NCBI GenBank assembly: GCA_024694125.1
Contig: JAILKE010000038.1
Location: 23,933 to 87,932 of the forward strand
From: Bacteroidales bacterium
Lineage (GTDB): Bacteria; Bacteroidota; Bacteroidia; Bacteroidales; UBA3663
DNA: 64,000 nucleotides
Direction: 5' to 3'
Shown here: positions 1-64,000 of the stretch, piece after piece
Layout of the letters: each line of letters begins with the position of its first letter
How positions within the stretch are numbered: the first letter of the stretch is position 1
Notes under the pieces: generated by a model
Told to the model about the DNA's origin: nothing
The model's database searches: none
Seen by the model: only the letters and a program-made list of their open reading frames with translations
Made by a program: the position numbers and the translations under genes

Positions 1-1
1 C

Positions 2-3000
2 ATCTACCAGATATCGTACAGCGACCTGCGCAAATGGGGATTCAGCGACCCCAGCCAGGTGGGCGTATATGGATTCGGCGGACATAAGCTGTCCGAGAAC
101 CTGGCTGACGGACACATCGACGACCTGCCTGAGGTGGCCACCCTGCACGATGCGGACAAGGAGCGCATCCTCTTCTACGGCCGCGGACTGGTCAGCTGGA
201 GTTATACAGCAAGCAATGGATTCGTCCAGCAGCAACACCCATACGCCAACATGGAGCACGGCACCTATGCCTGCTACTTCCTGCACCAAAAGGAGGACGA
301 GGCCCCACTGAGCCTGGAGGAACAGGCATCGGACGATGCGACATCGGCCACCCTGACCCTGACAGAGTACGACGAATACTGGCTACACGAGACAGCCGAA
401 GCCAACCTGGGCAACGCCGGTCAGGAGTGGTACGGCGAGTCGTTCATCAACCAGACGGTACAGAGTTTCAGCATGCCCGAAGAGACCGCACTGAAGGGAC
501 ACTCCTTCCTGCCAGGCACGACGCGCATCACCGTAGCCTTTGCAACCAAGGCATCGGCCACCTCGACCCTGCAGATAGCGCTCAATGACTCGGTGCTGGG
601 CTCGCTGAGCATAGGCAGCACAAGCGAATATGGCAGCGAGAACTCGTACGATGCCACATTGACCAAGGTCAGCACGCTGTCCAGCCCCACGGTAAAACTG
701 ACCTACAAGGCTGGATCGAGCTCGCCATCGGCAGCCCGCCTCAACTACATACGTCTGCAGGGCAAATGCGCACTGCAGGCATCGAGCCAAGAGCCATACA
801 TGCTGTTCCGCAACGCCAAGGCCATCAGCCGCCGCGTAGCCTACAAGCTGAGCGGTCTGAACAGCCAGATGCAGGTGTGGGACGTAACGTCGCCGAACGA
901 CATACGCCACCAGCAACTGCTGGGCGACACACTCTTCGTCCCCAGCACGACGGGACTGCGCGAGTATGCTGTGGTGAACCTGCAGAGCACCGCCTACCCC
1001 ACGGTCTATTCCTACGGCGCACTGAGCAGGACCCAAGACCTGCACGGATGCGACTCGATCAACCTGGTGATAGTGGCACCCACCGGTCTGTTCCAGCAGG
1101 CAGACTCACTGGCACACTACCGCGCACGCTATGACCAACTGTCATGTGCCGTGGTATCGCCCGATGCCATATACAACGAGTTCTCCAGCGGTGTGCCCGA
1201 CGCCACCGCCATACGTCTGTTCCTGAAACGGCTCTATGACCGCGAGACTGCACGGGTGAAGAGCGACGACGAACGACAACTGCGCTACCTGCTCCTGTTC
1301 GGCGATGGATCGTACGACAACTACAGCGCCTGCGCCAGCAAGTATATGCTGCCCTGCTACGAGAATACCCAGTCACTCACCGAAACCGGCTCCTACGTAA
1401 CAGACGATTACTTCGGCATGCTGGACGACGAGGTGAGCAGCTTGGCTTACGGCACGCTCGACGTGGGCGTGGGCCGCATACCGGCTTCATCGAGCGAGGA
1501 GGCCGACGAGATGTTGGCCAAGATAACCGGCTACGACCAGAAACGCTACGGCAGCTGGCGTAACCGCATCTGCTTCCTGGCGGATGACGAGAAGATAGAG
1601 AACGGCACGCTCAAGGACCCCGAAAACGAACATGTGAGCCACTGTGACGAAATGGCAAGCATACTGGAGCAACAGGGTCACAAGGAACTGGCCATACAGA
1701 AAATCTACCTGCCAGCCTACCAACAGACATCAACCACATCGGGTACCGACTACGCCGACGCACGCAAGGACCTGTACAATGCACTGCAGGAAGGCGTGCT
1801 GATGTTGGACTACGCCGGCCACGGTGCAGCCAACAACATCTGCCACGAACAACTCATCACAGTCAACACTGCATCACAACTGCGCATGTCGCACCTGCCC
1901 CTGTGGATCATGGCATCGTGCAACGTGGCACGATGGGATGACGACGACGCCTCGCTGTGCGAAGCATTGGTCCTGAACCCTAACGGCGGCGCTGCGGCTG
2001 TGCTGGGTGCAGCGCGCGAGGTCTATATGACCAACAACCGCAACCTGAACCGTCAACTGATGACGCACCTGTGTGACCGCCTCCCGGACGGTAGCCCCTA
2101 CGCCCTGGGCGATGTAATCAAGGCCGCCAAATGCAATATGACCGGCGATGCCAACAAACTGAGCTACAACCTGCTGGGTGACCCATCCATGACATTGGCA
2201 CTGCCAAGTCGGCGCGTGGTAGTGGACAGCATACATGGTGAATTCAAGACATTGAGCACCGTCACCATATATGGACACGTGAACCAGAGCGACGGAGAGG
2301 AGATGGACACGGACTTCAGCGGTCTGCTCTACTCGACCATCTACGACGCCGTCGATACGCTCACCTGCGACCAGGGTCTGTGGAACGGAGAAAACGCCTT
2401 CTCCTTTACTGCCCGTAAGCGCAGGCTCTTCTCCGGCCGCAGCATCGTACAAAAAGGACAATTCGAATTCACCTTCATGATGCCCCAGGATATTTCGTAC
2501 AATGAGGGCAACGGACTGATGAACTTCTATGCCTGGAACGGCGGACTGTGCGAGGCAAGCGGCTACTACGAGGACTTCGCCATCGAACGCGACGCCACAG
2601 CCGACACCGAGGCGGACACCACTCCACCCACCATCATCGCCTGTTTCATGGACTCGCCGGACTTTGCCGACGGAGACCGGGTGAGCACCACGCCGTTCTT
2701 CTACGCCGAAGTGGCTGACGCCAGCGGCATCAATGCCACGGGCAACAGCATCGGACACGACATCACATTGACCCTGAAGTGCCTGTCCAACCCAATCATC
2801 TCAACACAGCAATATGTGCTGAACAATCAGTTCACCACCTTCACCGGCTCGTCATCGCACGGCAACGTGAAGTACTCGCTGACGGACCTGCAGGAAGGTA
2901 CCTACCAGGCTACTTTCCGTGTGTGGGACGTATATAACAATGTTTCGTCGCGCACCTTCACATTCGAAGTGAGCAACGAATCGCTCCCCGAGATAGCGAG

Positions 3001-3364
3001 CCTGCAAGCCTACCCATCACCTGCCACACAGGGCAGTACGGTCACCTTCCAGGTGCTGCACAACCGCCCCGAGAGCGCCGACCAACTCCGCCTGCAGATA
3101 TACACGCAGACAGGTGTCAAGGTCCTGGACAAGGAGGTATCGACCAGTTCGTGCGAAGTGGTCTATCTGGAACAGAATGCCACCTCGGTCCTCCAGACCT
3201 CGTCCTACATGAATGCGGACGAGACCAGCCAACTCCTGGGCCGCACCACCATGACGTGGACTGCCGATGTCGCTCCTGGCATCTACCTCTACCGTGTCTA
3301 TCTCTCGGCAGGCAGCGAAGAAACGGCTTCGGAATCGCAAAAGTTGATAATCACAGCCCATTGA
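2..3364 (+). CDS. porU: PorU, T9SS C25-type signal peptidase/sortase (5' partial)
   Basis: Cell-surface C25 (gingipain-like) cysteine peptidase of the type IX secretion system. In this family PorU removes the C-terminal sorting domain from cargo and attaches the mature protein to surface lipopolysaccharide. The reading frame is open to the left edge, so the ORF-track GTG start at 59 is not the real start and the N-terminal part is missing. Visible features: a C25 core with the His-containing motif YAGHG (visible residue about 607) and the Cys-containing motif IMASCN (about 640), which match the catalytic His/Cys pair; an immunoglobulin-like region with DTTPPTI near residue 880; and a C-terminal sorting-domain-like end (SPATQGSTV, then APGIYLYRV). 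About 1120 residues are visible, close to family length, so little is lost. porV follows after 52 bases, the same order as in Porphyromonas. Confidence 0.9.
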   Translation: MYQISYSDLRKWGFSDPSQVGVYGFGGHKLSENLADGHIDDLPEVATLHDADKERILFYGRGLVSWSYTASNGFVQQQHPYANMEHGTYACYFLHQKEDEAPLSLEEQASDDATSATLTLTEYDEYWLHETAEANLGNAGQEWYGESFINQTVQSFSMPEETALKGHSFLPGTTRITVAFATKASATSTLQIALNDSVLGSLSIGSTSEYGSENSYDATLTKVSTLSSPTVKLTYKAGSSSPSAARLNYIRLQGKCALQASSQEPYMLFRNAKAISRRVAYKLSGLNSQMQVWDVTSPNDIRHQQLLGDTLFVPSTTGLREYAVVNLQSTAYPTVYSYGALSRTQDLHGCDSINLVIVAPTGLFQQADSLAHYRARYDQLSCAVVSPDAIYNEFSSGVPDATAIRLFLKRLYDRETARVKSDDERQLRYLLLFGDGSYDNYSACASKYMLPCYENTQSLTETGSYVTDDYFGMLDDEVSSLAYGTLDVGVGRIPASSSEEADEMLAKITGYDQKRYGSWRNRICFLADDEKIENGTLKDPENEHVSHCDEMASILEQQGHKELAIQKIYLPAYQQTSTTSGTDYADARKDLYNALQEGVLMLDYAGHGAANNICHEQLITVNTASQLRMSHLPLWIMASCNVARWDDDDASLCEALVLNPNGGAAAVLGAAREVYMTNNRNLNRQLMTHLCDRLPDGSPYALGDVIKAAKCNMTGDANKLSYNLLGDPSMTLALPSRRVVVDSIHGEFKTLSTVTIYGHVNQSDGEEMDTDFSGLLYSTIYDAVDTLTCDQGLWNGENAFSFTARKRRLFSGRSIVQKGQFEFTFMMPQDISYNEGNGLMNFYAWNGGLCEASGYYEDFAIERDATADTEADTTPPTIIACFMDSPDFADGDRVSTTPFFYAEVADASGINATGNSIGHDITLTLKCLSNPIISTQQYVLNNQFTTFTGSSSHGNVKYSLTDLQEGTYQATFRVWDVYNNVSSRTFTFEVSNESLPEIASLQAYPSPATQGSTVTFQVLHNRPESADQLRLQIYTQTGVKVLDKEVSTSSCEVVYLEQNATSVLQTSSYMNADETSQLLGRTTMTWTADVAPGIYLYRVYLSAGSEETASESQKLIITAH

Positions 3365-3416
3365 TTTACAATTGGACGATTTACTATTTACAATTCTACC
3401 GAAACACAATTGATCT

Positions 3417-4643
3417 ATGAAAAAAATCATATTTTCTCTCCTCTCATTGGCTTGTGCCTCTTCGACCGTCTGGGCCGACACATCGGATGAATCGAGCACG
3501 ACCACCGATATGGCCAAGCAATACAACCCCATCCATACCGAGGCAATCTCGCTGGGTATCACACCCGATGCCCGCGCTGGCTCTATGGGTGACGTCGGCG
3601 CCGCAACCGAACCAGATGAAAACAGCCAGTACTGGAACCCTGCCAAATATGCCTTTGCCTATAGCCGCGGCGGCATATCGGTCAACTATACCCCATGGTT
3701 GCGCAAGATAGTCAGCGACATCAACATCGCATACGTCTCGGGATACTGGAAATTCGGTTACTACGACAACCAGGCTGTATCGGCCTCGCTGCGCTACTTC
3801 GGACTGGGCGAGGTTCAAGTGGTCAACTGGGAAGACCCGACTAAAGTCATCCAGGTCATCAACCCAATGGAGATGGCTCTGGACCTGGGCTACAGCCGCC
3901 AGTTGAGCGAGAGTTTCTCCATGGGCGTCGTGATGCGCTACATCCACAGTAAGATGACCTACACCGACAGCGACAACGAACCTGCCAACACATGGGCGGC
4001 CGACCTGGCAGCCTACTACACGGCCTATCCGCAAGTGGGCTACAGCGAATGTCAGTGGTCATGGGGTGCCAACATATCGAACATTGGCGGCAAGGTATCG
4101 TACGATGGTGGTGCTACCTCCTTCTTCCTGCCCTGCAACTTGCGTCTGGGCACCTCGTTCACCTTCCCCATCGACGACTACAACCTGATGTCGCTCAACT
4201 TCGATGCCAACAAACTGCTGGTGCCTTCGTTCCCACAGTCGTACCAGTTCTACGACGCTGACGGACAACTCGATGACGAGGCCTACCAGGCTGCCAAACA
4301 GGAATACTACGACATGTCGGGCATCAAGGGCCTGTTCAAGTCCTTCAGCGACGCTCCTGGCGGTGGTACCGAGGAGTTTCACGAGATTAACTGGGGATTC
4401 GGCCTGGAGTACACCTACGACCGCCGTTTCTTCCTGCGCGCCGGCTACCATCACGAGAATGAGTACAAGGGCAACCGTAAGTACTTCACCTTTGGCGGCG
4501 GCATCGTGCTCAACGTCTTCCACATCGACGCTGGCTATGTGATGAGCACTGCCCAACAGTCGGCATTGGACCAAACTCTGCGCTTCTCCCTCGGCTTTGA
4601 CCTGGAGGGCATTCGCGACCTGGTGGGCAGCAACCGCCGATAA
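3417..4643 (+). CDS. porV: PorV (LptO), T9SS outer-membrane barrel
   Basis: Outer-membrane beta-barrel of the type IX secretion system. In the family it takes cargo by the C-terminal sorting domain from the translocon and delivers it to PorU in the attachment complex. The 408-residue protein has a signal peptide (residues 1-20, ending VWA), then the typical family opening with SLGITPDARAGSMGDVGAA and a YWNPAKYAF segment, then alternating amphipathic strands to the C-terminus. Family length is about 390-400 residues. It lies 52 bases after porU and probably shares its transcript; a strong hairpin terminator follows. The short spacer contains the AT-rich words (ATTTACTATTTACAATT) that recur in other intergenic spaces. 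Confidence 0.9.
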   Translation: MKKIIFSLLSLACASSTVWADTSDESSTTTDMAKQYNPIHTEAISLGITPDARAGSMGDVGAATEPDENSQYWNPAKYAFAYSRGGISVNYTPWLRKIVSDINIAYVSGYWKFGYYDNQAVSASLRYFGLGEVQVVNWEDPTKVIQVINPMEMALDLGYSRQLSESFSMGVVMRYIHSKMTYTDSDNEPANTWAADLAAYYTAYPQVGYSECQWSWGANISNIGGKVSYDGGATSFFLPCNLRLGTSFTFPIDDYNLMSLNFDANKLLVPSFPQSYQFYDADGQLDDEAYQAAKQEYYDMSGIKGLFKSFSDAPGGGTEEFHEINWGFGLEYTYDRRFFLRAGYHHENEYKGNRKYFTFGGGIVLNVFHIDAGYVMSTAQQSALDQTLRFSLGFDLEGIRDLVGSNRR

Positions 4644-4703
4644 TCGGGCACAATCACCCCATCAACGCTCTATTTTTGAACAAAATAACTCAGTATAAGA
4701 TAC

Positions 4704-4750
4704 AAAAAAGTGAAAATCGCAACACATTTTCACTTTTTTTCTTTTTTTTT
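4704..4750 (+). terminator. Rho-independent terminator after porV
   Basis: The arms AAAAAAGTGAAAAT and ATTTTCACTTTTTT form a hairpin around a loop of about 9 bases, ending in a long T tract. It lies 60 bases after the porV stop and closes the porU-porV unit. Confidence 0.85.
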
Positions 4751-4756
4751 GCATAA

Positions 4757-4791
4757 TTTGATACAACATATTGATTTTTTTTGTATTTTTG
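4757..4791 (+). promoter_or_regulatory. Possible promoter for the 4888 gene
   Basis: TATTTTTG at 4784-4791 matches the Bacteroidota -7 box TAnnTTTG. The nearest TTTG (4757-4760) is 23 bases upstream, longer than the usual 19-21, so the -33 assignment is weak. Confidence 0.4.
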
Positions 4792-4887
4792 CGCCATTAA
4801 ATGAATTAGTAATGAATCCTAACGCGAGCTCGTTTGGAATTACCACAGATTGAAACAGCCAAATAATAAACCCAAAACAATCATAAT

Positions 4888-5898
4888 ATGGAGACGAAAA
4901 AAACAGTCCTCATTTCTAGTGTTTGCGCAGTAATTTTAGGCGCAGGAATTTACTTCTATCATGATTGGAGTGTAAAACAGGCCGTTGCTCAGTACAACGA
5001 GGAGCACATGACCTTAGCAGAAAAAGATCCTGAGTATGCTACACTGCTCGACAAGGTAGCAAAGGCTACTGACATGAAAGATGTTACCGAATTTGCAGAA
5101 TTCAAGAAAGCTTTCAGTAATGCTTTCCCAGAGAACAGCGCACAGGCAAGACTCTTGAAACTCGACAATTTGAAAGGATCAAGCATATTGCTCATCCCTC
5201 AGCCAACAACCAAGGTCGATTACTTCGGAGAGAAGACTCCCGATACATTGTACCACTACAAGGGAGATGTCCACACACCTGACAGCATGGCCCGTCTGCG
5301 CTTCGACATCTCGGCTCGCGGCATCGTAGCTGAAATCAACATGGCAGATTGCTTCCGCACCAAGGAACAGCAGATTCCTGCCGATGCCAAGTTCCTCTCA
5401 TGCAACTGGAAGCAGAAGGACACAAGCAAGATTGATTATTCAATCGAATTCGAAGATTGCCTCGCTTCACACGGCGCACTCACATTGCACGTCACCGGCG
5501 ACAACGGCAGCTACATCTCTATTGGCTCGGACGTCGAGTTGCCCAACAATGCAACCCTCATCATCAACGATGGCAAGAACACAATCCACGAGATCAAGGG
5601 TAAGGTTCGCGACAAGAACATCTACCAGATCACTGACATCGAGAAGATGGCCGAAGTATTCTACTCTCCTACAGACGAGATCATCATCTCTATCTGCGCA
5701 GTAGATAGCAAGGGCTCCTCGATGAACTTCTCACAGAAGTGGATCAGACCTAACATCTGGGCAGCTTTCGCTCCCGCAGCAGGTCTCTCTCCTGCTCAGG
5801 TATTTGACAGCATCTGCAGTGGTCAGGATTTCCGCAACATCGTACGCAAAGCCACCATGCATGAACTGGATATGAAAATTCCTGCCTTCAAGAATTAA
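4888..5898 (+). CDS. Membrane-anchored protein of unknown function
   Basis: I do not recognise this 336-residue protein. It has one N-terminal hydrophobic segment (residues about 7-24, VLISSVCAVILGAGIYFY) after a positively charged start, so it is probably anchored in the inner membrane with the bulk in the periplasm, or exported. Residues 25-90 are charged and helical. The rest looks beta-rich, with a segment like FDISARGIVAEINMADC and a later LSPAQVFDSICSG. It has its own probable promoter and a strong terminator, so it is likely a single-gene unit. Codon use in the second half looks like that of well-expressed genes nearby. There is no catalytic motif that I can name. Confidence 0.75.
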   Translation: METKKTVLISSVCAVILGAGIYFYHDWSVKQAVAQYNEEHMTLAEKDPEYATLLDKVAKATDMKDVTEFAEFKKAFSNAFPENSAQARLLKLDNLKGSSILLIPQPTTKVDYFGEKTPDTLYHYKGDVHTPDSMARLRFDISARGIVAEINMADCFRTKEQQIPADAKFLSCNWKQKDTSKIDYSIEFEDCLASHGALTLHVTGDNGSYISIGSDVELPNNATLIINDGKNTIHEIKGKVRDKNIYQITDIEKMAEVFYSPTDEIIISICAVDSKGSSMNFSQKWIRPNIWAAFAPAAGLSPAQVFDSICSGQDFRNIVRKATMHELDMKIPAFKN

Positions 5899-5936
5899 TT
5901 GACAACGAATGGCTTTACAGCCAACCGACAAAATAG

Positions 5937-5973
5937 AAGACCGCAGCACCTCCCGGTGTTGCGGTCTTTTTTT
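5937..5973 (+). terminator. Rho-independent terminator
   Basis: AAGACCGCAGCACC pairs with GGTGTTGCGGTCTT (14 pairs, one G-T) around the loop TCCC, followed by seven T. It ends the 4888 gene. Confidence 0.9.
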
Positions 5974-5980
5974 ACTTCGT

Positions 5981-6052
5981 ACGAAAATAAAAATAAAAAA
6001 ACGATAACGATAACGAAAACGAAAAAAACGATAACGAAAACGATAACAATAA
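5981..6052. repeat. AACGAT/AACGAA hexamer-like low-complexity repeat
   Basis: A purine-rich stretch made of ACGAAAATAAA, then alternating AACGAT and AACGAA words (for example ACGATAACGATAACGAAAAC). The same words recur at 8037-8153 and, in reverse complement, at 60369-60395. It sits between a terminator and the flavodoxin promoter; together these fill the gene-free interval 5899-6216. Confidence 0.8.
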
Positions 6053-6110
6053 GAGAATATACTCATTTATGGCGATTAAACGAGAGCAATAAAATCGACA
6101 TTATTGGGTA

Positions 6111-6141
6111 TTGCCCAAACTATAGAAAAGGACTACCTTTG
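6111..6141 (+). promoter_or_regulatory. Bacteroidota-type promoter for flavodoxin
   Basis: TTG (6111-6113), 20 bases, then TACCTTTG (6134-6141), the Bacteroidota primary-sigma pattern. Predicted transcription start is near 6148, giving a leader of about 70 bases before the flavodoxin ATG. Confidence 0.75.
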
Positions 6142-6216
6142 CACCGGCTAAAATAAGAATCGGAGTATTGACTCCGGAAATTGAGCCGAATCTTTAATAC
6201 ATTTTTTTCAATAAAC

Positions 6217-6711
6217 ATGAAACAAACTATTGTTATTTACGGTTCTACAACCGGTACATGCGAGTCTATTGCTCAGAACATCGCCGCTAAGCTTGGTGTT
6301 GAGGCAATCAATGTAAGCGATCTCACTGCTGACGTAATTGCAGCCAATGACAACCTGTTGCTGGGTACCTCTACATGGGGTTCGGGCGAGGTTCAGGACG
6401 ACTGGTATTCGGGCATCGAGACCCTCAAGGGTGCATCGATGGCAGGCAAGAACGTCGCTCTGTTCGGTTGCGGCGACAGCGCAAGCTACTCTGATACGTT
6501 CTGCGGCGGTATGTTCACCGTTTACGAGGCTGCCAAGGCTGCAGGTGCCAACATCATCGGTCAGGTTTCGACCGACGGCTATACATTCGACGATTCACAG
6601 GCTGTAGTGGACGGCAAGTTCGTAGGTCTGGCTCTGGACAACGACAATGAAAGCGACCAGACCGACAGCCGCATCGATGCCTGGCTGGAGGCAATTAAGC
6701 CATCTCTTTAA
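6217..6711 (+). CDS. fldA: Flavodoxin
   Basis: Small FMN electron carrier of the long-chain flavodoxin class, replacing ferredoxin when iron is short. The protein is 164 residues starting at MKQTIVIYGS; the ORF-track start at 6181 (TTG) adds 12 residues with no family match, so the ATG at 6217 is preferred. The phosphate-binding loop is GSTTGTCES at residues about 8-16. The aromatic FMN-flanking segments are TSTWGSGEVQDDW and the later GCGDSASYSDTFCGG. It is transcribed alone between a clear promoter and terminator. The heme operon 7 kb downstream makes an iron-limitation role plausible, but no Fur box was identified. Confidence 0.93.
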   Translation: MKQTIVIYGSTTGTCESIAQNIAAKLGVEAINVSDLTADVIAANDNLLLGTSTWGSGEVQDDWYSGIETLKGASMAGKNVALFGCGDSASYSDTFCGGMFTVYEAAKAAGANIIGQVSTDGYTFDDSQAVVDGKFVGLALDNDNESDQTDSRIDAWLEAIKPSL

Positions 6712-6723
6712 TTTAGTATATAG

Positions 6724-6754
6724 GGACTCAGGGCGACCTGAGTCCTTCTCTTTT
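6724..6754 (+). terminator. Rho-independent terminator after flavodoxin
   Basis: GGACTCAGG pairs perfectly with CCTGAGTCC around the loop GCGA, followed by TTCTCTTTT. It starts 13 bases after the flavodoxin stop. Confidence 0.9.
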
Positions 6755-6888
6755 CCTTGTATCGCAATATTCTGTCAGCATTCATGCAGAACGAGGCAGA
6801 AACGCACGTGGAGCACGAAAGGTAATTACAATAGACCGACCGACTCTACCCTCGACAGGAAATTGCGAAAATTGAACAAACTAACGAT

Positions 6889-8034
6889 ATGAAACATTTC
6901 TTTACTATCATCGGGTTAATACTACTATATTACATAGCCGCTCTGGCATGTAATATTCTGGGATTCCTACATCCCTTCTTGTGGGTATATTCAGCGCTAA
7001 CCTGTGCCATCGTCACAGCTTGGCCCTACTGTAAGTTGGTCAAACTATACCCACGCTTCGGTATGGCGCTGCTCACCACTGCCGTAGTCACATTGATCTA
7101 TCTGGCTATGGGCGAAGGGGACATGCTGTACATCTGGTTGTCACTGGCCATCGGCATTGCAGCCGAAGTGGCTCGACTGGCTGGGGGATATCGCTCGTTC
7201 ACCTCACGCATCTTAGGCTACTGCATCATCACGCTCCTCCCCTTCTCCAACACGCTCCGCATGTGGATTGACCATGATCATGCCATGGTCCAGACCACTG
7301 AGGAGATGGGTGCCGAGTATGCCGCGCAGATGGAGCATGTTCTCTCTCCCTGGTTGCTCGCTCTGATCATCGTATGTACATTGATTCTGGCAGCCATCAT
7401 GGCGCTGATCTGCTACCGCCGCGAGTGGTACCAGTATATGCTCGACAACTGCAGCAAACCTCACAACAACTGGTTCGGCACCTTCATGCTCCGTTTCGGT
7501 ATGAACCAGGGGCACAAGATCCTGACGAAGTTCGCCTTTGAGAACGTCCAGTTGGACAAGGAACGCGACATCCTCGACATCGGTTGCGGCGGCGGACACA
7601 ATCTGTCGGTCTATCTGAAACGCCTGCCCCAAGCCAAAGTCTATGGTCTGGACTACTCCGAAAAGAGTGTAGAGGTCTCTCGTCAGGTCAATATCCGCGA
7701 GGTCAACCAGGGTCGTTGCATCGTCATGCAGGGCAATGTGGCAGAACTGCCATTTGAGGCTGAATCGTTTGACCTTGTCTCGGCCTTCGAGACGATATAC
7801 TTCTGGCCTACCATTCAGGATTGCTTCAACGGTATCTACAATATTGTTCGTCCCGGCGGCCGTTTCATGGTTACTGGCGATGTTCCTGAACTGGCCTCCA
7901 AATGGGCCAACAGCTACGAAGGCATGCATGTATATACCGCCCAACAGGTATCGGACATGATGAAAGTTGCGGGATTCAGCAAAGTTGAGGTATTCGACAA
8001 CAAAGTGGCCATGGTCATCGTGGGAACGAAGTAG
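6889..8034 (+). CDS. MptD/Trep_Strep-like membrane domain fused to SAM methyltransferase
   Basis: A 381-residue protein with two parts. Residues 1-185 hold about six membrane segments and resemble the MptD/Trep_Strep family of ECF-transporter substrate-binding (S) components: a small hydrophobic start, then CKLVKLYPRFG, a LAMGEGD loop, AEVARLAGGYRSFTSR, and a hydrophobic segment before RREWYQYM. Residues 200-381 are a class I SAM-dependent methyltransferase: motif I is DILDIGCGGGHNLS, followed by VYGLDYSEKSVE (acidic loop), AELPFEAESFDLV and the post-motif VRPGGRFMVTGD. The substrate is unknown. No ECF ATPase or T component is adjacent. It stands alone between terminators. The methyltransferase assignment is firm; the S-component resemblance is by eye. 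Confidence 0.8.
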   Translation: MKHFFTIIGLILLYYIAALACNILGFLHPFLWVYSALTCAIVTAWPYCKLVKLYPRFGMALLTTAVVTLIYLAMGEGDMLYIWLSLAIGIAAEVARLAGGYRSFTSRILGYCIITLLPFSNTLRMWIDHDHAMVQTTEEMGAEYAAQMEHVLSPWLLALIIVCTLILAAIMALICYRREWYQYMLDNCSKPHNNWFGTFMLRFGMNQGHKILTKFAFENVQLDKERDILDIGCGGGHNLSVYLKRLPQAKVYGLDYSEKSVEVSRQVNIREVNQGRCIVMQGNVAELPFEAESFDLVSAFETIYFWPTIQDCFNGIYNIVRPGGRFMVTGDVPELASKWANSYEGMHVYTAQQVSDMMKVAGFSKVEVFDNKVAMVIVGTK

Positions 8035-8036
8035 GG

Positions 8037-8153
8037 ACTTCGTACTAAAACGATAACGAAAACCAAAACTTCGTACTAAAACGAAAACCAAAACCAAAAC
8101 TCCGTACCAAAACGATAACTTCGTACCAAAACGATAACCAAAACGAAAAAAAA
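8037..8153. repeat. AACGATAAC / CTTCGTACYAAAACG repeats
   Basis: Four to five imperfect units of the form TTCGTACYAAAACGATAAC mixed with AAAACC words, starting directly at the stop codon of the methyltransferase fusion. It is the same low-complexity family as 5981-6052. Confidence 0.8.
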
Positions 8154-8155
8154 TT

Positions 8156-8197
8156 GGAGGCAGATGCTCATTTCGAGTGTCTGCCTCCTAAGTTTTA
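8156..8197 (+). terminator. Rho-independent terminator
   Basis: GGAGGCAGA pairs with TCTGCCTCC, extended through a short mismatch by GCTC/GAGT, and is followed by TAAGTTTT. It closes the methyltransferase gene. Between here and 8424 I find no supported feature. Confidence 0.8.
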
Positions 8198-8423
8198 TAC
8201 TGGCTCCGTTCCTTCCTATTCCTGGAAAATGTTAACCAAGTACTAATCTGTATTCAAAGCTACGTATATCTAAAGATCTTTGGTCCATGCCCCAGAAAAA
8301 TCAATTAAATGAGGGCCATGTTTTGCGATGAGAATTGGGCCAAAGAGAATAAAATTGCGAGTTAAAGGAGTTTTCGAACCAGCACAGGAAGAAAAGGACT
8401 GGAATCGAGAACCTACAAGGACA

Positions 8424-9617
8424 TCATTCAAAGACAGCCTGGGCCGACTTCTGGTTGCGAAGGTTGATAGCAATACCAAGGCTGATGAGGTAGAGCACGC
8501 TCAACACCATGAAGACATGCTGGAAAGTACCGCCACAGAAATTGATGATGAGGTTAGTGAGCTGATTGCCCGACAGACCTGCCCATGCCCATGCAGAAAG
8601 AGCGAAACCGTGAATGGTCGAGATCTTGTCCATGCCGAACTTACTGTAGAGCAGCGTAGGCAATGTTGAGAAACCTCCGCCGTAACCAGCATTGATCACA
8701 CAGAGCATGATCACAGCAATGACGATGTGCGGCGTGGCAGAGAACGACGAACAGATAGAAACAATAGCGCTGGAGGCAAAGATGATGATATAGATGTGCT
8801 CCTTGCGACGCATGAAGTCACTGACCGACGAATAGCCGAAACGGCCCACTGTATTGAATACTGCAGTGGCAGACGAGAGCAATCCGACGCTCGATATACC
8901 GACCAGCAGAGCCAGGTTCTTCTCGAACGAGATAATAGCCAGACCACAAGTGATATTGAGATAGAAAATAATCCAGATCTTAATGTAGGTAGGATTGAAG
9001 ATGATGCGGAGTGCCTCCTTCATCGAGAATGGATCCTGCTTCTCGACCCAGCCTTCTGGTTTGCGGATGAGCAGAGCGGCAGTAAGCATGAAGAAGATAC
9101 TGATACATGCCATAGTAATCAAGGTAGTCTGAACCCCATGCACGTCATTGCACCACTCGATGAAGGGAGAGAAGAGCACCTTGCTCAGACCGAAGCCCGA
9201 GATAGCGATGCCCGTAGCCAGACCCTTGTGGCGCGAGAACCAGAGCATCAACGTCTTGACCGGCGAGAGATAACCCAGTCCCAGGCCAATACCCATCAAG
9301 CAGCCATAACTGAACATCAGACCAGCCACACTGTGAGCGCGAATAGCTACTACCGACAGGAGCAAGCCCGAAGCGAAACATATACACGACAATAAACTGC
9401 TCAATCGGACAGCCTTCTCCACGAATCGGCCACCCAGGGCGGCACTCATACCCAAGAAGAAGATTGCCAACGAGAAGGCGAACTCAATACTTGATACATT
9501 TACTCCCATTTCGGCAGCAATATCACCCTTGAGCAATGACCAGCAATAGACACTGCCAATACAGCTGTGCAAAAACAAGGCGGGTACAGCACCGCGCATC
9601 CATTTGTTGTTGAACAT
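8424..9617 (-). CDS. MFS transporter, oxalate/formate antiporter-like (OFA) family
   Basis: Inner-membrane major facilitator of 397 residues with about 12 hydrophobic segments. It resembles the OFA family: an N-terminal segment with IGSVYCWSLLKGDIA, the loop LGYLSPVKTLMLWFSRHKGLATGI after helix 4, and a second half beginning at a FMRRKEHIYI loop. These transporters move small carboxylates; the substrate here is not predictable. It is divergent from the AraC-type gene at 9796, with 178 bases between, which suggests that regulator may control it. A -7-like box lies upstream on the minus strand. Confidence 0.85.
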   Translation of the reverse strand: MFNNKWMRGAVPALFLHSCIGSVYCWSLLKGDIAAEMGVNVSSIEFAFSLAIFFLGMSAALGGRFVEKAVRLSSLLSCICFASGLLLSVVAIRAHSVAGLMFSYGCLMGIGLGLGYLSPVKTLMLWFSRHKGLATGIAISGFGLSKVLFSPFIEWCNDVHGVQTTLITMACISIFFMLTAALLIRKPEGWVEKQDPFSMKEALRIIFNPTYIKIWIIFYLNITCGLAIISFEKNLALLVGISSVGLLSSATAVFNTVGRFGYSSVSDFMRRKEHIYIIIFASSAIVSICSSFSATPHIVIAVIMLCVINAGYGGGFSTLPTLLYSKFGMDKISTIHGFALSAWAWAGLSGNQLTNLIINFCGGTFQHVFMVLSVLYLISLGIAINLRNQKSAQAVFE

Positions 9618-9657
9618 GATAATTGTGTATTTACGTTTTAGTTCTTATTGGTCGGTG

Positions 9658-9665
9658 CAAAGGTA
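9658..9665 (-). promoter_or_regulatory. Possible -7 box for the MFS gene
   Basis: CAAAGGTA on the plus strand is TACCTTTG on the minus strand, 40 bases upstream of the MFS ATG. No well-spaced -33 element is seen; the closest CAAAA is 26 bases away. It may need an activator. Confidence 0.4.
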
Positions 9666-9759
9666 GCACTTTCTATTTAAAATAATGCTATCAAAAGATG
9701 CCAAAAAATGGTAAATTAAGGAACAAAGGTTTAAAAATTCTCAAATCTACCATTGAATA

Positions 9760-9791
9760 TTTGGTATTTACAACATGAAACTATATTTTTG
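9760..9791 (+). promoter_or_regulatory. Promoter for the AraC-type regulator
   Basis: TTTG (9760-9763), 20 bases, TATTTTTG (9784-9791): a full match to the Bacteroidota consensus. The predicted start site near 9798 lies at or just past the ATG at 9796, so the ORF-track ATG at 9775 would be upstream of transcription. Confidence 0.6.
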
Positions 9792-9795
9792 TTGC

Positions 9796-10689
9796 ATGAA
9801 AAACAACACGATAACTACCTATCATCTCTCCGAGTCCCACGAAGGGGATGAGAGATTCAGACTGCGGCACATGCCCGAGGCATTTGCCAAGGAGGGCTTG
9901 CGCAACGAGCAGTTGCATGCCCACACATTCTATACCATCATCTGGTTCCAGGAGGGCTGTGGCAATCATTATGTAGATTTCGATGCTTATCCGGTATTAC
10001 CAGGTCGAGTATTCTTCCTCTCCCCCGGTCAGCTGCATTGTTTCGACAGCCGGCATGACCAGAAGGGCTATATTTTGGAATTCAGCAATGACTTCCTGCA
10101 GGACGAGATGTCGAGCGAGAGCCTCTTTCTGAAGTACGACGTCTTCAACGCCTTCGACACGCTGCCCTATCGTGACATGTGCCCCCGCGGCACCGAGGCA
10201 TTGCAGCGCATCACCGATGCCATAGAGCGCGAACAGGAGCAGGCCGATGCCTTTGCGCACCACGACAGCCTGACCATGCTGGTGCGTCTTTTCCTGATCA
10301 ACGTACAGCGATGCGGCAGCGTTGACAATCATAGAGCTGCCCTCACGTTCACATCGCCCAAGCACAGGCTCTTCGTTCGGTTCCGCCAGACACTGGAACG
10401 CAACTTCGCCCATATACATACGGTACAGGAGTATGCCCGACAACTGGGCGTGACGGCCAAGACACTCACCACCTGCACGATGGACTGCGCACGGGAGACT
10501 CCCTTGGCGCTCATCAATGACCGTCTGATACTCGAGGCGCGCCGTCTGCTGCGCTACACCGACCAGACGAGCAAGGAGGTAGCCTTCCGACTGGGTTTTG
10601 ACGATCCCTCGTACTTCGTCAAGTTCTTCAAGCGCGAGACCGGCCTGCTGCCGCTCGACTTCCGCGAAGGCAAACAGGTACAATCCTGA
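9796..10689 (+). CDS. AraC-family transcriptional regulator
   Basis: Cytoplasmic regulator of 297 residues from this start. The N-terminal cupin-like sensor domain contains QLHAHTFYTIIWFQEG and VFFLSPGQLHCFD. The C-terminal domain (last 100 residues) has two helix-turn-helix motifs: TVQEYARQLGVTAKTLTT and SKEVAFRLGFDDPSYFVKFFKRETG, the AraC signature. The second is canonical; the first recognition helix carries an unusual Cys (LTTCTMDCARET). The start is ambiguous: 9775 gives seven extra residues but lies before the predicted transcription start. The gene diverges from the MFS carrier, its likely target. Confidence 0.88.
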   Translation: MKNNTITTYHLSESHEGDERFRLRHMPEAFAKEGLRNEQLHAHTFYTIIWFQEGCGNHYVDFDAYPVLPGRVFFLSPGQLHCFDSRHDQKGYILEFSNDFLQDEMSSESLFLKYDVFNAFDTLPYRDMCPRGTEALQRITDAIEREQEQADAFAHHDSLTMLVRLFLINVQRCGSVDNHRAALTFTSPKHRLFVRFRQTLERNFAHIHTVQEYARQLGVTAKTLTTCTMDCARETPLALINDRLILEARRLLRYTDQTSKEVAFRLGFDDPSYFVKFFKRETGLLPLDFREGKQVQS

Positions 10690-10698
10690 CCTACCGCC

Positions 10699-11394
10699 TT
10701 ACGGCTTGAGTCGGATGGCGGTCACATTGCGGCCCGTCCCTATTCCCTCACGTCGGGCTGAGTAGAGCACATCACTGTGCTGATAGGTACAGATGGGGCT
10801 GCAATCTATATGGTCCAATGGGACATCCACCTCCATCATATCCATCACATTACTCTGCCACAGGTCGATGTGCGGACGCACACCACCCGCTACGATGCAG
10901 GCAGCACGATCAGCCTGTACAAACTGCTCCGCCACCTCGGGACCTACCTCATAGGCATCGGGCGAGATGCTGGGACCAATCATTGCCCATACATCGGTCA
11001 TCTGACATCCATACCTATCGGCCATGTGGTCCAATGTGCGCCGCACGATGTGCTGCACCGTACCACGCCAACCGGCATGCACAGCCGCCACGACATGCTT
11101 CACAGGATCGAAGAGCAACACCGGAACACAGTCGGCGGTACGTACTCCGATCCACTGACCTGCCACAGTACACACCACAGCATCCGCCTCGGGACGTTCT
11201 GCCCCGTCATCGGTCATGACCAACCCCTGTTCTATATCATATATCCGTGTGCCGTGCACCTGGTGCGGCATCCATACGTCGGTCATCGCATTCTCTGACT
11301 GACGCATAGTACTGTAATGCTCGATACCCTGTTGCTGCAACAGCAACTGCGACTGAAAGACTTCGCCTCGATCGGCCCATTTAGAAATCTGCAC
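10699..11394 (-). CDS. pgeF: Peptidoglycan editing factor PgeF (laccase-domain, YfiH family)
   Basis: Cytoplasmic 231-residue enzyme of the YfiH/DUF152 family, which corrects wrongly built UDP-MurNAc-Ser precursors in cell-wall synthesis; older annotations call it polyphenol oxidase/laccase. Metal and active-site motifs are present: the His-containing MPHQVHGTRI, RTADCVPVLLFD with the reactive Cys, and AVHAGWRGTVQHI with the conserved His. It converges on the AraC gene with only 9 bases between stops, and is followed in transcription by nothing on its strand for a long distance. Length matches the family. Confidence 0.92.
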   Translation of the reverse strand: MQISKWADRGEVFQSQLLLQQQGIEHYSTMRQSENAMTDVWMPHQVHGTRIYDIEQGLVMTDDGAERPEADAVVCTVAGQWIGVRTADCVPVLLFDPVKHVVAAVHAGWRGTVQHIVRRTLDHMADRYGCQMTDVWAMIGPSISPDAYEVGPEVAEQFVQADRAACIVAGGVRPHIDLWQSNVMDMMEVDVPLDHIDCSPICTYQHSDVLYSARREGIGTGRNVTAIRLKP

Positions 11395-11512
11395 GATAAG
11401 TTTCGATTTTTATAAAGACGATAAACAAGTTAAAAACAATACAAACAATCCAATTAGGCAATCATTTTTAATTTTTAACTCTTAATTTTTAATTATTTAT
11501 TGGGCAATGGCT

Positions 11513-11974
11513 TCAACAGAAGACTTTGTCCAATTTCACGTCCCACTCATCGGTGGGGATTTCGGGCAATAGCTGGCAGGAGAAAGCAGCGCCCCACTTG
11601 GGACAATGCAACGAAGGGAGCAATCGGTCATAATATCCCTTGCCACGACCCATACGGTCACCTTGAGCCGTGAATGCCCGACCTGGGATAATGGCCAGAT
11701 CGACCTTTTCCAACAATGCCGGGTCAAGCGCCGGAGCATCGGCCGATGGTTGAGGCATCAGCAACTGCTTGCCCGAGTCGCGCGCGTCCTGAATCAACAG
11801 TCCCAGGTCCACCTCGTCGGGCATAGCCTCGTAGAGCAGCACCGTCTCTGCTCCCTGCCACTCTGCCGTACCTATTATCTGCAGGCACACGAAGAGCGAA
11901 GCCGAGTCGCGGTCCGCGGCTTTCATCTTTGATATGCGTTCTTTAATCTGTTTGCGTATTTCCTGTTTAGACAT
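11513..11974 (-). CDS. 5-formyltetrahydrofolate cyclo-ligase
   Basis: ATP-dependent enzyme of folate metabolism that converts 5-formyl-THF to 5,10-methenyl-THF. It starts MSKQEIRKQIK; the 24 extra ORF-track residues upstream come from an AT-rich repeat and are rejected. At 153 residues it is shorter than the usual 180-200, with a compact centre, but keeps the N-terminal helix, LLYEAMPDEVDL, the PGRAF segment and the diagnostic GRGKGYYDRLL near residue 113. It ends VKLDKVFC, a normal family end. It lies 120 bases before pgeF and after alaX on the same strand. Confidence 0.9.
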   Translation of the reverse strand: MSKQEIRKQIKERISKMKAADRDSASLFVCLQIIGTAEWQGAETVLLYEAMPDEVDLGLLIQDARDSGKQLLMPQPSADAPALDPALLEKVDLAIIPGRAFTAQGDRMGRGKGYYDRLLPSLHCPKWGAAFSCQLLPEIPTDEWDVKLDKVFC

Positions 11975-12103
11975 CAATATATTTACTATTTGACTATTTA
12001 CTATTTTTCTATTTATTTGACAATTTAATAATTTAATTATTTCCAATCCAATTGGTTTTCAACTTTCAATTGGTAAATTTTATCAATTGTCAATTATCAA
12101 TTA
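11975..12103. repeat. Copy of dispersed AT-rich composite repeat
   Basis: Words in order: TTTACTATTTGACTATTTAC, TTTGACAATTTAATAATTTAATTATTTCC, CCAATTGGTTTTCAACTTTCAATTGG, and AATTTTATCAATTGTCAATTATCAATTA. The same order is seen at 55345-55527 and 59355-59535. It fills the space between alaX and the cyclo-ligase. Confidence 0.75.
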
Positions 12104-12589
12104 TCAATTGCTCCCAGCACCCACCTTGTAAACTATTCGGAAGATGCCATCATTATACGAAGTAGAAGTGATGCGGAACGAACCAATCTCGGCAGTGCTC
12201 TGAACGTGCGTACCGATACAGGCACAGACGTCGTAGTCACCGATGCGGACCAGGCGGAGCGTCTCGCTGGCATCGTCAGGCAGTTTGTCGAGCGGCACAT
12301 CGGCAGGCACCTCGTCCCGGCGCACGAACTCGTAGGTCACAGGCAGGTCGCTGGCAACGAGCTGAGACATCGTCTCCTGGACCTGTGCTATCTGCTCGGG
12401 CGTAGGCGCGACTGGCAGAGGCCAATTGATCTTGCTCTTCTTTCGTTCTATGTGCGCATCCTTGGAACGGCCGCAACCGAACATACGGTCCATGGTCTGA
12501 TTGAGCAGATGCTCGGCGGTGTGAGCCGGGGCATACTCCTCCTTATGATGTTCATTGAGTACAGGGGCTGAAGTAGGGTCAATTTCCAT
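12104..12589 (-). CDS. Alanyl-tRNA editing protein, AlaX type
   Basis: Stand-alone second-additional-domain (SAD) editing protein of 161 residues that hydrolyses mischarged Ser- or Gly-tRNA-Ala in trans. The zinc-ligand motif HTAEHLL is at residues 23-29, and the second metal pair is CACIGTHV near residue 127. The sequence between is shorter than in full AlaRS, as expected for a small AlaX. It is read from a well-formed minus-strand promoter and may be co-transcribed with the cyclo-ligase 130 bases on. Confidence 0.88.
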   Translation of the reverse strand: MEIDPTSAPVLNEHHKEEYAPAHTAEHLLNQTMDRMFGCGRSKDAHIERKKSKINWPLPVAPTPEQIAQVQETMSQLVASDLPVTYEFVRRDEVPADVPLDKLPDDASETLRLVRIGDYDVCACIGTHVQSTAEIGSFRITSTSYNDGIFRIVYKVGAGSN

Positions 12590-12659
12590 ATATAAGACTT
12601 TAATTATTTAGCGGTTATAAGTAAAGTAGGTACTTAATCATTTTGCAATCAAATCAGCG

Positions 12660-12691
12660 CAAAGTTACTCTCTTTTTGTCAATTTGCCAAA
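12660..12691 (-). promoter_or_regulatory. Promoter for alaX
   Basis: On the minus strand, TTTG (12691-12688), 20 bases, TAACTTTG (12667-12660). Predicted start is near 12653, 64 bases before the ATG. Confidence 0.8.
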
Positions 12692-12736
12692 TTTTCATGT
12701 TATAAATATGAATTTTTGCCATTTTTTATATATAAA

Positions 12737-12768
12737 TTTGGTGGATTAAAATAAAGTAGTTATCTTTG
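12737..12768 (+). promoter_or_regulatory. Promoter for the 13003 lipoprotein gene
   Basis: TTTG (12737-12740), 20 bases, TATCTTTG (12761-12768), a full consensus match. It is back-to-back with the alaX promoter. Confidence 0.8.
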
Positions 12769-12774
12769 CCGCAA

Positions 12775-13002
12775 TACCAAGGAAGAAAAAAACTCCAAGA
12801 TTAATCGGAAGGAGATTGACCACCAGACACCTCTTTACCGAATAGCGTACAATCTTCTCATTGGTTTCGTATTACTGTAAGTTTTTCCGATCAAACGGAA
12901 GTTGCGAAATAATGCATTGATTAAAGCCTTTTCTTAATTATTTCACAAGAGTACTGCAAGTACGACAAGGCACTACATTTCTTCATTCAAATCAATATCG
13001 AC
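12775..13002 (+). promoter_or_regulatory. Long 5' leader (about 228 bases)
   Basis: From the predicted start site to the ATG of the small lipoprotein there is an unusually long untranslated leader. I see no known riboswitch, T-box or leader peptide in it, only a scattering of short inverted words. With the two promoters it accounts for the gene-free interval 12590-13002. Confidence 0.4.
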
Positions 13003-13371
13003 ATGAAACTGTTCAGCAAGTATCTGAAAGCTGTTATACTTTGTAGCGTTGTAGGTTTCTGTGCATCTTGTACCAATCCCAAGCAAGAAGCAGTCAACAG
13101 ACTCCGTGCTCTGTTCGAAGATGCCAAAGCCAACTCCAAGACATATACCGACGAACAATGGATGATCTATCTGGTCGAATACCAGCAGGTAGATTCGCTG
13201 TTGTCCGAATTTGTTTTCAGCGACAATGAATTGGCCGAGATAAGCCCGATGAAGGGCAGATGCAGTGCCTATGCGCTCAAGGCCAAGGCGGTCCGAGACT
13301 CTCACCAGATTGACAATGCCCTCCACGATAGCCGGGGCGTGTTCAAGGGTTTCGAGAGTGGCTTAAAATGA
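13003..13371 (+). CDS. Small lipoprotein of unknown function
   Basis: A 122-residue protein with a lipoprotein signal: charged start, hydrophobic segment, then lipobox VGFCASC with the lipid Cys near residue 24, followed by TNPKQEA. The mature part is almost all helical and charged (QEAVNRLRALFEDAKANSKTYTDEQW), of the kind seen in small Bacteroidales periplasmic helical lipoproteins. No enzymatic motif is present. It has its own promoter, long leader and terminator, so it is a single-gene unit upstream of the PepSY/heme cluster. The function is unknown. Confidence 0.8.
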   Translation: MKLFSKYLKAVILCSVVGFCASCTNPKQEAVNRLRALFEDAKANSKTYTDEQWMIYLVEYQQVDSLLSEFVFSDNELAEISPMKGRCSAYALKAKAVRDSHQIDNALHDSRGVFKGFESGLK

Positions 13372-13391
13372 TTTTTTTCTTTACTCCATAG

Positions 13392-13432
13392 ACTGGAAGT
13401 CGGGTGCAATGCTCGGCTTCCAGTTTTTTTTG
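13392..13432 (+). terminator. Rho-independent terminator
   Basis: ACTGGAAGTCG pairs with CGGCTTCCAGT (11 pairs, one G-T) and is followed by eight T. It ends the small lipoprotein gene. Confidence 0.9.
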
Positions 13433-13560
13433 TACGATGCCCGAAATAAGCCCCAATTATTCATTGTTTCAAATATCGGGCGCGACACATTACTTTAAAA
13501 CGATTAAGGGCTGGAGAGCACAGGGATAGGACTCCATTGAGATAATACCCTATTTTGGGG

Positions 13561-13592
13561 ATTGAGCAAGAGACAGATTGTAACTACCTTTG
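13561..13592 (+). promoter_or_regulatory. Promoter for the PepSY gene and possibly the heme operon
   Basis: ATTG (13561-13564), 20 bases, TACCTTTG (13585-13592). Predicted start is near 13599, leaving a leader of about 258 bases before the PepSY ATG. The interval 13433-13856 holds this promoter and leader. The leader contains a 12-codon ORF (ATG at 13694, ending TAA at 13732) covering a GGGTCATTGACCC palindrome; whether it is translated is unknown. Confidence 0.7.
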
Positions 13593-13856
13593 CACCGCAA
13601 AAAAACAAACACTCTAACATCGTCTTTAAGGTAAAAAAGTAAGATGAAAGATAGAGCGCCGGGACCACAGGAACGGCATAATAATATTAAATAATGTGTG
13701 TAGGGGTCATTGACCCAAATAAAAAGAGTTAATCGCTGTAGAGACATCGGAAAAGAGACCGACCCGAACGGGGCGAGTCAATAACCGATATATCCGAAAC
13801 AGAGAACTCGGACAAAGAGACATGCTCAAAAAAGGAAGTAGAAAGGGTATTGTACT

Positions 13857-15341
13857 ATGAGTTGGAGAGTCTGGCACAAGTGGGCAGGCATACTCCTGGC
13901 CATTCCCATCATGATATTCTGTTTCAGCGGCGTCGTACTGAATCACCGACAGGCGCTGAGCCGATTTGCAGTGTCGCGCAGTTGGTTGCCCGATGCCTAC
14001 CAGATAGAGCATTGGAACCAGGGCGTGGTGCGCGGTTCGCTGTGGCTTTCCGACTCCGTGCAGTTATTGTACGGACAGGTCGGAATGTGGCAGACCGATT
14101 CCGCCATGAGCTATGCCACAGATTACAACGCAGGAGTGACCCCAGGCATAGACAACCGCAAGATAAGCCACGTGGTACGCACAGCCGATGGACAGTTGTG
14201 GGCATCGGGCCTGTACGACGTATGGCGCCGTGATACAGTGTCCGATGCGTGGCAGGCAGTACAGCTGCCCGGCAATGAAGAACGCATCAGCGACATAGCG
14301 CTGCGTGGCGGCGATACCCTGGTGGTAGCCACACGCTCCACGCTCTACACGGCGCACGGACCGGAGTACACGTTCCAGGAGCGTCCCCTACCCTGCCCCG
14401 AGGGCTACACACCGCACACCACACTGTTCAAGACCGTCTGGATGCTGCACAGCGGCGAACTGTTCGGTCTGCCAGGCCGTCTGGTAGTGGATATGCTGGG
14501 CATCGTCCTGTTCATACTCTGCGTGACTGGCATCATCTTCTTCGTGCTGCGCTACACGATACGCGGTGCCCGCAATGCCAAGCAGCAAGCTGGGTGGATG
14601 AAGTGGCAGCTGAAGTGGCACAAACGCCTGGGCACCTGGCTCATCGTGCTCACCGTACTGTTGGCCGTGACCGGCATGTGTCTGCGCCCACCGTTGATGA
14701 TTCCGTTGGTGATGACCGATGTCAAGCCCCTGCCTGGTTCGACGCTCGATGACCCCAATGCCCTGCACGACAAACTGCGCGGCATCCGTTGGGACGAGTT
14801 GCGCCAACAGTGGCTCCTCTCCACCAGCGAGGGGTTCTACTGGCTCGACACGACACTCTGTCAGTCGGCGCCCCAGCCGGCACGCCCTGCTCCTGGCGTC
14901 AGTCCGATGGGCATCACGGTCTTTGAGCCCGATGGTGACGAGTGGTTGATAGGCTCAATGAGTGGTCTATACCGCTGGCAACCGGACTCGGCGCGCATAT
15001 TGGACTTCTATACCGGTCAACCTTACCGACGTCCCACAGGCCGTCCTGTAGGCACACACGCCGTGATGGGCTATCTGCCTGCCACACCCCAACGCGATGC
15101 TGTTGCCTTCGAATATAGTGCCGCGCCCAATGTCGCTATGCCCGATATGCCTACGGAACTGCAGTCACAGCCCATGTCACTGTGGAACTTCGCTCTCGAA
15201 CTCCACGTGGGCCGATGCTATGAACCGTTCCTCGGCTCTGTCGTCTCCGTCCTGTTCGTCTTCATATCGGGATTGCTGCTCGCGCTGATCTTGATCTCGG
15301 GATACATAATCGTCAAGCGACGCACGTCATTTCACAAATGA
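13857..15341 (+). CDS. PepSY-associated membrane protein
   Basis: Inner-membrane protein of 494 residues of the PepSY-TM group, often found beside siderophore and heme uptake genes, where some members are proposed ferric reductases. It begins with WRVWHKWAGILLAIPIMIFCFSG, the typical first helix with its His. Further helices are at about 205-228 (VDMLGIVLFILCVTGIIFFVL), 260-282 (TWLIVLTVLLAVTGMCL) and 460-485. The second pair is preceded by KWHKRLGTW, another family His. The large loops between helices look beta-rich (periplasmic). It precedes the heme lipoprotein by 222 bases of AT-rich repeat. I infer a role in iron/heme handling from the context. Confidence 0.85.
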   Translation: MSWRVWHKWAGILLAIPIMIFCFSGVVLNHRQALSRFAVSRSWLPDAYQIEHWNQGVVRGSLWLSDSVQLLYGQVGMWQTDSAMSYATDYNAGVTPGIDNRKISHVVRTADGQLWASGLYDVWRRDTVSDAWQAVQLPGNEERISDIALRGGDTLVVATRSTLYTAHGPEYTFQERPLPCPEGYTPHTTLFKTVWMLHSGELFGLPGRLVVDMLGIVLFILCVTGIIFFVLRYTIRGARNAKQQAGWMKWQLKWHKRLGTWLIVLTVLLAVTGMCLRPPLMIPLVMTDVKPLPGSTLDDPNALHDKLRGIRWDELRQQWLLSTSEGFYWLDTTLCQSAPQPARPAPGVSPMGITVFEPDGDEWLIGSMSGLYRWQPDSARILDFYTGQPYRRPTGRPVGTHAVMGYLPATPQRDAVAFEYSAAPNVAMPDMPTELQSQPMSLWNFALELHVGRCYEPFLGSVVSVLFVFISGLLLALILISGYIIVKRRTSFHK

Positions 15342-15530
15342 CGCACGTCGATTGACAATTGATAATTGACAATTGATAATTGATAAATCCCTCCTAATTG
15401 AAAATTGAAAATTGAAAATTGAAAATTGAAAGTTGAAAGTTGAAAATTGAAAGCCAATTAGGTTGGAAATAATCAAAAAATTAAATTTTCAAATAAATAG
15501 TAAATTGTAAATAGTCAAATTGTAAACAAA
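15342..15530. repeat. Dispersed AT-rich composite repeat, reverse orientation
   Basis: Tandem ATTGATAATTGACA words, then AAAATTGAAAATTGAAAGTTG words, then GGTTGGAAATAATC and TAGTAAATTGTAAATAGTC. This is the reverse complement, in order, of the copies at 11975, 55345 and 59355. It separates the PepSY gene from the heme lipoprotein and holds no recognisable promoter. Confidence 0.75.
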
Positions 15531-15562
15531 TATATTAACCATTTTTTAATCAACTAAAATTT

Positions 15563-16072
15563 ATGAAAATCAAGAATTTCTTGGCCATTATGATGGCCGC
15601 AGTGACTTTGTCAATGAGTGCAGTATCTTGCGATGACGATGATGATGACGACAACGAGACTCTCGCTGAGGAGGTAGCAGACAGCTATCTGGGCGATATG
15701 ACCCTGACAGTAATGGGTTCAGCATCAGAATACGATTCAGTGACTTTCGTGCTCACTGCCGAGACCGACAACACCATCTCGCTCACCACTCCAGCCATCG
15801 GCGAAGGCAGCATGGCATTGCCAGCTCTCACCGTTAATGGCCTCGAACTGACCAAAAACACCGTAGCCGGTGTAGATATCATCACCGTTTCAGTAGACGA
15901 AATCACTGGTTCAATCGAAGTTAACGGCGAGACCAAGAACTACACCTTCTCTGGTCTGAACATTGCTGTTTCACCTGCTGCCGAGACTGCTTCCATCGCC
16001 TACAGCCTGCAGTATGGCAAGATGCCTATGGCTATGGTCGTAGCATTCACCGGTTCAGAAGTAGAAGACTAA
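15563..16072 (+). CDS. hmuY: Calycin-like surface lipoprotein in hmuY position
   Basis: A 169-residue lipoprotein. The signal ends in the lipobox SAVSC (Cys about residue 23), followed at once by a run of seven Asp, the acidic signal associated with surface display of lipoproteins in Bacteroides. The mature part is beta-rich (GDMTLTVMGSASEYDSVTFVLT and similar strands), consistent with the calycin/HmuY-like fold. HmuY of Porphyromonas captures heme at the surface and passes it to HmuR. The heme ligands cannot be assigned; the mature part lacks His but has several Met (KMPMAMVV near the end). The name rests mainly on gene order: it is directly followed by the heme receptor. Confidence 0.72.
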   Translation: MKIKNFLAIMMAAVTLSMSAVSCDDDDDDDNETLAEEVADSYLGDMTLTVMGSASEYDSVTFVLTAETDNTISLTTPAIGEGSMALPALTVNGLELTKNTVAGVDIITVSVDEITGSIEVNGETKNYTFSGLNIAVSPAAETASIAYSLQYGKMPMAMVVAFTGSEVED

Positions 16073-16106
16073 GCAATCCCCTTCCCCCCCCTTCAAAACA
16101 TAAAAG

Positions 16107-16127
16107 GAGCAAACACAGCGTTTGCTC
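16107..16127 (+). other. Intra-operon stem-loop between lipoprotein and receptor genes
   Basis: GAGCAAAC pairs with GTTTGCTC around ACAGC, ending 13 bases before the receptor ATG, without a T tract. It could stabilise the upstream lipoprotein message or reduce read-through. Confidence 0.6.
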
Positions 16128-16140
16128 ACTACAACAAACA

Positions 16141-18303
16141 ATGATGCAGCGTAGATTTACACTCTCTATAATCCTCAGTGGCCTGGCGTGCAGCCTGGCT
16201 GCTGAGGCTATATCCAACAGCAACACAGCAGCTCCCGATGCCAAGACTGTGGCCGATGCCAAGTCAGAAGCCGACGCCAAGGGCAAGACAGCCACTGCGA
16301 CCACACCCGAGGCCGAACCCGAATGTCGTACCTCTATACTCGACCAGGTAGTAGTGACTGGCACATTGACCCCCAAGACCCTCAAGGACGTGCCCGTAGT
16401 GACCCGCGTCATCACGAGCGACGACATACAGAAGGCCGATGCCACCAACATACAGGATATGCTGGTACAGGAACTGCCCGGTCTGGAGTTCGGCTTCGCC
16501 ATGAGCCAGGAGACATCGCTCAACCTGTGCGGATTCGGCGGCAATGCCGTACTCTTCCTGGTCGATGGCGAACGTCTGGCAGGCGAGACTATGGACAATA
16601 CCGACTACACGCGACTCAACCTGGACAACGTGGGCCGCATCGAGATTGTCAAGGGTGCAGCCTCGGCTCTGTACGGTTCGAATGCCGTGGGCGGTGTAAT
16701 CAACCTCATCACACGCGAGTCGTCGGCTCCCTGGACGCTCAACGTCAACTCGCGATACAACTCCTTCGGCGACGAGTGGCGCAACGGTGCCACGCTGACC
16801 ACGCATCGCGACAAGTGGAGCACGCAGACCAATTTCCAGCAGACCAAGATAGATCCCATCACGCTGACCACCAATGCCAGTTCGCTCGATGACGTGATTG
16901 CCGCCCTGCTCGGACAGACCTCGACATCGACCAAGAAGGACGACTCCGACATCACCCGTCTGTACGGTCAGGAGACATACAATATCAAGGAGCGCGTCAC
17001 CTACCGTCCCAATGACCACCTGCGGCTGACCGCCCGAGGCGGTTATTTCTACCGCGAGAGCCAACGTTCGACCTACGACTATCACTACCACGCCTACAGC
17101 GGCGGACTGAAGGGTGCCTACAACTGGCTGGACGGCCGCACGCTCGAACTGTCGTACGCCTTCGATCAGTATGACAAGGCCAACTACACCCCCGATGGCA
17201 AGCGCACGCACGACCATGACTACACCAACCGTCAGCACGTCGGACACCTGCTCTACAACCAGACCATAGGCGAGAAGCATCAACTCACCGCCGGCGCCGA
17301 TGTGCTCAATGACTATCTGACCACCTATCAGTTCAAGGACAACTGCGCACATCAGCAGACCAATGCCGATGCCTTTGCCCAGTTCGACTGGAATCCCACA
17401 TCGAGCATCAATGTAGTGACCAGCGTACGCTACGATTACTTCTCGGCATCGGAGGCACAGGCCACCACTGCCCGACTGGCCGCCATGTACAAGTGGACCG
17501 ACTTCTCGCTGCGTGCATCGTATGCCGGCGGATTCCGCGCGCCGTCGCTCAAGGAGATGTACATGCACTTCGACATGGGCAACATGGGCTACATGATATA
17601 CGGCAATCCCGACCTCAAGCCCGAGCGCAGCAACAACTTCAACCTCGCTGCCGAACATACCAACAACGTGAATATGGGCAACTGGCTGGACGGTTCGTAC
17701 AGCGTGACCGTAATGGGCTACTGCAACGTATTCGACAAGCGCATCACCACCGTGGGCCGCTGGTGGTACACCGACCCGACTACAGGCGAGACCGTACTTA
17801 CTACCGACGAGGCCGAGGCCAAGACCTACAACCCCGACGGCACCGAGGGTGCACTCTACTACAACGAGGACGGAGTCACTGTGACTGGCATCGACGTGTG
17901 CGCCCAGTACCACCTGGACATGGGTCTGGGGCTCAAGTACAGTTATGCCTACATGCACGAGAGTGGCAATACGGTTGACTCGCAGTTCACCCAGCCCCGC
18001 TCCCACTCCATGACCTGGCGTGCCGACTACGACCGTCAGTTCACCGAGGACTACGGCATCAACCTCGCCCTGTCTGGCCGTTGGGCAGGCAAACCGCAGA
18101 GCGGTCGCACCGACGTGGACCAGGGCTACACCCTGTGCAAGGCCACCCTGCAACAGCGCATCTGGCGCGGCGTACGCGTCAACCTGGCTGTGGACAATAT
18201 TTTTAACTACAAGCCCGACACATACTACTTCAGTTCGCCTATGGTGATAGGTACCACCTGGAGTCTGGGTGTCTCGCTCGACATAGACAGAATGTTCGAA
18301 TGA
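16141..18303 (+). CDS. hmuR: TonB-dependent heme receptor HmuR
   Basis: Outer-membrane receptor of 720 residues that imports heme using TonB energy. After a signal peptide there is a low-complexity segment with repeated DAK words (residues about 33-50), then the TonB-box-like region and plug domain (SILDQVVVTGT, LFLVDGERL, IEIVKGAASALYGSNAVGGVINLIT), then the 22-strand barrel. The heme-receptor signature is intact: FRAP at 465-468, a His at 476, and NPDL at 489-492; in this class the His between FRAP and NPDL is a heme ligand. It ends with an aromatic-terminated strand (DRMFE). The stop overlaps the hmuS start (ATGA), so the two are translationally coupled. Confidence 0.92.
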   Translation: MMQRRFTLSIILSGLACSLAAEAISNSNTAAPDAKTVADAKSEADAKGKTATATTPEAEPECRTSILDQVVVTGTLTPKTLKDVPVVTRVITSDDIQKADATNIQDMLVQELPGLEFGFAMSQETSLNLCGFGGNAVLFLVDGERLAGETMDNTDYTRLNLDNVGRIEIVKGAASALYGSNAVGGVINLITRESSAPWTLNVNSRYNSFGDEWRNGATLTTHRDKWSTQTNFQQTKIDPITLTTNASSLDDVIAALLGQTSTSTKKDDSDITRLYGQETYNIKERVTYRPNDHLRLTARGGYFYRESQRSTYDYHYHAYSGGLKGAYNWLDGRTLELSYAFDQYDKANYTPDGKRTHDHDYTNRQHVGHLLYNQTIGEKHQLTAGADVLNDYLTTYQFKDNCAHQQTNADAFAQFDWNPTSSINVVTSVRYDYFSASEAQATTARLAAMYKWTDFSLRASYAGGFRAPSLKEMYMHFDMGNMGYMIYGNPDLKPERSNNFNLAAEHTNNVNMGNWLDGSYSVTVMGYCNVFDKRITTVGRWWYTDPTTGETVLTTDEAEAKTYNPDGTEGALYYNEDGVTVTGIDVCAQYHLDMGLGLKYSYAYMHESGNTVDSQFTQPRSHSMTWRADYDRQFTEDYGINLALSGRWAGKPQSGRTDVDQGYTLCKATLQQRIWRGVRVNLAVDNIFNYKPDTYYFSSPMVIGTTWSLGVSLDIDRMFE

Positions 18304-21300
18304 AAACCAAAGTCAAGCGCACCCTGCGCATCCTGTTCATCTCCCTGGCTGCCCTCATCATCGTGGGCGGCCTTTGGTTCGTATGGGGCAGATTCTTCAG
18401 CCCTACCCGTATCGCGTTCATCAACTACCAGGCCATCACGTTGGGCCAGATCAACAAGGCCAATGACAATGCCTTCGTCCATATCGAGGTGCTGCCTACC
18501 GACCAGATCGAGCAGCAGGTCGATGACTACGACATGGTATTCGTCAATGGCATGGGCCTGCGCATCACTGCCGAACAGCGTGACGCCATCGAGATGGCCG
18601 GTCTGACCGGCACACCCATCCTGACCACCGCTGCGACCAATCCGCAGAACCTGATCGTCTCGCTCGACAGCATCCAGGCCGATACCCTGACCGCCTACCT
18701 GGGCGGGTCATCGCGCACCAACTACCGCAGCATGCTCAACTACGTGCGTCAGCACATTGACCGCAAGGTGGTCTGTCTGGGCGAGGTACTGCCAGTGGTC
18801 CCCTTGCGCCAATGGATGCTGCGCCACACGGACGTGGAGCATCCCGAACGCGAGGAACGCGGGTTCGACTGCATAGCGCAGTACGAGGCCTACCTCCGTC
18901 AGCAGCACCTCTATCACGAGGGGGCACCATCGGTCATCATCACCGGTGCGATGGGTTCGCCCTACGACCTGTGCGCCGCACTGGAGCAGCGTGGTATGAA
19001 TGCCTATATCCTGGGGCAGATCAATGCACGCACACAGCGTGACGTACTGGACAGCATCCAGCCATCGGCCATCGTCAACTTCGCCCATGGCCGTATGGGC
19101 GACGACATGGTGGACTACCTGACCGAGCAGAACATCCCGCTCTTCTGCCCCCTCAACGTCAACCGGCTCGACACCGAGTGGATGGAGGACAAACAGGGCA
19201 TGAACGGCGGCTTCATGAGCCAGAGCATCGTCACGCCCGAGATAGACGGAGCCCTGCGTCCGTATGCGCTCTTTGCACAGCGCATCGATGCCGATGGACT
19301 GCCCGAACTATACACGATGCCGGACCGCCTCGATTCGTTGGTCCTGACCATACAGCGCTACATCGACCTGAAGCACATGGCCAATGCCGACAAGCGCGTG
19401 GCTATCGTCTTCTTCGGTTCGGCGCAGGACAATGTGCTGGCTGCCTCGAGCCTGGAGGGTGTGCCGTCGCTGTACCACTTCCTGCAGCGGCTCAAGTCCG
19501 AAGGTTACCGCGTGGAGGGACTGCCCGACAGAGTGGAGGACTTCCGTCTGTCACGACGCGACTATGGCAACATAGCCGTGGTGCAGCAGCCCATGGCGGG
19601 CGAGGGAACCGATACCTTTGCCATCGTCCATGGCACGGGAGCCGAACCTCCGTTGGCATTCCAGGAGGCCTACCGCTGGATACGTGAGGACTTCGGCGCC
19701 GATGCGCTCATTCATTTCGGCACCCACGGCGGACTGGAATATACCCCGCGCAAGCAGGTGGCACTCTCCAACCAGGACTGGCCCGACCGCCTGGTCGGCA
19801 CATTGCCCCACTTCTACATATACACGATAGGCAACGTGGGCGAGGCACTGATAGCCAAGCGCCGCACCTATGCCGGCATACAGAGTCACCTGACCGCCCC
19901 CTTCTTGGAGTCGGAACTGCGCAGCCAGTACAAGGAGCTGTGCGATGCTCTGCGCCGTGAGGATGCCACCGCCGTCAAGCGTCTCGCCGTCGGCATGGGC
20001 ATACACCGTGACCTGCACCTGGACTCGGTCCTGACTCAACCCTGGACCAGCGACGAGTTGCACCGTGTCGAGGACTTTGCCGAGGAGTTGGTCAATGCCA
20101 AGATGGTGGGCCAGCTCTATACTCTGGGCACTCCCTACGAACCTGCCCGCATCGAGAGCAGCGTACTGGCCATGGCTACCGACCCGATAGCCTATAGTCT
20201 GCTGGCGCTGGACAAGCAGCTGGGACGCGCCAAGTACGACACGGAGCGGCACAAGGCGCTCTTCACGGCTCACTACATGGCTCCTGCCCGGGAGTTGGTC
20301 ACCCGCATATTGGCCCACCCCGACATGGTGAACGATGCCCTGATATGCCGCACGGCTGGTATCACAGCCCAGCAGTTGGCACGCGCCCGCCAGGTTGATG
20401 ACGACCTGCACCGCCCCATGGACATGATGAGCATGATGCACATGATGTCACAGGCCAAGTCGGACACGGGCCACACGGCCCCGGCTCACCACAGCCACAT
20501 GGCTGCCGGTCATCCTGCCGTGAAGACTTCTGCCCCTGCTGACAGTGCCCGCCAGCCATCGGACATGACTCCCGCACAACGCCCCGACAGTGCCCGTATG
20601 GCTCGTATGCGCGAAGCTGGCAAGAACATGGACCCACGCGACGCACTCAAGATGGCCAAGGCGATGGGTGCTCCTCCCGCTGCACTCAAGAAGATGGCCG
20701 TCGCAATGGGACTGTCAGCCTCGGCTGCCAATGTCAAGGCCGATGCCGACGGCGTGAGCCAGATGATGAAGCGCCTGGCTGCTGCCCGCCCTCACTACAG
20801 TGCCGAGGAGACTGCCCTCTCCCAGGCCATCTGCGAGGTGGCACGCACCATAGAGAACGTCAATGCCTACCGCCGCGGTCTGATGGATGCTCCGGAACAG
20901 GAACTGCAGTCCATGATCAATGCGCTGGCTGGTGGTTATACACGTCCATCGTCGGGCGGCGACGTGGTGAGCAACCCTCGCACCCTGCCTACGGGCCGCA
21001 ACCTGTATGGCATCAATGCCGAGGCCACTCCTACCGAAGTGGCATGGCAGAAGGGCCGTGCCCTGGCCGATCAGACCATCTCTATGTACCGTCGCAATCA
21101 CCACGACAGCATCCCACGCAAGGTGAGCTACACGCTGTGGAGCTCGGAGTTCATCGAGACCGAGGGTGCATCCATCGCGCAGATTCTCTATATGCTGGGC
21201 GTCGAACCCGTGCGCGATGCTTTCGGCCGTGTCACGGACCTGCGCCTCATACCCAGCGAGGAACTGGGACGTCCCCGCATCGACGTCGTGGTGCAGACAT

Positions 21301-22397
21301 CGGGCCAACTGCGCGACCTGGCTGCCTCACGTCTGTACCTGATCAGCCGCGCCGTCTCCATGGCAGCCCAGGCTCAGGACGAAGCCTGGACCAACCAGGT
21401 GGCTGAGGGTGTGCTCGAGTCCGAGCGCTACCTGACCGACCAGGGACTGTCTCCTGCCGAGGCCCGCAGGCTCTCTGCCCGACGCGTCTTTGGCGGTGTG
21501 AACGGCAACTACGGCACCGGCATACAGGGCATGGTGCAGAGTGCCGGTGGATGGCAGGACAGGTCGGAGATAGCCGAGACCTACCTGAACAACATGGGCG
21601 CCTACTATGGCAGTCAGGAGGACTGGGAGCAGCACAGCCAGGCTGCCTTTGCCGCCGCTGTGACCCGCACTGATGCCGTCATCCAGCCCCGGCAGAGCAA
21701 CACCTGGGGCGCACTCTCCCTGGACCATGTGTATGAGTTCATGGGCGGTATGAACCTGGCAGTCGAACACATCACAGGCCATCAGCCCGATGCCTATATG
21801 GCGGACTACCGCAACCGGAACCACAACCGCATGCAGGAGTTGCGCGAAGCCATCGGCGTGGAGAGCCGTACCACTATCTTCAACCCGGCCTATATCCGCG
21901 AGAAGATGAAGGGCGGTGCATCATCTGTATCGGCCATCACCGAGGTAGTGGAGAACTGCTATGGTTGGAGCGTGACCCGACAGGGCACCATCGACCAGCA
22001 GATGTGGGACGAGATATACGATGTCTATGTCGCTGACAAACTGCACATGGGTGTGACCGACTTCATGCAACGGAACAACCCCGCTGCTGTACAGTCCATG
22101 ACATCGGCCATGCAACGTGCTGCCGACCGTGGTTACTGGCGAGCCACTGCCCAGCAGCGCCAGGCCATCGACCAGATGCAGAGTCAGGCTCAACAGGCAC
22201 GACGCGAGTTTGCTGCCTCCCAACCGGATGCTGCCTCCCAGCAAGATGGCATCGTGATGCAGCGCGAGTCTCTGCAGCAAGCAGCTGACTCGACCACCAC
22301 TCTCGTATCGACCGCCGTGGTCATCGCCATCGTCGCGGCTGCTCTGGTCATCCTTCTCGTGCTGATTCGCAAGCGCCGCAAGGAGAACGATGATTGA
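18300..22397 (+). CDS. hmuS: HmuS, CobN/magnesium-chelatase-H-like protein of heme operon
   Basis: Large CobN-family protein of 1365 residues. Such chelatase subunits handle metals in tetrapyrroles; in Bacteroidota heme operons HmuS is thought to act on imported heme, and removal of iron from heme has been reported for a Bacteroides member. It is membrane-anchored at both ends: helix at about 10-32 (LFISLAALIIVGGLWFVWG) and at about 1336-1357 near the C-terminus, with the bulk probably periplasmic. Family motifs include DALIHFGTHGGLEYTP (near 475-490) and RVFGGVNGNYGTGIQGMV (near 1065). An insertion at about 707-830 is Met/His-rich (MDMMSMMHMM, then HHSHMAAGH) and is unlike the rest. No ChlI/ChlD ATPase partner is nearby. 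It overlaps hmuR by 4 bases. Confidence 0.92.
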   Translation: MKTKVKRTLRILFISLAALIIVGGLWFVWGRFFSPTRIAFINYQAITLGQINKANDNAFVHIEVLPTDQIEQQVDDYDMVFVNGMGLRITAEQRDAIEMAGLTGTPILTTAATNPQNLIVSLDSIQADTLTAYLGGSSRTNYRSMLNYVRQHIDRKVVCLGEVLPVVPLRQWMLRHTDVEHPEREERGFDCIAQYEAYLRQQHLYHEGAPSVIITGAMGSPYDLCAALEQRGMNAYILGQINARTQRDVLDSIQPSAIVNFAHGRMGDDMVDYLTEQNIPLFCPLNVNRLDTEWMEDKQGMNGGFMSQSIVTPEIDGALRPYALFAQRIDADGLPELYTMPDRLDSLVLTIQRYIDLKHMANADKRVAIVFFGSAQDNVLAASSLEGVPSLYHFLQRLKSEGYRVEGLPDRVEDFRLSRRDYGNIAVVQQPMAGEGTDTFAIVHGTGAEPPLAFQEAYRWIREDFGADALIHFGTHGGLEYTPRKQVALSNQDWPDRLVGTLPHFYIYTIGNVGEALIAKRRTYAGIQSHLTAPFLESELRSQYKELCDALRREDATAVKRLAVGMGIHRDLHLDSVLTQPWTSDELHRVEDFAEELVNAKMVGQLYTLGTPYEPARIESSVLAMATDPIAYSLLALDKQLGRAKYDTERHKALFTAHYMAPARELVTRILAHPDMVNDALICRTAGITAQQLARARQVDDDLHRPMDMMSMMHMMSQAKSDTGHTAPAHHSHMAAGHPAVKTSAPADSARQPSDMTPAQRPDSARMARMREAGKNMDPRDALKMAKAMGAPPAALKKMAVAMGLSASAANVKADADGVSQMMKRLAAARPHYSAEETALSQAICEVARTIENVNAYRRGLMDAPEQELQSMINALAGGYTRPSSGGDVVSNPRTLPTGRNLYGINAEATPTEVAWQKGRALADQTISMYRRNHHDSIPRKVSYTLWSSEFIETEGASIAQILYMLGVEPVRDAFGRVTDLRLIPSEELGRPRIDVVVQTSGQLRDLAASRLYLISRAVSMAAQAQDEAWTNQVAEGVLESERYLTDQGLSPAEARRLSARRVFGGVNGNYGTGIQGMVQSAGGWQDRSEIAETYLNNMGAYYGSQEDWEQHSQAAFAAAVTRTDAVIQPRQSNTWGALSLDHVYEFMGGMNLAVEHITGHQPDAYMADYRNRNHNRMQELREAIGVESRTTIFNPAYIREKMKGGASSVSAITEVVENCYGWSVTRQGTIDQQMWDEIYDVYVADKLHMGVTDFMQRNNPAAVQSMTSAMQRAADRGYWRATAQQRQAIDQMQSQAQQARREFAASQPDAASQQDGIVMQRESLQQAADSTTTLVSTAVVIAIVAAALVILLVLIRKRRKENDD

Positions 22398-22462
22398 CAG
22401 GTGGGTTGTGAGGTTTTTATCTCTATACCTCACTACCGCAAGTATAAACTTCTAAACAGGGA

Positions 22463-23173
22463 TTGTCCCCTATCGAAACATTGGAAACAGTTGTACAGGT
22501 AATAATGGTATTGGTGTACCTGCAGTTCTGCCTGAAGCAGACATTCCTCAAGCCCTGGCAGTGGATTGTGGCGACCTCGGTTTGTACCCTGTTCACAGGA
22601 CTGATATGGCCCTGGAGCATCGAACAGTCGCGCAACCAGATAGCCGAATGGCTCGCTGACCAGCCCTTGATGCTCGACACCTCCGTCGTGCTGTCACTCG
22701 AAGCGCTGTGGCAGATGTCTTTCTGCCTCTTGGCAGGCAGACTGATGTATGACGGTCAGGTGAAGCGGCGCACAGTATGGCTATACCGTGTGCTCCGGTT
22801 CTTCCCCGGCATACTCATTCTGGCAGTGTTGTACTCTGCCCAGGTGTCGCTCATATATATGTTGCCAGGTACGGCATTCGGGACGGTAGCCTGGTCCATG
22901 GCGATAGCGGTGGCTGTGCTGCTGCCATCTATCTCGTGGCTGCTCCGCTGGCTATTACCTGAACGGGACCTGCGCCTGGAGGTGCTCTTTCTCTCATCGG
23001 CTCTGCTGCTCATCCTCGGCATTGTGGCTACGGTCAATGGCACCACCAATTTCCGCGGCCGCGACGATGTGGATTGGCTTGCCCTTGCGGCGGACATCGC
23101 TCTGACATTGACCTGTGCCGCAGCGGGCTTCCTCATCTGGCGTTACCGCAGCAGCAAGAGCATAGGCAAATAG
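22463..23173 (+). CDS. hmuT: HmuT-position integral membrane protein
   Basis: Inner-membrane protein of 236 residues with about six hydrophobic helices (for example VVQVIMVLVYLQFCL, WIVATSVCTLFTGLIW, FFPGILILAVLYS, VAWSMAIAVAVLLPSISWLL). It stands between HmuS and the ExbB-like protein, the place of HmuT in hmu operons, and probably forms a membrane module with them. The listed start is TTG; an ATG 14 codons on (22505) is possible but would cut into the first helix. A conserved-looking FLKPWQWIV follows helix 1. The molecular function is unknown. Confidence 0.75.
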   Translation: MSPIETLETVVQVIMVLVYLQFCLKQTFLKPWQWIVATSVCTLFTGLIWPWSIEQSRNQIAEWLADQPLMLDTSVVLSLEALWQMSFCLLAGRLMYDGQVKRRTVWLYRVLRFFPGILILAVLYSAQVSLIYMLPGTAFGTVAWSMAIAVAVLLPSISWLLRWLLPERDLRLEVLFLSSALLLILGIVATVNGTTNFRGRDDVDWLALAADIALTLTCAAAGFLIWRYRSSKSIGK

Positions 23174-23176
23174 AAA

Positions 23177-23272
23177 CTATAGTTGCTATAGATGCTATAG
23201 TTGCTATAGATGCTATAGATGCTATAATTACTATAGATGCTATAATTACTATAGATGCTATAGTTTCTACAG
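23177..23272. repeat. 9-bp tandem array CTATAGATG (ten units)
   Basis: Ten consecutive 9-base units: variants CTATAGTTG, CTATAGATG, CTATAATTA and CTATAGTTT, ending CTACAG. It fills most of the 127-base spacer between hmuT and hmuU, starting 4 bases after the hmuT stop. The core CTATAG is itself a palindrome, so the array can fold in many registers. Confidence 0.92.
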
Positions 23273-23300
23273 CCCATTTTTAACTTTTAATTTAATCGCA

Positions 23301-23918
23301 ATGTCTCTCCTCTCTGATATTCTCTATTGGATCAGCACCGGACTATTGGTTCCGGTCATCCTTGCATTGATATTCCTTTTCATCCGCTCATTGCTCCTGG
23401 TGGGCAGTTTCTTCGGACAGTATCTGAAGCTCAACAAAGTAGCCGCTCAGGTGCGTCGTGCCCTGACCGATGTCCAGCCGGACAACCTGAATGATGTATT
23501 GACCCGTTTGCCCGAACGTTCCTCTGCCCCAGTCATCGTCTGTATCCGGCAGATGATTGCAGCCCGCAACAACCGCGCCGAACTGCAGCGCCTGCTCTCC
23601 GAGTACGAGATTCAGGCAGACCGGGAACTCTCCACATCGCGCATGCTCACCAAGCTGGGTCCTATGCTCGGTCTGATGGGCACGCTCATCCCGATGGGAC
23701 CAGCCCTGGCTGGACTGGCATCGGGCGACATTGAGTCTATGGCGCGCAACATGCAGGTAGCCTTCGCCACCACGGTGACTGGTCTGGTCGCTGCCGCCAT
23801 TGGTTTCATTACCCAGCAGGTCAAGCAGCGTTGGTTCCGTCAGGACCTCACTAACCTGGAGTATCTTGCCGACGTAATATGCGGCAACGATGCCTGTGGA
23901 ACAAATGACAACAAGTAA
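23301..23918 (+). CDS. hmuU: MotA/TolQ/ExbB-family protein, HmuU position
   Basis: Proton-channel-type inner-membrane protein of 205 residues. Three helices: about 10-32 (TGLLVPVILALIFLFIRSLLLVGSFFG), about 110-135 (TKLGPMLGLMGTLIPMGPALAGLASGD, the ExbB/MotA signature) and about 145-165 (FATTVTGLVAAAIGFITQQ). In ExbB proteins this region carries the ion pathway. Here it is paired with HmuV rather than ExbD, and is thought to serve HmuS or the receptor. It is preceded by the 9-bp array, so translation is not coupled to hmuT. Confidence 0.9.
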   Translation: MSLLSDILYWISTGLLVPVILALIFLFIRSLLLVGSFFGQYLKLNKVAAQVRRALTDVQPDNLNDVLTRLPERSSAPVIVCIRQMIAARNNRAELQRLLSEYEIQADRELSTSRMLTKLGPMLGLMGTLIPMGPALAGLASGDIESMARNMQVAFATTVTGLVAAAIGFITQQVKQRWFRQDLTNLEYLADVICGNDACGTNDNK

Positions 23919-23936
23919 TCAACCATACTCACGACT

Positions 23937-24266
23937 ATGATGCGCAAAAGACATTTCCTGCTCGGCGACACGGACGATGATCCAATGTCGGTCGTTTCCA
24001 ACCTCTTTGATGTGGCTATGGTCTTCGCTGTGGCCCTGATGGTCGCTCTCGTCTCTCGTTACAACATGACGGAGATATTCAGTCAGGAGGATTTCACTAT
24101 GGTCAAGAACCCTGGCAAGGACAATATGGAAATCATTACCAAGCAGGGCGAGACCATCGAACGTTATACTCCAGACGCCGACCCGTCCAACTCCTCTCAA
24201 CGTGGCAAACGAGTCGGTGTAGCCTACCAGCTCGACAACGGCGAAATAATCTACGTACCGGAATAA
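23937..24266 (+). CDS. hmuV: DUF2149 protein, HmuV position
   Basis: A 109-residue protein of the DUF2149 family, regularly found with CobN-like and MotA/TolQ/ExbB proteins. One membrane helix (about 20-42, SNLFDVAMVFAVALMVALVS) follows a short charged N-terminus with LGDTDDDPMSVVSNLFD; the helix bears the Asp of the NLFDVAM segment, reminiscent of the ExbD/MotB channel Asp. The tail is small and soluble (VAYQLDNGEIIYVPE), unlike a full ExbD. It lies 18 bases after hmuU and is the last gene of the operon. Confidence 0.88.
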   Translation: MMRKRHFLLGDTDDDPMSVVSNLFDVAMVFAVALMVALVSRYNMTEIFSQEDFTMVKNPGKDNMEIITKQGETIERYTPDADPSNSSQRGKRVGVAYQLDNGEIIYVPE

Positions 24267-24332
24267 CCGCCTCCATTTTTACGCTCATATAATCTATGTA
24301 TCGAAATAACCGATGCTATTTTTACGTTTATA

Positions 24333-24440
24333 TTCAGTAAGGCAGTTTTCAGTTAGACAGCTTTTCAGTTAGACAGCTTTTCAGTTAGGCAGCTATTCAG
24401 TTAGGCAGCTATTCAGTTAGGCAGTTATTCAGTTAGGCAG
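24333..24440. repeat. 16-bp tandem array TTCAGTTAGGCAGCTA
   Basis: Six full 15-16-base units and a partial seventh: TTCAGTAAGGCAGTT, TTCAGTTAGACAGCTT (twice), TTCAGTTAGGCAGCTA (twice), TTCAGTTAGGCAGTTA, then TTCAGTTAGGCAG. It begins 66 bases after hmuV. Confidence 0.9.
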
Positions 24441-24949
24441 CGGGCCGAAGGTCCGCGGGAATACAGGCGGGGGCGTGAGCCCCCGCTTTCCACAGTAGCA
24501 CGTAGGAGATTGTATCGAGCGCCGAAGGTGCGACAGAATTTATAGGGGGCGTAAGTCCCCGTAGCGTAAGTAGCGTAAGTAGCGCAACTGGCTCATTTGG
24601 GTACAACTGGCTCAATCAACAACGGAAACCTTATCATTTGTAACTCTCATTATACCTTAACCATTATACCTTAACCATCATACCTTAACCCATCTATTGG
24701 CCATAGCCAACTGATGCATCAGCGATGCTTCAGCGTAAGTGCAGTGTAAGACATTTCACTTACTCTTCACTTACGCTGCACTTACTTTCACCCTATTCTC
24801 CGTCTGTACTGGCAATACCTTTACTATTATCTCCGTTAGACTCTGCATTAGCTGCTTTCTGACCCCACTATTCAAGGTGCTCAATTAGGTATGGGCAGCA
24901 CCAAACAGTAGTTTTTCGCGAGGTAAAGCGGCCATAGAGGATATAGATA
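24441..24949. other. Gene-free region with hairpins and further short arrays
   Basis: After the 16-bp array come a GC-rich hairpin (GCGGGGGC/GCCCCCGC near 24468-24486), a second (GGGG/CCCC around GCGTAAGT near 24545), a 9-base array (GTAGCGTAA twice plus part), three copies of ATTATACCTTAACC (near 24647-24690), and a 16-base inverted repeat, GTAAGTGCAGTGTAAG at 24735-24750 against CTTACGCTGCACTTAC at 24770-24785 (one mismatch). I find no supported ORF or RNA family. Confidence 0.7.
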
Positions 24950-24989
24950 ATAAAAAGGGGACACCTAAAAAATGATTTTAGGAGTCCCC
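24950..24989 (-). terminator. Rho-independent terminator for the cyclophilin gene
   Basis: Read on the minus strand, GGGGACTCCTAAAAT pairs with ATTTTTTAGGTGTCCCC (one internal mismatch) and is followed by TTTTTATTATC. It lies 33 bases after the cyclophilin stop. Confidence 0.85.
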
Positions 24990-25022
24990 ATTAATTTTAA
25001 AAGAGAGTATTCAATAAGAGAT

Positions 25023-25769
25023 TCAGTCAAGGACTGTCACCTCGAGCATCTTGATGTCCTCCTTAGGACGGTCACCTGCAGCGGTAGCTACCTGCTGAAT
25101 TTGGTCAGCAATCTCGATGCCCTCCACTACTTCACCGAAGACAGTGTAGTTGTTGTCGAGGAAAGGAGTACCACCAATAGTGGTGTAGGCCTGGCGCTGC
25201 TCCTCGGTGAATTTAGGATCGCCCATCTCCTTGGCCTTGGCATAAGTCTCCTTCTCAAGTTGCTCCTGCAACTGCTGCAGACCTGCATTGTCGCGGTTCT
25301 TACGCAGATTGAGAATCTCGTCACGATGCTCGACTACGAGTTGGTTGAAGATATTCTGCAACTGCTGCTGAGCCATCTGACGTTCCAGTTGAGTGAGTTT
25401 GCCGGCACTATAGACCTCGCCGGTGACGATGTAGAACTGGCAGCCAGACGAACGACGCTCGGGATTGACCTCATCGCCAGTGCGTGCTGCAGCCAGGGCA
25501 CCTTTCTTGTGAAAATATTTAGGATAAACGAACTCGGCCGGAATGGTATAACCGACATCGCCTGCGCCCAGCTGACGGTCCATAGGTGCATCCTTGCTGT
25601 TGGGATCGCCACCCTGAATCATGAAGTTCTTGATGACGCGGTGGAAGATGGTTCCGTTGTAAAAGCCCTCGCGTGCGAGTTTGAGGAAGTTGTCGCGATG
25701 CTGCGGAGTCTCGTCATACAGGCGCACACGGATATCGCCCAGACTGGTTTTGATCAATACTGTTGCCAT
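25023..25769 (-). CDS. Cyclophilin-type peptidyl-prolyl isomerase
   Basis: Protein-folding enzyme of 248 residues without a signal peptide, so probably cytoplasmic. Cyclophilin core motifs: RLYDETPQHRDNFLKLAREGFYNGTIFHRVI at 17-48, MIQGGDPNS, and near the end NNYTVFGEVVEGIEIADQI. Between them (residues about 120-195) is a glutamine-rich coiled-coil insertion (QLERQMAQQQLQNIFNQL, LQQLQEQLEKET), which I recall as common in Bacteroidales homologues and absent from classic PpiB. It is a single-gene unit with its own promoter-like box and terminator. Confidence 0.92.
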   Translation of the reverse strand: MATVLIKTSLGDIRVRLYDETPQHRDNFLKLAREGFYNGTIFHRVIKNFMIQGGDPNSKDAPMDRQLGAGDVGYTIPAEFVYPKYFHKKGALAAARTGDEVNPERRSSGCQFYIVTGEVYSAGKLTQLERQMAQQQLQNIFNQLVVEHRDEILNLRKNRDNAGLQQLQEQLEKETYAKAKEMGDPKFTEEQRQAYTTIGGTPFLDNNYTVFGEVVEGIEIADQIQQVATAAGDRPKEDIKMLEVTVLD

Positions 25770-25812
25770 ACTATAAATTTGAAAAAATACATTAAATTGT
25801 CATTTAGAAGTG

Positions 25813-25847
25813 CAAAGATAGGCATTTTTTCTGACATAAAAGACAAA
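25813..25847 (-). promoter_or_regulatory. Probable promoter for the cyclophilin gene
   Basis: On the minus strand TATCTTTG (25820-25813) with TTTG (25847-25844) 23 bases upstream; the -7 box is perfect but the spacing is long. Confidence 0.5.
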
Positions 25848-25881
25848 ATATGCACAATATTTGAAAAAATGCAATAAAAAA

Positions 25882-25913
25882 TTTGGTAATGTAAAAAATA
25901 TATCCTATCTTTG
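25882..25913 (+). promoter_or_regulatory. Promoter of tRNA-Glu
   Basis: TTTG (25882-25885), 20 bases, TATCTTTG (25906-25913); predicted start near 25920, 25 bases before the mature tRNA 5' end. Confidence 0.85.
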
Positions 25914-25944
25914 CACCACCAAAAACGATAAAAGAGCAAAAAAT

Positions 25945-26016
25945 GGCGCTTTCATCTAGTGGTTAGGATACCGGCCTCTCACGCCGGGTACACGAGTTCG
26001 AGTCTCGTAGGCGCTA
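25945..26016 (+). tRNA. tRNA-Glu (anticodon CTC)
   Basis: The cloverleaf reads acceptor GGCGCTT with AGGCGCT (two G-T pairs), D-arm TCTAGTGGTTAGGA, anticodon stem CCGGC/GCCGG with loop CTCTCAC (anticodon CTC), and T-arm ACGAGTTCGAGTCTCGT. It aligns position by position with bacterial tRNA-Glu. CCA is not encoded (ACA follows). CTC reads GAG, a minor companion to the usual TTC isoacceptor. Confidence 0.93.
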
Positions 26017-26020
26017 CAAA

Positions 26021-26058
26021 GGAGGAGTATCAACCAATGATGCTCCTCCTATTCTTTT
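26021..26058 (+). terminator. Terminator after tRNA-Glu
   Basis: GGAGGAGTATCA pairs with TGATGCTCCTCC (12 pairs, one T-G) around ACCAA, followed by TATTCTTTT. Confidence 0.85.
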
Positions 26059-26146
26059 CGTCCAACTCAATCTCCGGGAAAATATTCAGTCGCTGAATAA
26101 ACACAAGATCCATAGACCAAGACTTCATGTCACAAAGCCCTCGTAT

Positions 26147-27208
26147 ATGATACAGACAACGATAGAAAAAATCATCGATCCTGCACACATAGAGCAGGCT
26201 CGGCAACTGATAGACAGTCACAACAAGTTCGTGGTGTGTACACACATGTCGCCTGACGGAGATGCTGTCGGATCGGCCCTGGCCACAGCCAACATGCTGC
26301 GCCGCAAGGGCAAACAGGCCACAGTGGTATTCAACGACACTCCAGGCGAGAACCTCAGTTTCATACCAGGATACAGGGACGAACTGGTCTTCGACAACCA
26401 GCGCGACGGCACACCAGACACGCACGAGCAGGCACTGCAGTCGATACGCGAGGCAGAGTGTTTCTTCATCGTGGACCTGGGCACCCCATCACGCATGGGC
26501 GCCATGAGCGACGAAGTGATGAAGAACCCCGCTCCCAAGATTCTCATTGACCACCACCTGGGCCCAAGCGAGGAGGACTTTGACGTAATCATCTCGCACC
26601 CCGAGGCATCGGCTGCCTGCGAGTTGGTCTATACGTTCTTCTACCAGTTGGGCGATGACCAGTTGCTCAATCAGCTGATTGCGACACAGATATACTGTGG
26701 CATGATGACCGACACCGGACAGTTCGTGTTCGGTTCGAGCCGCGCACAGGTCTATTTCATCATAGCACGACTGATACAGGAGGGATTCGACAAGGAGAAA
26801 CTGCACCGCGACCTGATGCTCGAGACAGAGCGTCGCGTACGCCTCAAGGGCTATGTGCTGCAGCAGAAGTTGCAGGTCCTGCCGGAACAGAAGGCAGCCT
26901 ACTTCAGCCTGAACAAGGCCGAACTGAAGCGCTTCAATCACCAGAAGGGAGACAGCGAGGGATTCGTCAATATGCCATTGGACATATACGGAATAATGAT
27001 AAGCGCATTCTTCCGCGAAGAGAAGAACTTCGTCAAGGTATCACTCCGTTCCAAGGGCGACTACCCCGTCAACCTGATAGCACAGAAATTCTACAATGGC
27101 GGCGGACACAAGAACGCAGCAGGTGGAGAGTTTCTCGGCACTTTGCAACAAGCGGAACTACTTTTTGTTAAAGCATTGCCCCTAATCCTTAAATATAGTG
27201 AAAAATAG
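26147..27208 (+). CDS. nrnA: DHH/DHHA1 phosphoesterase, NrnA-type nanoRNase/pAp phosphatase
   Basis: Cytoplasmic bifunctional enzyme of 353 residues that degrades oligoribonucleotides of 2-5 bases and dephosphorylates pAp. DHH-domain motifs: THMSPDGDAVGSALA (residues about 33-47), FIVDLGTPSRMG, ILIDHHLGPSEEDFD and MTDTGQFVF. The DHHA1 domain ends with the substrate loop GGGHKNAAGG near residue 322. Length and motif order are as in the family. It starts about 90 bases after the tRNA terminator; no separate promoter was clear. Confidence 0.92.
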   Translation: MIQTTIEKIIDPAHIEQARQLIDSHNKFVVCTHMSPDGDAVGSALATANMLRRKGKQATVVFNDTPGENLSFIPGYRDELVFDNQRDGTPDTHEQALQSIREAECFFIVDLGTPSRMGAMSDEVMKNPAPKILIDHHLGPSEEDFDVIISHPEASAACELVYTFFYQLGDDQLLNQLIATQIYCGMMTDTGQFVFGSSRAQVYFIIARLIQEGFDKEKLHRDLMLETERRVRLKGYVLQQKLQVLPEQKAAYFSLNKAELKRFNHQKGDSEGFVNMPLDIYGIMISAFFREEKNFVKVSLRSKGDYPVNLIAQKFYNGGGHKNAAGGEFLGTLQQAELLFVKALPLILKYSEK

Positions 27209-27239
27209 TTGCAGAGTTAAATAAAAATCCTTAACTTTG
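27209..27239 (+). promoter_or_regulatory. Promoter for DUF4827-glmM
   Basis: TTG (27209-27211), 20 bases, TAACTTTG (27232-27239); predicted start near 27246, a leader of about 126 bases. The -33 element touches the nrnA stop codon. Confidence 0.8.
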
Positions 27240-27371
27240 CGCCGCAAATTTCATTGAGTTTTCGTCCAGACGGGATTCGGATGCCAGCATCACGTTCCAC
27301 AAATGAGCGCGGGACAGAGCATTGAGCCCAGGCACGGAAACACCTGTAAATAAAAGAACTAAAAAATTGCG

Positions 27372-28142
27372 ATGAACAGAACACTTCTCTTCGCAGGTGC
27401 ATTGGCACTGACCTTGAGCTACACATCGTGCAGCGACACACAGACATACGCAGACCTGGTCGCTACCGAAAAAGAGGCTATCAGCACATGGATAACAGTT
27501 GACCCGCAGGGCGCCAACTTCGGCAACATCATCAGCAAGGACGAAGACTGGCTGGACGACATCACCGAGGACGTCCTCGAGGATGACATGCACCCCGAAC
27601 AGTGCGGCCTCGAACTGGGCCAATGGTACCGTATCACCGAGGGCGACTTCAAACGTCTGTATTTCCGCATCAACAGCTGGGGCAACGAGGGCGCCGAAAT
27701 GGACTCGCTGAGAGCCAACGGCATCACTCCTACCGACGAGCAGTACGCCACGGCAATGCAGAGCAAGAAGAAATTCAATTCGACCTCCAATCACGATGTG
27801 CTCATCCGCTATGACCACATGTGGATGATGACCAACTACGACTACGAAGACGAAGACGAAAACATCGAATACGACAATCTCGATGCCAACAGCTATGTGA
27901 TATGCTACAACTGGAACCCCAGCTACTATGCCTCGACCTACTATTCGACCTACTACTCGACTGGCAGTTCGTACGAATGTACCTCGGGCGGGCTGGCCTT
28001 CCCTATCCGATTCCTGTGGGAGGGCGGCAACGCATCCATCATCTGTCCATTCTCGCTCGTAGAGTCCGCTCTCTCCAGCTATTACTACACGCTGTATTAC
28101 GGAGAAATTGAATATACGAAATCCACATATTTACCACAATAA
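27372..28142 (+). CDS. DUF4827-type lipoprotein
   Basis: A 256-residue lipoprotein (lipobox LSYTSC, Cys near residue 20). The segment after it, TYADLVATEKEAISTWITV, is the pattern I associate with the DUF4827 family, FKBP-like Bacteroidales proteins usually encoded beside glmM. The centre is acidic (DYEDEDENIEYDN), followed by a Tyr/Ser-rich stretch (YYASTYYSTYYSTGSS) that arises from a TACTATTCGACC-like repeat. It is 2 bases upstream of glmM and so co-transcribed. Isomerase activity is not demonstrated by the sequence. Confidence 0.75.
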   Translation: MNRTLLFAGALALTLSYTSCSDTQTYADLVATEKEAISTWITVDPQGANFGNIISKDEDWLDDITEDVLEDDMHPEQCGLELGQWYRITEGDFKRLYFRINSWGNEGAEMDSLRANGITPTDEQYATAMQSKKKFNSTSNHDVLIRYDHMWMMTNYDYEDEDENIEYDNLDANSYVICYNWNPSYYASTYYSTYYSTGSSYECTSGGLAFPIRFLWEGGNASIICPFSLVESALSSYYYTLYYGEIEYTKSTYLPQ

Positions 28143-28144
28143 TC

Positions 28145-29554
28145 ATGTCTTTAATTAAGTCAATTTCAGGCATCCGAGGCACCATCGGAGGCCAGCAGGG
28201 CGAGGGTTTGAACCCGCTCGATATAGTTAAGTTCACAGCTGCATACGCAACCGTGATACGGGAGAAAATCGGTGCAGACAAGAAGGGCCGCATCGTAGTA
28301 GGCCGTGACGCCCGTCTGTCCGGCGAAATGTGCTACCAGTGCGTATCGGGCACCCTGATAGGAATGGGATTTGACGTCATCAACATCGGTCTCGCCACTA
28401 CCCCAACAACCGAAATAGCAGTTACAGCCGAGAAGGCTGACGGCGGTCTGATCCTGACAGCCAGCCACAACCCCATACAGTGGAACGCCCTCAAGTTGCT
28501 GAACAACGAAGGCGAATTCTTCGACAAGGCCACCGGCGAACGCGTACTGGCCATTGCCGAAAAGGGTGACTTCACCTTCGCCCCAGTCGATCAGTTGGGC
28601 CACGTCACCGAGAAGGACTACACCGACTATCATATCAAGGAGGTGCTCAACCTCAAGCTCGTTGATGCCGAAGCAATACGCAAGGCCAACTTCACCGTGA
28701 TGTGCGACTGCATCAACTCAGTAGGCGGCATCGTCATCCCTGCCCTGCTCAAGGCCCTCGGCGTCAAGCAGGTATATGAGTTGAACTGTGACCCAACAGG
28801 CCAGTTCGCCCACACCCCAGAGCCTATCCCACAGAACCTCACCCAGATAGCCGGCGAGATGAAGGCCAAGAAGGCCGATGTAGGCTTTGTCGTTGACCCT
28901 GACGTAGATCGTCTGGCACTGATATGCGAGAACGGCGAGATGTTCGGCGAGGAATACACTCTGGTCAGCTGCGCCGACTATGTGCTCCAGCACACTCCAG
29001 GCAACACCTGCTCCAACCTCTCATCGAGCCGCGCCCTGCGTGACGTGACCCGTGCCCGTGGCGGTCAGTACAATGCCGCTGCCGTAGGCGAGGTAAACGT
29101 CGTAACCAAGATGAAGGATACGCACGCCGTCATCGGCGGCGAAGGCAACGGTGGTGTCATCTACCCAGAACTGCACTACGGCCGCGACGCACTGGTCGGC
29201 ATCGCTCTCTTCCTGACCAACCTGGCCAAACTGCGTGAGCAGAATCCTGCGCTCACCGTCAGCCAGCTGCGTGCTACCTATCCTCCATATTGCATCGCCA
29301 AGCAGCGCATTGACCTCACTCCAGGCGTTGACATCGACAAACTGCTCAACACGGTCAAGGCTGAATACAGCAAGCAGGCCGACACGGAGATCACCGACAT
29401 TGATGGCGTCAAGATTGACTTCCCCGACCGTTGGGTACACCTCCGCAAGTCGAATACCGAGCCTATCATCCGCGTCTATGCCGAGGCTGCTACCGAAGAG
29501 GAGGCACAGAAGACGGCTGACCGCGTGATGAACGAAGTCAAAAAGTTTATTTAA
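28145..29554 (+). CDS. glmM: Phosphoglucosamine mutase
   Basis: Cytoplasmic alpha-D-phosphohexomutase of 469 residues converting glucosamine-6-phosphate to glucosamine-1-phosphate for cell-wall and LPS precursors. The phosphoserine loop is TASHNPIQWNALK (Ser near residue 102). The Mg-binding loop is DPDVDRLAL, the sugar-binding loop GGEGNGGV and the phosphate-binding loop RKSNTEPIIRV. Related phosphomannomutases share these motifs; the GlmM call follows from the SHNP form, length, and usual pairing with DUF4827 in this phylum. Confidence 0.9.
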   Translation: MSLIKSISGIRGTIGGQQGEGLNPLDIVKFTAAYATVIREKIGADKKGRIVVGRDARLSGEMCYQCVSGTLIGMGFDVINIGLATTPTTEIAVTAEKADGGLILTASHNPIQWNALKLLNNEGEFFDKATGERVLAIAEKGDFTFAPVDQLGHVTEKDYTDYHIKEVLNLKLVDAEAIRKANFTVMCDCINSVGGIVIPALLKALGVKQVYELNCDPTGQFAHTPEPIPQNLTQIAGEMKAKKADVGFVVDPDVDRLALICENGEMFGEEYTLVSCADYVLQHTPGNTCSNLSSSRALRDVTRARGGQYNAAAVGEVNVVTKMKDTHAVIGGEGNGGVIYPELHYGRDALVGIALFLTNLAKLREQNPALTVSQLRATYPPYCIAKQRIDLTPGVDIDKLLNTVKAEYSKQADTEITDIDGVKIDFPDRWVHLRKSNTEPIIRVYAEAATEEEAQKTADRVMNEVKKFI

Positions 29555-29619
29555 GCGTTTTCGGCAACGCATAGACAGGCCAACTGTCTGCGTCATGGCG
29601 AGAAAACGTCTATAGCCAT

Positions 29620-31377
29620 ATGAACGTAAAAACGATATGCATAACAGCAATGGCCACATTAGCCCTTGCATCATGTAAGACCAAGCCGGCAGAAGCCGAC
29701 TTGGTCGTCTTGTTCACTACCGATGTACACGGTGCCTGTCTGGCGCACGACATCAAGCGTAATGCACCGGCCAAGACCAGTCTGGCCAACGTGAGCACCT
29801 ATCTGAACGAAGTGCGCCGCGACAATCCCGGCAAGGTATTGCTGTTCGACACGGGCGATTTCCTGCAGGGACAGCCCTCGGTTTACTACTACAACTTCGT
29901 CGATACACTGGACACCCACGTTTGCGCCCGCACGTACAACTACTTGAAGTACGACGCCCTGGGCGTAGGCAACCATGATATCGAGACAGGTGACGCAGTG
30001 TACGAGAAGCGCTTGCCCCAGCAGTTCGATATGCCATGGCTATGCGCCAATGCCATTGACACCCGTACCGGACAACCTATGTTCCAGCCCTATGCCGTAT
30101 TCGACAAACAGGGCATCAAGGTAGCCGTGCTGGGACTGATCACTCCGAACATCGGTGCCTGGCTCCCCAAGGCGCTGTGGCCCAACCTCGAGTTCGAGGA
30201 CATGGTAGAGAGTGCACAGAAGTGGGTCCCCATCATCCAGGAGAAGGAGCATCCAGACCTGCTCATCGGTCTGTTCCATGCAGGAATGGACTATACGGTC
30301 AATGGCAATGACATCAACACTCACTGCAACGAAAACGGTTCTGTCCCCACAGCCATGAAAGTTCCGGGCTTCGACATCTGCCTGCTGGGCCACGACCACA
30401 AACCAGCCCTGCGCCGCGTGGAGACGCTGCAGGGTGATACCGTTCAGATCCTCAATGCCGGCACCCAGTGCCGCAAGGTGGGCCGTGCCGACATACACTT
30501 CACGCTGCAGGAAGACGGCACGTACAGCAAGGTCATACGCACCGACCTGGCAGACATGGACGAGTACCAGCCGGACTCTACATTCGTCACCGCCATGCAG
30601 GACTGCGTGGACAAGGTGAACGAGTACGTCGATGCCCCCATCGGCCATCTCACCTCTCAACTCACTGGCAGCGAGAGCCTGGTGGGACCCAGCTCCTTCA
30701 TCGACCTGATACACGATGCTCAACTATGGGCCACTGGAGCCGACATTTCGTTTGCAGCCGTATTGTCGCCACATGACAACATACCAGCTGGCGAGATCAC
30801 GATGCGCCACCTCTTCCTGCTCTACAAGTACGAGAATCTGCTCTACACCATACAGATGAAGGCTGACGAAGTGCGCCGCTACCTGGAACATGGCTACTCA
30901 ATGCAGTATGCCACGATGCACTCGGCATCGGACCACCTGATGGCGTTCGAACCAGCCGATGCTCAGGGTCGCCAGCAGTTGTCCGGCATCTCGTTCAACT
31001 TCACGTCGGCAGCTGGTATCCGCTACGAGGTCGATGTCCGCAAGGAACCCGGCCAGCGCGTACGCCTCATCAGCATGAGCGACGGCTCTCCGATTGACCC
31101 TGAACGACTTTACTCCGTCGCCATCAACAGCTACCAGTATTCTGGAGGCGGAAACTTCATTCCGAAAGGCTTGGGTTGGGACAAAAAGATGCTCGAGCAG
31201 CGCACTCTGCGCACCACGAGCACCGATGTACGTCGGTACCTGGCCCAATACATCTCGGAACGGGACACCATCACGCCCTATGTGCGCGGTGACTGGCAGG
31301 TCGTTCCCCAGGACTGGTACGAGGCAGCTCGCAAACGCGACCTGGACATACTCACGCACAAGCAAGACTTCCATTGA
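29620..31377 (+). CDS. 5'-nucleotidase / cyclic phosphodiesterase lipoprotein
   Basis: Periplasmic metallophosphoesterase of 585 residues (UshA/CpdB type), lipid-anchored (lipobox LALASC, Cys near 20). The catalytic domain contains VLFTTDVHGACL, FDTGDFLQG, GVGNHDIE, LFHAGMDYT and LLGHDHKP, the ordered two-metal motifs. The 5'-nucleotidase C-terminal domain spans about 350-545 with a conserved SINSYQ-like segment (VAINSYQYSGGGNF) that forms the nucleoside pocket. It is likely to salvage extracellular nucleotides. The stop overlaps the next gene by 4 bases. Confidence 0.9.
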   Translation: MNVKTICITAMATLALASCKTKPAEADLVVLFTTDVHGACLAHDIKRNAPAKTSLANVSTYLNEVRRDNPGKVLLFDTGDFLQGQPSVYYYNFVDTLDTHVCARTYNYLKYDALGVGNHDIETGDAVYEKRLPQQFDMPWLCANAIDTRTGQPMFQPYAVFDKQGIKVAVLGLITPNIGAWLPKALWPNLEFEDMVESAQKWVPIIQEKEHPDLLIGLFHAGMDYTVNGNDINTHCNENGSVPTAMKVPGFDICLLGHDHKPALRRVETLQGDTVQILNAGTQCRKVGRADIHFTLQEDGTYSKVIRTDLADMDEYQPDSTFVTAMQDCVDKVNEYVDAPIGHLTSQLTGSESLVGPSSFIDLIHDAQLWATGADISFAAVLSPHDNIPAGEITMRHLFLLYKYENLLYTIQMKADEVRRYLEHGYSMQYATMHSASDHLMAFEPADAQGRQQLSGISFNFTSAAGIRYEVDVRKEPGQRVRLISMSDGSPIDPERLYSVAINSYQYSGGGNFIPKGLGWDKKMLEQRTLRTTSTDVRRYLAQYISERDTITPYVRGDWQVVPQDWYEAARKRDLDILTHKQDFH

Positions 31378-32051
31378 TCATGACACTCGACAACCTCGGC
31401 ATCGGATACAGCCACACCCTGGTGAGCGGCATCAGCCAACGTCTGACGCCGGGGCAATTCGTGTGTCTGACGGGGCGCAACGGCACAGGCAAATCGACCT
31501 TGCTCAGGACGCTGTGCGGACTGTTGCCGCCACTGCAAGGATCGGTCTCCATCGGCGGACAGCAACTCCATACGCTGCCCTCATCCCTATTGGCGAGAAA
31601 GATAGGTCTGGTCCTCACTCAGGCTCCAGAATTGCACAACACGACACTGCGTGAACTGGTTGCCTACGGCAGATTGCCATACACCACCTGGACAGGCCGC
31701 CTCAGTGCCGAAGACCTCGATGCTGCCGATGAAGCCATCCGCACATTGGGCATTGAGCATTTGGCCCACAGACCATTGCTCCAACTGAGTGACGGAGAGC
31801 GCCAGAAGGGAATGATAGCCAGAGCCTTGGCACAGGGTACTGAATACATGTTGCTCGACGAACCGTCGGCGTTCCTGGACCACGAAAGCAAACAGGAACT
31901 GATGCAACTGCTGGTTCACCTGGCCCATGACGGACACAAGGCTATCCTGCTCTCCACCCACGACCTGGAACTGGCTGAACGGTATGCTGACCTGCTGTGG
32001 CACATCAGCGACGGACACCTCTCTGCCATCCGCCCGACTGGACACATCTGA
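31374..32051 (+). CDS. Iron-complex-type ABC transporter ATPase (no permease nearby)
   Basis: Cytoplasmic ABC ATPase of 225 residues, FecE/BtuD/HmuV-transporter class. Walker A GRNGTGKSTLL (about residue 36), Q-loop LTQAPEL, signature LSDGERQKG, Walker B YMLLDEPSAFLD, H-loop LLSTHDLE. In this class it drives a FecCD-type permease for heme, cobalamin or siderophore, but no permease or binding-protein gene is adjacent. It overlaps the nucleotidase gene (ATGA). It could pair with a distant permease. Confidence 0.85.
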   Translation: MIMTLDNLGIGYSHTLVSGISQRLTPGQFVCLTGRNGTGKSTLLRTLCGLLPPLQGSVSIGGQQLHTLPSSLLARKIGLVLTQAPELHNTTLRELVAYGRLPYTTWTGRLSAEDLDAADEAIRTLGIEHLAHRPLLQLSDGERQKGMIARALAQGTEYMLLDEPSAFLDHESKQELMQLLVHLAHDGHKAILLSTHDLELAERYADLLWHISDGHLSAIRPTGHI

Positions 32052-32146
32052 GCCACTCATACGGCTCACACATAGGGCAATAAAGCCCTAAATCGGACCG
32101 ATAATGGCATTAGAGAAAGCCGAAAAGACAAAAAATCAATAAAAGT

Positions 32147-32178
32147 TTTGCGTATTTGCAAAATTAAATGTATCTTCG
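32147..32178 (+). promoter_or_regulatory. Promoter for ruvX-def
   Basis: TTTG (32147-32150), 20 bases, TATCTTCG (32171-32178), one base off the -7 consensus. Start is near 32185, 14 bases before the ruvX ATG. Confidence 0.7.
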
Positions 32179-32198
32179 CGGAGTAATTCTATAGTACA

Positions 32199-32615
32199 AT
32201 GTCTCGAATTCTCTCTATCGACTACGGACGTAAAAGAACCGGCATAGCCGTAACTGACCCGCTGCAGATCATCGCAAATGGCCTTACAACCGTTGCCACA
32301 TCCGACCTGGAGCGTTTTCTGCTCGACTACCTGGCCAAGGAGGATGTGGAACGCATCGTCATCGGCCTACCCAAGCAGATGAACGGGCAGATGAGTGAGT
32401 CCTGGCGCTACATTGAACCCTTCATCAACCGGCTGAAGAAACTCAAACCCAACCTCCCCATCGAAATGGTGGACGAGCGATTCACCTCGGTATTGGCCCA
32501 TCAGACCATACTGCAGAGTGGCGTAGGCAAACAGCGCCGGCGTGAGGACAAAGGAATGGTTGACGAGATATCGGCTACCATCATCCTACAGAGCTATCTG
32601 GAGAACAGACGTTGA
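32199..32615 (+). CDS. ruvX: RuvX/YqgF Holliday-junction resolvase-like nuclease
   Basis: Cytoplasmic RNase H-fold nuclease of 138 residues; YqgF in E. coli acts in 16S rRNA 5' processing. It opens with SRILSIDYGRKRTGIAVTD (catalytic Asp at about 8), then VIGLPKQMNG, VDERFTSVLA (Glu) and the last acidic motif KGMVDEISATIILQSYL. It is 91 bases upstream of def on the same strand. Confidence 0.93.
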   Translation: MSRILSIDYGRKRTGIAVTDPLQIIANGLTTVATSDLERFLLDYLAKEDVERIVIGLPKQMNGQMSESWRYIEPFINRLKKLKPNLPIEMVDERFTSVLAHQTILQSGVGKQRRREDKGMVDEISATIILQSYLENRR

Positions 32616-32706
32616 CCATAGTCCTGGTCCAACCTCACTGCTCCATCGAATATAACAATCAATTCTGCCCGCCCCGGCAGCAACCATCGGGGCCACCACA
32701 ACAAAT

Positions 32707-33264
32707 ATGTTACTCCCAATATATCTGTACGGACAAGCCGTACTTCGCAAAGAGGCACATGAGGTGCCTGCCGACTATCCTGACATCAAGGTTCTGGTCG
32801 AGAATATGTTCCAAACAATGGAGAAAGCTAATGGCGTAGGTCTCGCAGCACCACAAGTCGGTCTGGATATCCGTATGTTCGTAGTTGATGGCAATGGACT
32901 GGAGTCGGACTTCCCCGAGTGCCAGGGTTTCCGCCGCTGTATGATCAATCCCGAGATTATCGAGGAAAGCGAAGAAACGAACATCAAGGACGAGGGTTGT
33001 CTCTCTGTACCAGGCATCTATGAGTCGGTCAAGCGCCCTAACTGGATCGTAATCCGCTACCTGGACGAGAACTTCGAGGAGCACGAAGAGAAGATTACCG
33101 GCTTCGCTGCCCGTATGACTCTCCACGAGTATGACCATCTGGACGGCAAAATGTTCATCGACCGCGTCTCTCCTTTGCGCAAGCAGCTCATCAAGAACAA
33201 ACTATCGGCCATACTCAAGGGCAAGGTAGATGTTCAGTACAAGTACAAAGGAAAGAAGGGCTAA
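32707..33264 (+). CDS. def: Peptide deformylase
   Basis: Metalloenzyme of 185 residues removing the N-formyl group from nascent proteins. All three motifs are intact: GVGLAAPQVG (about 43-52), EGCLSVPG with the metal-binding Cys, and HEYDHLDG with two metal-binding His and the catalytic Glu. The ATG at 32707 gives the family start MLLPIYLYGQAVLR. recA follows after an AT-rich repeat spacer. Confidence 0.96.
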   Translation: MLLPIYLYGQAVLRKEAHEVPADYPDIKVLVENMFQTMEKANGVGLAAPQVGLDIRMFVVDGNGLESDFPECQGFRRCMINPEIIEESEETNIKDEGCLSVPGIYESVKRPNWIVIRYLDENFEEHEEKITGFAARMTLHEYDHLDGKMFIDRVSPLRKQLIKNKLSAILKGKVDVQYKYKGKKG

Positions 33265-33358
33265 AAGGAATTAAAAATTAAAAGTTAAGAATTAAAAATT
33301 GTCAGTTGAAAATTAAAAATTGTCAGTTGATGATTGATAATTGAAAATCAAAATAGAT

Positions 33359-34408
33359 ATGAAAAACGAACATCCACAGCCATCGGCCGACCGCTTGAAA
33401 GCTCTGCAGGCCGCTATGGAAAAGATCGACAAGACCTTCGGCAAGGGCTCTATCATGCGCATGGGGGACGAGGAGGTCGAGCATGTCGAGGTTATTCCCT
33501 CAGGCAGCATCGGTCTGAACGTCGCACTCGGCGTAGGTGGTTATCCTAAGGGCCGAATCATCGAGATATATGGTCCCGAGTCTTCGGGCAAGACCACATT
33601 GGCCATACACGCCATCGCTCAGGCGCAGAAGATGGGCGGCATTGCAGCCTTCATCGACGCAGAACACGCTTTTGACCGTTTCTATGCCGAGAAGTTGGGC
33701 GTTGACACCGACCAGTTGCTCATCTCACAGCCAGACAATGGCGAACAGGCGCTCGAGATAGCAGAGAACCTGATCCGTTCATCGGCCATCGACATCATCG
33801 TAATCGACTCGGTTGCAGCATTGACACCTAAAGCCGAAATAGAAGGCGAAATGGGTGATAACAAGGTCGGTCTCCACGCTCGACTGATGAGCCAGGCATT
33901 GCGCAAACTCACATCAGTCATCGACAAGACCGGTACCGTATGTATCTTCATCAACCAGTTGCGCGAGAAGATCGGTGTGATGTTCGGCAATCCCGAAACG
34001 ACTACGGGCGGTAACGCCCTGAAGTTCTACGCTTCGGTCCGTCTCGACATCCGTCGCGTCACTACCCTCAAGCAGGGCGATGAAGCCATAGGCAGCAGCG
34101 TACGCGTCAAGGTTGTCAAGAACAAAGTAGCTCCTCCTTTCCGCAAAGCCGAATTCGACATTCTCTATGGTGAAGGCATCAGCCGCAGCGGAGAGTTGGT
34201 CGATATGGGCGTAGCCTTCGGCATTGTCAAGAAGTCCGGTTCTTTCTTCAGTTACAACGGCAGCAAACTGGCTCAGGGTCGCGATGCAACCCGCCAGTTG
34301 ATGTTGGACAATCCCGATCTGGCAGCAGAAATCGAAGCCAAAATCATGGACAAGATCCAGAACGGCGATCAAACTGACGAAGAAACTGAACCCGTAGAGG
34401 AAAAATAA
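33359..34408 (+). CDS. recA: Recombinase A
   Basis: Central homologous-recombination and SOS protein, about 349 residues. Start chosen at the ATG of [11 protein letters not shown]; the ORF-track TTG at 33341 adds six residues from AT-rich spacer. Motifs: [12 protein letters not shown], Walker [12 protein letters not shown], Walker [12 protein letters not shown]1/L2 region with [22 protein letters not shown], and an acidic C-terminus ([12 protein letters not shown]). No LexA-type operator was seen upstream; the spacer is a repeat of AATTAAAAATT and TGTCAGTTGA words. Confidence 0.97.
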
Positions 34409-34421
34409 TCAGACTCTCTCC

Positions 34422-34457
34422 CTCTGCAACACCTCCCCCAATGGATGTGTTGCAGAG
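34422..34457 (+). terminator. Hairpin after recA
   Basis: CTCTGCAACAC pairs perfectly with GTGTTGCAGAG around a 14-base loop, 14 bases after the recA stop. The T tract is weak (CAATTATATTT), so termination may be inefficient. Confidence 0.7.
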
Positions 34458-34598
34458 CAATTATATTTATATTAGCTTCTTTCAATTATAATTGGCAATT
34501 TCTATAGGATAATTACCATAGTTTGGTTTTCAATTATTAATTGTCTATTTCTAATTTAAATTGTAATTGTAGTAAACATTTGTGCAAATTACCAACCA

Positions 34599-37148
34599 AT
34601 GAAAAAATCTCATTCTCTCATTCTATCAGGAGTTATATTCTCCACAATTTTCTCGGTCACAAACGCATCGGCACAGACACTGCCGCTGCAAAACCGCAAT
34701 GAACTATGGTATGAACGTCCCGCCGAGGTTTGGACCGAAGCCCTACCATTGGGCAACGGCCGTCTGGGCGCTATGGTATATGGTACTCCAGGCGTGGAGC
34801 AGATACAGCTCAACGAAGAGACCCTCTGGGCAGGTTCGCCCAACAACAACTATAATAAAGAGGCGCTCTCCTACTTGCCCCAGATTCGTCAGTTGCTCGT
34901 GGAAGGCAAGTGGCTCGAGGCTCAGACCCTCTGCACCCAACACGTCAAGTCACCTACCAATCAGGGTATGCCCTACCAGACCTTTGGCTACCTGCGTCTG
35001 ATTATGCCGGGACACGAATGGTACACCAACTACCGCCGATCGCTGGACCTCGATTCTGCCCGCACCATTGTGGAGTATCAGGTACCTGCCCGCCCAGGTG
35101 ACACTGGCGTTCAGACTTTCTACCACTATCGTCGCGAAACGTTCTGCCCTATGGGTGACAGTGTCGTAGTGGTTCGACTCACAACCGACTCGCCCGAAGG
35201 CCTCAGCTTCACCGCCCAGATGGCCACTCCACAGCAGGACTGCATTCTCCGCAGCGAGGGGGACGAAGTGACGCTCTCCGGTCTGACCGGTTCACACGAG
35301 AAGCGCAAGAACAAGGTCCGGTTCCAAGGACGTATGCGCATTGAGACCAAAGGCGGCCGTCAGTTCTCGCGCGACGGTTATATCTCGGTCAACCGTGCCG
35401 AAGAAGCAATCATATATGTGGCCATAGCCAGCAATTTCGTCAATTACCAAGATATATCGGCCGACGAAAAGGCCCGCACCCGCCGTCATATCGACCAGGC
35501 ACTGCAGAAGGGTTGTCAAGCCATGTGGCAGTCGCACGTAGAGCGCTATCAGGCTCAGGCAGACCGCAATACTCTGTGGTTGGGTCCCGATCAGTATGCA
35601 TCGCAGCCTACCGACATACGTCTGCGCAATTTCGCCAAGACTCATGACCGCCACCTGGCTGCCCTCTACTATCGTTTCGGCCGATACCTGCTCATCTCAT
35701 GCAGTCAGCCTGGCGGTCAGCCAGCCAATCTGCAAGGTATCTGGAATGACAAACTGCTCCCATCGTGGGACAGCAAATATACTGTCAACATCAATACCGA
35801 GATGAACTATTGGCCATCGGAAGTATGTAATCTGACCGAGCTGAACCAGCCTCTCTTCTCGCTCATCTCCGATGTGTCGCAGACTGGCCGGGAGTCAGCT
35901 CAGGTTATGTACGGCACCAAGTCGCCCGAGGCATGGGTATTGCACCACAATACCGATATCTGGCGCGTCACCGGAGCCATCGACAATGCCCCTTCGGGCA
36001 TGTGGATGTCGGGCGGTGCATGGCTCACACAGCACCTGTGGCAGCATTATCTCTATACGGGTGACAAGGCATTCCTGGACAGCATCTACCCCATCATGCG
36101 CGGTGCAGCTCAGTTCTTTGACGAGACAATGATCTACGACCCATCGCACAAGTATCTCGTTGTATCGCCAAGCAACTCTCCTGAGAATATGCCCAAAGGG
36201 CACAAGGCCACCACTTCCTATGGCTGTTCGATGGACAATCAGCTGATACGCGACCTCTATTCCAATGTCATCAACGCTGCCAGCATCCTGGGCCGTGATG
36301 AGGAGTATGCCAAACATCTCGAGGCTCAGCGCGCCCTGCTCGTTCCTCACCAGATAGGCAGCTGGGGTCAGTTGCAGGAGTGGATTGGAGACTGGGATGA
36401 CCCCGAGGACCAGCACCGTCATATCTCGCACCTCTATGCCCTCTATCCTTCGGCACAGATCTCTCCACGCCGCACACCTCAGTTGTTCGACGCAGCACGC
36501 ACCTCATTGCTGCACCGTGGCGACATCTCGACGGGATGGGCTATGGGTTGGCGCGTATGCTTCTGGGCACGTCTGCTCGATGGCAACCACGCCTACACAT
36601 TGCTCCAGAACCAGCTCAAACTGGTGCACGAGAACCCCAAGGATGGCAAGAAACCTACAGGCGGTACCTATCCCAACCTCTTTGACTCGCATCCACCATT
36701 CCAGATTGACGGCAACTTCGGTTGCACCGCTGGTATCGCCGAAATGTTGATGCAGAGCTACGACGGAGCCATCGACCTGCTCCCTGCATTGCCTGACAAC
36801 TGGCGCGAAGCTGGTCGCATCAGCGGCCTCGTAGCTCGCGGAGGGTTCGTTCTCGATATGGAGTGGAAAGAGGGCCGTGTGACTTACCTCAGCATCACCA
36901 GCCGTATCGGTGGCAACTGCCGTCTGCGCTGCGCGACCTCACTCTCTGGACGTGGTCTGAAGCTGGTTGCCAAACCAGGTGTCACTCCCAAACGAGCCAA
37001 CAGCAATCCACTCTTTGCTCAGTTCGTACCGGATGCCGAAGTTCTGATCAATGCCAAGGCTCAGCTCAATCCTGTGTCAGCCCCCGCACAGTACGTATAT
37101 GACCTCAATACCAAAGCTGGACAGACATACGTACTTGTAAATAAATAA
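34599..37148 (+). CDS. GH95-family glycoside hydrolase (alpha-L-fucosidase type)
   Basis: Secreted or periplasmic enzyme of 849 residues. The signal peptide ends near SAQ (residue 26). The family GH95 opening [27 protein letters not shown] and [12 protein letters not shown] follows, then a central (alpha/alpha)6 barrel with [26 protein letters not shown] and [10 protein letters not shown], then [32 protein letters not shown]95 members hydrolyse alpha-1,2-fucosyl (some alpha-galactosyl) links in plant or host glycans. The key Asn, Glu and Asp regions appear present. It is next to a DUF4038 hydrolase, suggesting joint action on plant or host polysaccharide. Confidence 0.92.
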
Positions 37149-37300
37149 TATATGATTGGACAATAAACGATTTACGCTATCAAACAAGCAAGTATTTCGT
37201 TTATTGTCAGTCAATTTCAAGTTATCAATTATCAATCTTCAACCTTCAATTGTATTGGTTATCAATTGTCAATTATCAATTAATTGATTTATCAATTTCT

Positions 37301-38749
37301 ATGAAATCTTACATCTTTTCCTTGATAGCAGCCTTGATGCTCATATCAGTACCAGGACAGTCAGCAGAGAAACCCTGGAAACACGGACAACTGCAGGTAT
37401 CGGCCAATCAACGTTACCTACAGCATGCAGACGGCACTCCTTTCTTCTGGTTGGGAGAGACGGGCTGGCTCATGCCCGAACGACTCAATCGCGACGAAGT
37501 GACCTACTATCTCTCCGAGTGCAGTCGTAATGGCTACAATGTCGTACAGATTCAGACCATCAACGGAGTGCCTGCATACAATTGTTACGGAGCATCATCT
37601 CATCCAGCCGGCTATGACTTCTCCGTCATTGATCAGCAAGGCTATGGTTACTGGCAGCATATGGACCACATCGTACGCACGGCTGAACGCTTCGGCATCT
37701 ACATCGGTATGGTTTGCATCTGGGGCAACGTGGTCAAGTCTGGCGCTATGGATACCATCCAGGCTCGCCAATACGGCACCTTCCTCGCCGAACGCTACAA
37801 GGATTCGCCCAATATCGTCTGGATCATAGGCGGTGACATACAGGGCTACCACAAGACAGCGGAATGGGAAACACTGGCTCGTACCATCCGTGCCATTGAC
37901 CCTAATCACGTGATGACCTTCCACCCACGCGGACGTACCTGTTCGGCCACGTGGTTCAATGATGCTGAATGGCTCGATTTCAATATGTTCCAATCAGGAC
38001 ATCGCCGTTATGGACAACGCAACGGAGATGGAGACTACACCATTGCCGAAGATACCGAAGAGGACAACTGGCAGTACGTTGAAACAGCCATGAAACTGCC
38101 CCGCATCAAGCCGATTCTGGACGGCGAACCATCGTACGAACGTATTCCTCAGGGACTGCACGACGTGACACAGCCTCAATGGACAGCAGCAGACTGTCGC
38201 CGTTATGCCTGGTGGTCCGTGTTGGCTGGCAGTTGTGGTCATACCTATGGCAACAATGCCCTGATGCAATTCTACCGTCCAGGCATCACTGGTGCCTATG
38301 GTTGTTCCACTCCTTGGTACGAAGCCATCCACGACCCTGGTTTCCGTCAGATGCGCTATGTCAAGGACTTGATGCTGCACCTTCCCTATATGGACCGTGT
38401 ACCTGACCAGAGTGTACTGGTCGGCGAATATGGTACCCGCTACGAGCGCCCTATCGCCAGCCGTGGCAAGGACTACATCGTAGCCTATACCTATACAGGT
38501 CAAACCTTGACGCTTGATCTAACCAAGATTTCGGGCAAGCGCAAACAGGCCTGGTGGTATAATCCTGCAGACGGCACACTCTCATACATCGACGAAGTCA
38601 AGAGCAGCAACAAGCACTCCTTCAAACCTGATGTAAATCCAGGCGAAGGCAATGACCGCGCGCTCATCATCATCGATGCAGCACGAGCCAAGCAATTAGG
38701 TTGGACAGCCGAAATGACTGAGTTCAATGAAGAAAATGATGAAAAATAA
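37301..38749 (+). CDS. DUF4038-family glycoside hydrolase (GH140-like)
   Basis: Exported protein of 482 residues from the ATG of MKSYIFSLIAALML, which gives a normal signal peptide; the ORF-track TTG start adds repeat-derived residues. Features of the DUF4038 (beta/alpha)8 fold: RYLQHADGTPFFWLGETGW at the start, SPNIVWIIGGDIQG with an acid at strand 4, and ILDGEPSYERIP with a likely catalytic Glu. The last 90 residues resemble the putative collagen-binding domain that follows DUF4038 (RGKDYIVAYTYTGQTLTLDL). Some relatives are apiosidases of pectin; the substrate here is not certain. Confidence 0.85.
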   Translation: MKSYIFSLIAALMLISVPGQSAEKPWKHGQLQVSANQRYLQHADGTPFFWLGETGWLMPERLNRDEVTYYLSECSRNGYNVVQIQTINGVPAYNCYGASSHPAGYDFSVIDQQGYGYWQHMDHIVRTAERFGIYIGMVCIWGNVVKSGAMDTIQARQYGTFLAERYKDSPNIVWIIGGDIQGYHKTAEWETLARTIRAIDPNHVMTFHPRGRTCSATWFNDAEWLDFNMFQSGHRRYGQRNGDGDYTIAEDTEEDNWQYVETAMKLPRIKPILDGEPSYERIPQGLHDVTQPQWTAADCRRYAWWSVLAGSCGHTYGNNALMQFYRPGITGAYGCSTPWYEAIHDPGFRQMRYVKDLMLHLPYMDRVPDQSVLVGEYGTRYERPIASRGKDYIVAYTYTGQTLTLDLTKISGKRKQAWWYNPADGTLSYIDEVKSSNKHSFKPDVNPGEGNDRALIIIDAARAKQLGWTAEMTEFNEENDEK

Positions 38750-38754
38750 GTAAT

Positions 38755-38900
38755 TGACTATTGGACAATTTACTATTTACAATTTATTTGGCCATTTAGT
38801 AATTTAGTTATTTTCAGTCAGTTGTTTTTCAGTTAGTTGATTTTTCAATTTTCAATTGTTAATTGTTAACTTTTAATTATTAATTTAATTGATTTATCAA
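38755..38900. repeat. Dispersed AT-rich composite repeat
   Basis: TTGACTATTGGACAATTTACTATTTACAATTT, then TTTAGTAATTTAGTTATTTTC, TTTTTCAATTTTCAATTG and TTAATTGATTTATCAATT, ending at the ATPase ATG. It has the same block order as 55345-55527, though the words differ. Confidence 0.7.
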
Positions 38901-38902
38901 TT

Positions 38903-39730
38903 ATGTCTTCCGTTCGCATCACAGACATCGACATCCGCACAATGTGGGGTGACACGACGATTTCGTGGCACAACCTGGACCCGCAGATCAATATCATTGT
39001 GGGTCAGAATGGTTTTGGCAAGACCACGATGCTCAATCTAATTAAGTCAGTCCTGGTCAAGGACGACAAGTTCTGCAAGATGCTCAAGGCCTCAGTCTGC
39101 ATCAAGACGACCGAGGGCGAGATGTCGTTCGATGGGCGGCGGATGCAGCACAAGCCTGCCTTTGGAGGATTTGCCAACGTCAATTGTTTCCATTATCTCA
39201 ATACCTTCGACGTACCTGCTTCGAAGAAATCCACCCTCTCGCAGTTAGGAATGTCGCTCGATGCAGTCCTGTACCAGCGCACACCATCGGTCTATAGTTT
39301 CTCGGACTACCGACTCAGCATGCTCAATGACCTGAAGACTGCATTGCAGAAACAGGAACGCATCGAGAAGTTCTTCGCCATCATCAACGAACTCTTTGCC
39401 TCAACCGGCAAGCACATTGAAATAGATGACAAGAACCGCATCATCTTCCGCAAGGGGGACATCACCATTGAGATGGGTAATCTCTCGGCAGGTGAAAAAC
39501 AAATTCTACTCCTACTCTTTACACTCTTCCTGATGGAAGACAAGCCCAATGTACTGCTCCTCGACGAACCAGAAATATCTCTGCACGTTGAGTGGCAGGA
39601 TCGACTCATTACCTTAATGCACGAACTCAATCACAACTGTCAGATCATTATGACCACCCATTCGCCCAATATCTTTGCCGACGGTTGGGAGGACAAATTG
39701 GTCTTCATCAATGACTTGATTCAACAATGA
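38903..39730 (+). CDS. Compact ABC/AAA-type ATPase, partner of DUF4435 protein
   Basis: Cytoplasmic ATPase of 275 residues of the RecF/OLD/AAA_21 type. Walker A IIVGQNGFGKTTML (about 31-44), ABC-like signature LSAGEKQ (194-200), Walker B VLLLDEPEISLH with D221/E222, and H-loop TTHSPNIFADGW (H253). Between Walker A and signature lies a short helical region instead of a long coiled coil. The stop overlaps the DUF4435 gene (ATGA), so the two are co-translated. ATPase plus DUF4435 is the gene pair of the PARIS anti-phage system (AriA/AriB), but this ATPase is much shorter than the AriA proteins I know of. Defence is inference. Confidence 0.88.
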   Translation: MSSVRITDIDIRTMWGDTTISWHNLDPQINIIVGQNGFGKTTMLNLIKSVLVKDDKFCKMLKASVCIKTTEGEMSFDGRRMQHKPAFGGFANVNCFHYLNTFDVPASKKSTLSQLGMSLDAVLYQRTPSVYSFSDYRLSMLNDLKTALQKQERIEKFFAIINELFASTGKHIEIDDKNRIIFRKGDITIEMGNLSAGEKQILLLLFTLFLMEDKPNVLLLDEPEISLHVEWQDRLITLMHELNHNCQIIMTTHSPNIFADGWEDKLVFINDLIQQ

Positions 39731-40659
39731 ACCTCGGACCAAGACCACAATACACGGACCAGGAAAAATACGACTTCTACAAACTTGCCGCCAAACGCTT
39801 CAAGGCCGAGACCAGACTCTACGGCTACACCGCAGCCATACACTTGGAGAACAAGAACGATGAGGTGTTCTGGGGCAAAGTGCTCAAGCACGTCTTTCCC
39901 GACAAAAAGTTCCGCTTCATATCTGCCTCCCGCAGTATAGGAGGCAACATCACCTGTGGCTGTACGCAATGCCTACAGTACAAGGATTTTCTCGATGACC
40001 GATTCTGGATTGCCATTGACAGCGACTACCGCTATCTCAACCAACAGCCGGACATTGATGCAAAACACCATATACTGCAGACCTACACCTACAGTTTCGA
40101 AAATCATTTTTGTTTCGGCGACAATGCCAATCAGGCAGAAATGGAATGCTGCGGTAGTCTCCGCATAGACTTTACCAATTTCGTACGCGAATACAGCCAC
40201 ATTGTATATCCCCTACTGGTGTGGCAGCTCTATCTGCAGGGAATCTCACCCGATGCCTTTCCGCAACGTGTCTTTCACCGTCTGCTCACATTGCCCATCG
40301 GCGCACGAGCAGCCGAGAACGACGGGGCATCCATCCTGCAATTACTCAAGGAACGCGCTCGCAAGTTAGAGAATCACTTCCGCAAGCAGTATCCCGAAGC
40401 CGATCCCACTTGGTTCGAGGCTCGCTGCCAGGACCTCGGTGTGCATCGGGACAACTGCTACCTCTATGTACGCGGCCACCAGTTATATGACCTGATTACC
40501 GATCTAGGCAAGCGCATACGACAGGAACACAAACAAAAAGAGCCCGAAATCAAGGGCGGTCGCAGCTTCGAGAGCTATCTGACCAGTCACCTCTGTTTCG
40601 GGCAGTACGACGAAATACGTCGTCTCGTTGATGATGTCAAGCTGCTAGGCAGCCACTGA
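39727..40659 (+). CDS. DUF4435 protein (TOPRIM-like, AriB-type)
   Basis: Cytoplasmic 310-residue protein. DUF4435 pattern: acidic motif HLENKNDEVFW (E41, D45), IAIDSDYRYL (D98, D100), and TYSFENHF (E125), the arrangement of a TOPRIM-like metal site. A cluster CGCTQC (77-82) between the first two motifs could bind zinc and is unusual. The C-terminal half is helical. In PARIS the DUF4435 subunit is a toxin-like nuclease held by the ATPase. It overlaps the ATPase by 4 bases and ends 3 bases from a convergent gene, with no room for a terminator. Confidence 0.82.
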   Translation: MNLGPRPQYTDQEKYDFYKLAAKRFKAETRLYGYTAAIHLENKNDEVFWGKVLKHVFPDKKFRFISASRSIGGNITCGCTQCLQYKDFLDDRFWIAIDSDYRYLNQQPDIDAKHHILQTYTYSFENHFCFGDNANQAEMECCGSLRIDFTNFVREYSHIVYPLLVWQLYLQGISPDAFPQRVFHRLLTLPIGARAAENDGASILQLLKERARKLENHFRKQYPEADPTWFEARCQDLGVHRDNCYLYVRGHQLYDLITDLGKRIRQEHKQKEPEIKGGRSFESYLTSHLCFGQYDEIRRLVDDVKLLGSH

Positions 40660-40662
40660 CAA

Positions 40663-40926
40663 TTAGCAAGCCTTCTTGCAAGAATCAGCAGCGCAGCAAG
40701 CCTTCTGGCATGAGTCTGCAACGCAAGAGTCAGCTGCACATGCGCAAGAATCACAAGCGCAAGAGTCGCAAGCGCAAGCCTTCTGGCAAGAATCAGCTAC
40801 AGCCTCAACTGGAGCAGCAGCCTCCTCAACAGCAGGAGCCTCAGCCTTCTGACCACCACAAGAAATCATGCATACACCAACAAACGATACCATCATAACA
40901 ATGGCCATTACACGAAGAGCCTTCAT
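40663..40926 (-). CDS. Cysteine-rich repeat lipoprotein
   Basis: An 87-residue lipoprotein: signal with lipobox VCMISC (Cys about 23), an Ala/Glu/Pro-rich linker (KAEAPAVEEAAAPVEAV), then a tail with 13 Cys in repeated CACDSCACDSC and DSCQKAC words. The DNA is correspondingly repetitive (GCAAGAGTC, GCAAGCC). The regular Cys spacing suggests metal binding or disulphide cross-linking outside the inner membrane; no known family is assigned. It has a minus-strand promoter box and stands alone. Confidence 0.78.
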   Translation of the reverse strand: MKALRVMAIVMMVSFVGVCMISCGGQKAEAPAVEEAAAPVEAVADSCQKACACDSCACDSCACAADSCVADSCQKACCAADSCKKAC

Positions 40927-40984
40927 AATCTTATTAATTAGTTTTATTGTTTGTTTTTAAAGGAAAATTTACTTTTTCCGGGTG

Positions 40985-41018
40985 CAAAGATAGGGCTTTT
41001 TATGGCGGTAAGTTCAAA
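40985..41018 (-). promoter_or_regulatory. Promoter for the cysteine-rich lipoprotein
   Basis: TATCTTTG on the minus strand (40992-40985), with TTTTG (41018-41015) 22 bases upstream. Predicted start is about 52 bases before the ATG. Apart from this and the hairpin at 41305, the interval 40927-41366 shows nothing supportable. Confidence 0.65.
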
Positions 41019-41304
41019 AAGTCCATAAAAATTATTAAATAATCTAAAAATGGACACAATTGGCAGAAAAATGTTTTTTCCACTTTACAAAAACGAACAT
41101 TCTGCTACTCAGTTACACAATAACCTTACGTGATGTTCGGATGTCCAACACCATAATTTTCAGCACTATCACACCTCAATTTTTTCTCTCTTTTCAATTG
41201 CATTCCATAGGTAGCTGGAAGCCTGCTCGCTCACTCCCCCTAATTGAGTTCTTTGTCAAAACTCGACGCAAAGAGGCAAACCAAAACGAAAGATAATGAA
41301 TAGT

Positions 41305-41348
41305 GAAATGCCAGTCAAAAGTGTATCTATTGACTGGCATTTCTTTTT
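41305..41348. terminator. Bidirectional-looking terminator hairpin
   Basis: GAAATGCCAGTCA pairs perfectly with TGACTGGCATTTC (13 pairs, 13-base loop); the T tract is on the plus side. It lies 3' of the minus-strand gene ending at 41367 and probably ends it. Confidence 0.75.
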
Positions 41349-41366
41349 CTCAATGTATCGTAAGTC

Positions 41367-41864
41367 TTATTCCTCTTTGATCAGTTCAGCAAAGTCCTTG
41401 CGGAGTCTCTTCTCCAATGACTTGGCATCCAATTTGGAGTAACTTTCGAGCGGTTCGACCTTGCCGGTGAACGAGCTGTTATTGCAGTAGAAATCAGTGA
41501 GGCGAGTCATAGCCTTGATGAAACGCGGCCAGTTCATCACGAGTGACTTATCTTCCAGTTGGACCTCACAACAAGCAGCAATATAGCCAAAGACATAATA
41601 GTGACCATTAGGGACGTTCTGCATCTCTCCAATGACATCATTGATCATCACATTGACATCGTGAGAGGGAGCAGCCCACTGAAAGAGATATCCGCTTGCT
41701 TCGGCAAACGCAGCAGAATCAATCTTATTGTCAAGCATTTGCTTGATTACCTGCAATGCCTCTCCATTGTGCGCGTGCGAAGACTCTGTATCTGTAATCT
41801 GCTGACCGAACAATGAACATACGGACAGAAAAAGAAAGAAGAAGAAGGAATAAAAACGAAACAT
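41367..41864 (-). CDS. Exported protein of unknown function
   Basis: A 165-residue protein with a Phe-rich signal peptide (FRFYSFFFFLFLSVCSLFG, cleavage before QQITD). The mature part is helical, with a FQWAAPSHDVNVMINDV segment and two adjacent Cys (AACCEVQ). It resembles small exported Bacteroidales proteins with no known role. An AT-rich repeat (TTTACTATTTAATAA words) precedes it on the minus strand and no promoter could be fixed. Confidence 0.75.
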   Translation of the reverse strand: MFRFYSFFFFLFLSVCSLFGQQITDTESSHAHNGEALQVIKQMLDNKIDSAAFAEASGYLFQWAAPSHDVNVMINDVIGEMQNVPNGHYYVFGYIAACCEVQLEDKSLVMNWPRFIKAMTRLTDFYCNNSSFTGKVEPLESYSKLDAKSLEKRLRKDFAELIKEE

Positions 41865-41867
41865 AAA

Positions 41868-41962
41868 AATATTTACTATTTAATAATTTACTATTTACTA
41901 TTTAATAATTTACTATTTACAATTGATTTAATAATTGAATAATTCATTTATTACCATTCCAT
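41868..41962. repeat. AT-rich repeat, TTTACTATTTAATAA words
   Basis: Three to four imperfect copies of ATTTACTATTTAATA, then ACAATTGATTTAATAATTGAATAATTC. It is the first block of the dispersed composite repeat only. Confidence 0.7.
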
Positions 41963-42018
41963 TGGCAATATCTACGTTATTGGAAATCAAGCAAACGGAC
42001 TAAGTTCTATTACACTTA

Positions 42019-42948
42019 TCATTTGCCCGATGAGAATCGTGCACCTATCATATACATTGGAGACTGTCCATCCTCCCAACCGAAGCGGCAAGAACCCAGG
42101 ATTGTCAGCCATCCGATACGGACAGAAAGGCCACTGGCAGCAAAATTGTTGCGGTCACCACAGTGAGCACCGGCAGAAAGAGAGTAACGCCCTGCAATAG
42201 AATAAGAGAGACCGCCACACACCATCGAGGCGACATCGGCGCCATCCACAGGCAGGTAGGAACCTCCATCCACATACAGGCTGAGAGCCTGTTGGCCCCC
42301 AATAGGGCACGAAATAGTACCGCCACAATGAGCGAGCGGAGATAGAGCGTGATTCTTATTCAGATGGGAGACTAAGCCCAAATCCCGCACTTCGACTCCA
42401 AGCGTGTATGGCATAGATCCAATTTCGCCACGGAAACTTCCACCGAGAGAGATACGATAAGCATCAGTCTGAGATACAGTCTGTTCGGAGGCAATACCCA
42501 GAGTCCCATAGACCACCGCCCGCTGGAACTGTCGTGCATAGCCCAAGTCAACCCTGTAGGAATAGAGACGGTGTGACCCTGGTACCATCTGCATATTCTC
42601 GTCAACGAGACGGTCGATGGTCCCCTGTGCATAGTAGCGCACGCCACCCATCAGCAGATGATTGCCCGTTCGATAACTGGCAGAGAGCGAATGCAGATAC
42701 ATATTGTCGGCCTGTTCCTCGTCCACGAGGGTCATATCATAATCTACTACGACAGGATCAATCTCATCACCGAAAGCAGCAGAGGGATTGGTATAGATAT
42801 AGGCGCCCGGCATAGCACCCAGGCTGCAACCGCCCATACTGAGGGAATTGACCGATGCCGGCATGTCGAGTATAGCCATACGGAGTCCCTGGGCCGATAC
42901 ATTGACGGCCAGGAACAGAAGATATAGAGATAATATAAGGTGTCTCAT
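42019..42948 (-). CDS. PorV/PorQ-like outer-membrane barrel protein
   Basis: Predicted beta-barrel of 309 residues. The chosen start MRHLILSLYLL gives a clean signal peptide ending SAQ, and sits one base after the stop of the protease gene (TAAGATG), so it is translated from the same message. The mature N-terminus, LDMPASVNSLSMGGCSLG followed by YTNPSAAFG, matches the PorV/PorQ/UPF0164 pattern (ARAxxMGG then xNPA). Strands continue to the end. It may serve the adjacent T9SS-type protease as a dedicated carrier, but it is shorter than PorV. Confidence 0.7.
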   Translation of the reverse strand: MRHLILSLYLLFLAVNVSAQGLRMAILDMPASVNSLSMGGCSLGAMPGAYIYTNPSAAFGDEIDPVVVDYDMTLVDEEQADNMYLHSLSASYRTGNHLLMGGVRYYAQGTIDRLVDENMQMVPGSHRLYSYRVDLGYARQFQRAVVYGTLGIASEQTVSQTDAYRISLGGSFRGEIGSMPYTLGVEVRDLGLVSHLNKNHALSPLAHCGGTISCPIGGQQALSLYVDGGSYLPVDGADVASMVCGGLSYSIAGRYSLSAGAHCGDRNNFAASGLSVRIGWLTILGSCRFGWEDGQSPMYMIGARFSSGK

Positions 42949-42949
42949 C

Positions 42950-45769
42950 TTATTGCTTGATAAACTTCTCTTGATAAACATTACCTTGATTGCTGAGAGT
43001 CAGCGTGTAGTTGCCTGGTGCCAGGCTGCTGACCATAACCATATAGGTGCGACGTTCCGGATTGAGGTGGACCGTATCGAACGAGCGTTGCATCACCTCA
43101 CGTCCTGCGGCATTACGGATGCAGATCTGCACCGGACCGTTGACCACCTCCCCTACTCGGATATAGAGTGCAGACGTGGCCACAGTTGGATAGAGTGCGT
43201 AAATACCTTCGTTGTCATAGACGAAGACCGGCAAGCGGAACGTACCCGACAAGTGATGGCAGTCAGTAGCGACGACCTCGACATAACTCTCGCCCCAATC
43301 CTTAGCCTGAATACAGAGTTGTCCCTGACAGATATCAGCCGTGATACCTTCACCATACGATACTGAGTAGGTGACGGAGGCAGGATCCTCGTCCGCGATG
43401 AAGTTCACCAGGTCCCAGGTGCGAGACTCTCCCCTACGGACATTGAGGGTGGGCAAAGCAGTCTTGAGCTCGGGCGCGTGGTCAGGCTGAATGTCGAGTA
43501 TTATCTCGAACTCCGTTGCAGCATCATATTCATCGGTCACGACCAATTCACTCCGATAGACGCCCGGAGCATAACGGTAGGCATCAATGTGCAGCGAGAT
43601 GACATTACCTTCGCGACGATGCTGAGTAAAACTGCTATTTACAAACTGATAAGTCCAATCGTGGTTCTCGGCATCAGTAATGGTGAAATGCACGTCTCGC
43701 GAATCCCTACCAGCCATCGTGATGCGGTTACCGACCATATCACAAGAGATGACTGGCGCTTCGTTGTGAAGCGTCGTGATACCACCCTCCAGGATAGCTA
43801 CGGGTGAAGCCTGACCATTACGTGCCACTGTCTGGACAGCATAGTAATAGGTTCTATCTGCAGGCAGACGATTATTAGTTCGCACGAAGACCTGACCAGG
43901 CTCAGCATAGTTGGCATTGATCAGATGGCTGGACGCATAGGCATAGTTGTCCGTCGTGATAGGGTTGCTCGATATGTAGAGCAGATAATTCTGCAGACTG
44001 CCATCGCTACCTTTGTTGTCCGAATGCCACGCCAGAGTCGTGCTGCCATAGCCCGATACAACACGTTCCAGATCAAAGACCGGAGTCGATGGTTGAACAT
44101 TGCGGTCATAGTTGCTCAATGCACAGGCGGCATCGGCATAACCCATGCCCAGTCCATCGAAATAATAGTCCATCACATAGGCATTGTAGTCAATGGGCTT
44201 GACACCCGTCACGATGCGTTGGCGCAATTCATCGGCCGTAAAATCGGCACTACCAAAACGGGAAACGATCAGAGCTGCAATGCCCGACACATGTGGACAC
44301 GCCATCGAGGTACCCTGCATATAGGCATAGCCTCCGTGACCATCCTCCTGATAGGGCACAGTGCTGAGCACGGCCGAGGTAGGGAAACCGTCCTCATAGG
44401 GGTATAGACCGCTCTCAGGCTGCGAACCGCCAGGTGCTGCGATATCGACCGTCTCTCCATAATTGGTGTACCACGATGCTTGGTAGTCAGGATTCCAGGC
44501 AGCAACGCTTATGACATTAGGCTCCGAGGCTGGCCAGCAGGGATAACGCGTACCGTCATTACCTGCGGCAAAGATTACTACACCACCCTGGACCAATGGA
44601 CGCGCCGTACGACTCCCCCCAGCATACTTGTTGAAGTAATCAATAGCCTCACGAATGACGAGTGGTGTTGCATCAAAGCCGAAACCCCAGGAGTTCTGAC
44701 TGATTACCGCGCCGTTGTTGGCTCCATATACAATAGCTGCGGCATCCATATAGCGGTCACCCGAACCGATGGTCTCGGACGACTCTGGGTCAGAAGGATC
44801 ATAATCCGGATTGTTGCGGAAGATCTGGCACGACATCACACGCACACCCGTGCCGGACTTACCATTGCCACCTGCTATACTGCACACACCACGGTCATTG
44901 TTATTGCGCGCAGCAATGACTCCTGCCACATGAGTACCGTGCCGGGTGGGAGTAATGAGGCAAGTGTCCTCCGTGAAATTGTATCCATAGTAATCATCGA
45001 CATAACCGTTGTTGTCATCATCGATGCCATTGCCCGGTATCTCACCCTCATTGATCCACAGACTCTCTATCAAGTCTGGGTGCGTGATGTCGATTCCTCC
45101 ATCCACTACAGCCACTACTACATCTGGGTCACCCGTTGTAATCTGCCAAGCCGCCTCTACATTGATATCCGCCCCAGCGATACTGCTCACCACAGTTTTA
45201 CCGTCTCCATCGGTATAGTTACCGACATCTCCGCGGTTCTTCAGGTTCCACTGTCTCACATAGAGCGGATCATCGAACAGTTCAGTACTACCCATTCCGC
45301 TGCGGGTGCGTGCAGGTTCGTCAATCTCTACGAACTGCGCCCGCTCCAACTTAGAGGGATAGACAGGCTCGGCGTATGAAACGATACTGCTCAGGTCGCT
45401 TCCTTCTGCACCGCGCGTTTCCTCACCCTCAGCCGGCATACTTATAGTGTACCACAGGTGGAGACCCTCAGCTCGCTGCTTCGGTTCATCCTTTCCTGCC
45501 GGAGGGAAAATGCGGCTGATGCTGGTCACTCCTATGCTGTTGAGGAAATTATCCAACTCTAAGCTGCCCGTAGGCACACTGACGGTGCGCTGACCGTTGT
45601 CAATATCTTCGATGATACTGGCTTTCAGTTTGACACTCATACGTTCACTGGGGTAAGACACGACTCCGGAGGATTGCTCCGTTTCTGTCATGGTCTCCCA
45701 TTCATCGCTACAAGCGGTTAGGCTCAATGCCATCACGCCCAGGGGAATTACTAACGATTGATATTGCAT
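42950..45769 (-). CDS. S8 (subtilisin) protease with lipobox and T9SS sorting domain
   Basis: Large envelope protease of 939 residues from the start MQYQSLVIPLG; the 25 extra ORF-track residues come from an upstream repeat. It has a lipobox LSLTAC followed by SDEWE, an N-terminal inhibitor-like segment, then the S8 domain with the complete triad: Asp223 (VAVVDGGID), His277 (RHGTHVAGV) and Ser488 (GTSMACPH). A fibronectin-III-like region follows (about 580-690), then Ig-like modules and a C-terminal T9SS sorting domain (ALYPTVATSALYIRV, SLAPGNYTLTL). Both lipid and T9SS signals on one chain are noteworthy. It lies between DUF6850 and PorV-like genes. Confidence 0.9.
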   Translation of the reverse strand: MQYQSLVIPLGVMALSLTACSDEWETMTETEQSSGVVSYPSERMSVKLKASIIEDIDNGQRTVSVPTGSLELDNFLNSIGVTSISRIFPPAGKDEPKQRAEGLHLWYTISMPAEGEETRGAEGSDLSSIVSYAEPVYPSKLERAQFVEIDEPARTRSGMGSTELFDDPLYVRQWNLKNRGDVGNYTDGDGKTVVSSIAGADINVEAAWQITTGDPDVVVAVVDGGIDITHPDLIESLWINEGEIPGNGIDDDNNGYVDDYYGYNFTEDTCLITPTRHGTHVAGVIAARNNNDRGVCSIAGGNGKSGTGVRVMSCQIFRNNPDYDPSDPESSETIGSGDRYMDAAAIVYGANNGAVISQNSWGFGFDATPLVIREAIDYFNKYAGGSRTARPLVQGGVVIFAAGNDGTRYPCWPASEPNVISVAAWNPDYQASWYTNYGETVDIAAPGGSQPESGLYPYEDGFPTSAVLSTVPYQEDGHGGYAYMQGTSMACPHVSGIAALIVSRFGSADFTADELRQRIVTGVKPIDYNAYVMDYYFDGLGMGYADAACALSNYDRNVQPSTPVFDLERVVSGYGSTTLAWHSDNKGSDGSLQNYLLYISSNPITTDNYAYASSHLINANYAEPGQVFVRTNNRLPADRTYYYAVQTVARNGQASPVAILEGGITTLHNEAPVISCDMVGNRITMAGRDSRDVHFTITDAENHDWTYQFVNSSFTQHRREGNVISLHIDAYRYAPGVYRSELVVTDEYDAATEFEIILDIQPDHAPELKTALPTLNVRRGESRTWDLVNFIADEDPASVTYSVSYGEGITADICQGQLCIQAKDWGESYVEVVATDCHHLSGTFRLPVFVYDNEGIYALYPTVATSALYIRVGEVVNGPVQICIRNAAGREVMQRSFDTVHLNPERRTYMVMVSSLAPGNYTLTLSNQGNVYQEKFIKQ

Positions 45770-45779
45770 AAATTCAAGA

Positions 45780-45835
45780 ACTAAGGGACAAAGTACTAAG
45801 GGACAAAGAAACAAAGTACTAAGGGACAAAGGATT
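45780..45835. repeat. ACTAAGGGACAAAG tandem repeat
   Basis: Three copies of ACTAAGGGACAAAG separated by TACTAAG or AAACAAAGT words, directly upstream of the protease start. An inverted copy lies at 57389-57443. Confidence 0.85.
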
Positions 45836-45881
45836 AATGGGCAATAACCCAATTACTCAATTGTCAATATTCATTTATTTA

Positions 45882-47474
45882 TCAGAACAGGACGAACAGG
45901 TCGGCGCTCAGGGCATTGACCTTCCTGTAGTCTGAGTGGAGCCTATCTGCCCGGAGGCGCAAACCCAAAGTGCAGTTCTGCATCAAGTCATACCCCCAGG
46001 CAATGCTACCACCCATCAACTGATGGTTCTCTCCGCGCAGTTGATAGGGGATGAAGGCCATCGTAGTCTGGATCGGATTGGTCACACCCACGATGCTGTA
46101 TCGACAATCCCATCCTTGCTGCATTCCGGCATAGGCCAGGAGTTCAAGTTGCGCTGCCCCGCGATGCTGTTTGTACTCGGCAGCCAGGGTAGAACGGAGA
46201 GTCCGTATGTCAATGTGCATGGAGGGCACCTTGTACCCCTCCTTACTATGGTCATAGCCGACAGCAGCGAGCAGTCCGATGCTTGCCTTGGGAGAAATGT
46301 GGTGCAACACCTTGACCCGCACATCACCATTCATCCACTTATAGGTATAGAGGCGATTGGTCGCGACCTTGACATAGTCGTACAATCCCTGTTCGGCATC
46401 CTGAACCTGCTGCTCATAGACACACTCCTCGCCCCGGCGCCATCCCTGGATTGCCGTCAACTGCATATAGACCTGCCAATCATCCACTCTGTGCGAGACG
46501 TGCAACTGTTGCCGGAGTATATGCGTAGTTGAGGCGAAGAGATTCTTGTACGAACTGCCCTCCTCCGTATTCATACGTCGCAGATGATAGCCTACATTGG
46601 CGCTCCACTGCCACGCTCCATCGTAGAGCCACGCTGCATCGGCCATCAGTCCCCGCAGAGTCTGCACGCGGCCATAGGTAATGGCAGTCTGAGTCTCGCG
46701 GTGGTTCCACAGTCCGAAGCCATAGAAGTCAAAGTACCGCACTCCATCCTGCATACTGGTCGATGATATAGCCTGCCGGTTCCACTCGGGAGCAATGCGG
46801 AGTGAAACTGCCTGATGCGCCCATGCCTGACCGGCACTCAGCCCCAGACGCATCAGATGCGAGTAGTTCGAGTGGCGGGGATCGTGCGTCCGAGCCTGAG
46901 CCACACCCTCATAATAGATGTCCATACCGACCTCCATCGGACCTACGCCGCGGCTGTATCCAGCCTGCACGATATAGGTCTCCTGTCTGAAGGTACTGGC
47001 ACCTAACGTATCACTCACCAAGTAGGGGGCATAGTCCTCGGGGTGCACTGCATAGTTGAGCGAGACGTCCCTCCTGTTTCCGTTCCGGTAACACGCCATC
47101 CCATAGAGAGTACCCCGACCGGCTATGCTCCGCTCCCCCGCAGCCAGCAATTGACCGAAGGTCTTGCGCCTTCCGTCGTAATGAATGTATTGGCCAATGG
47201 TGTTGTCATTGTCGAACGAGCCCGACACGACATTGCGCGCCGTAGCCTCACCCTGTACAGCCGCCCAGGCCGAATCATTGAGTATTCTGTCCAATAGCGC
47301 GGTATTGCTTCGCACAGCATAACTCACTGTATGTTCGATGTCCAGGTTGCTCTGATACAGTCCAGCCGGCATACTGCCTTCCGGGGCCGCATACCGTTGT
47401 AAGTTATATCCGAGGCTGGTCTGCCCCACTGCATATGCAGGCAGAAGCAGAATAGTGAAAAGAGAATATTTCAA
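45882..47474 (-). CDS. DUF6850-type outer-membrane beta-barrel protein
   Basis: Predicted barrel of 530 residues. The start is taken as TTG giving MKYSLFTILLLPAYAVGQ, a proper signal peptide; the ORF-track start lies in repeat DNA overlapping the receptor gene. The mature protein is dominated by alternating strands with aromatic ends (YRNGNRRDVSLNYAV, LGLRLRADRLHSDY). The pattern and the place after a TonB receptor and a DUF4876 lipoprotein fit the DUF6850 family. No enzymatic motif is seen. It probably assists uptake by the receptor. Confidence 0.78.
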   Translation of the reverse strand: MKYSLFTILLLPAYAVGQTSLGYNLQRYAAPEGSMPAGLYQSNLDIEHTVSYAVRSNTALLDRILNDSAWAAVQGEATARNVVSGSFDNDNTIGQYIHYDGRRKTFGQLLAAGERSIAGRGTLYGMACYRNGNRRDVSLNYAVHPEDYAPYLVSDTLGASTFRQETYIVQAGYSRGVGPMEVGMDIYYEGVAQARTHDPRHSNYSHLMRLGLSAGQAWAHQAVSLRIAPEWNRQAISSTSMQDGVRYFDFYGFGLWNHRETQTAITYGRVQTLRGLMADAAWLYDGAWQWSANVGYHLRRMNTEEGSSYKNLFASTTHILRQQLHVSHRVDDWQVYMQLTAIQGWRRGEECVYEQQVQDAEQGLYDYVKVATNRLYTYKWMNGDVRVKVLHHISPKASIGLLAAVGYDHSKEGYKVPSMHIDIRTLRSTLAAEYKQHRGAAQLELLAYAGMQQGWDCRYSIVGVTNPIQTTMAFIPYQLRGENHQLMGGSIAWGYDLMQNCTLGLRLRADRLHSDYRKVNALSADLFVLF

Positions 47475-47533
47475 TTGTACGTTGGAAATTGAAAGTTCAG
47501 AATTGAGAATTAAAAATTCACACTGATTAAATT

Positions 47534-50257
47534 TCAGAAATTCAGCGTGAGCTCGCCACCGAAGAATGGCTTGTACCAATTACGTTGCGTGTGGGCATAA
47601 CCATCCTGATACTTGGGACTGACCTGAATGACATTGTTGGCAAAGAAGGAGAGTTTGGCATGGCGGTTGAACTCCTTGGTTGCCTTGATGTTCCAGAGCA
47701 GCGATACAGGCAAAGCATTTTCGTTGTATCGCGATGAGAGGAAACTGCGGCGCAGACGCTCCAATTGAGCATCATCCGTCAGGTCGAAGGGATGAATCTC
47801 GCCTGCCGTATCCATATAGTGCTCCGGATATTCGCTTACATCAGTACCCAAGTGCGACCGTTGGAACCAGATGACCTGGATGAAATTGGTGAAGATGAGT
47901 TTCCAATCGGGAATATGCGTATTGATCCAGAAGTTCGTATTGAAATTCTCAGCATATTCCTTCTCGAAACCATCATAGATACCGACATAGGGGTACATCT
48001 GGTCATTAATCATTATGCTGGGACGGTACATCACGGGGACACCGCTCGAATAGACCGTATGATAGTAGGCGCCATTCACCTCAATGTCACTGCGCAGAGG
48101 TTCGATGTTTGGAATGTGCAGACGATATTCGATGCCACGCTTTTCCACCCTTGCGCTGTTGGTCGGCACACGCATGGCCATAAAAGTCTCCATCGTCCGG
48201 GACAGGAAGTCATCGCGCGTAGGACGTCCCGTCACCTCATGGCTCAATGCATAGTAATAAGTATAACTGGCGGGCGCATAGGTGGTGAAGTATTCGACAC
48301 CGCCCTTCATCGTCTCGCTGAATGCAGTGATGCTCCATTCATAGCCATTCCACTTACCATCATATCCACCTTCTATCTTGTAGTTTCTGTTGGCATCAAT
48401 GCGAGGATTGGCAGGATTCTGAATCTTCGTATTCGTGATGAGCAGACGCTGACTCTCGTCGGTGAAGTAGGCATTGAGTGCGATATAGTCGTGATATACC
48501 TTGTCCGGATAGAGATAGTCTGCCGATGGCAACTTGTTCTCTATACCCCATCCCAGCCTGAGCGTGTGACTCATCACCTTGCCTCGCACATCGTGATAGA
48601 GCGTATAGCTGCCCTGCATACGTGGGTCAAGCAGTACCTTGCCATTGAGCAGATACTCCGATGGCAGATTGAACATCATCGTCTCTCGCAGTCCGATTGA
48701 CAGGTTTGTCTCCCGCTCTCCTGCCCGATGGCGCAACTTGACCTCGGCATACCCTGCCTGGTGGGCTATGGCGGGGATGTCGCTGTTCTTACGCGGCCGG
48801 ATGCAATCGGACGATGGGAATGGCGGGCGATTCAAGTCGAATACAGCTCCGGCGCCCAGGTTCTTGTTCACATTGAGCATGCTGCCCAACAGCAGGGAGT
48901 AGTTCCATCGCTCTCCCATCATACCATACTTCTGTGCATCGATCTGAGCCTGGCAGTTCAGGGGACGATTGTCTATCTCGTAGTACGTATCATAACTCGA
49001 TGGCAGGTAGATACCTTCGCTCTCCCCCTCCTCGGTACTATGTTGCAGCGGCATCACGGTACGGTTGATGACATGCTTGTGATGTTCCAGGCTGTTGTCC
49101 GAATAGTCCGCAGCCAGGATCAACACCACATCATCTATCCATTTTTGTCCCAGTTCCATCTTCATCTTCGAACTGAGACTGGCCCGTTGGTAACGGCTGT
49201 TGTACTTCTCGTGGTAAGCCTCAATCATCTCGTCTGTCTTGCGGTTGCTGAACGATGTCACGTAACTGCCCAGCACATTCATATTGACCACCTTGCCGGC
49301 CCAGTGGCGCTGATTGTTCCAGTTGAGTTGTCCGCTCACACGGTTGTAGGCGCCGCGTTCATCCTCTATCTGTGACTGCGAACGTACGATGTCGGCACCC
49401 ATATGGAGTGTACCCAGTGCATCTGACAGGCGGAATCCCTTGCCGACATAGGCCAGTTTGTTCTGTGGGTCGAACTTTACACGCGAATGCAGCGGACTGG
49501 CACCCTGCTTGGCCTGTACCTGGATACTGCCAGAACTGAGGTTACCCTCTTTGGCCGACGAAATACCACGCACCACCGTAACACTCTCTATGTGGTCGCT
49601 CGACAGTGTACGCAGGTCCATACCTGCATTGACACGGACATTACCTTCCCCATCAGCAGAACTTGAACCTGTCACACCCTGCATCTGTATGCGCATACCG
49701 TCATTGTTCATCGATACTCCGTTGACCGACACACCCATGCCGAACGAACTGCTCAGGTCCGCACCCACTTGTCTGCTGCTGATCAGCGAACTGTTCTGCA
49801 TATTGTCACTACCTATCTTACCACCTGGCAGCAGGACGAAGATATCCTTGAGCGACGTGGGCTGGATATACTCGAGAGCCTCTTGGCCGATGGTGGCGTC
49901 ACTGCCCACCTTGTCGAGATACTTAGCGGTGACCGTGAAGTCACTCAGCGCGATGCTCTGCTCATCGAGCACTATGTCAAGATGAGTCTCATCGCGTGGC
50001 ACGAGAATCTCCCGGGGCTGGTAACCCAGGGACTGTACCCGGATGTGGCAATCCCTACCATCGTCCACTCGCAGTTCATACCGTCCGTCATAGTCAGCCA
50101 CGGCACCCTTGCGCATCTCTTTGGCATAGATGGTAGCAAAGGGGATTGGTTCCCCGTCCAATGCACTTTTCACAGTACCTCGCAGGACAGTCTGGCCCTG
50201 AGCCAGCACATACACGGACATCGCAAGTAGCATCAGGAGATATTTCTTTATTGACAT
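47534..50257 (-). CDS. TonB-dependent receptor with N-terminal carboxypeptidase-regulatory-like domain
   Basis: Outer-membrane transporter of 907 residues. Signal peptide ends near VLAQGQ; residues 25-110 are the CarbopepD-regulatory-like domain (LRGTVKSALDGEPIPFATIYA); then plug (LKDIFVLLPGGKIGSDNMQNSS, RGISSAKEGNLSSGSIQVQ) and a large barrel ending GELTLNF. It is not an obvious SusC, as no SusD is adjacent; instead a DUF4876 lipoprotein precedes it. The ligand is unknown. It is the second gene of the five-gene operon, 91 bases after DUF4876, with a hairpin in between. Confidence 0.9.
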   Translation of the reverse strand: MSIKKYLLMLLAMSVYVLAQGQTVLRGTVKSALDGEPIPFATIYAKEMRKGAVADYDGRYELRVDDGRDCHIRVQSLGYQPREILVPRDETHLDIVLDEQSIALSDFTVTAKYLDKVGSDATIGQEALEYIQPTSLKDIFVLLPGGKIGSDNMQNSSLISSRQVGADLSSSFGMGVSVNGVSMNNDGMRIQMQGVTGSSSADGEGNVRVNAGMDLRTLSSDHIESVTVVRGISSAKEGNLSSGSIQVQAKQGASPLHSRVKFDPQNKLAYVGKGFRLSDALGTLHMGADIVRSQSQIEDERGAYNRVSGQLNWNNQRHWAGKVVNMNVLGSYVTSFSNRKTDEMIEAYHEKYNSRYQRASLSSKMKMELGQKWIDDVVLILAADYSDNSLEHHKHVINRTVMPLQHSTEEGESEGIYLPSSYDTYYEIDNRPLNCQAQIDAQKYGMMGERWNYSLLLGSMLNVNKNLGAGAVFDLNRPPFPSSDCIRPRKNSDIPAIAHQAGYAEVKLRHRAGERETNLSIGLRETMMFNLPSEYLLNGKVLLDPRMQGSYTLYHDVRGKVMSHTLRLGWGIENKLPSADYLYPDKVYHDYIALNAYFTDESQRLLITNTKIQNPANPRIDANRNYKIEGGYDGKWNGYEWSITAFSETMKGGVEYFTTYAPASYTYYYALSHEVTGRPTRDDFLSRTMETFMAMRVPTNSARVEKRGIEYRLHIPNIEPLRSDIEVNGAYYHTVYSSGVPVMYRPSIMINDQMYPYVGIYDGFEKEYAENFNTNFWINTHIPDWKLIFTNFIQVIWFQRSHLGTDVSEYPEHYMDTAGEIHPFDLTDDAQLERLRRSFLSSRYNENALPVSLLWNIKATKEFNRHAKLSFFANNVIQVSPKYQDGYAHTQRNWYKPFFGGELTLNF

Positions 50258-50285
50258 TTGGCGAAACTTTATATGCGAAACAAGA

Positions 50286-50314
50286 CAGAAAGCTCCTTTG
50301 TAGAGAGCTTTCTG
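50286..50314 (-). other. Intra-operon stem-loop before the receptor gene
   Basis: CAGAAAGCTC pairs with GAGCTTTCTG (10 pairs, 9-base loop) between the DUF4876 stop and the receptor start. No T tract. It is placed like the hairpin between the hmuY and hmuR genes. Confidence 0.65.
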
Positions 50315-50348
50315 CCCATATTAAGTAGTCATTCTAAGTCAGTCTTAT

Positions 50349-51533
50349 TTACTTGATGTAGTTCTTCTGGCCGCCTACGTTGACAACATAGTCATTGGCG
50401 CTGTCGTTAGTATCCATTCGGAAGCCCTGGTCGGCAGACTTACGCTCGATGAACTGGTTCTTGAAACCACCGTACATGCCTTCGTCAGCGATGGTGATAT
50501 AACTCTTGTCAACGCTGACTGGAAGCACCTTGCGCAGCATATTGTCTGCACTGGCAGCCTCCACGCCATCTATGATCCAGGACTGTGGAATGATGAGGTA
50601 ATCCTGCATCTGGTTACCCCAAGCACCGGTCACCTTCATATTAGCCAGGTGTGCTGGTACATAAGTGCTGAGGTCAGTATCGGGCCGGAGCAGCATCATC
50701 GGAGCATAACCGCCATAACCCCATGAGAAAGCCTGGAACATCGAATAATCGACGGTCACATTGGTCACATCAGGATTGTCGGTGGTCATAGAGTACTCGT
50801 AGGGCACATATATCTCGAAGTCTGCACCTGTCAGGTTGCGTGCAGCTGGCTTGGTACCTCCAGCTGTATGGTCGATAGCCGAGTGAGCAATGACCAACTG
50901 CTCGCCTGGCTGTACCAGATAAGTGCGGCCATCTCCGGGGATGCTATATATCTGGCTCACTACGATCGAGTCGCGCAACAGGTATGCGCTCTTGAGGCCG
51001 TCATCCTCCACGCAGTTGTAGTCGCCGCAGATAGCGAAAGACAGTCCATCGGCATAGAGAGGCACATCACTGACATTGAGGATGGTAAAGTACTCCTCAT
51101 AGTAGTTGTTGTCCCACGAACCATTGCTTGAACAGTTGAAGAAGAGTTCATTGAGTACGAAGGTCTTCTCCAGGGTTGACTCGATGTTGACCAGATTGAT
51201 TTCAGCCAACTTATTCTGCTCAGAGAAGGTGAAAGACTCTATACTGCCGTAGAGGGTAGCAGCACCATTGACCGTATCCTTGGCAACAACGGAATACTGA
51301 CCATAAGGCAAGTTGACCAGAGCGTTACCCGCATCATCGGCCGTGCAGTTATATACCATCAGGGAACGAAGTTCTGTGACAGTAATCTGGAACAAGGTAT
51401 AGTCCACGTTCTCTTTCTCGCTGTTCAACTGAACGGTCAAAGTAGCTAAACTGACATTGTCATCATCATCTGAACATGAAGAGGCTACACATATACCTAA
51501 TACGCACAATAATAAGTAAGTAAACTTTTTCAT
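50349..51533 (-). CDS. DUF4876-type surface lipoprotein
   Basis: A 394-residue lipoprotein. The lipobox CVASSC (Cys near 20) is followed by SDDDD, the acidic signal linked to surface exposure. Residues 28-115 look like a beta-sandwich carrying YTLFQITVTELRS, LVNLPYGQYSVVAKD. The rest contains a lamin-tail-like section (FVLNELFFNCSSNGSW, YYEEYFTILNVSDVPLYADGL), typical of DUF4876. It may be the ligand-binding partner of the receptor, a role analogous to SusD or HmuY; that is inference. First gene of the operon, with its own promoter. Confidence 0.82.
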   Translation of the reverse strand: MKKFTYLLLCVLGICVASSCSDDDDNVSLATLTVQLNSEKENVDYTLFQITVTELRSLMVYNCTADDAGNALVNLPYGQYSVVAKDTVNGAATLYGSIESFTFSEQNKLAEINLVNIESTLEKTFVLNELFFNCSSNGSWDNNYYEEYFTILNVSDVPLYADGLSFAICGDYNCVEDDGLKSAYLLRDSIVVSQIYSIPGDGRTYLVQPGEQLVIAHSAIDHTAGGTKPAARNLTGADFEIYVPYEYSMTTDNPDVTNVTVDYSMFQAFSWGYGGYAPMMLLRPDTDLSTYVPAHLANMKVTGAWGNQMQDYLIIPQSWIIDGVEAASADNMLRKVLPVSVDKSYITIADEGMYGGFKNQFIERKSADQGFRMDTNDSANDYVVNVGGQKNYIK

Positions 51534-51572
51534 TTTTTAATATAGAATAACGTTTTTTATGCTTTGGGCGTG

Positions 51573-51603
51573 CAAAAATATTGTATTTTATTTCATTTAT
51601 CAA
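51573..51603 (-). promoter_or_regulatory. Promoter of the DUF4876 operon
   Basis: On the minus strand TTG (51603-51601), 20 bases, TATTTTTG (51580-51573). Predicted start is near 51566, a leader of 33 bases. Confidence 0.75.
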
Positions 51604-51816
51604 TACCTATTTGTAGGTATCATGGTACAACAACCATCGCAATCACTTGTTTATCAATCTATTTATACAATTCATTTCTTTCTCTATTCCTTCTTAGGCA
51701 CTCTCTATTCATCCATTATTGCCAATCGCATATAGCAAGACGACACATTCATCTTCATCTCCATCCACACTAAGGGAAACAAGGTAGACACGTTTGCCTT
51801 GACGAGAATCCACCCC

Positions 51817-51852
51817 CAAAAAAATGCCAGTGCAAATTGATGCACTGGCATT
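51817..51852 (-). terminator. Rho-independent terminator
   Basis: AATGCCAGTGCA pairs perfectly with TGCACTGGCATT, loop AATTGA; on the minus strand a run of seven T follows. It ends the gene that stops at 51888. Confidence 0.9.
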
Positions 51853-51887
51853 ATGATAAACTTGATTATTACTCGACGAATATCCGA

Positions 51888-52586
51888 TCAGAGACCTTTG
51901 ATTGCCTTGGGAGTGATCAGGAGCTGCTTATATTGGCTGATGATGCCATCCTTCTCCAACAATGGGAGGATATGTGTAGCCAGACGACGCTCGCGCTTAT
52001 CGTTCTCCGCATAATATTCTTCATACAGAGCATTATTATTCTTGAGCCACTCGCACATCTGGTCATCACCTATCATTTGAATGTCGATGCGTCCATTCTT
52101 GTCTGATCCTTTCGTAATGAGATAGCAGACCTGGTGATGCAACTGGTTACTTGCCACAATGGCACCGCCTATTGCACCTAAAAAGAATCCAGCCGTAGAA
52201 ACCTGCGATGCAGCTTCCTGTCCGATGGGACGATTTACGAACAACAATGAATCATGTCCTATGCGGAAAGCCAGCGTATAACCATTACCGAACCTGGTGT
52301 TTTCGAATTGGAGATTACGACAGTTCACATACAACTTACCTTCATTTTCAACGGCAAATGCTTTCTTCTTGAGTTGTTTTTTGACCTTTCTGTCCTTGGA
52401 TTTCATTTTGTAATCATTGCCACCTACCCACACTTGATGGCCAGTGCCATTACACTTGATTTCGACAGAATCAATCATTTCACACTTGCCCTGAACAAAG
52501 TCCTCATAAGTAGCATAACTTTTGACTTGGGCCTGCAGAGAGCAGGCAGATAGCAACAAGGCTGCACACAATAAAAAGGTTTTCAT
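51888..52586 (-). CDS. Exported protein of unknown function
   Basis: A 232-residue protein with signal LLCAALLLSACSLQAQ; either a lipoprotein (Cys15) or cleaved after LQA. The mature part starts KSYATYEDFVQGKCEMIDSVEI; a basic patch follows (KSKDRKVKKQLKKKAFAVEN), then a Gly-rich hydrophobic stretch (AGFFLGAIGGAIVASNQ) that could be a membrane or amyloid-like segment, and a charged helical tail. It resembles small Bacteroidales proteins that I cannot name. A TAACTTTG box lies about 410 bases upstream. Confidence 0.72.
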   Translation of the reverse strand: MKTFLLCAALLLSACSLQAQVKSYATYEDFVQGKCEMIDSVEIKCNGTGHQVWVGGNDYKMKSKDRKVKKQLKKKAFAVENEGKLYVNCRNLQFENTRFGNGYTLAFRIGHDSLLFVNRPIGQEAASQVSTAGFFLGAIGGAIVASNQLHHQVCYLITKGSDKNGRIDIQMIGDDQMCEWLKNNNALYEEYYAENDKRERRLATHILPLLEKDGIISQYKQLLITPKAIKGL

Positions 52587-53394
52587 AAAAGATTAATAAA
52601 ATTGAAGTTTTTGATGATAGTATAAAAAGGAATTAACTTGTAGAAATAACTATTTCAACCCAGATCTTTAGCTTCTCCATCCCATTGAGCCTTAAAAAAA
52701 CAGCCTAAGTGTCCCAACCGTATATAGAATATATATGTGTGTGTTTTTTCAATGAGTGTTTAATATCTGTGTCAGAGGGGAATGAACACTTAGACTGTTT
52801 ATTGGGGGATTAAATTATCTATATGGGCAACAACCTCTGTCTTGCTACGTTCACATAGATACAACCATTTTAAAGATCATTAGGGTGTTTGGAACAGAAA
52901 AACAAATGAATGTTCCAACATTTGACTTAACGACAATTATCAATCTGCAACAAAATAAATATATGACTAACTATTAGATGTATTTATTTGGACGCTGCAA
53001 AGTTAGAACAAAAAATTGGTTTTTCCATCAAAAGGTATGTTTCAATGTGTTTCACGCAAATGTTAAAAATTGTTTTAGATTTCACTCATTTCACATTAAA
53101 TCACTAATTATCAGATAATAAAACAACTAAAAACCGGTATATAAAACATTGTCTCAATTTTACGAGATGAAACAAGTTGAAACATTTTGAAACATCTTGA
53201 AACAATATTTATCTCATTTTGTAATCAATTTTGTAATAAAAATGACCTTGTGTTCAGCAACTATTAATCAATATCCTTGCACAAAAACCATTATCTACAA
53301 AAACAAAATGTGCACAATAAAACATAATTCCAGCCATTACCAAAAATTTGTTTTATTATGCACACTGTATATTCAAAAGGGGAACGGAACGCGA
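52587..53394. other. Gene-free AT-rich region
   Basis: About 800 bases without a convincing gene. It holds a minus-strand -7 box (CAAAGTTA at 52998-53005, preceded 23 bases away by TTTTG) that could serve the gene at 52586 through a leader of about 400 bases, and a short run of TTGAAACAT words near 53167-53205. The plus-strand ORF at 53197 has no protein-like character. Confidence 0.5.
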
Positions 53395-53482
53395 GCACCG
53401 CGAGCTTTAACACGAGCGCAGCGAGTATTACCGCGAAGCATTAACGCGAGCACCGCGAGCATTAACACGAACGAAGTGAGTA
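53395..53482. repeat. CGAGCACCGCGAGCATTAACA repeat
   Basis: Four to five imperfect units alternating GCGAGCACCGCGAGC and CACGAGCGCAGCGAGTATTAC, GC-rich in otherwise AT-rich surroundings, running to the stop codon of the permease gene. Confidence 0.8.
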
Positions 53483-54682
53483 TTACCTTTTCGTTATTCG
53501 CTTCACGCCGTACCAGATGACTGTATAGTGAATCAATACGAAGACGAGGCAGCCGATGAATGCAGCGAGGTAGAAGATACCCATACCTGCAGGTTGCAGG
53601 CTCGGAGATGCCTCAAGGATGAGTGCACCAATGTATGGATAGAAGATACTGCACAGCATGGCAGCGACAGCCCATACAATGACATCGACGACCAGAGCCA
53701 ACAATCTATATGGCCGAGTGATCTGCTTCTGGTTGTACCCGAGACTGATGAGGTTGCGGAATATCTCGCGATTGCGCTCAATAAGCAGCAGGAAACTGAC
53801 GACGAGCAGGAAGAAAGAGAGCAACATCACCAGGATACCTACAGCAGCCACCGCCCATACGATACCATAGACCATGGAACGCATACGAACCAGCGCTTCG
53901 CCGCCATCAGCGACCACATAGTGCATGCGGGTCAAGTACTGGAGCAGAGATGCGCCAGCCTCCTCTCCACGGGTGCGGACTATCAGGCGCGATGGACTGT
54001 CATCCTTTCCCTCTCCATACACACGGTTGGCATCGGCCAGGAAAGCATCAGGCACCAAGATGGTGTTGAGACGGGTCGAGAAACCGACGATGCGGGCGTG
54101 GTAGAAACTGCCGCCGATGATGAGCTGGAAAGTAAACTGTCCTACCAGACCTTCGGCAAGTTGCGGCAGACCACGTGCCGAAGCATAACCGAAGTTGTAG
54201 AGGTCAAGGTAGTTACGAGGGACCAATACCGGCACGAAGCGGTCGCTCAGGTCAGCCTTCCACTCAATGTCATCCAGAGGCAAGTCGATAAACTCGTCCG
54301 GTACGGACTCCAGGAACATCTCAGTCCGGAGCGTACGATGACCAGCGCTCACCATAGCATCGACCGTGAAACGGGCGGTACGGAAGGGAGCCACCTCACT
54401 CACATCGGGCAGTGCGCGCAGTTCTTCAATCTCATGTTCATTGAACGAGAGCGACTGACCACCTATCAGACCCTTCACGGTAGTACGCAGACTGACCGGT
54501 TTACTGATGACTAAATAATTCTCGGAAAACAGAGCATCGTCCGACTGATAAGCTCGGTCAATGTCTCTATAAGACTGCATACACAACATAACGATGAGGG
54601 CTCCAACCAAGCCACCTACACCGAAGATGAGTAATTGCCACGCGCTAACATTGCGCCGCAACAAAAGGAAAAGGTATTTCAT
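53483..54682 (-). CDS. FtsX/MacB-like ABC transporter permease
   Basis: Inner-membrane permease of 399 residues with the four-helix FtsX/MacB layout: one N-terminal helix (about 17-37, LLIFGVGGLVGALIVMLC), a long periplasmic domain (about 40-275), and three C-terminal helices (IVWAVAAVGILVMLLSFFLLVV, VIWAVAAMLCSIFYP, IFYLAAFIGCLVFVLIHYTVIWYG). It is translated after the ATPase gene with a 4-base overlap. Substrate is unknown; such systems act in envelope stress, lipoprotein or peptide traffic. Confidence 0.85.
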   Translation of the reverse strand: MKYLFLLLRRNVSAWQLLIFGVGGLVGALIVMLCMQSYRDIDRAYQSDDALFSENYLVISKPVSLRTTVKGLIGGQSLSFNEHEIEELRALPDVSEVAPFRTARFTVDAMVSAGHRTLRTEMFLESVPDEFIDLPLDDIEWKADLSDRFVPVLVPRNYLDLYNFGYASARGLPQLAEGLVGQFTFQLIIGGSFYHARIVGFSTRLNTILVPDAFLADANRVYGEGKDDSPSRLIVRTRGEEAGASLLQYLTRMHYVVADGGEALVRMRSMVYGIVWAVAAVGILVMLLSFFLLVVSFLLLIERNREIFRNLISLGYNQKQITRPYRLLALVVDVIVWAVAAMLCSIFYPYIGALILEASPSLQPAGMGIFYLAAFIGCLVFVLIHYTVIWYGVKRITKR

Positions 54683-55335
54683 AGCTTATAGATTTGTGAA
54701 AAATCGCTTGGCAAATGATGACCTACCGACGTCACAATCAGGCAGAGGTCATCCGCAACCTGCCGTTCACGCACCATCTCGGCCATAACAGCTGCATTGG
54801 CAGGGTCAAGGTGCGATACAGGTTCGTCGAGCAACAGGAAACTGCAGGGCTGGCACAACGCCCGCACGAAAGCGACGCGCTGCTGCTGGCCCAATGAAAG
54901 CATAGAACAAGGGCAGTCCATACGGTCGGCCAATCCCAATCGGGACAATTGCTGGCGCACTTCGTGCTCTGTAGTATATTGAGTTAATTGATTTTTGAGC
55001 ATCACATTCTCGACAGCAGTCAAGTCGGCGAACAATCGATGCTCCTGGAACATAACACCGATGTGCTGTCGGAGCAGCTCGCTGGGTTCAATACAGAGTT
55101 CTGTTCCCTGCTCATCCAAATAATGGAGCTGGCCTACGTAATCACTTCGCAGTTGCGCCATGTAGGAGCACAACGAGGTCTTGCCCCTACCCGACTCAGC
55201 CTGCAGCAGGATGGTCTCTCCACGAGAGAACTTCACCTGGTGCAACCAGATGTCCGAAGAATCTCCGCAGGGCTCTTGCCCCACGAAGACCTTCGGCAAC
55301 ATATTATCAAGTGATATAGAATTAAGCGAAAGCAT
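54679..55335 (-). CDS. ABC transporter ATPase
   Basis: Cytoplasmic ATPase of 218 residues, MacB/LolD class. Walker A is AESGRGKTSL, in which the first Gly of GxxGxGKS/T is replaced by Ala. Signature MLSLGQQQRVAFVRAL, Walker B SFLLLDEPVSHLD. The H-loop region reads LIVTSVGHHL, where the usual TH is altered. These changes hint at slow or atypical ATP use. It partners the overlapping permease. Confidence 0.87.
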   Translation of the reverse strand: MLSLNSISLDNMLPKVFVGQEPCGDSSDIWLHQVKFSRGETILLQAESGRGKTSLCSYMAQLRSDYVGQLHYLDEQGTELCIEPSELLRQHIGVMFQEHRLFADLTAVENVMLKNQLTQYTTEHEVRQQLSRLGLADRMDCPCSMLSLGQQQRVAFVRALCQPCSFLLLDEPVSHLDPANAAVMAEMVRERQVADDLCLIVTSVGHHLPSDFSQIYKL

Positions 55336-55344
55336 CGACTCTAT

Positions 55345-55527
55345 TTACTATTTGACAATTAATTTATTATTGACTATTTGACCATTTACGATTTACTATT
55401 TATTGAATTATTGAAATATTTAATTATTTCCCACCCAATTGGTTTCCAATTGGAGTGGTTTTTCAATTTTCAACTTTCAATTGTCAATTCGTAAATTTTA
55501 TCAATTATCAATTGTCAATTATCAATT
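55345..55527. repeat. Dispersed AT-rich composite repeat
   Basis: Near-complete copy: TTTACTATTTGACAATT and TTTACGATTTACTATTTATTGAATTATT, then TTTAATTATTTCCCACCCAATTGG, GGAGTGGTTTTTCAATTTTC, TCGTAAATTTTATC, and TTATCAATTGTCAATTATCA. It matches the copy at 59355 over most of its length. Confidence 0.8.
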
Positions 55528-55565
55528 ATGGACGACGTCTTTGTACGTCCATGGACGTCGTCCAT
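55528..55565. repeat. 12-bp inverted repeat with internal palindrome
   Basis: ATGGACGACGTC (55528-55539) pairs with GACGTCGTCCAT (55554-55565); inside the loop region lies the palindrome ACGTCCATGGACGT (55544-55557), so two hairpins compete. It is 19 bases after the DUF4836 stop and may act as its terminator, without a T tract. Confidence 0.8.
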
Positions 55566-55584
55566 CTTTGTCAATTATCAATTA

Positions 55585-57126
55585 TTAATACGCGTTTCCC
55601 GCAGCAGCCTGACGGATGACGTCTTCGACCAGGTTGACAATCTGCTTGAATGAGTTTGTCTTCTTGTCGGTCATTACACATTCGCCTTTAGCGTGGAGCA
55701 TATCATTGGCATCATTGGAGGCTACGGCATAGTCGAACTTGCTTACAGCCATCTGAGCGACAGCCTGATACATACCTAGGTCAAGTGTTGAGAGCATCTC
55801 GCCCAGAGCAGCGAAGTCTATAGCGAAACCCATCTTTTTGATCTGGTCAGCAGTGCGGTTCTGATTGAAGTTCTCGTCGAGGGCGACCCACTGGCCATCC
55901 TTGATGACACGGTCACAGTAAGATACAGGCATACAGAAGATGCGGTCTGCAGTCTTGCCGATCACATATTTCTCCAACAGGATGAGACGGTCTGCCGACT
56001 GCTCCTGAACCTGATCATCCTTGACCAGTTCAGCCTTCAATGCATTCCAGAGCTTATCACCCTTCACGTCTGCAGCGAAGTACACCATTGGCAATTGCTC
56101 CTCCATTCCGATGAAGGAGAGGCACATATCACCCTCTATCTCGTTCAGGTCCTCCATAGAGAGGTTTGCATTGGTCAGGAACTCCGAAATCTTGCCCTTG
56201 AACATCTTATCGTAGAAATTGCCGACAGTTGGAAGTTGTTTGACAGCACCCTCAGCAACAGCGATTGCCTCCGAAGGCAGGTAGTTGAAATCACGACCAG
56301 TAGCCTGCGCATAGCAGTTCATCAAATCCTGGTTCACACCGCCGCATCGGGTTTCCGTAACAATCTTACCATCCTCGAAATTGGTAGTCGAGAGGACCTT
56401 CATCGACTGCAGGATTTCAGTTACAGCCTGAGTATCGAACTGCTCATTAGCTTCACTATTACGGACAGCCTCTTCGTATAGATGCGAGAACTGGCTATAA
56501 TCACAAGCATAGGCAATGTCGGCATGGCAATCTGCCATCTGCTTGAACACCTCATTACTCTGGATAGCCTGATCGGCTGCCGACAGAGAGAAGAGGCTGG
56601 CGACATCGCGTTTCTTGGATGCCCAGAAGACAAACGAAGTCTCATCATAGGCCAACATATCTTCATTTTCGTCACCGAATCTAACCAGTGTCACGTCACC
56701 CTTTTCTTCGTAGGTGACACCACTCTTGACAAACGTATCGAGGCATTTACGGACAGCCTCCTTGTTGCAAACTGCCAATACTACACCCACTTCAGTATTT
56801 TCTGCGTCCTGGCCTTGAGAATTGACCATCATCACCATAGGTTTGGTGAAGTCTATACCGGACAATTGTGGAGTTTCGAGGAGCAGTTTGGCGTACTCCT
56901 GCGTCTCACGGTCCAAAGCCAACATTGCAGTATTAGCCAGACCATTGAGCGACACGTTATTGCCCAGGTCGCCTTTCTTGGCCAATGATCCGAGGTCAAC
57001 CGATACGTTCATCATCGTATCCGTTGGTACTACTTTGAGATAACTCTCTTTTTTCTGACAGGCTGCCAGCAATACGACCATTGCCATGACAGCCATTCCT
57101 TGAATGATGTGAATAAGCTTTTTCAT
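55585..57126 (-). CDS. DUF4836-type lipoprotein
   Basis: A 513-residue lipoprotein (lipobox LLAAC, Cys near 23). The mature start SYLKVVPTDTMMNVSVDLGSLAKKGDL has the pattern I associate with the DUF4836 family of Bacteroidales. The body alternates beta strands and helices in what looks like two similar halves (GVVLAVCNKEAV..., and VYFAADVKGDKLWN...). Function is unknown; relatives have no assigned activity. It is separated from the ABC genes by the composite repeat. Confidence 0.8.
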   Translation of the reverse strand: MKKLIHIIQGMAVMAMVVLLAACQKKESYLKVVPTDTMMNVSVDLGSLAKKGDLGNNVSLNGLANTAMLALDRETQEYAKLLLETPQLSGIDFTKPMVMMVNSQGQDAENTEVGVVLAVCNKEAVRKCLDTFVKSGVTYEEKGDVTLVRFGDENEDMLAYDETSFVFWASKKRDVASLFSLSAADQAIQSNEVFKQMADCHADIAYACDYSQFSHLYEEAVRNSEANEQFDTQAVTEILQSMKVLSTTNFEDGKIVTETRCGGVNQDLMNCYAQATGRDFNYLPSEAIAVAEGAVKQLPTVGNFYDKMFKGKISEFLTNANLSMEDLNEIEGDMCLSFIGMEEQLPMVYFAADVKGDKLWNALKAELVKDDQVQEQSADRLILLEKYVIGKTADRIFCMPVSYCDRVIKDGQWVALDENFNQNRTADQIKKMGFAIDFAALGEMLSTLDLGMYQAVAQMAVSKFDYAVASNDANDMLHAKGECVMTDKKTNSFKQIVNLVEDVIRQAAAGNAY

Positions 57127-57189
57127 TCGAATGAAAATAAAATTGAACTATGTGCGAGCACGCTCGCTGAAATTATTGGGTTAAAACCT

Positions 57190-57449
57190 AAAACGACAAT
57201 GTAATGTTTGTGGGGACTAAAAGTGGAAATGTAAAGACAAGTGGGGAAAGAAATGTAAAGACAAGTGGGGAAAGTTTGGGATAGGCAGGATAGTTTGGGA
57301 TAATTAGGATAGTTAAAGATAGTTGGGATAGTAAGGATAGTTAAACATTGTTAGAATAGATCAACCGAAGTCAGCCATTGTAACTTCTTGTACTTTGTCC
57401 TTAGTCCCTTTGTTTCTTTGTCCTTTGTACTTAGTCCCTTTGTCACTTC
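57190..57449. repeat. GATAGTTAGGATAGTT words and inverted ACTAAGGGACAAAG array
   Basis: Two parts fill the interval between ruvC and the DUF4836 gene: 57205-57350 with AATGTAAAGACAAGTGGGGAAAG twice and then GGGATAGTTAGGATAGTT-type words, and 57389-57443 with TACTTTGTCCTTAGTCCCTTTGT words, the reverse complement of the array at 45780. Confidence 0.8.
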
Positions 57450-58052
57450 TCACTTGTGTATCCTATCGCTATTCTGGGCAATAAATTCGTTCCAGGAACG
57501 GGAACTGCTGCCCGACGAACGTGGGATGCGGCTACTGCCACCGCCTTTGGCGCCGAGCAGGGCACCTGGACGGGTAGTCATATAGAAATGAGTCAAGGCA
57601 ATGGCCACGGCATCGGTCGCATCGTTCTTAGTCTGCATATCTTCGTCCGACAGGTGAAGGGCATTCTTGACCATGGCAGCCACCTGTTCCTTGGAGGCTG
57701 AGCCATTGCCTACTATCTGGATCTTGACCTTGGCAGGAGGGTACTCGAAGATTGGGATGTCGCGTTCAACGGCAGCGGCCATAGCCACACCCTGAGCACG
57801 ACACAATTTGATCATTGAGTTCGGGTTGATACCGACGAATGGAGACTCGATGGCGAGTTCATCAGGATGATACTGCTCGATCAACCCCAGCACCCGCTCG
57901 TAGATACGTTTCAGGCGCAGGTAATGACTCTCGAACTTCTTGAGTTGCAGCACACCCATCACCATGAGTTCAGGCTTACGGTCATCCACGCGGAGCACCC
58001 CGTAGCCCATCACATTCGTACCTGGGTCAATTCCCAATATAATCTTCTCCAT
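57450..58052 (-). CDS. ruvC: Holliday-junction endonuclease RuvC
   Basis: RNase H-fold resolvase of 200 residues. Acidic residues of the active site: LGIDPGTNVMGYGV (Asp 9), LAIESPFVG, and TKNDATDAVAIALTHF. The last 40 residues are an added Gly/Ser/Arg-rich tail (GAKGGGSSRIPRSSGSSSRSW). The start overlaps the preceding DUF4369 gene by 26 bases. ruvX is at 32199, so two different resolvase-like genes occur in the window. Confidence 0.94.
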   Translation of the reverse strand: MEKIILGIDPGTNVMGYGVLRVDDRKPELMVMGVLQLKKFESHYLRLKRIYERVLGLIEQYHPDELAIESPFVGINPNSMIKLCRAQGVAMAAAVERDIPIFEYPPAKVKIQIVGNGSASKEQVAAMVKNALHLSDEDMQTKNDATDAVAIALTHFYMTTRPGALLGAKGGGSSRIPRSSGSSSRSWNEFIAQNSDRIHK

Positions 58053-58743
58053 CGGGCTGAGACTCTACCTGACGCAGATAAACGATATGCTGCTGTATCA
58101 GTTCGCTGTTCTTGACGTAGTCGCTCATTGGAGCCAGCATCTCCTCCATCTCGGCAGACGAACGGGCCTGGGCGGTCTTGACATTGGCGCAGTAAACACC
58201 GATCAGGTTCTGGTCATTGGCCTGGTAGATTGAGTCGATGTGCTGGTTGACCATATCGCTGTATCTGGTATAGACCGGCACGAAGGTCTCCTCGGTGAGA
58301 GGTCCATCCTGCCCCATCTTCTCCATCTCGTCAGCCAGCATGTAGCCGACCGAATCGACCCACGCCATCATATTGTCTATCTCGTCATTGATTGGGGTAC
58401 CTGTAGCCGTCATGGCCTCTCCTATCGTAACTTCAATCTCGCCAGCCTCCAGCGCAATCATACCTGCGCCATACTCACTAACCAGATAGACGAAGTAAGG
58501 CTGCTTGGGGTCGATTGGACCGGTGAAGGTGAACTTTTCGTTGGTAACCAGGACCGAGTCGAAAGTCTGGTTGTCGAGGCCCGCCATATAGATATATCCA
58601 GTGATAGGGCCACGCTCTATCACGGTGTCACCCATCTGGAAGGTGGCTGGTATGTCGAACGTTCCGTTTACGGTATAAGTCTTAGTACTATTACAAGCCG
58701 TCAGGGTCAAAAGAGCCACGGCCAGGGTCAATAATTTTTTCAT
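58027..58743 (-). CDS. DUF4369-domain lipoprotein
   Basis: A 238-residue lipoprotein (lipobox LTLTAC, Cys near 18). DUF4369 pattern: YTVNGTFDIPATFQMGDTVI, GYIYMAGLDNQTFDSVLVTNEKFTFTG. In relatives this domain precedes a TlpA-like thioredoxin; here the C-terminal part is a helical region without CxxC, so it is the domain alone. It overlaps maf by 4 bases and ruvC by 26, so the three are one operon. Confidence 0.85.
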   Translation of the reverse strand: MKKLLTLAVALLTLTACNSTKTYTVNGTFDIPATFQMGDTVIERGPITGYIYMAGLDNQTFDSVLVTNEKFTFTGPIDPKQPYFVYLVSEYGAGMIALEAGEIEVTIGEAMTATGTPINDEIDNMMAWVDSVGYMLADEMEKMGQDGPLTEETFVPVYTRYSDMVNQHIDSIYQANDQNLIGVYCANVKTAQARSSAEMEEMLAPMSDYVKNSELIQQHIVYLRQVESQPDGEDYIGN

Positions 58744-59351
58744 ATTTTTAGTTTGATTAGTGCTTGATAAAGTCTTTGTACGGGCAAGCCCATCACATTG
58801 TAGTAACTACCCTCCAGCTGAGTGCAGCCCACATAGCCTATCCACTCCTGTATGCCATAGGCACCAGCCTTGTCGTAGGGGCGATATTGATCGATGTAAT
58901 AGTCAATCTGCTCGTCGGTCAGTGTTCCGAAGGTCACATTCGTACAACACACGAAACTGGTGGAATCGGCAGCGCTGCGCAGACATACACCAGTATAGAC
59001 CTGATGCGTACAACCACTGAGGCGGTGCAACATACGCTGGGCATCGGCACGGTCATGGGGCTTGCCCATCTCTTCTCCGTCGCACCACACGATGGTATCG
59101 GCGGTGATAAGCACTTCGCCTGGCTTCAGCTGCATATCGTAGGCCGACATCTTGAGCTTTGCTATGTGCAACGGGATGTCGCCGCCCTGCAGTCCCTCTG
59201 GATGAGTCTCGTCGATGTCCTTCAGCCGGACCACCTCCATCGGTATATCCAGACCTGCCAGCAGTTCCCGGCGTCTCGGGCTGTTTGATGCCAACAACAG
59301 ACGCATCTGCGGCTGACTATCATCTAAATTATTATTTTCTGTATCTAACAT
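58740..59351 (-). CDS. maf: Maf-type nucleotide pyrophosphatase
   Basis: Housecleaning enzyme of 203 residues that hydrolyses modified or canonical dTTP/UTP-class nucleotides. Motifs: LLLASNSPRRRELLAGL (about 16-33), ITADTIVWCDGEEMGKP, and the late GAYGIQEWIGYVGCTQLEGSYYNVMGLP. It ends with a short LYQALIKL helix. It is preceded by the composite repeat that separates it from kdsC. Confidence 0.93.
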   Translation of the reverse strand: MLDTENNNLDDSQPQMRLLLASNSPRRRELLAGLDIPMEVVRLKDIDETHPEGLQGGDIPLHIAKLKMSAYDMQLKPGEVLITADTIVWCDGEEMGKPHDRADAQRMLHRLSGCTHQVYTGVCLRSAADSTSFVCCTNVTFGTLTDEQIDYYIDQYRPYDKAGAYGIQEWIGYVGCTQLEGSYYNVMGLPVQRLYQALIKLKI

Positions 59352-59354
59352 CGA

Positions 59355-59535
59355 GTTATTTACTATTTGACTATCTTAAATATTTACTATTTGACAATTT
59401 ACGATTTACTATTTATTTGACAATTGAATTATTTAATCATTTCCCCTCCATTGAACGTTTTTCAATCGGAGTAGTTTTTCAACTTTCAATTTTCAATTCG
59501 TAAATTTTATCAATTATCAATTGTCAATTATCAAT
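59355..59535. repeat. Dispersed AT-rich composite repeat
   Basis: Order as at 55345: TTTACTATTTGACTAT, ATTTACGATTTACTATTTATTTGAC, TTTAATCATTTCCCCTCC, CGGAGTAGTTTTTCAAC, TCGTAAATTTTATC, TTATCAATTGTCAATTATCA. A GC hairpin, AGGGCGCCGCCCT, follows before the kdsC stop. Confidence 0.8.
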
Positions 59536-59551
59536 TAAGGGCGCCGCCCTT

Positions 59552-60079
59552 TCACCATCCAAAGGCCTCCTTGTCGGCCATCCATTTACCTTGGGCCTTG
59601 AGTACCTGCTCAATGACGTCACGGGCAGCGCCGTGGCCACCGGTGCAATGGCTGACATAACGGGCTATGGCGCGAATCTCCGGGCAGGCATCTGCGGGAC
59701 AGCAAGGCAATCCCACCAACTGCATCACCTCATAATCGGGGATATCGTCACCCATATAGAGCATCTCGTCGAGCGACACCCCCGTGCGCTGCATCAGGTC
59801 ATGCAGGTCGTCCGTCTTGACGTGCGATCCCATATAGATATCCTTCACGCCGAGATAGGCATACCTTTTCTCGACCACTGTACTCCTGCCACCCGATATG
59901 ATACCTATGTTGATACCCATCTTCACGGCGAGCTGAATGGCATATCCATCCTTGACATTGAGCGTACGCAGGGGCTGACCCTCTTCATCCATTGGGATGG
60001 TACTTTCGCTCAATACGCCATCCACGTCAAACACGATGGCTTTGATCTTGGTCAAATCGTAGTCTATCATTGGCTCCAT
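59552..60079 (-). CDS. kdsC: KDO-8-phosphate phosphatase (KdsC-type HAD)
   Basis: HAD-superfamily phosphatase of about 175 residues in the LPS inner-core sugar pathway. HAD motif [12 protein letters not shown], motif [11 protein letters not shown], motif [19 protein letters not shown]. The chosen start is [11 protein letters not shown] at 60079; the predicted transcription start is near 60083, so the ORF-track start at 60166 cannot be on the message. It heads the kdsC-maf-DUF4369-ruvC string. Confidence 0.9.
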
Positions 60080-60089
60080 ATTTTGCACG

Positions 60090-60121
60090 CAAAAATACGC
60101 ATTATTTGTCATATTACCAAA
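60090..60121 (-). promoter_or_regulatory. Promoter of kdsC
   Basis: Minus strand: TTTG (60121-60118), 20 bases, TATTTTTG (60097-60090), a full match. Start near 60083 makes the mRNA almost leaderless. Confidence 0.8.
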
Positions 60122-60663
60122 TAAAAGCGCATAAAACCCCTTTTTTATACCTACTTTTTGCGTCAACTACGCCATTTGTCAATGCTCCGAATGTTAATAC
60201 AGCATACAAATAAGGCACAACTATGCCTCCTCTCGTTTCTTGTTCGCTCAAAAATCAAGGACATGTTAGGACGTTTTTTCGCTTTCAATTATTTTTTTTA
60301 ATAGAATTAAGGGAATTATATATGGTTGGGAACGCAGATGGAACTGATTTAACAGATAGGAACGGATTTTTCGTTATCGTCTTCGTTTTCGTTTGCTTTT
60401 TTATCACCGAATTCAACGAATATATACGAAGTATTCCTTTCGCATTCGCTTTCCTCAATAATATTCAACGAATTTGTAACGAATCCCCTCCACAGAAATG
60501 TTTTTTGTTTCTTTCGTTTTTTAGCTTTCAAAAAAAATCTCAACGGAACCGCTTTTCGGTTATCATTTTGGTTATCGTACATCAATAACTGCCTAATTGA
60601 CTACTATATATGACAAAAATAGGCCAAAAACGACTAAAAAAGCAAGAAAAAGTGCGCAAACTA
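60122..60663. other. Gene-free interval with AACGA-family repeat
   Basis: Includes 60369-60395 (TTCGTTATCGTCTTCGTTTTCG), the reverse complement of the AACGAT/AACGAA words at 5981 and 8037. The plus-strand ORF 60223-60588 spans it but is Phe/Ile-rich with no protein pattern. Nothing else is supportable. Confidence 0.6.
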
Positions 60664-60694
60664 TTGCACACTCCAAAAAAAGGCCGTATCTTTG
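60664..60694 (+). promoter_or_regulatory. Promoter for the 60845 gene
   Basis: TTG (60664-60666), 20 bases, TATCTTTG (60687-60694). Predicted start is near 60701, a leader of about 144 bases. Confidence 0.8.
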
Positions 60695-60844
60695 CACCGT
60701 CAAAAAGGAAAAAGCTCTTCAGTGGAAGAGAACCAAAAGACTAATAGGATTCAAAACAGAGATGGATAAGTGAACCGAGAGTAGGAAACGATCAATATCA
60801 CATTAAATTATTATTAAACGTTATTAAATTAAGGTATTAGTGTT

Positions 60845-61294
60845 ATGAAAAAGTTTATGTTAGTTTTTGCAATGGCTGCCACAATGATGGCAGGTGCAAC
60901 AGTTAAGGCAGAAGGTGCAGTTAATAGCGCAGCAAACAACGCTAACAAGACCGCTGTAGTAGAGGAGAATAAAATGAACTTTGACTCCGTGAACTATAAG
61001 ATCCGTCTGCGCCTCCGCGACTTGAACAAGGTAATGCGTCTCGATGCAGACCAGATCGAGAGCCTGCAGTTCACTTGCAGCGATCTGAACCGTCGTGTAG
61101 CCCGTCTGCAGAAGGTTCCAGCTGATCAGCGTCAGGCTCGCCTTTCTCTCATCGTCAATCAGAACCTCGCTGCCGTACACGAGTTGGTTACTCCAGCACA
61201 GTATCGTCAGTATCTCGCATTCCTGAATCAGGAGTTCAACAAGCTTGGCCTGAACTCGGTACTCTTCAACGACAGCATGTTGGCTGACAAGTAA
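60845..61294 (+). CDS. Small exported helical protein
   Basis: A 149-residue protein with a signal peptide (MLVFAMAATMMAGATVKA). The mature part is an Asn/Ala-rich linker (VNSAANNANKT), then three long helices: RLRLRDLNKVMRLDADQIESLQ, LNRRVARLQKVPADQRQARLSLI, AVHELVTPAQYRQYLAFLNQEFN. This three-helix pattern recalls the Spy/CpxP-like or LTXXQ periplasmic proteins, but the LTxxQ motif is not exact. Its strong promoter, terminator and frequent-codon use suggest high expression. It is probably periplasmic; the role is unknown. Confidence 0.78.
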   Translation: MKKFMLVFAMAATMMAGATVKAEGAVNSAANNANKTAVVEENKMNFDSVNYKIRLRLRDLNKVMRLDADQIESLQFTCSDLNRRVARLQKVPADQRQARLSLIVNQNLAAVHELVTPAQYRQYLAFLNQEFNKLGLNSVLFNDSMLADK

Positions 61295-61329
61295 TCCGAG
61301 GCACCCTATATATTAGCCCATAGAATAAG

Positions 61330-61362
61330 AAAGGACAGACTCATTGAGCCTGTCCTTTTTTA
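61330..61362 (+). terminator. Rho-independent terminator
   Basis: AAAGGACAG pairs with CTGTCCTTT around 11 bases, followed by TTTATT. It lies 35 bases after the stop at 61294. Confidence 0.85.
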
Positions 61363-61398
61363 TTAATAGGGGAGTAAAATAGGGAGAGAAAAATTTCC

Positions 61399-64000
61399 TC
61401 AACCTACACTACCGTAATGCTGGCTGACGTAATTATATACAGCGTCGCGGTAGTAGAGTACACTATCGTCCGAGAAGCTCTCGGGGAGTTCTTGCCACAG
61501 GATGTCGCGGATGGTGACGAAGATAGCAGACCTTGTCTCCTGCTTGTCGAATGGATGATCCATTGTTGCCAACTGCTCCTTGATCTTCTCCAGCAGATCT
61601 TTGGCGACTACCTTCAGTTTTTTGATATCCTCTTTCGATAGGTCGTCCTTCATCAATACATCGTACAGGGAGAGCTGCTCGTCATTCTCGAAGCCCTCGC
61701 GTATGTATCGTTTCTCCTCCACAGTCAGTTCGTTAGACAGTTTCATCAGTTCCTCGAACGTTTTCTCAATCGTAGCACGGTTCTGCTCCTGGTTGTAGTC
61801 GTGAATGATTTCCTGGTATCGCTCGTAGAAATTGATACGCGCAGGATTCTGTGCCAGCATCTGGGCGATGCGCTCCTGCAGCAGTTCCTGGATATCCTTC
61901 ATGATCAGGTTCTTCTCCTTGCTCTTGGCGAACTCCCTACGGAGCAAGTCGAAGTCGATGCCACTGATATCGAACCGTCGCGAGTCAGCCACCATCATGT
62001 TGGACGGATCCACCTCAAGATGTTCATCAACTATCCTGTTGATAGCCACACTGAGGTTGGTGATATCCGCATGCTTGCGTTTCAGCTGCAGCTCCTTGTA
62101 GATAGCCTCGATGGCATCCTTCTGCTGCTTCATTTCGGGAGTGATATCCTCGCGGTCGAGGTATTTCCACAGTTTCAGCAGCGTGGAGGCGAAAGTGCAG
62201 TACGACTTCCGTATCTCGGCAGTCTCGCACATCGCATTGGCAATCTTCTTCAGCAATGACAGTTTCTTGAAACCCTCAGCCGCAATCAGGTCATTCAGTT
62301 CGTAATCATGTTCGTGCAGGAAAGCCGCCGCAGCAGCTATCGTTTCCAGCACATGTTGGATGAGCACCTTCTTATCGACCGTTGGGTCATTGCCACCCGC
62401 ACCGTCTTCCGGATTGGCGGTATAGTCAGCCAATGCCTGGCGCAGAGCCTTCACTATGCCGATATAGTCAATGACCAGGCCATTGGTTTTACCCTCCGAC
62501 ACGCGGTTGGCACGGGCAATGGTCTGCATCAACGTATGGGCTTTCATCGGTTTGTCAATGTATAGGCAAGAGAGAGTCTTCACGTCGAATCCCGTCAGCC
62601 ACATGGCACAGACAAAGACGATGCGCAGCGTCGAGTCGGGATCCTTGAACTTCTTGTCCAGTTCCTCTTTCTCCATACGTTCGCGATGGGGCTCGATGTC
62701 CAGATCCCATTTTCTGAAAGTCTGAATCTCATTCTGCTCCTGCGACACCACCACAGCCATGTCCGTCGCGCGCATCCATTCCAGTTTGCGCTGCATCTCC
62801 TGTGCCTCCTGTTGCGAGGCACATTTCGCAATGGAGGCTTCCAGCGCCTTGATCTCACGCTGCCAGTATTCCTGCACATAGTTGAACATACGGACGCAGG
62901 TCACCTTGTTGTAGCACACGAACATCGCTTTGCCCGATGTCCACAGGTCACTGTAATGATGCACAAAGTCCTGGGCTATCAGGCGCAGACGTTTGGCTGC
63001 CGTCAGCAGGTGCACCTCCTTGGCAAACTCCCTTTCCAGCTTCGCCATCTGCGAGGCATCCAGATCGCCTGCCTGTTCCAGGGCAGCAGCTATCTCGTCG
63101 TTTATTTCGGGGTTCTTCAGGTCCTGCAGTTTCTCGCCGCGGTTCTCGTAGTAGAGCGGCACGGTTGCCTTGTCCTCCACTGCCCTCTTGAAGTCGTATA
63201 TACTCACATAACCGCCGAATGTACGCGCCGTGATATTGTCGTTCGACAGCAGCGGCGTTCCCGTGAAGCCTATGCGGTGAGCCGTCGGCAACATGTGCAT
63301 CAGGTTATCGGCAAAGATTCCGTTCTGCGTGCGGTGCGCCTCATCGCTCATCACGATGATGTCGTGGTCCGGGTAGATAGCTTCCGCCTGGGCATCATTG
63401 AATTTCTGGATCAATGAGAAGATGAACGATGGATTGCCTCTCAACTTCATCTTCAGGTTCTCGCCGCTGCTGGCTATGAACTTCTTGGCTTTGACGTTGC
63501 CCAGCAGTCCGCAGTTCTCGAAGGTGTCGCTTATCTGCTTGTTCAGTTCGTCGCGGTCAGTCAGCACCAGGAAAGTGGGCGATCCCTCGAACTTACGGCG
63601 TATCTTCTGCGCCAGGAACAGCATCGAGTAGCTCTTGCCCGAGCCTTGCGTGTGCCAGAACACACCTAGTTTTCCGTTCAGGTACTGGCGGTTGCGGTAC
63701 ATCTCCACCGCCTGGTTCACGCCCAGATACTGGTGATTGCGGGCCAATATCTTGGCAGTGCGGCCGCCGCTGTGGTCATACAGGATGAAGTTCTCCAGCA
63801 GGTCCAGCAGGTTCTCCTTCCGGCATATACCGCGCAGCATCGTAGGCAGTTCGATGTTGCCTGCCTCCTGCTCCGTCAGACGTTTCCATTCGTGGAAGAA
63901 CTCCCACTTCGAGTCGATGGTTCCCACACGCGCCTCCAGACCATTGCTGAACATGATGAAGGCGTTGCAGTAGAACAGTTGCGGTATGGTGTCCAGGTAG
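61399..64000 (-). CDS. hsdR: Type I restriction enzyme HsdR (5' partial at window edge)
   Basis: Translocase/nuclease subunit of a type I restriction-modification enzyme. The frame is open through 64000 (YLDTIPQLFYCNAF precedes the ORF-track Met), so the N-terminal nuclease domain is mostly outside. About 867 residues are visible: motor motif I WHTQGSGKSYSMLFLA, DRDELNKQI, motif II IIVMSDEAHRTQNG (DEAH), motif III GFTGTPLL, and a C-terminal helical region (EELMKLSNELTVEEKRYIREGF). The hsdM and hsdS genes are not in the window and should lie beyond the right edge, upstream of hsdR. A plus-strand gene converges on it. Confidence 0.93.
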   Translation of the reverse strand, partial: YLDTIPQLFYCNAFIMFSNGLEARVGTIDSKWEFFHEWKRLTEQEAGNIELPTMLRGICRKENLLDLLENFILYDHSGGRTAKILARNHQYLGVNQAVEMYRNRQYLNGKLGVFWHTQGSGKSYSMLFLAQKIRRKFEGSPTFLVLTDRDELNKQISDTFENCGLLGNVKAKKFIASSGENLKMKLRGNPSFIFSLIQKFNDAQAEAIYPDHDIIVMSDEAHRTQNGIFADNLMHMLPTAHRIGFTGTPLLSNDNITARTFGGYVSIYDFKRAVEDKATVPLYYENRGEKLQDLKNPEINDEIAAALEQAGDLDASQMAKLEREFAKEVHLLTAAKRLRLIAQDFVHHYSDLWTSGKAMFVCYNKVTCVRMFNYVQEYWQREIKALEASIAKCASQQEAQEMQRKLEWMRATDMAVVVSQEQNEIQTFRKWDLDIEPHRERMEKEELDKKFKDPDSTLRIVFVCAMWLTGFDVKTLSCLYIDKPMKAHTLMQTIARANRVSEGKTNGLVIDYIGIVKALRQALADYTANPEDGAGGNDPTVDKKVLIQHVLETIAAAAAFLHEHDYELNDLIAAEGFKKLSLLKKIANAMCETAEIRKSYCTFASTLLKLWKYLDREDITPEMKQQKDAIEAIYKELQLKRKHADITNLSVAINRIVDEHLEVDPSNMMVADSRRFDISGIDFDLLRREFAKSKEKNLIMKDIQELLQERIAQMLAQNPARINFYERYQEIIHDYNQEQNRATIEKTFEELMKLSNELTVEEKRYIREGFENDEQLSLYDVLMKDDLSKEDIKKLKVVAKDLLEKIKEQLATMDHPFDKQETRSAIFVTIRDILWQELPESFSDDSVLYYRDAVYNYVSQHYGSVG

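Follow-up and report, generated by a model that had tools for sequence, protein, structure and literature searches.

The stretch of DNA analyzed here (64,000 nucleotides from a Bacteroidales bacterium, hereafter the window) holds a gene for a CobN-type protein with a segment dense in methionine, and the question raised by this locus is what such a segment does inside its enzyme. An earlier sequence-only reading had assigned the protein to HmuS and proposed that its clustered Met and His bind copper, heme or ferrous iron, perhaps as a transient site for the released metal. We identify the segment as the methionine-rich insertion (MRI) found in HmuS, a heme dechelatase. The feature is real, conserved and already published; the copy described here comes from a further genome and carries an unusual set of histidines.

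The host enzyme and its operon

To place the segment in its context, we annotated the gene, its key residues and its neighbors as follows, with residue equivalences to Bacteroides thetaiotaomicron HmuS taken from the alignment.

13857..15341, + strand: PepSY_TM protein (PF03929), upstream of the hmu genes
15563-16072: Calycin-like lipoprotein, upstream
16141..18303, + strand: hmuR, TonB-dependent heme receptor (PF00593/PF07715; TonB-hemin subfamily match below its cutoff)
17548-17616: HmuR Met cluster LKEMYMHFDMGNMGYMIYGNPDL
18300..22397, + strand: hmuS, 1365-aa ORF, membrane-anchored heme dechelatase of the CobN/ChlH class
18552..18554, + strand: Met85, equivalent of heme site-1 ligand Met79
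19086..19088, + strand: His263, equivalent of heme site-1 ligand His254
19725..19727, + strand: His476 in HFGTHG, equivalent of catalytic His538
21726..21728, + strand: His1143 in LSLDHVYEFMGG, equivalent of His1209
22463..23173, + strand: hmuT-like inner-membrane protein (TTG start; no Pfam family)
23301..23918, + strand: hmuU, MotA/TolQ/ExbB family (PF01618)
23937..24266, + strand: hmuV, DUF2149 (PF09919, E=9e-35)

Overall, the protein is assigned to HmuS by both sequence and predicted fold. PF02514 (CobN/Mg-chelatase) matches it at E=5.7e-251, with the best stretch spanning residues 413-1286, and the NCBIfam equivalog cutoffs for cobaltochelatase CobN (525.9 bits vs 1248) and Mg chelatase H (499.4 vs 829) are both missed. 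The top PDB match is B. thetaiotaomicron HmuS 9d26 (E=0), to which a predicted model of residues 35-1234 aligns with a TM of 0.81 and 49% identity, and a fold search with the domain IV model returned HmuS as the sole convincing match. Every HmuS signature residue examined is present, i.e., Met85 and His263 at heme site 1 as well as the signatures HFG(T/A)HG and LSLDHxxEFMGG, which appear as HFGTHG and LSLDHVYEFMGG. Both termini carry apolar segments with basic flanks that, by eye from the sequence, form N- and C-terminal membrane anchors.

The nearest sampled relatives share 62% identity over the body of the protein, and a whole-HmuS search of the genome contigs recovered one distant fragment only. 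In the genus of the window, hmuS occurs in only 2 of 15 genomes (G000-G014, which are incomplete), and these two do not group as sisters in the tree, which together suggests transfer or loss.

The hmu genes are present in the order R, S, T, U, V. At the position where hmuY would be expected there is no match to the HmuY family; the place is taken by the Calycin-like lipoprotein, which has homologs in 10 other hmu loci and is a possible candidate for an alternative hemophore. Homologs of the hmuT-like protein were found in 65 fetched loci and lie beside hmuS in those listed. The PepSY_TM protein likewise has homologs in 12 homolog loci spanning at least seven family codes, hmuS-adjacent in most, and is a possible electron donor for heme reduction by HmuS.

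Composition, modules and conservation of the insertion

We aligned 78 homologs from Bacteroidota genomes, built the tree on the body without the insertion, and set the boundaries of the MRI on the alignment of 79 homologs; in the comparison with B. thetaiotaomicron HmuS, it aligns with the published MRI at residues 780-898. The resulting features are listed below.

20406..20774, + strand: MRI, residues 703-825 (123 residues, 18 Met, 7 His)
20418..20447, + strand: N-terminal Met box MDMMSMMHMM, residues 707-716 (family consensus MMxMMMxM; predicted helix 709-721)
20469..20573, + strand: variable linker, residues 724-758 (predicted disordered, pLDDT below 50; alignment gaps in relatives)
20487..20513, + strand: His cluster HHSHMAAGH, residues 730-738, in the variable linker and specific to the window protein
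20589..20708, + strand: Met-rich helical hairpin, residues 764-803 (kept in 32/37 aligned MRI sequences)
20754..20768, + strand: C-terminal Met pair region, residues 819-823 (VSQMM; family MSAMM)

The two peptides that had drawn attention to the segment are thus confirmed in frame, the second about 3 residues later than first placed, as are the CobN-type sequence on both flanks and the Pro/Ala/Met-rich tail, which ends at about residue 825 where about 830 had been given.

Methionine is strongly enriched in the insertion, both in the window and across the family. In the window protein it makes up 18 of 123 residues vs 3.3% of the rest of HmuS (P = 1e-7), and it is clustered: a stretch of 10 residues contains 7 of the 18 Met (P = 0.002, conditional on that total). 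Across 55 core HmuS sequences, Met accounts for 16.0% of insertion residues and 3.1% of those in the body; depletion affects Leu, Ile, Val, Phe, Tyr, Trp and Cys, the last being almost absent. The ratio M/(M+LIVF) accordingly reaches 0.755 in the insertion compared to 0.110 in the body, indicating that Met was chosen over other apolar residues. This enrichment was replicated in 16 held-out HmuS, fetched later from genomes outside the first set (15.8% vs 3.0%). Pairwise retention within the insertion was 63% for Met and 31% for other residues, compared to 42% and 25% in a shuffled control; ORFs from the fetched loci were used as the Met control. The Met positions of the MRI are under strong constraint.

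The insertion is modular and consists of a Met box, a linker, a helical hairpin and a C-terminal Met pair, hence not a featureless stretch of low complexity. Within the box, M713 is Met in 37/37 aligned MRI sequences and in 16/16 held-out ones, and the remaining box Mets are kept in 89-92%. The hairpin follows the consensus MKEMGKGMDPxxALxMAKKMGAxxEALKKMxAAM, in which A786 is invariant and M770, M789, G790 and M799 are near-invariant, and is predicted as three short helices. In the Met pair, M822 is Met in 74% and M823 in 86%. Structural predictions for these modules are of moderate to low confidence: the box helix is seen in the fragment model and has a pLDDT below 50 in the long model, and the hairpin scores ~74-85 and 61-72, respectively. 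A hairpin profile searched against 198 genomes of the order matched HmuS only, and a second copy of the hairpin is found in L041, L042 and L082. The window copy has no Pfam match; those of a duplicated copy were weak, below cutoff and judged to be chance, and PDB matches of the profile other than HmuS, to designed toroid and helical-bundle proteins, were judged to reflect compositional helix similarity.

Histidine behaves differently from methionine. The window protein has the top His fraction among inserts longer than 40 residues, yet its enrichment (7/123) is marginal (P = 0.024, uncorrected), and the tightest cluster, 4 His in 13 residues, gives P = 0.005 at body frequency vs 0.07 given 7 His. 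Across the family, His makes up 1.7% of the insertion and 1.5% of the body, and in L028 and L065, the sisters of the window protein, the insertion contains no His and the cluster is absent. His714, the lone Met-to-His change in the box, occupies a position that is Met in 33/37 aligned sequences. With no family enrichment and a box position that is mostly Met elsewhere, His was rejected as a family-wide ligand. A His-Pro linker motif (25 vs 5.5 expected) was weaker in held-out sequences (4 vs ~1.6), so we dropped it as evidence. Separately, in a distant group (L046, L088 and L089) a His-rich stretch, RRHPHA, lies at the Met-box position; as a lead only, His may replace Met elsewhere too. The extra His of the window protein may add ligands, as a local elaboration outside the conserved design. 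The alignment of relatives that the sequence-only reading had suggested hence divides its proposal: relatives also have the insertion, it is rich in Met there, and the Met positions are conserved, so the Met part stands, while the His part does not extend to the family.

The segment was already known: it corresponds to the MRI that a 2025 study described in HmuS of B. thetaiotaomicron. There, the MRI is a domain IV segment of 120 residues (780-898), 21 of them Met (Nath et al. 2025, PMC12583661), and has no cryo-EM density (PMC12583661). In the same study, an MRI was found in all 680 HmuS surveyed, with a mean length of 82 and a minimum of 22, and was absent from other class I chelatases (PMC12583661). 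The window copy shares with the B. thetaiotaomicron MRI (9D26/9P4S; PMC12583661) its place in domain IV, the Met box, the hairpin motif, the host enzyme and the operon type, and differs by His714 in the box and the His cluster in the linker. A Met-rich domain IV was also noted for Porphyromonas gingivalis HmuS in a 2026 paper (PMC13227078); it is similarly Met-rich, extended, periplasm-exposed and membrane-anchored, in the same enzyme family, but is reported as an extended loop. In L055 and L056, presumed to be Porphyromonas-like, Met-Pro-Lys-Gly repeats stand in place of the box plus hairpin. Our comparison adds to the published MRI its modular anatomy, the invariant Met713, a clade of insertion-free paralogs described below, and the PepSY_TM neighbor as a possible donor.

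Relatives with altered or missing insertions

Next, we examined how the insertion varies across the tree. Its length ranges from 13 to about 190 residues, and inserts of only 19-22 residues may still hold a full or partial Met box (L077, L083 and L084). In L020 and L085, the inserts shrink to 13-15 residues with 2 Met while the site-1 pair is kept, and the Met box is thus not essential everywhere. Eight deep-branching sequences (L026, L046, L057, L058, L060, L061, L088 and L089) carry an insert of ~200 residues that is mostly helix-like and of ordinary composition.

Five proteins (L036, L037, L047, L078 and L079) form a fully supported clade nested within the HmuS tree and offer a natural control. 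HFGTHG is retained in them, as are the two membrane anchors, but site 1 reads Arg or Tyr / Met, EFMGG has become EFTGG, and the insertion is missing. Their neighborhoods point to cobalamin in part: L047 lies near CbiK, a CbiC/tetrapyrrole-methylase fusion and a CobQ-type gene while keeping HmuU/HmuV-type partners, and L036 precedes a CobB/CbiA-type gene; L037, L078 and L079 retain HmuTUV-type neighbors, judged by sequence. The joint loss of site 1 and the insertion, with membrane partners kept, favors a role in heme over docking to HmuTUV-type partners. This clade represents a single evolutionary event, in which the flanking domain IV helices were also lost. In its sister group (L045, L086 and L087), site 1 is Pro/Met and the Met insert is retained; a HmuY gene adjoins L045.

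We also compared the insertion with the receptor. At one HmuR position ahead of the NPDL motif, 39 loci have Met and 14 have His, and the HmuS insert holds 7-28 Met (mostly ≥11) alongside Met-type receptors vs 2-14 alongside His-type ones (Mann-Whitney p = 4e-6). Since shared ancestry reduces these data to 3 independent contrasts, of which 2 are concordant on average and which are not significant, this correlation is suggestive only.

Proposed heme transfer and its alternatives

Sequence comparison indicates that the conserved methionines of the MRI probably handle heme. More specifically, we see about an even chance that the MRI works as a flexible, Met-bearing arm, catching heme in the periplasm and supplying it to site 1, a reading favored by the paralogs as a natural control, by the published position near site 1 and by the periplasmic topology. 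Three elements of this reading are inferred: that heme is the ligand, that transfer runs in this direction, and that the Met box makes the contact. With HmuS anchored in the inner membrane and its body in the periplasm, the Met side chains of the MRI would hold ferrous heme, or a porphyrin face, weakly and reversibly; the arm would pick up heme delivered through HmuR and hand it to site 1 (Met85/His263), from which heme would move to the demetallation site (His476/His1143). In the published structure the MRI lies near site 1, which the authors describe as "possibly fed by the MRI" (PMC12583661).

Precedent for methionine as a heme ligand exists in the same uptake pathway. Met serves as the HmuY heme ligand in the majority of species, with His taking that role in P. 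gingivalis, and Met ligation is favored in reducing conditions (PMC8911585). Met-ligated HmuY proteins (Tfo, Bvu and PinO; PMC8911585) are folded hemophores with two defined Met ligands, however, while the MRI is a disordered arm.

Among the ligands originally proposed for the segment, heme is favored, both by the absence of the insertion in paralogs without the site-1 pair and by the published location, and copper or released iron is less likely. The possibility that the MRI binds released Fe(II) or scavenges Cu(I), which we consider quite unlikely, draws on the resemblance of its MxM, MxxM and Met/His clusters to periplasmic Cu(I)-binding Mets motifs, with seven Met and one His in the ten residues of the window box. 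Free Fe(II) is bound only weakly by thioethers, whose sulfur is better suited to ferrous heme and Cu(I). For copper, the operon offers no copper genes: none was found among the window genes examined at ~13.8-27 kb, where the neighbors are hmu genes. His is moreover not conserved, and loss of the insertion accompanies loss of the heme site. The MRI and the Met-rich motifs of CopM, CusF, CrdA and CopI share clustered Met, in some cases with His, and could work alike as soft-ligand arms, a likeness that entails no claim of homology; unlike them, the MRI sits outside any copper context, inside a heme enzyme, and tracks the heme site. The suggestion of a transient site for the released metal found no support in this analysis.

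A soft Met surface might instead bind iron-free PPIX or a porphyrin face, exporting the product or blocking PPIX aggregation. This seems unlikely to us: Met-faced segments and the hairpin would indeed provide a plastic apolar surface in which Met replaces other hydrophobics, but the choice of Met over Leu, Ile or Val is explained less well in this way than by a thioether ligand. The MRI could also serve docking or regulation, with a protein partner or the membrane surface as its target, since disordered segments rich in Met and Lys and bearing amphipathic helices commonly dock onto partners. We regard this as similarly unlikely, as the paralogs with HmuT/U/V-type neighbors have no MRI, i.e., such partners do not require it, and the insertion is poor in aromatic residues as well as in Leu, Ile and Val. 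Finally, repeat slippage could have produced a neutral low-complexity spacer in which Met richness is incidental, given that the DNA of the window box exactly coincides with a 9-bp tandem repeat (3.3 copies) and that insertion length is so variable. Slippage alone is nevertheless insufficient as the origin of the box because it is conserved across relatives, with single Met positions such as M713 kept across deep divergence and Met retained above other insertion residues, and this largely refuted explanation is highly improbable.

Extending the heme-capturing arm to the pathway as a whole, Bacteroidales Hmu may form a Met-based heme relay, in which a heme-ligand position of HmuR changed from His to Met while HmuS gained its arm in step, the modular arm (box, hairpin, in some cases with the hairpin duplicated) binds ferrous heme and passes it on to site 1, and the arm was lost in the cobalamin-locus paralog; we offer this broader scheme tentatively, as a rather doubtful possibility. 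HmuS, whose family converts heme to PPIX in an NADH-dependent reaction, provides anaerobic gut bacteria with an O2-free extraction of iron from heme, and the comparative results offer points at which the contribution of the MRI can be tested, namely Met713 and the other box Mets, the separable hairpin, and the insertion-free paralog as a natural control.

Follow-up and report, generated by a model that had tools for sequence, protein, structure and literature searches.

Does an ATPase gene that overlaps a DUF4435 gene in a Bacteroidales chromosome encode an anti-phage module? The question is raised by a two-gene unit at positions 38903-40659 of the window, the stretch of 64,000 nucleotides of a Bacteroidales genome that was analyzed. 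The original prediction read this unit as a PARIS-like defence candidate, and defence annotation tools label it PARIS. In Escherichia coli, the AriA ATPase of PARIS is a hexamer that holds AriB and frees it on a phage trigger; AriB is a tRNase, and the freed dimers cut tRNA by two-metal chemistry. A survey puts PARIS in 20% of human gut genomes, with Bacteroidales as the main carriers, and finds it nearly absent from soil and sea (PMC10924106). The evidence below inclines us to see the locus differently: not as a newly gained anti-phage module but as a chromosomal AriA/AriB-type pair of Bacteroidales, passed on vertically, whose cell-intrinsic role is probably to cleave RNA.

The gene pair and its motifs

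Both genes lie on the forward strand, where they had been predicted. The ariA-like gene (38903..39730) encodes a 275-residue ABC/AAA_21 ATPase of short form, assigned by PADLOC, Pfam AAA_21 and PDB matches, and the ariB-like gene (39727..40659) encodes a 310-residue DUF4435, TOPRIM-type putative ribonuclease, assigned by PADLOC and Pfam. The two share 4 bases, ATGA (39727..39730), an overlap from which translational coupling is expected. The detection rule of Rousset for PARIS takes an AAA_15 or AAA_21 ATPase gene adjoining a DUF4435 gene, with scores above 32/27/27 bits; the adjacent and overlapping genes of the window score 81.4 bits for AAA_21 and 60.1 bits for DUF4435 (Pfam cut-off 27 for each). 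Comparison with the PADLOC profiles confirms the proposed AriA/AriB arrangement over the full length of both proteins, with PDLC04164 (AriA) matching the ATPase at residues 1-274 (E = 2.8e-83) and PDLC04165 (AriB) matching nearly the whole of its partner (E = 2.8e-79). These models of short AriA and AriB do not distinguish core copies from accessory ones, and divergent accessory copies (E to 1e-122) outscore the window pair.

The ATPase motifs named in the original prediction are all present and invariant in 31 AriA relatives. They comprise the Walker A motif GQNGFGKT (residues 34-41, 39002..39025; G34, N36, G37, G39, and K40 invariant), the ABC signature LSAGE (residues 194-198, 39482..39496; L194, S195, G197, and E198 invariant, with LS-GEK at 194-199 kept throughout), the Walker B motif VLLLDE (residues 217-222, 39551..39568; D221 and E222 invariant) and the H-loop residue His253 (39659..39661). 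The acidic residues predicted for AriB fare equally well: the catalytic-type Glu41 (39847..39849) is invariant in 38 AriB relatives, as are both aspartates of the TOPRIM-type motif D98-S-D100 (40018..40026) and Glu125, located in QTYTYSFEN (40099..40101). Together with N126 and with Gly250-His251 of an RGH motif (40474..40479), these positions do not vary in the 34-38 relatives compared. No PDB chain matches the AriB protein in sequence, and its structure model (pLDDT 44.3, from a 4-sequence alignment) is too poor for use. Just past ariB, on the opposite strand (40663-40926), an 87-residue ORF carries repeated cysteine-rich CADSC/CACDSC units; an ORF similar to this protein also flanks ariB in genomes G010 and G011.

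The short form of AriA

E. coli AriA carries a long insertion, a putative coiled coil, and the window ATPase had been predicted to lack it. This proves correct. The best PDB sequence match of the window ATPase is with E. coli AriA chains, and a profile of 31 AriA relatives aligns to residues 3-137 and 300-440 of 8ux9, with no counterpart in the profile for residues 138-299. The window protein has 275 residues vs. 464 in E. coli. In common with PARIS of E. coli B185 and the solved complexes 8ux9 and 8v45-8v49, an ABC ATPase is combined with a DUF4435/TOPRIM protein in the same gene order, with motifs intact. The original prediction went further and proposed a distinct, minimal version of the system. 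That proposal does not hold, as the short AriA is standard in Bacteroidales and PADLOC has a dedicated model for it. Among the Bacteroidales relatives collected, nearly all have an AriA of 244-315 residues, and a new, unusually small subtype was therefore rejected; the full-length PADLOC matches mean that the short form has already been modelled. The single-chain AriA model, of moderate confidence (pLDDT 65.6), matches the ABC folds of PtuA, AriA, and Rad50, and in Foldseek its top matches are to PtuA (Septu, retron I-A / Ec83). PtuA shares the ABC ATPase fold with the AriA model but its partner is an HNH nuclease and not a DUF4435 protein.

The cysteine and lysine loops of AriB

The CGCTQC loop of AriB (C77-C82, 39955..39972) had been singled out as an unusual cluster. 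The cysteines C77, C79, and C82 do exist, but they are not conserved as a set: C77 and C79 vary even inside the genus of the window, and C82 is kept in most of the branch of the AriB family to which the window protein belongs. A conserved metal site was accordingly rejected, since two of the three cysteines vary within the genus and most relatives are without the set. At the same place, 35 residues past the catalytic glutamate, AriB proteins of two families in another branch (f60 and f113) have a lysine-rich KGKK loop, and the window's branch is without these lysines. In E. coli AriB, K60 and K64, which are 34 and 38 residues past E26, are required for defence. The likeness of the KGKK loop to K60/K64 is drawn from residue spacing and is suggestive only. 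The difference in the loop, in which the window AriB may also depart from E. coli PARIS, may correspond to a different RNA target.

Inheritance within the genus

Both proteins occur in 12 of 15 members of the window's genus, all of them incomplete metagenome-assembled genomes (MAGs); three relatives of the window genome are rumen or abomasum MAGs. The pair is absent from the remaining three, two of which also miss the gene that adjoins ariA in their closest relatives. This points to an assembly gap in those two, though without proving it. Protein distances of AriA and AriB track those of RecA across ten genomes (Mantel r 0.90 and 0.95, respectively, p 1e-4), and dN/dS within the genus is 0.03-0.085. 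The pair is thus vertically inherited and under strong purifying selection. Some genomes of the genus have another RecA-like gene (G000:C43:1833-2852, G011:C117, and G003:C42), which shares 71-80% identity with the RecA of the window.

Flanking genes differ among many species of the genus, with partial synteny between close ones. In the sub-branch of G003, G004, and G005, the transcription units of ariA and ariB diverge, separated by genes for a nucleotidyltransferase and a sigma factor; in a fourth genome (G012) the two genes are on separate contigs. The AriB proteins of these four genomes (loci L035, L036, L037, and L043) have 354-375 residues, about 45-65 more than that of the window; they carry an insertion near residue 140.

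Extra AriAB-like copies are patchy (G011, G302, G411, G506, G606, G617, G628, and G636), which indicates that the wider AriAB family is also mobile. In G011 a second, divergent ariA-ariB pair (L049:9405-11309) lies beside the core pair, and its AriB is 29% identical to that of the window.

Distribution across Bacteroidales

At E 1e-30, AriB is matched in 31 of 393 sampled Bacteroidales genomes, clustered by family, and families come out as clades in both the AriA and the AriB tree. Family f107 has AriB in 24 of 60 genomes, and its presence is all-or-none per genus: only 2 of 138 within-genus genome pairs are discordant (null mean 67, minimum 42 in 5000 shuffles). Applied to AbiEii, an ordinary defence gene (AbiE), the test gives 62 of 138 discordant pairs in this family, near the null mean of 70. 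A DUF4435/AriB gene is present in 59 of 60 good genomes of f60 and in 71 of 72 of f113. Family f60 is probably Bacteroidaceae, because sequences of Bacteroides finegoldii and Phocaeicola massiliensis fall inside it. In these two species an AAA ATPase and a DUF4435 protein also form a two-gene unit with a short ATPase, beside a DMT transporter and in chromosomal-type surroundings; their pair differs in belonging to the other branch (AriA 31-35% and AriB 25-27% identical to the window proteins) and in having the KGKK loop. Since the proteins of f60 and f113 belong to a different branch, their AriB being 20-24% identical to the window AriB, these families inform on the behaviour of the wider family and not on the window pair itself.

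Genomic surroundings

The neighbours of the pair in the window are GH95, an apiosidase-like hydrolase, an S8 protease and a TonB receptor; the neighbours tested include no mobile genes, and no other defence system scored among them. An ABC transporter and the subtilase give generic PADLOC matches only; the ATPase of an ABC transporter at 31374-32051 matches both mad3 and AriA, which illustrates how defence annotation is misled by generic ATPase models. The local G+C content, about 49%, lies inside the range of the neighbourhood. Elsewhere, with product names read off translated sequences except in the B. finegoldii record, the pair is upstream of ruvB and a two-component system in four of the f107 loci examined, downstream of an ElyC-type gene in f59, and downstream of psd in f4; neighbours of ElyC/NUDIX type are among those seen. 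A DMT transporter adjoins it in f60 and in B. finegoldii; MeaB and an MscS channel are further neighbours in both L109 and B. finegoldii.

No AriB relatives were found in phage records or in scans of IMG/VR viral contigs. Plasmid matches to AriB are remote, and the two from Bacteroidales look chromosomal. One of these (NZ_OY725943.1) was rejected as a plasmid as it carries rsmA, ftsH, lpxB, surE, and MeaB; the other (OY726067.1, an unannotated record) was rejected by gene order alone, DMT-ariA-ariB as in f60. The patchy, mobile and defence-associated occurrence expected of PARIS is not seen for this pair. This weakens the proposal of a defence candidate: the proteins do belong to the AriA/AriB family, but the pair is conserved and vertically inherited among housekeeping genes. 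The original prediction had itself named a housekeeping pair conserved in all relatives at this locus as evidence against defence. The pair is indeed in most of the genus, with related forms spread through whole families, and has housekeeping neighbours, though its exact flanks vary between species.

AriB without AriA

In family f113, ariA adjoins ariB in some genera, and in others the two are 51-153 kb apart on the same contig. At E 1e-12, AriA is absent from 25 good genomes of this family, in a search whose controls score 1e-111 or better. Four AriB proteins from genomes without AriA were inspected; all catalytic residues are kept and the proteins nest within the tree of the family. Persistence of AriB with an intact catalytic site suggests that it has a function independent of AriA; the genomes concerned carry AriB of the other branch, which is 20-24% identical to the window AriB. 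An AriB without AriA is no proof of non-toxicity, because deletion of ariA is also harmless in E. coli.

Possible roles of the pair

For a vertically inherited chromosomal pair, we infer by analogy the ATPase-gated nuclease logic of E. coli PARIS. The short ABC ATPase AriA would bind ATP, form an oligomer and keep AriB, the TOPRIM nuclease, inactive. On a cellular signal, such as translation or RNA stress, the state of the ATPase would change and AriB would be freed to cut a tRNA or another structured RNA by two-metal chemistry, slowing translation. The pair would primarily serve the cell itself, in RNA surveillance or in the control of stress. Given the inheritance pattern, the signal most likely comes from the cell and not from a phage.

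A real immune system can nevertheless become fixed in a lineage, and the main rival is an immune role of this kind. The pair would then be a true PARIS-type abortive infection system turned core innate immunity, in which AriA senses a phage protein and frees AriB, and the resulting tRNA cleavage arrests infected cells. Full-length AriA/AriB profile matches, intact ATPase and TOPRIM residues, AAA_21 and DUF4435 scores above the 27-bit thresholds that define PARIS, and the precedent of the E. coli tRNase freed by AriA all agree with it. We consider it rather unlikely, given that the pair has neither a defence-island setting nor mobile carriage, is near-universal and single-copy per family, lacks the AriA insertion and the lysine-rich loop, and that f113 retained AriB after loss of AriA. 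In a further reading, AriB is an RNase M5-like enzyme for maturation or quality control of host RNA and AriA an optional accessory regulator. In its favour, f113 keeps AriB more widely than AriA, the four copies inspected retain their catalytic residues, and the E. coli AriB catalytic site resembles that of RNase M5 (PMC12409363). It is improbable, as AriA and AriB co-occur and diverge in parallel in the window's branch. The original prediction, of an ordinary minimal PARIS gained by horizontal transfer and sited in a defence locus, is a very poor candidate. Gene content and order match AriAB, but inheritance is vertical, presence is genus- or family-wide, the G+C content fits the neighbourhood, and the neighbours tested include neither mobile genes nor other defence systems; in E. 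coli, by contrast, PARIS is cargo of a P4 hotspot.

The surprise is that several Bacteroidales lineages have an AriA/AriB-type pair that behaves like an inherited core pair; a literature search that covered few subscription journals found no paper reporting such a case. A broader and still tentative proposal, to which we give somewhat less credence than to our reading of the window, is that several Bacteroidales families have in AriA/AriB an ancestral core pair devoted to cell-intrinsic RNA cleavage, with AriB free of AriA in part of one family and mobile PARIS a derived form or side branch, so that much of the "PARIS" of gut Bacteroidales would not be defence. If much gut PARIS is an inherited core pair, survey counts (PMC10924106) need correction, and dominant gut bacteria may have in AriB a core RNA-cleaving enzyme that has escaped recognition. 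Gene deletion in laboratory Bacteroides strains can tell core function from defence. A partial parallel exists in Sulfolobales, where the OLD-family ATPase-nuclease Cran1 is a conserved core gene of ATPase-TOPRIM type, apparently essential and apparently without a defence role; it differs in being a single archaeal polypeptide, a nickase with a role in the cell cycle (PMC12796447).
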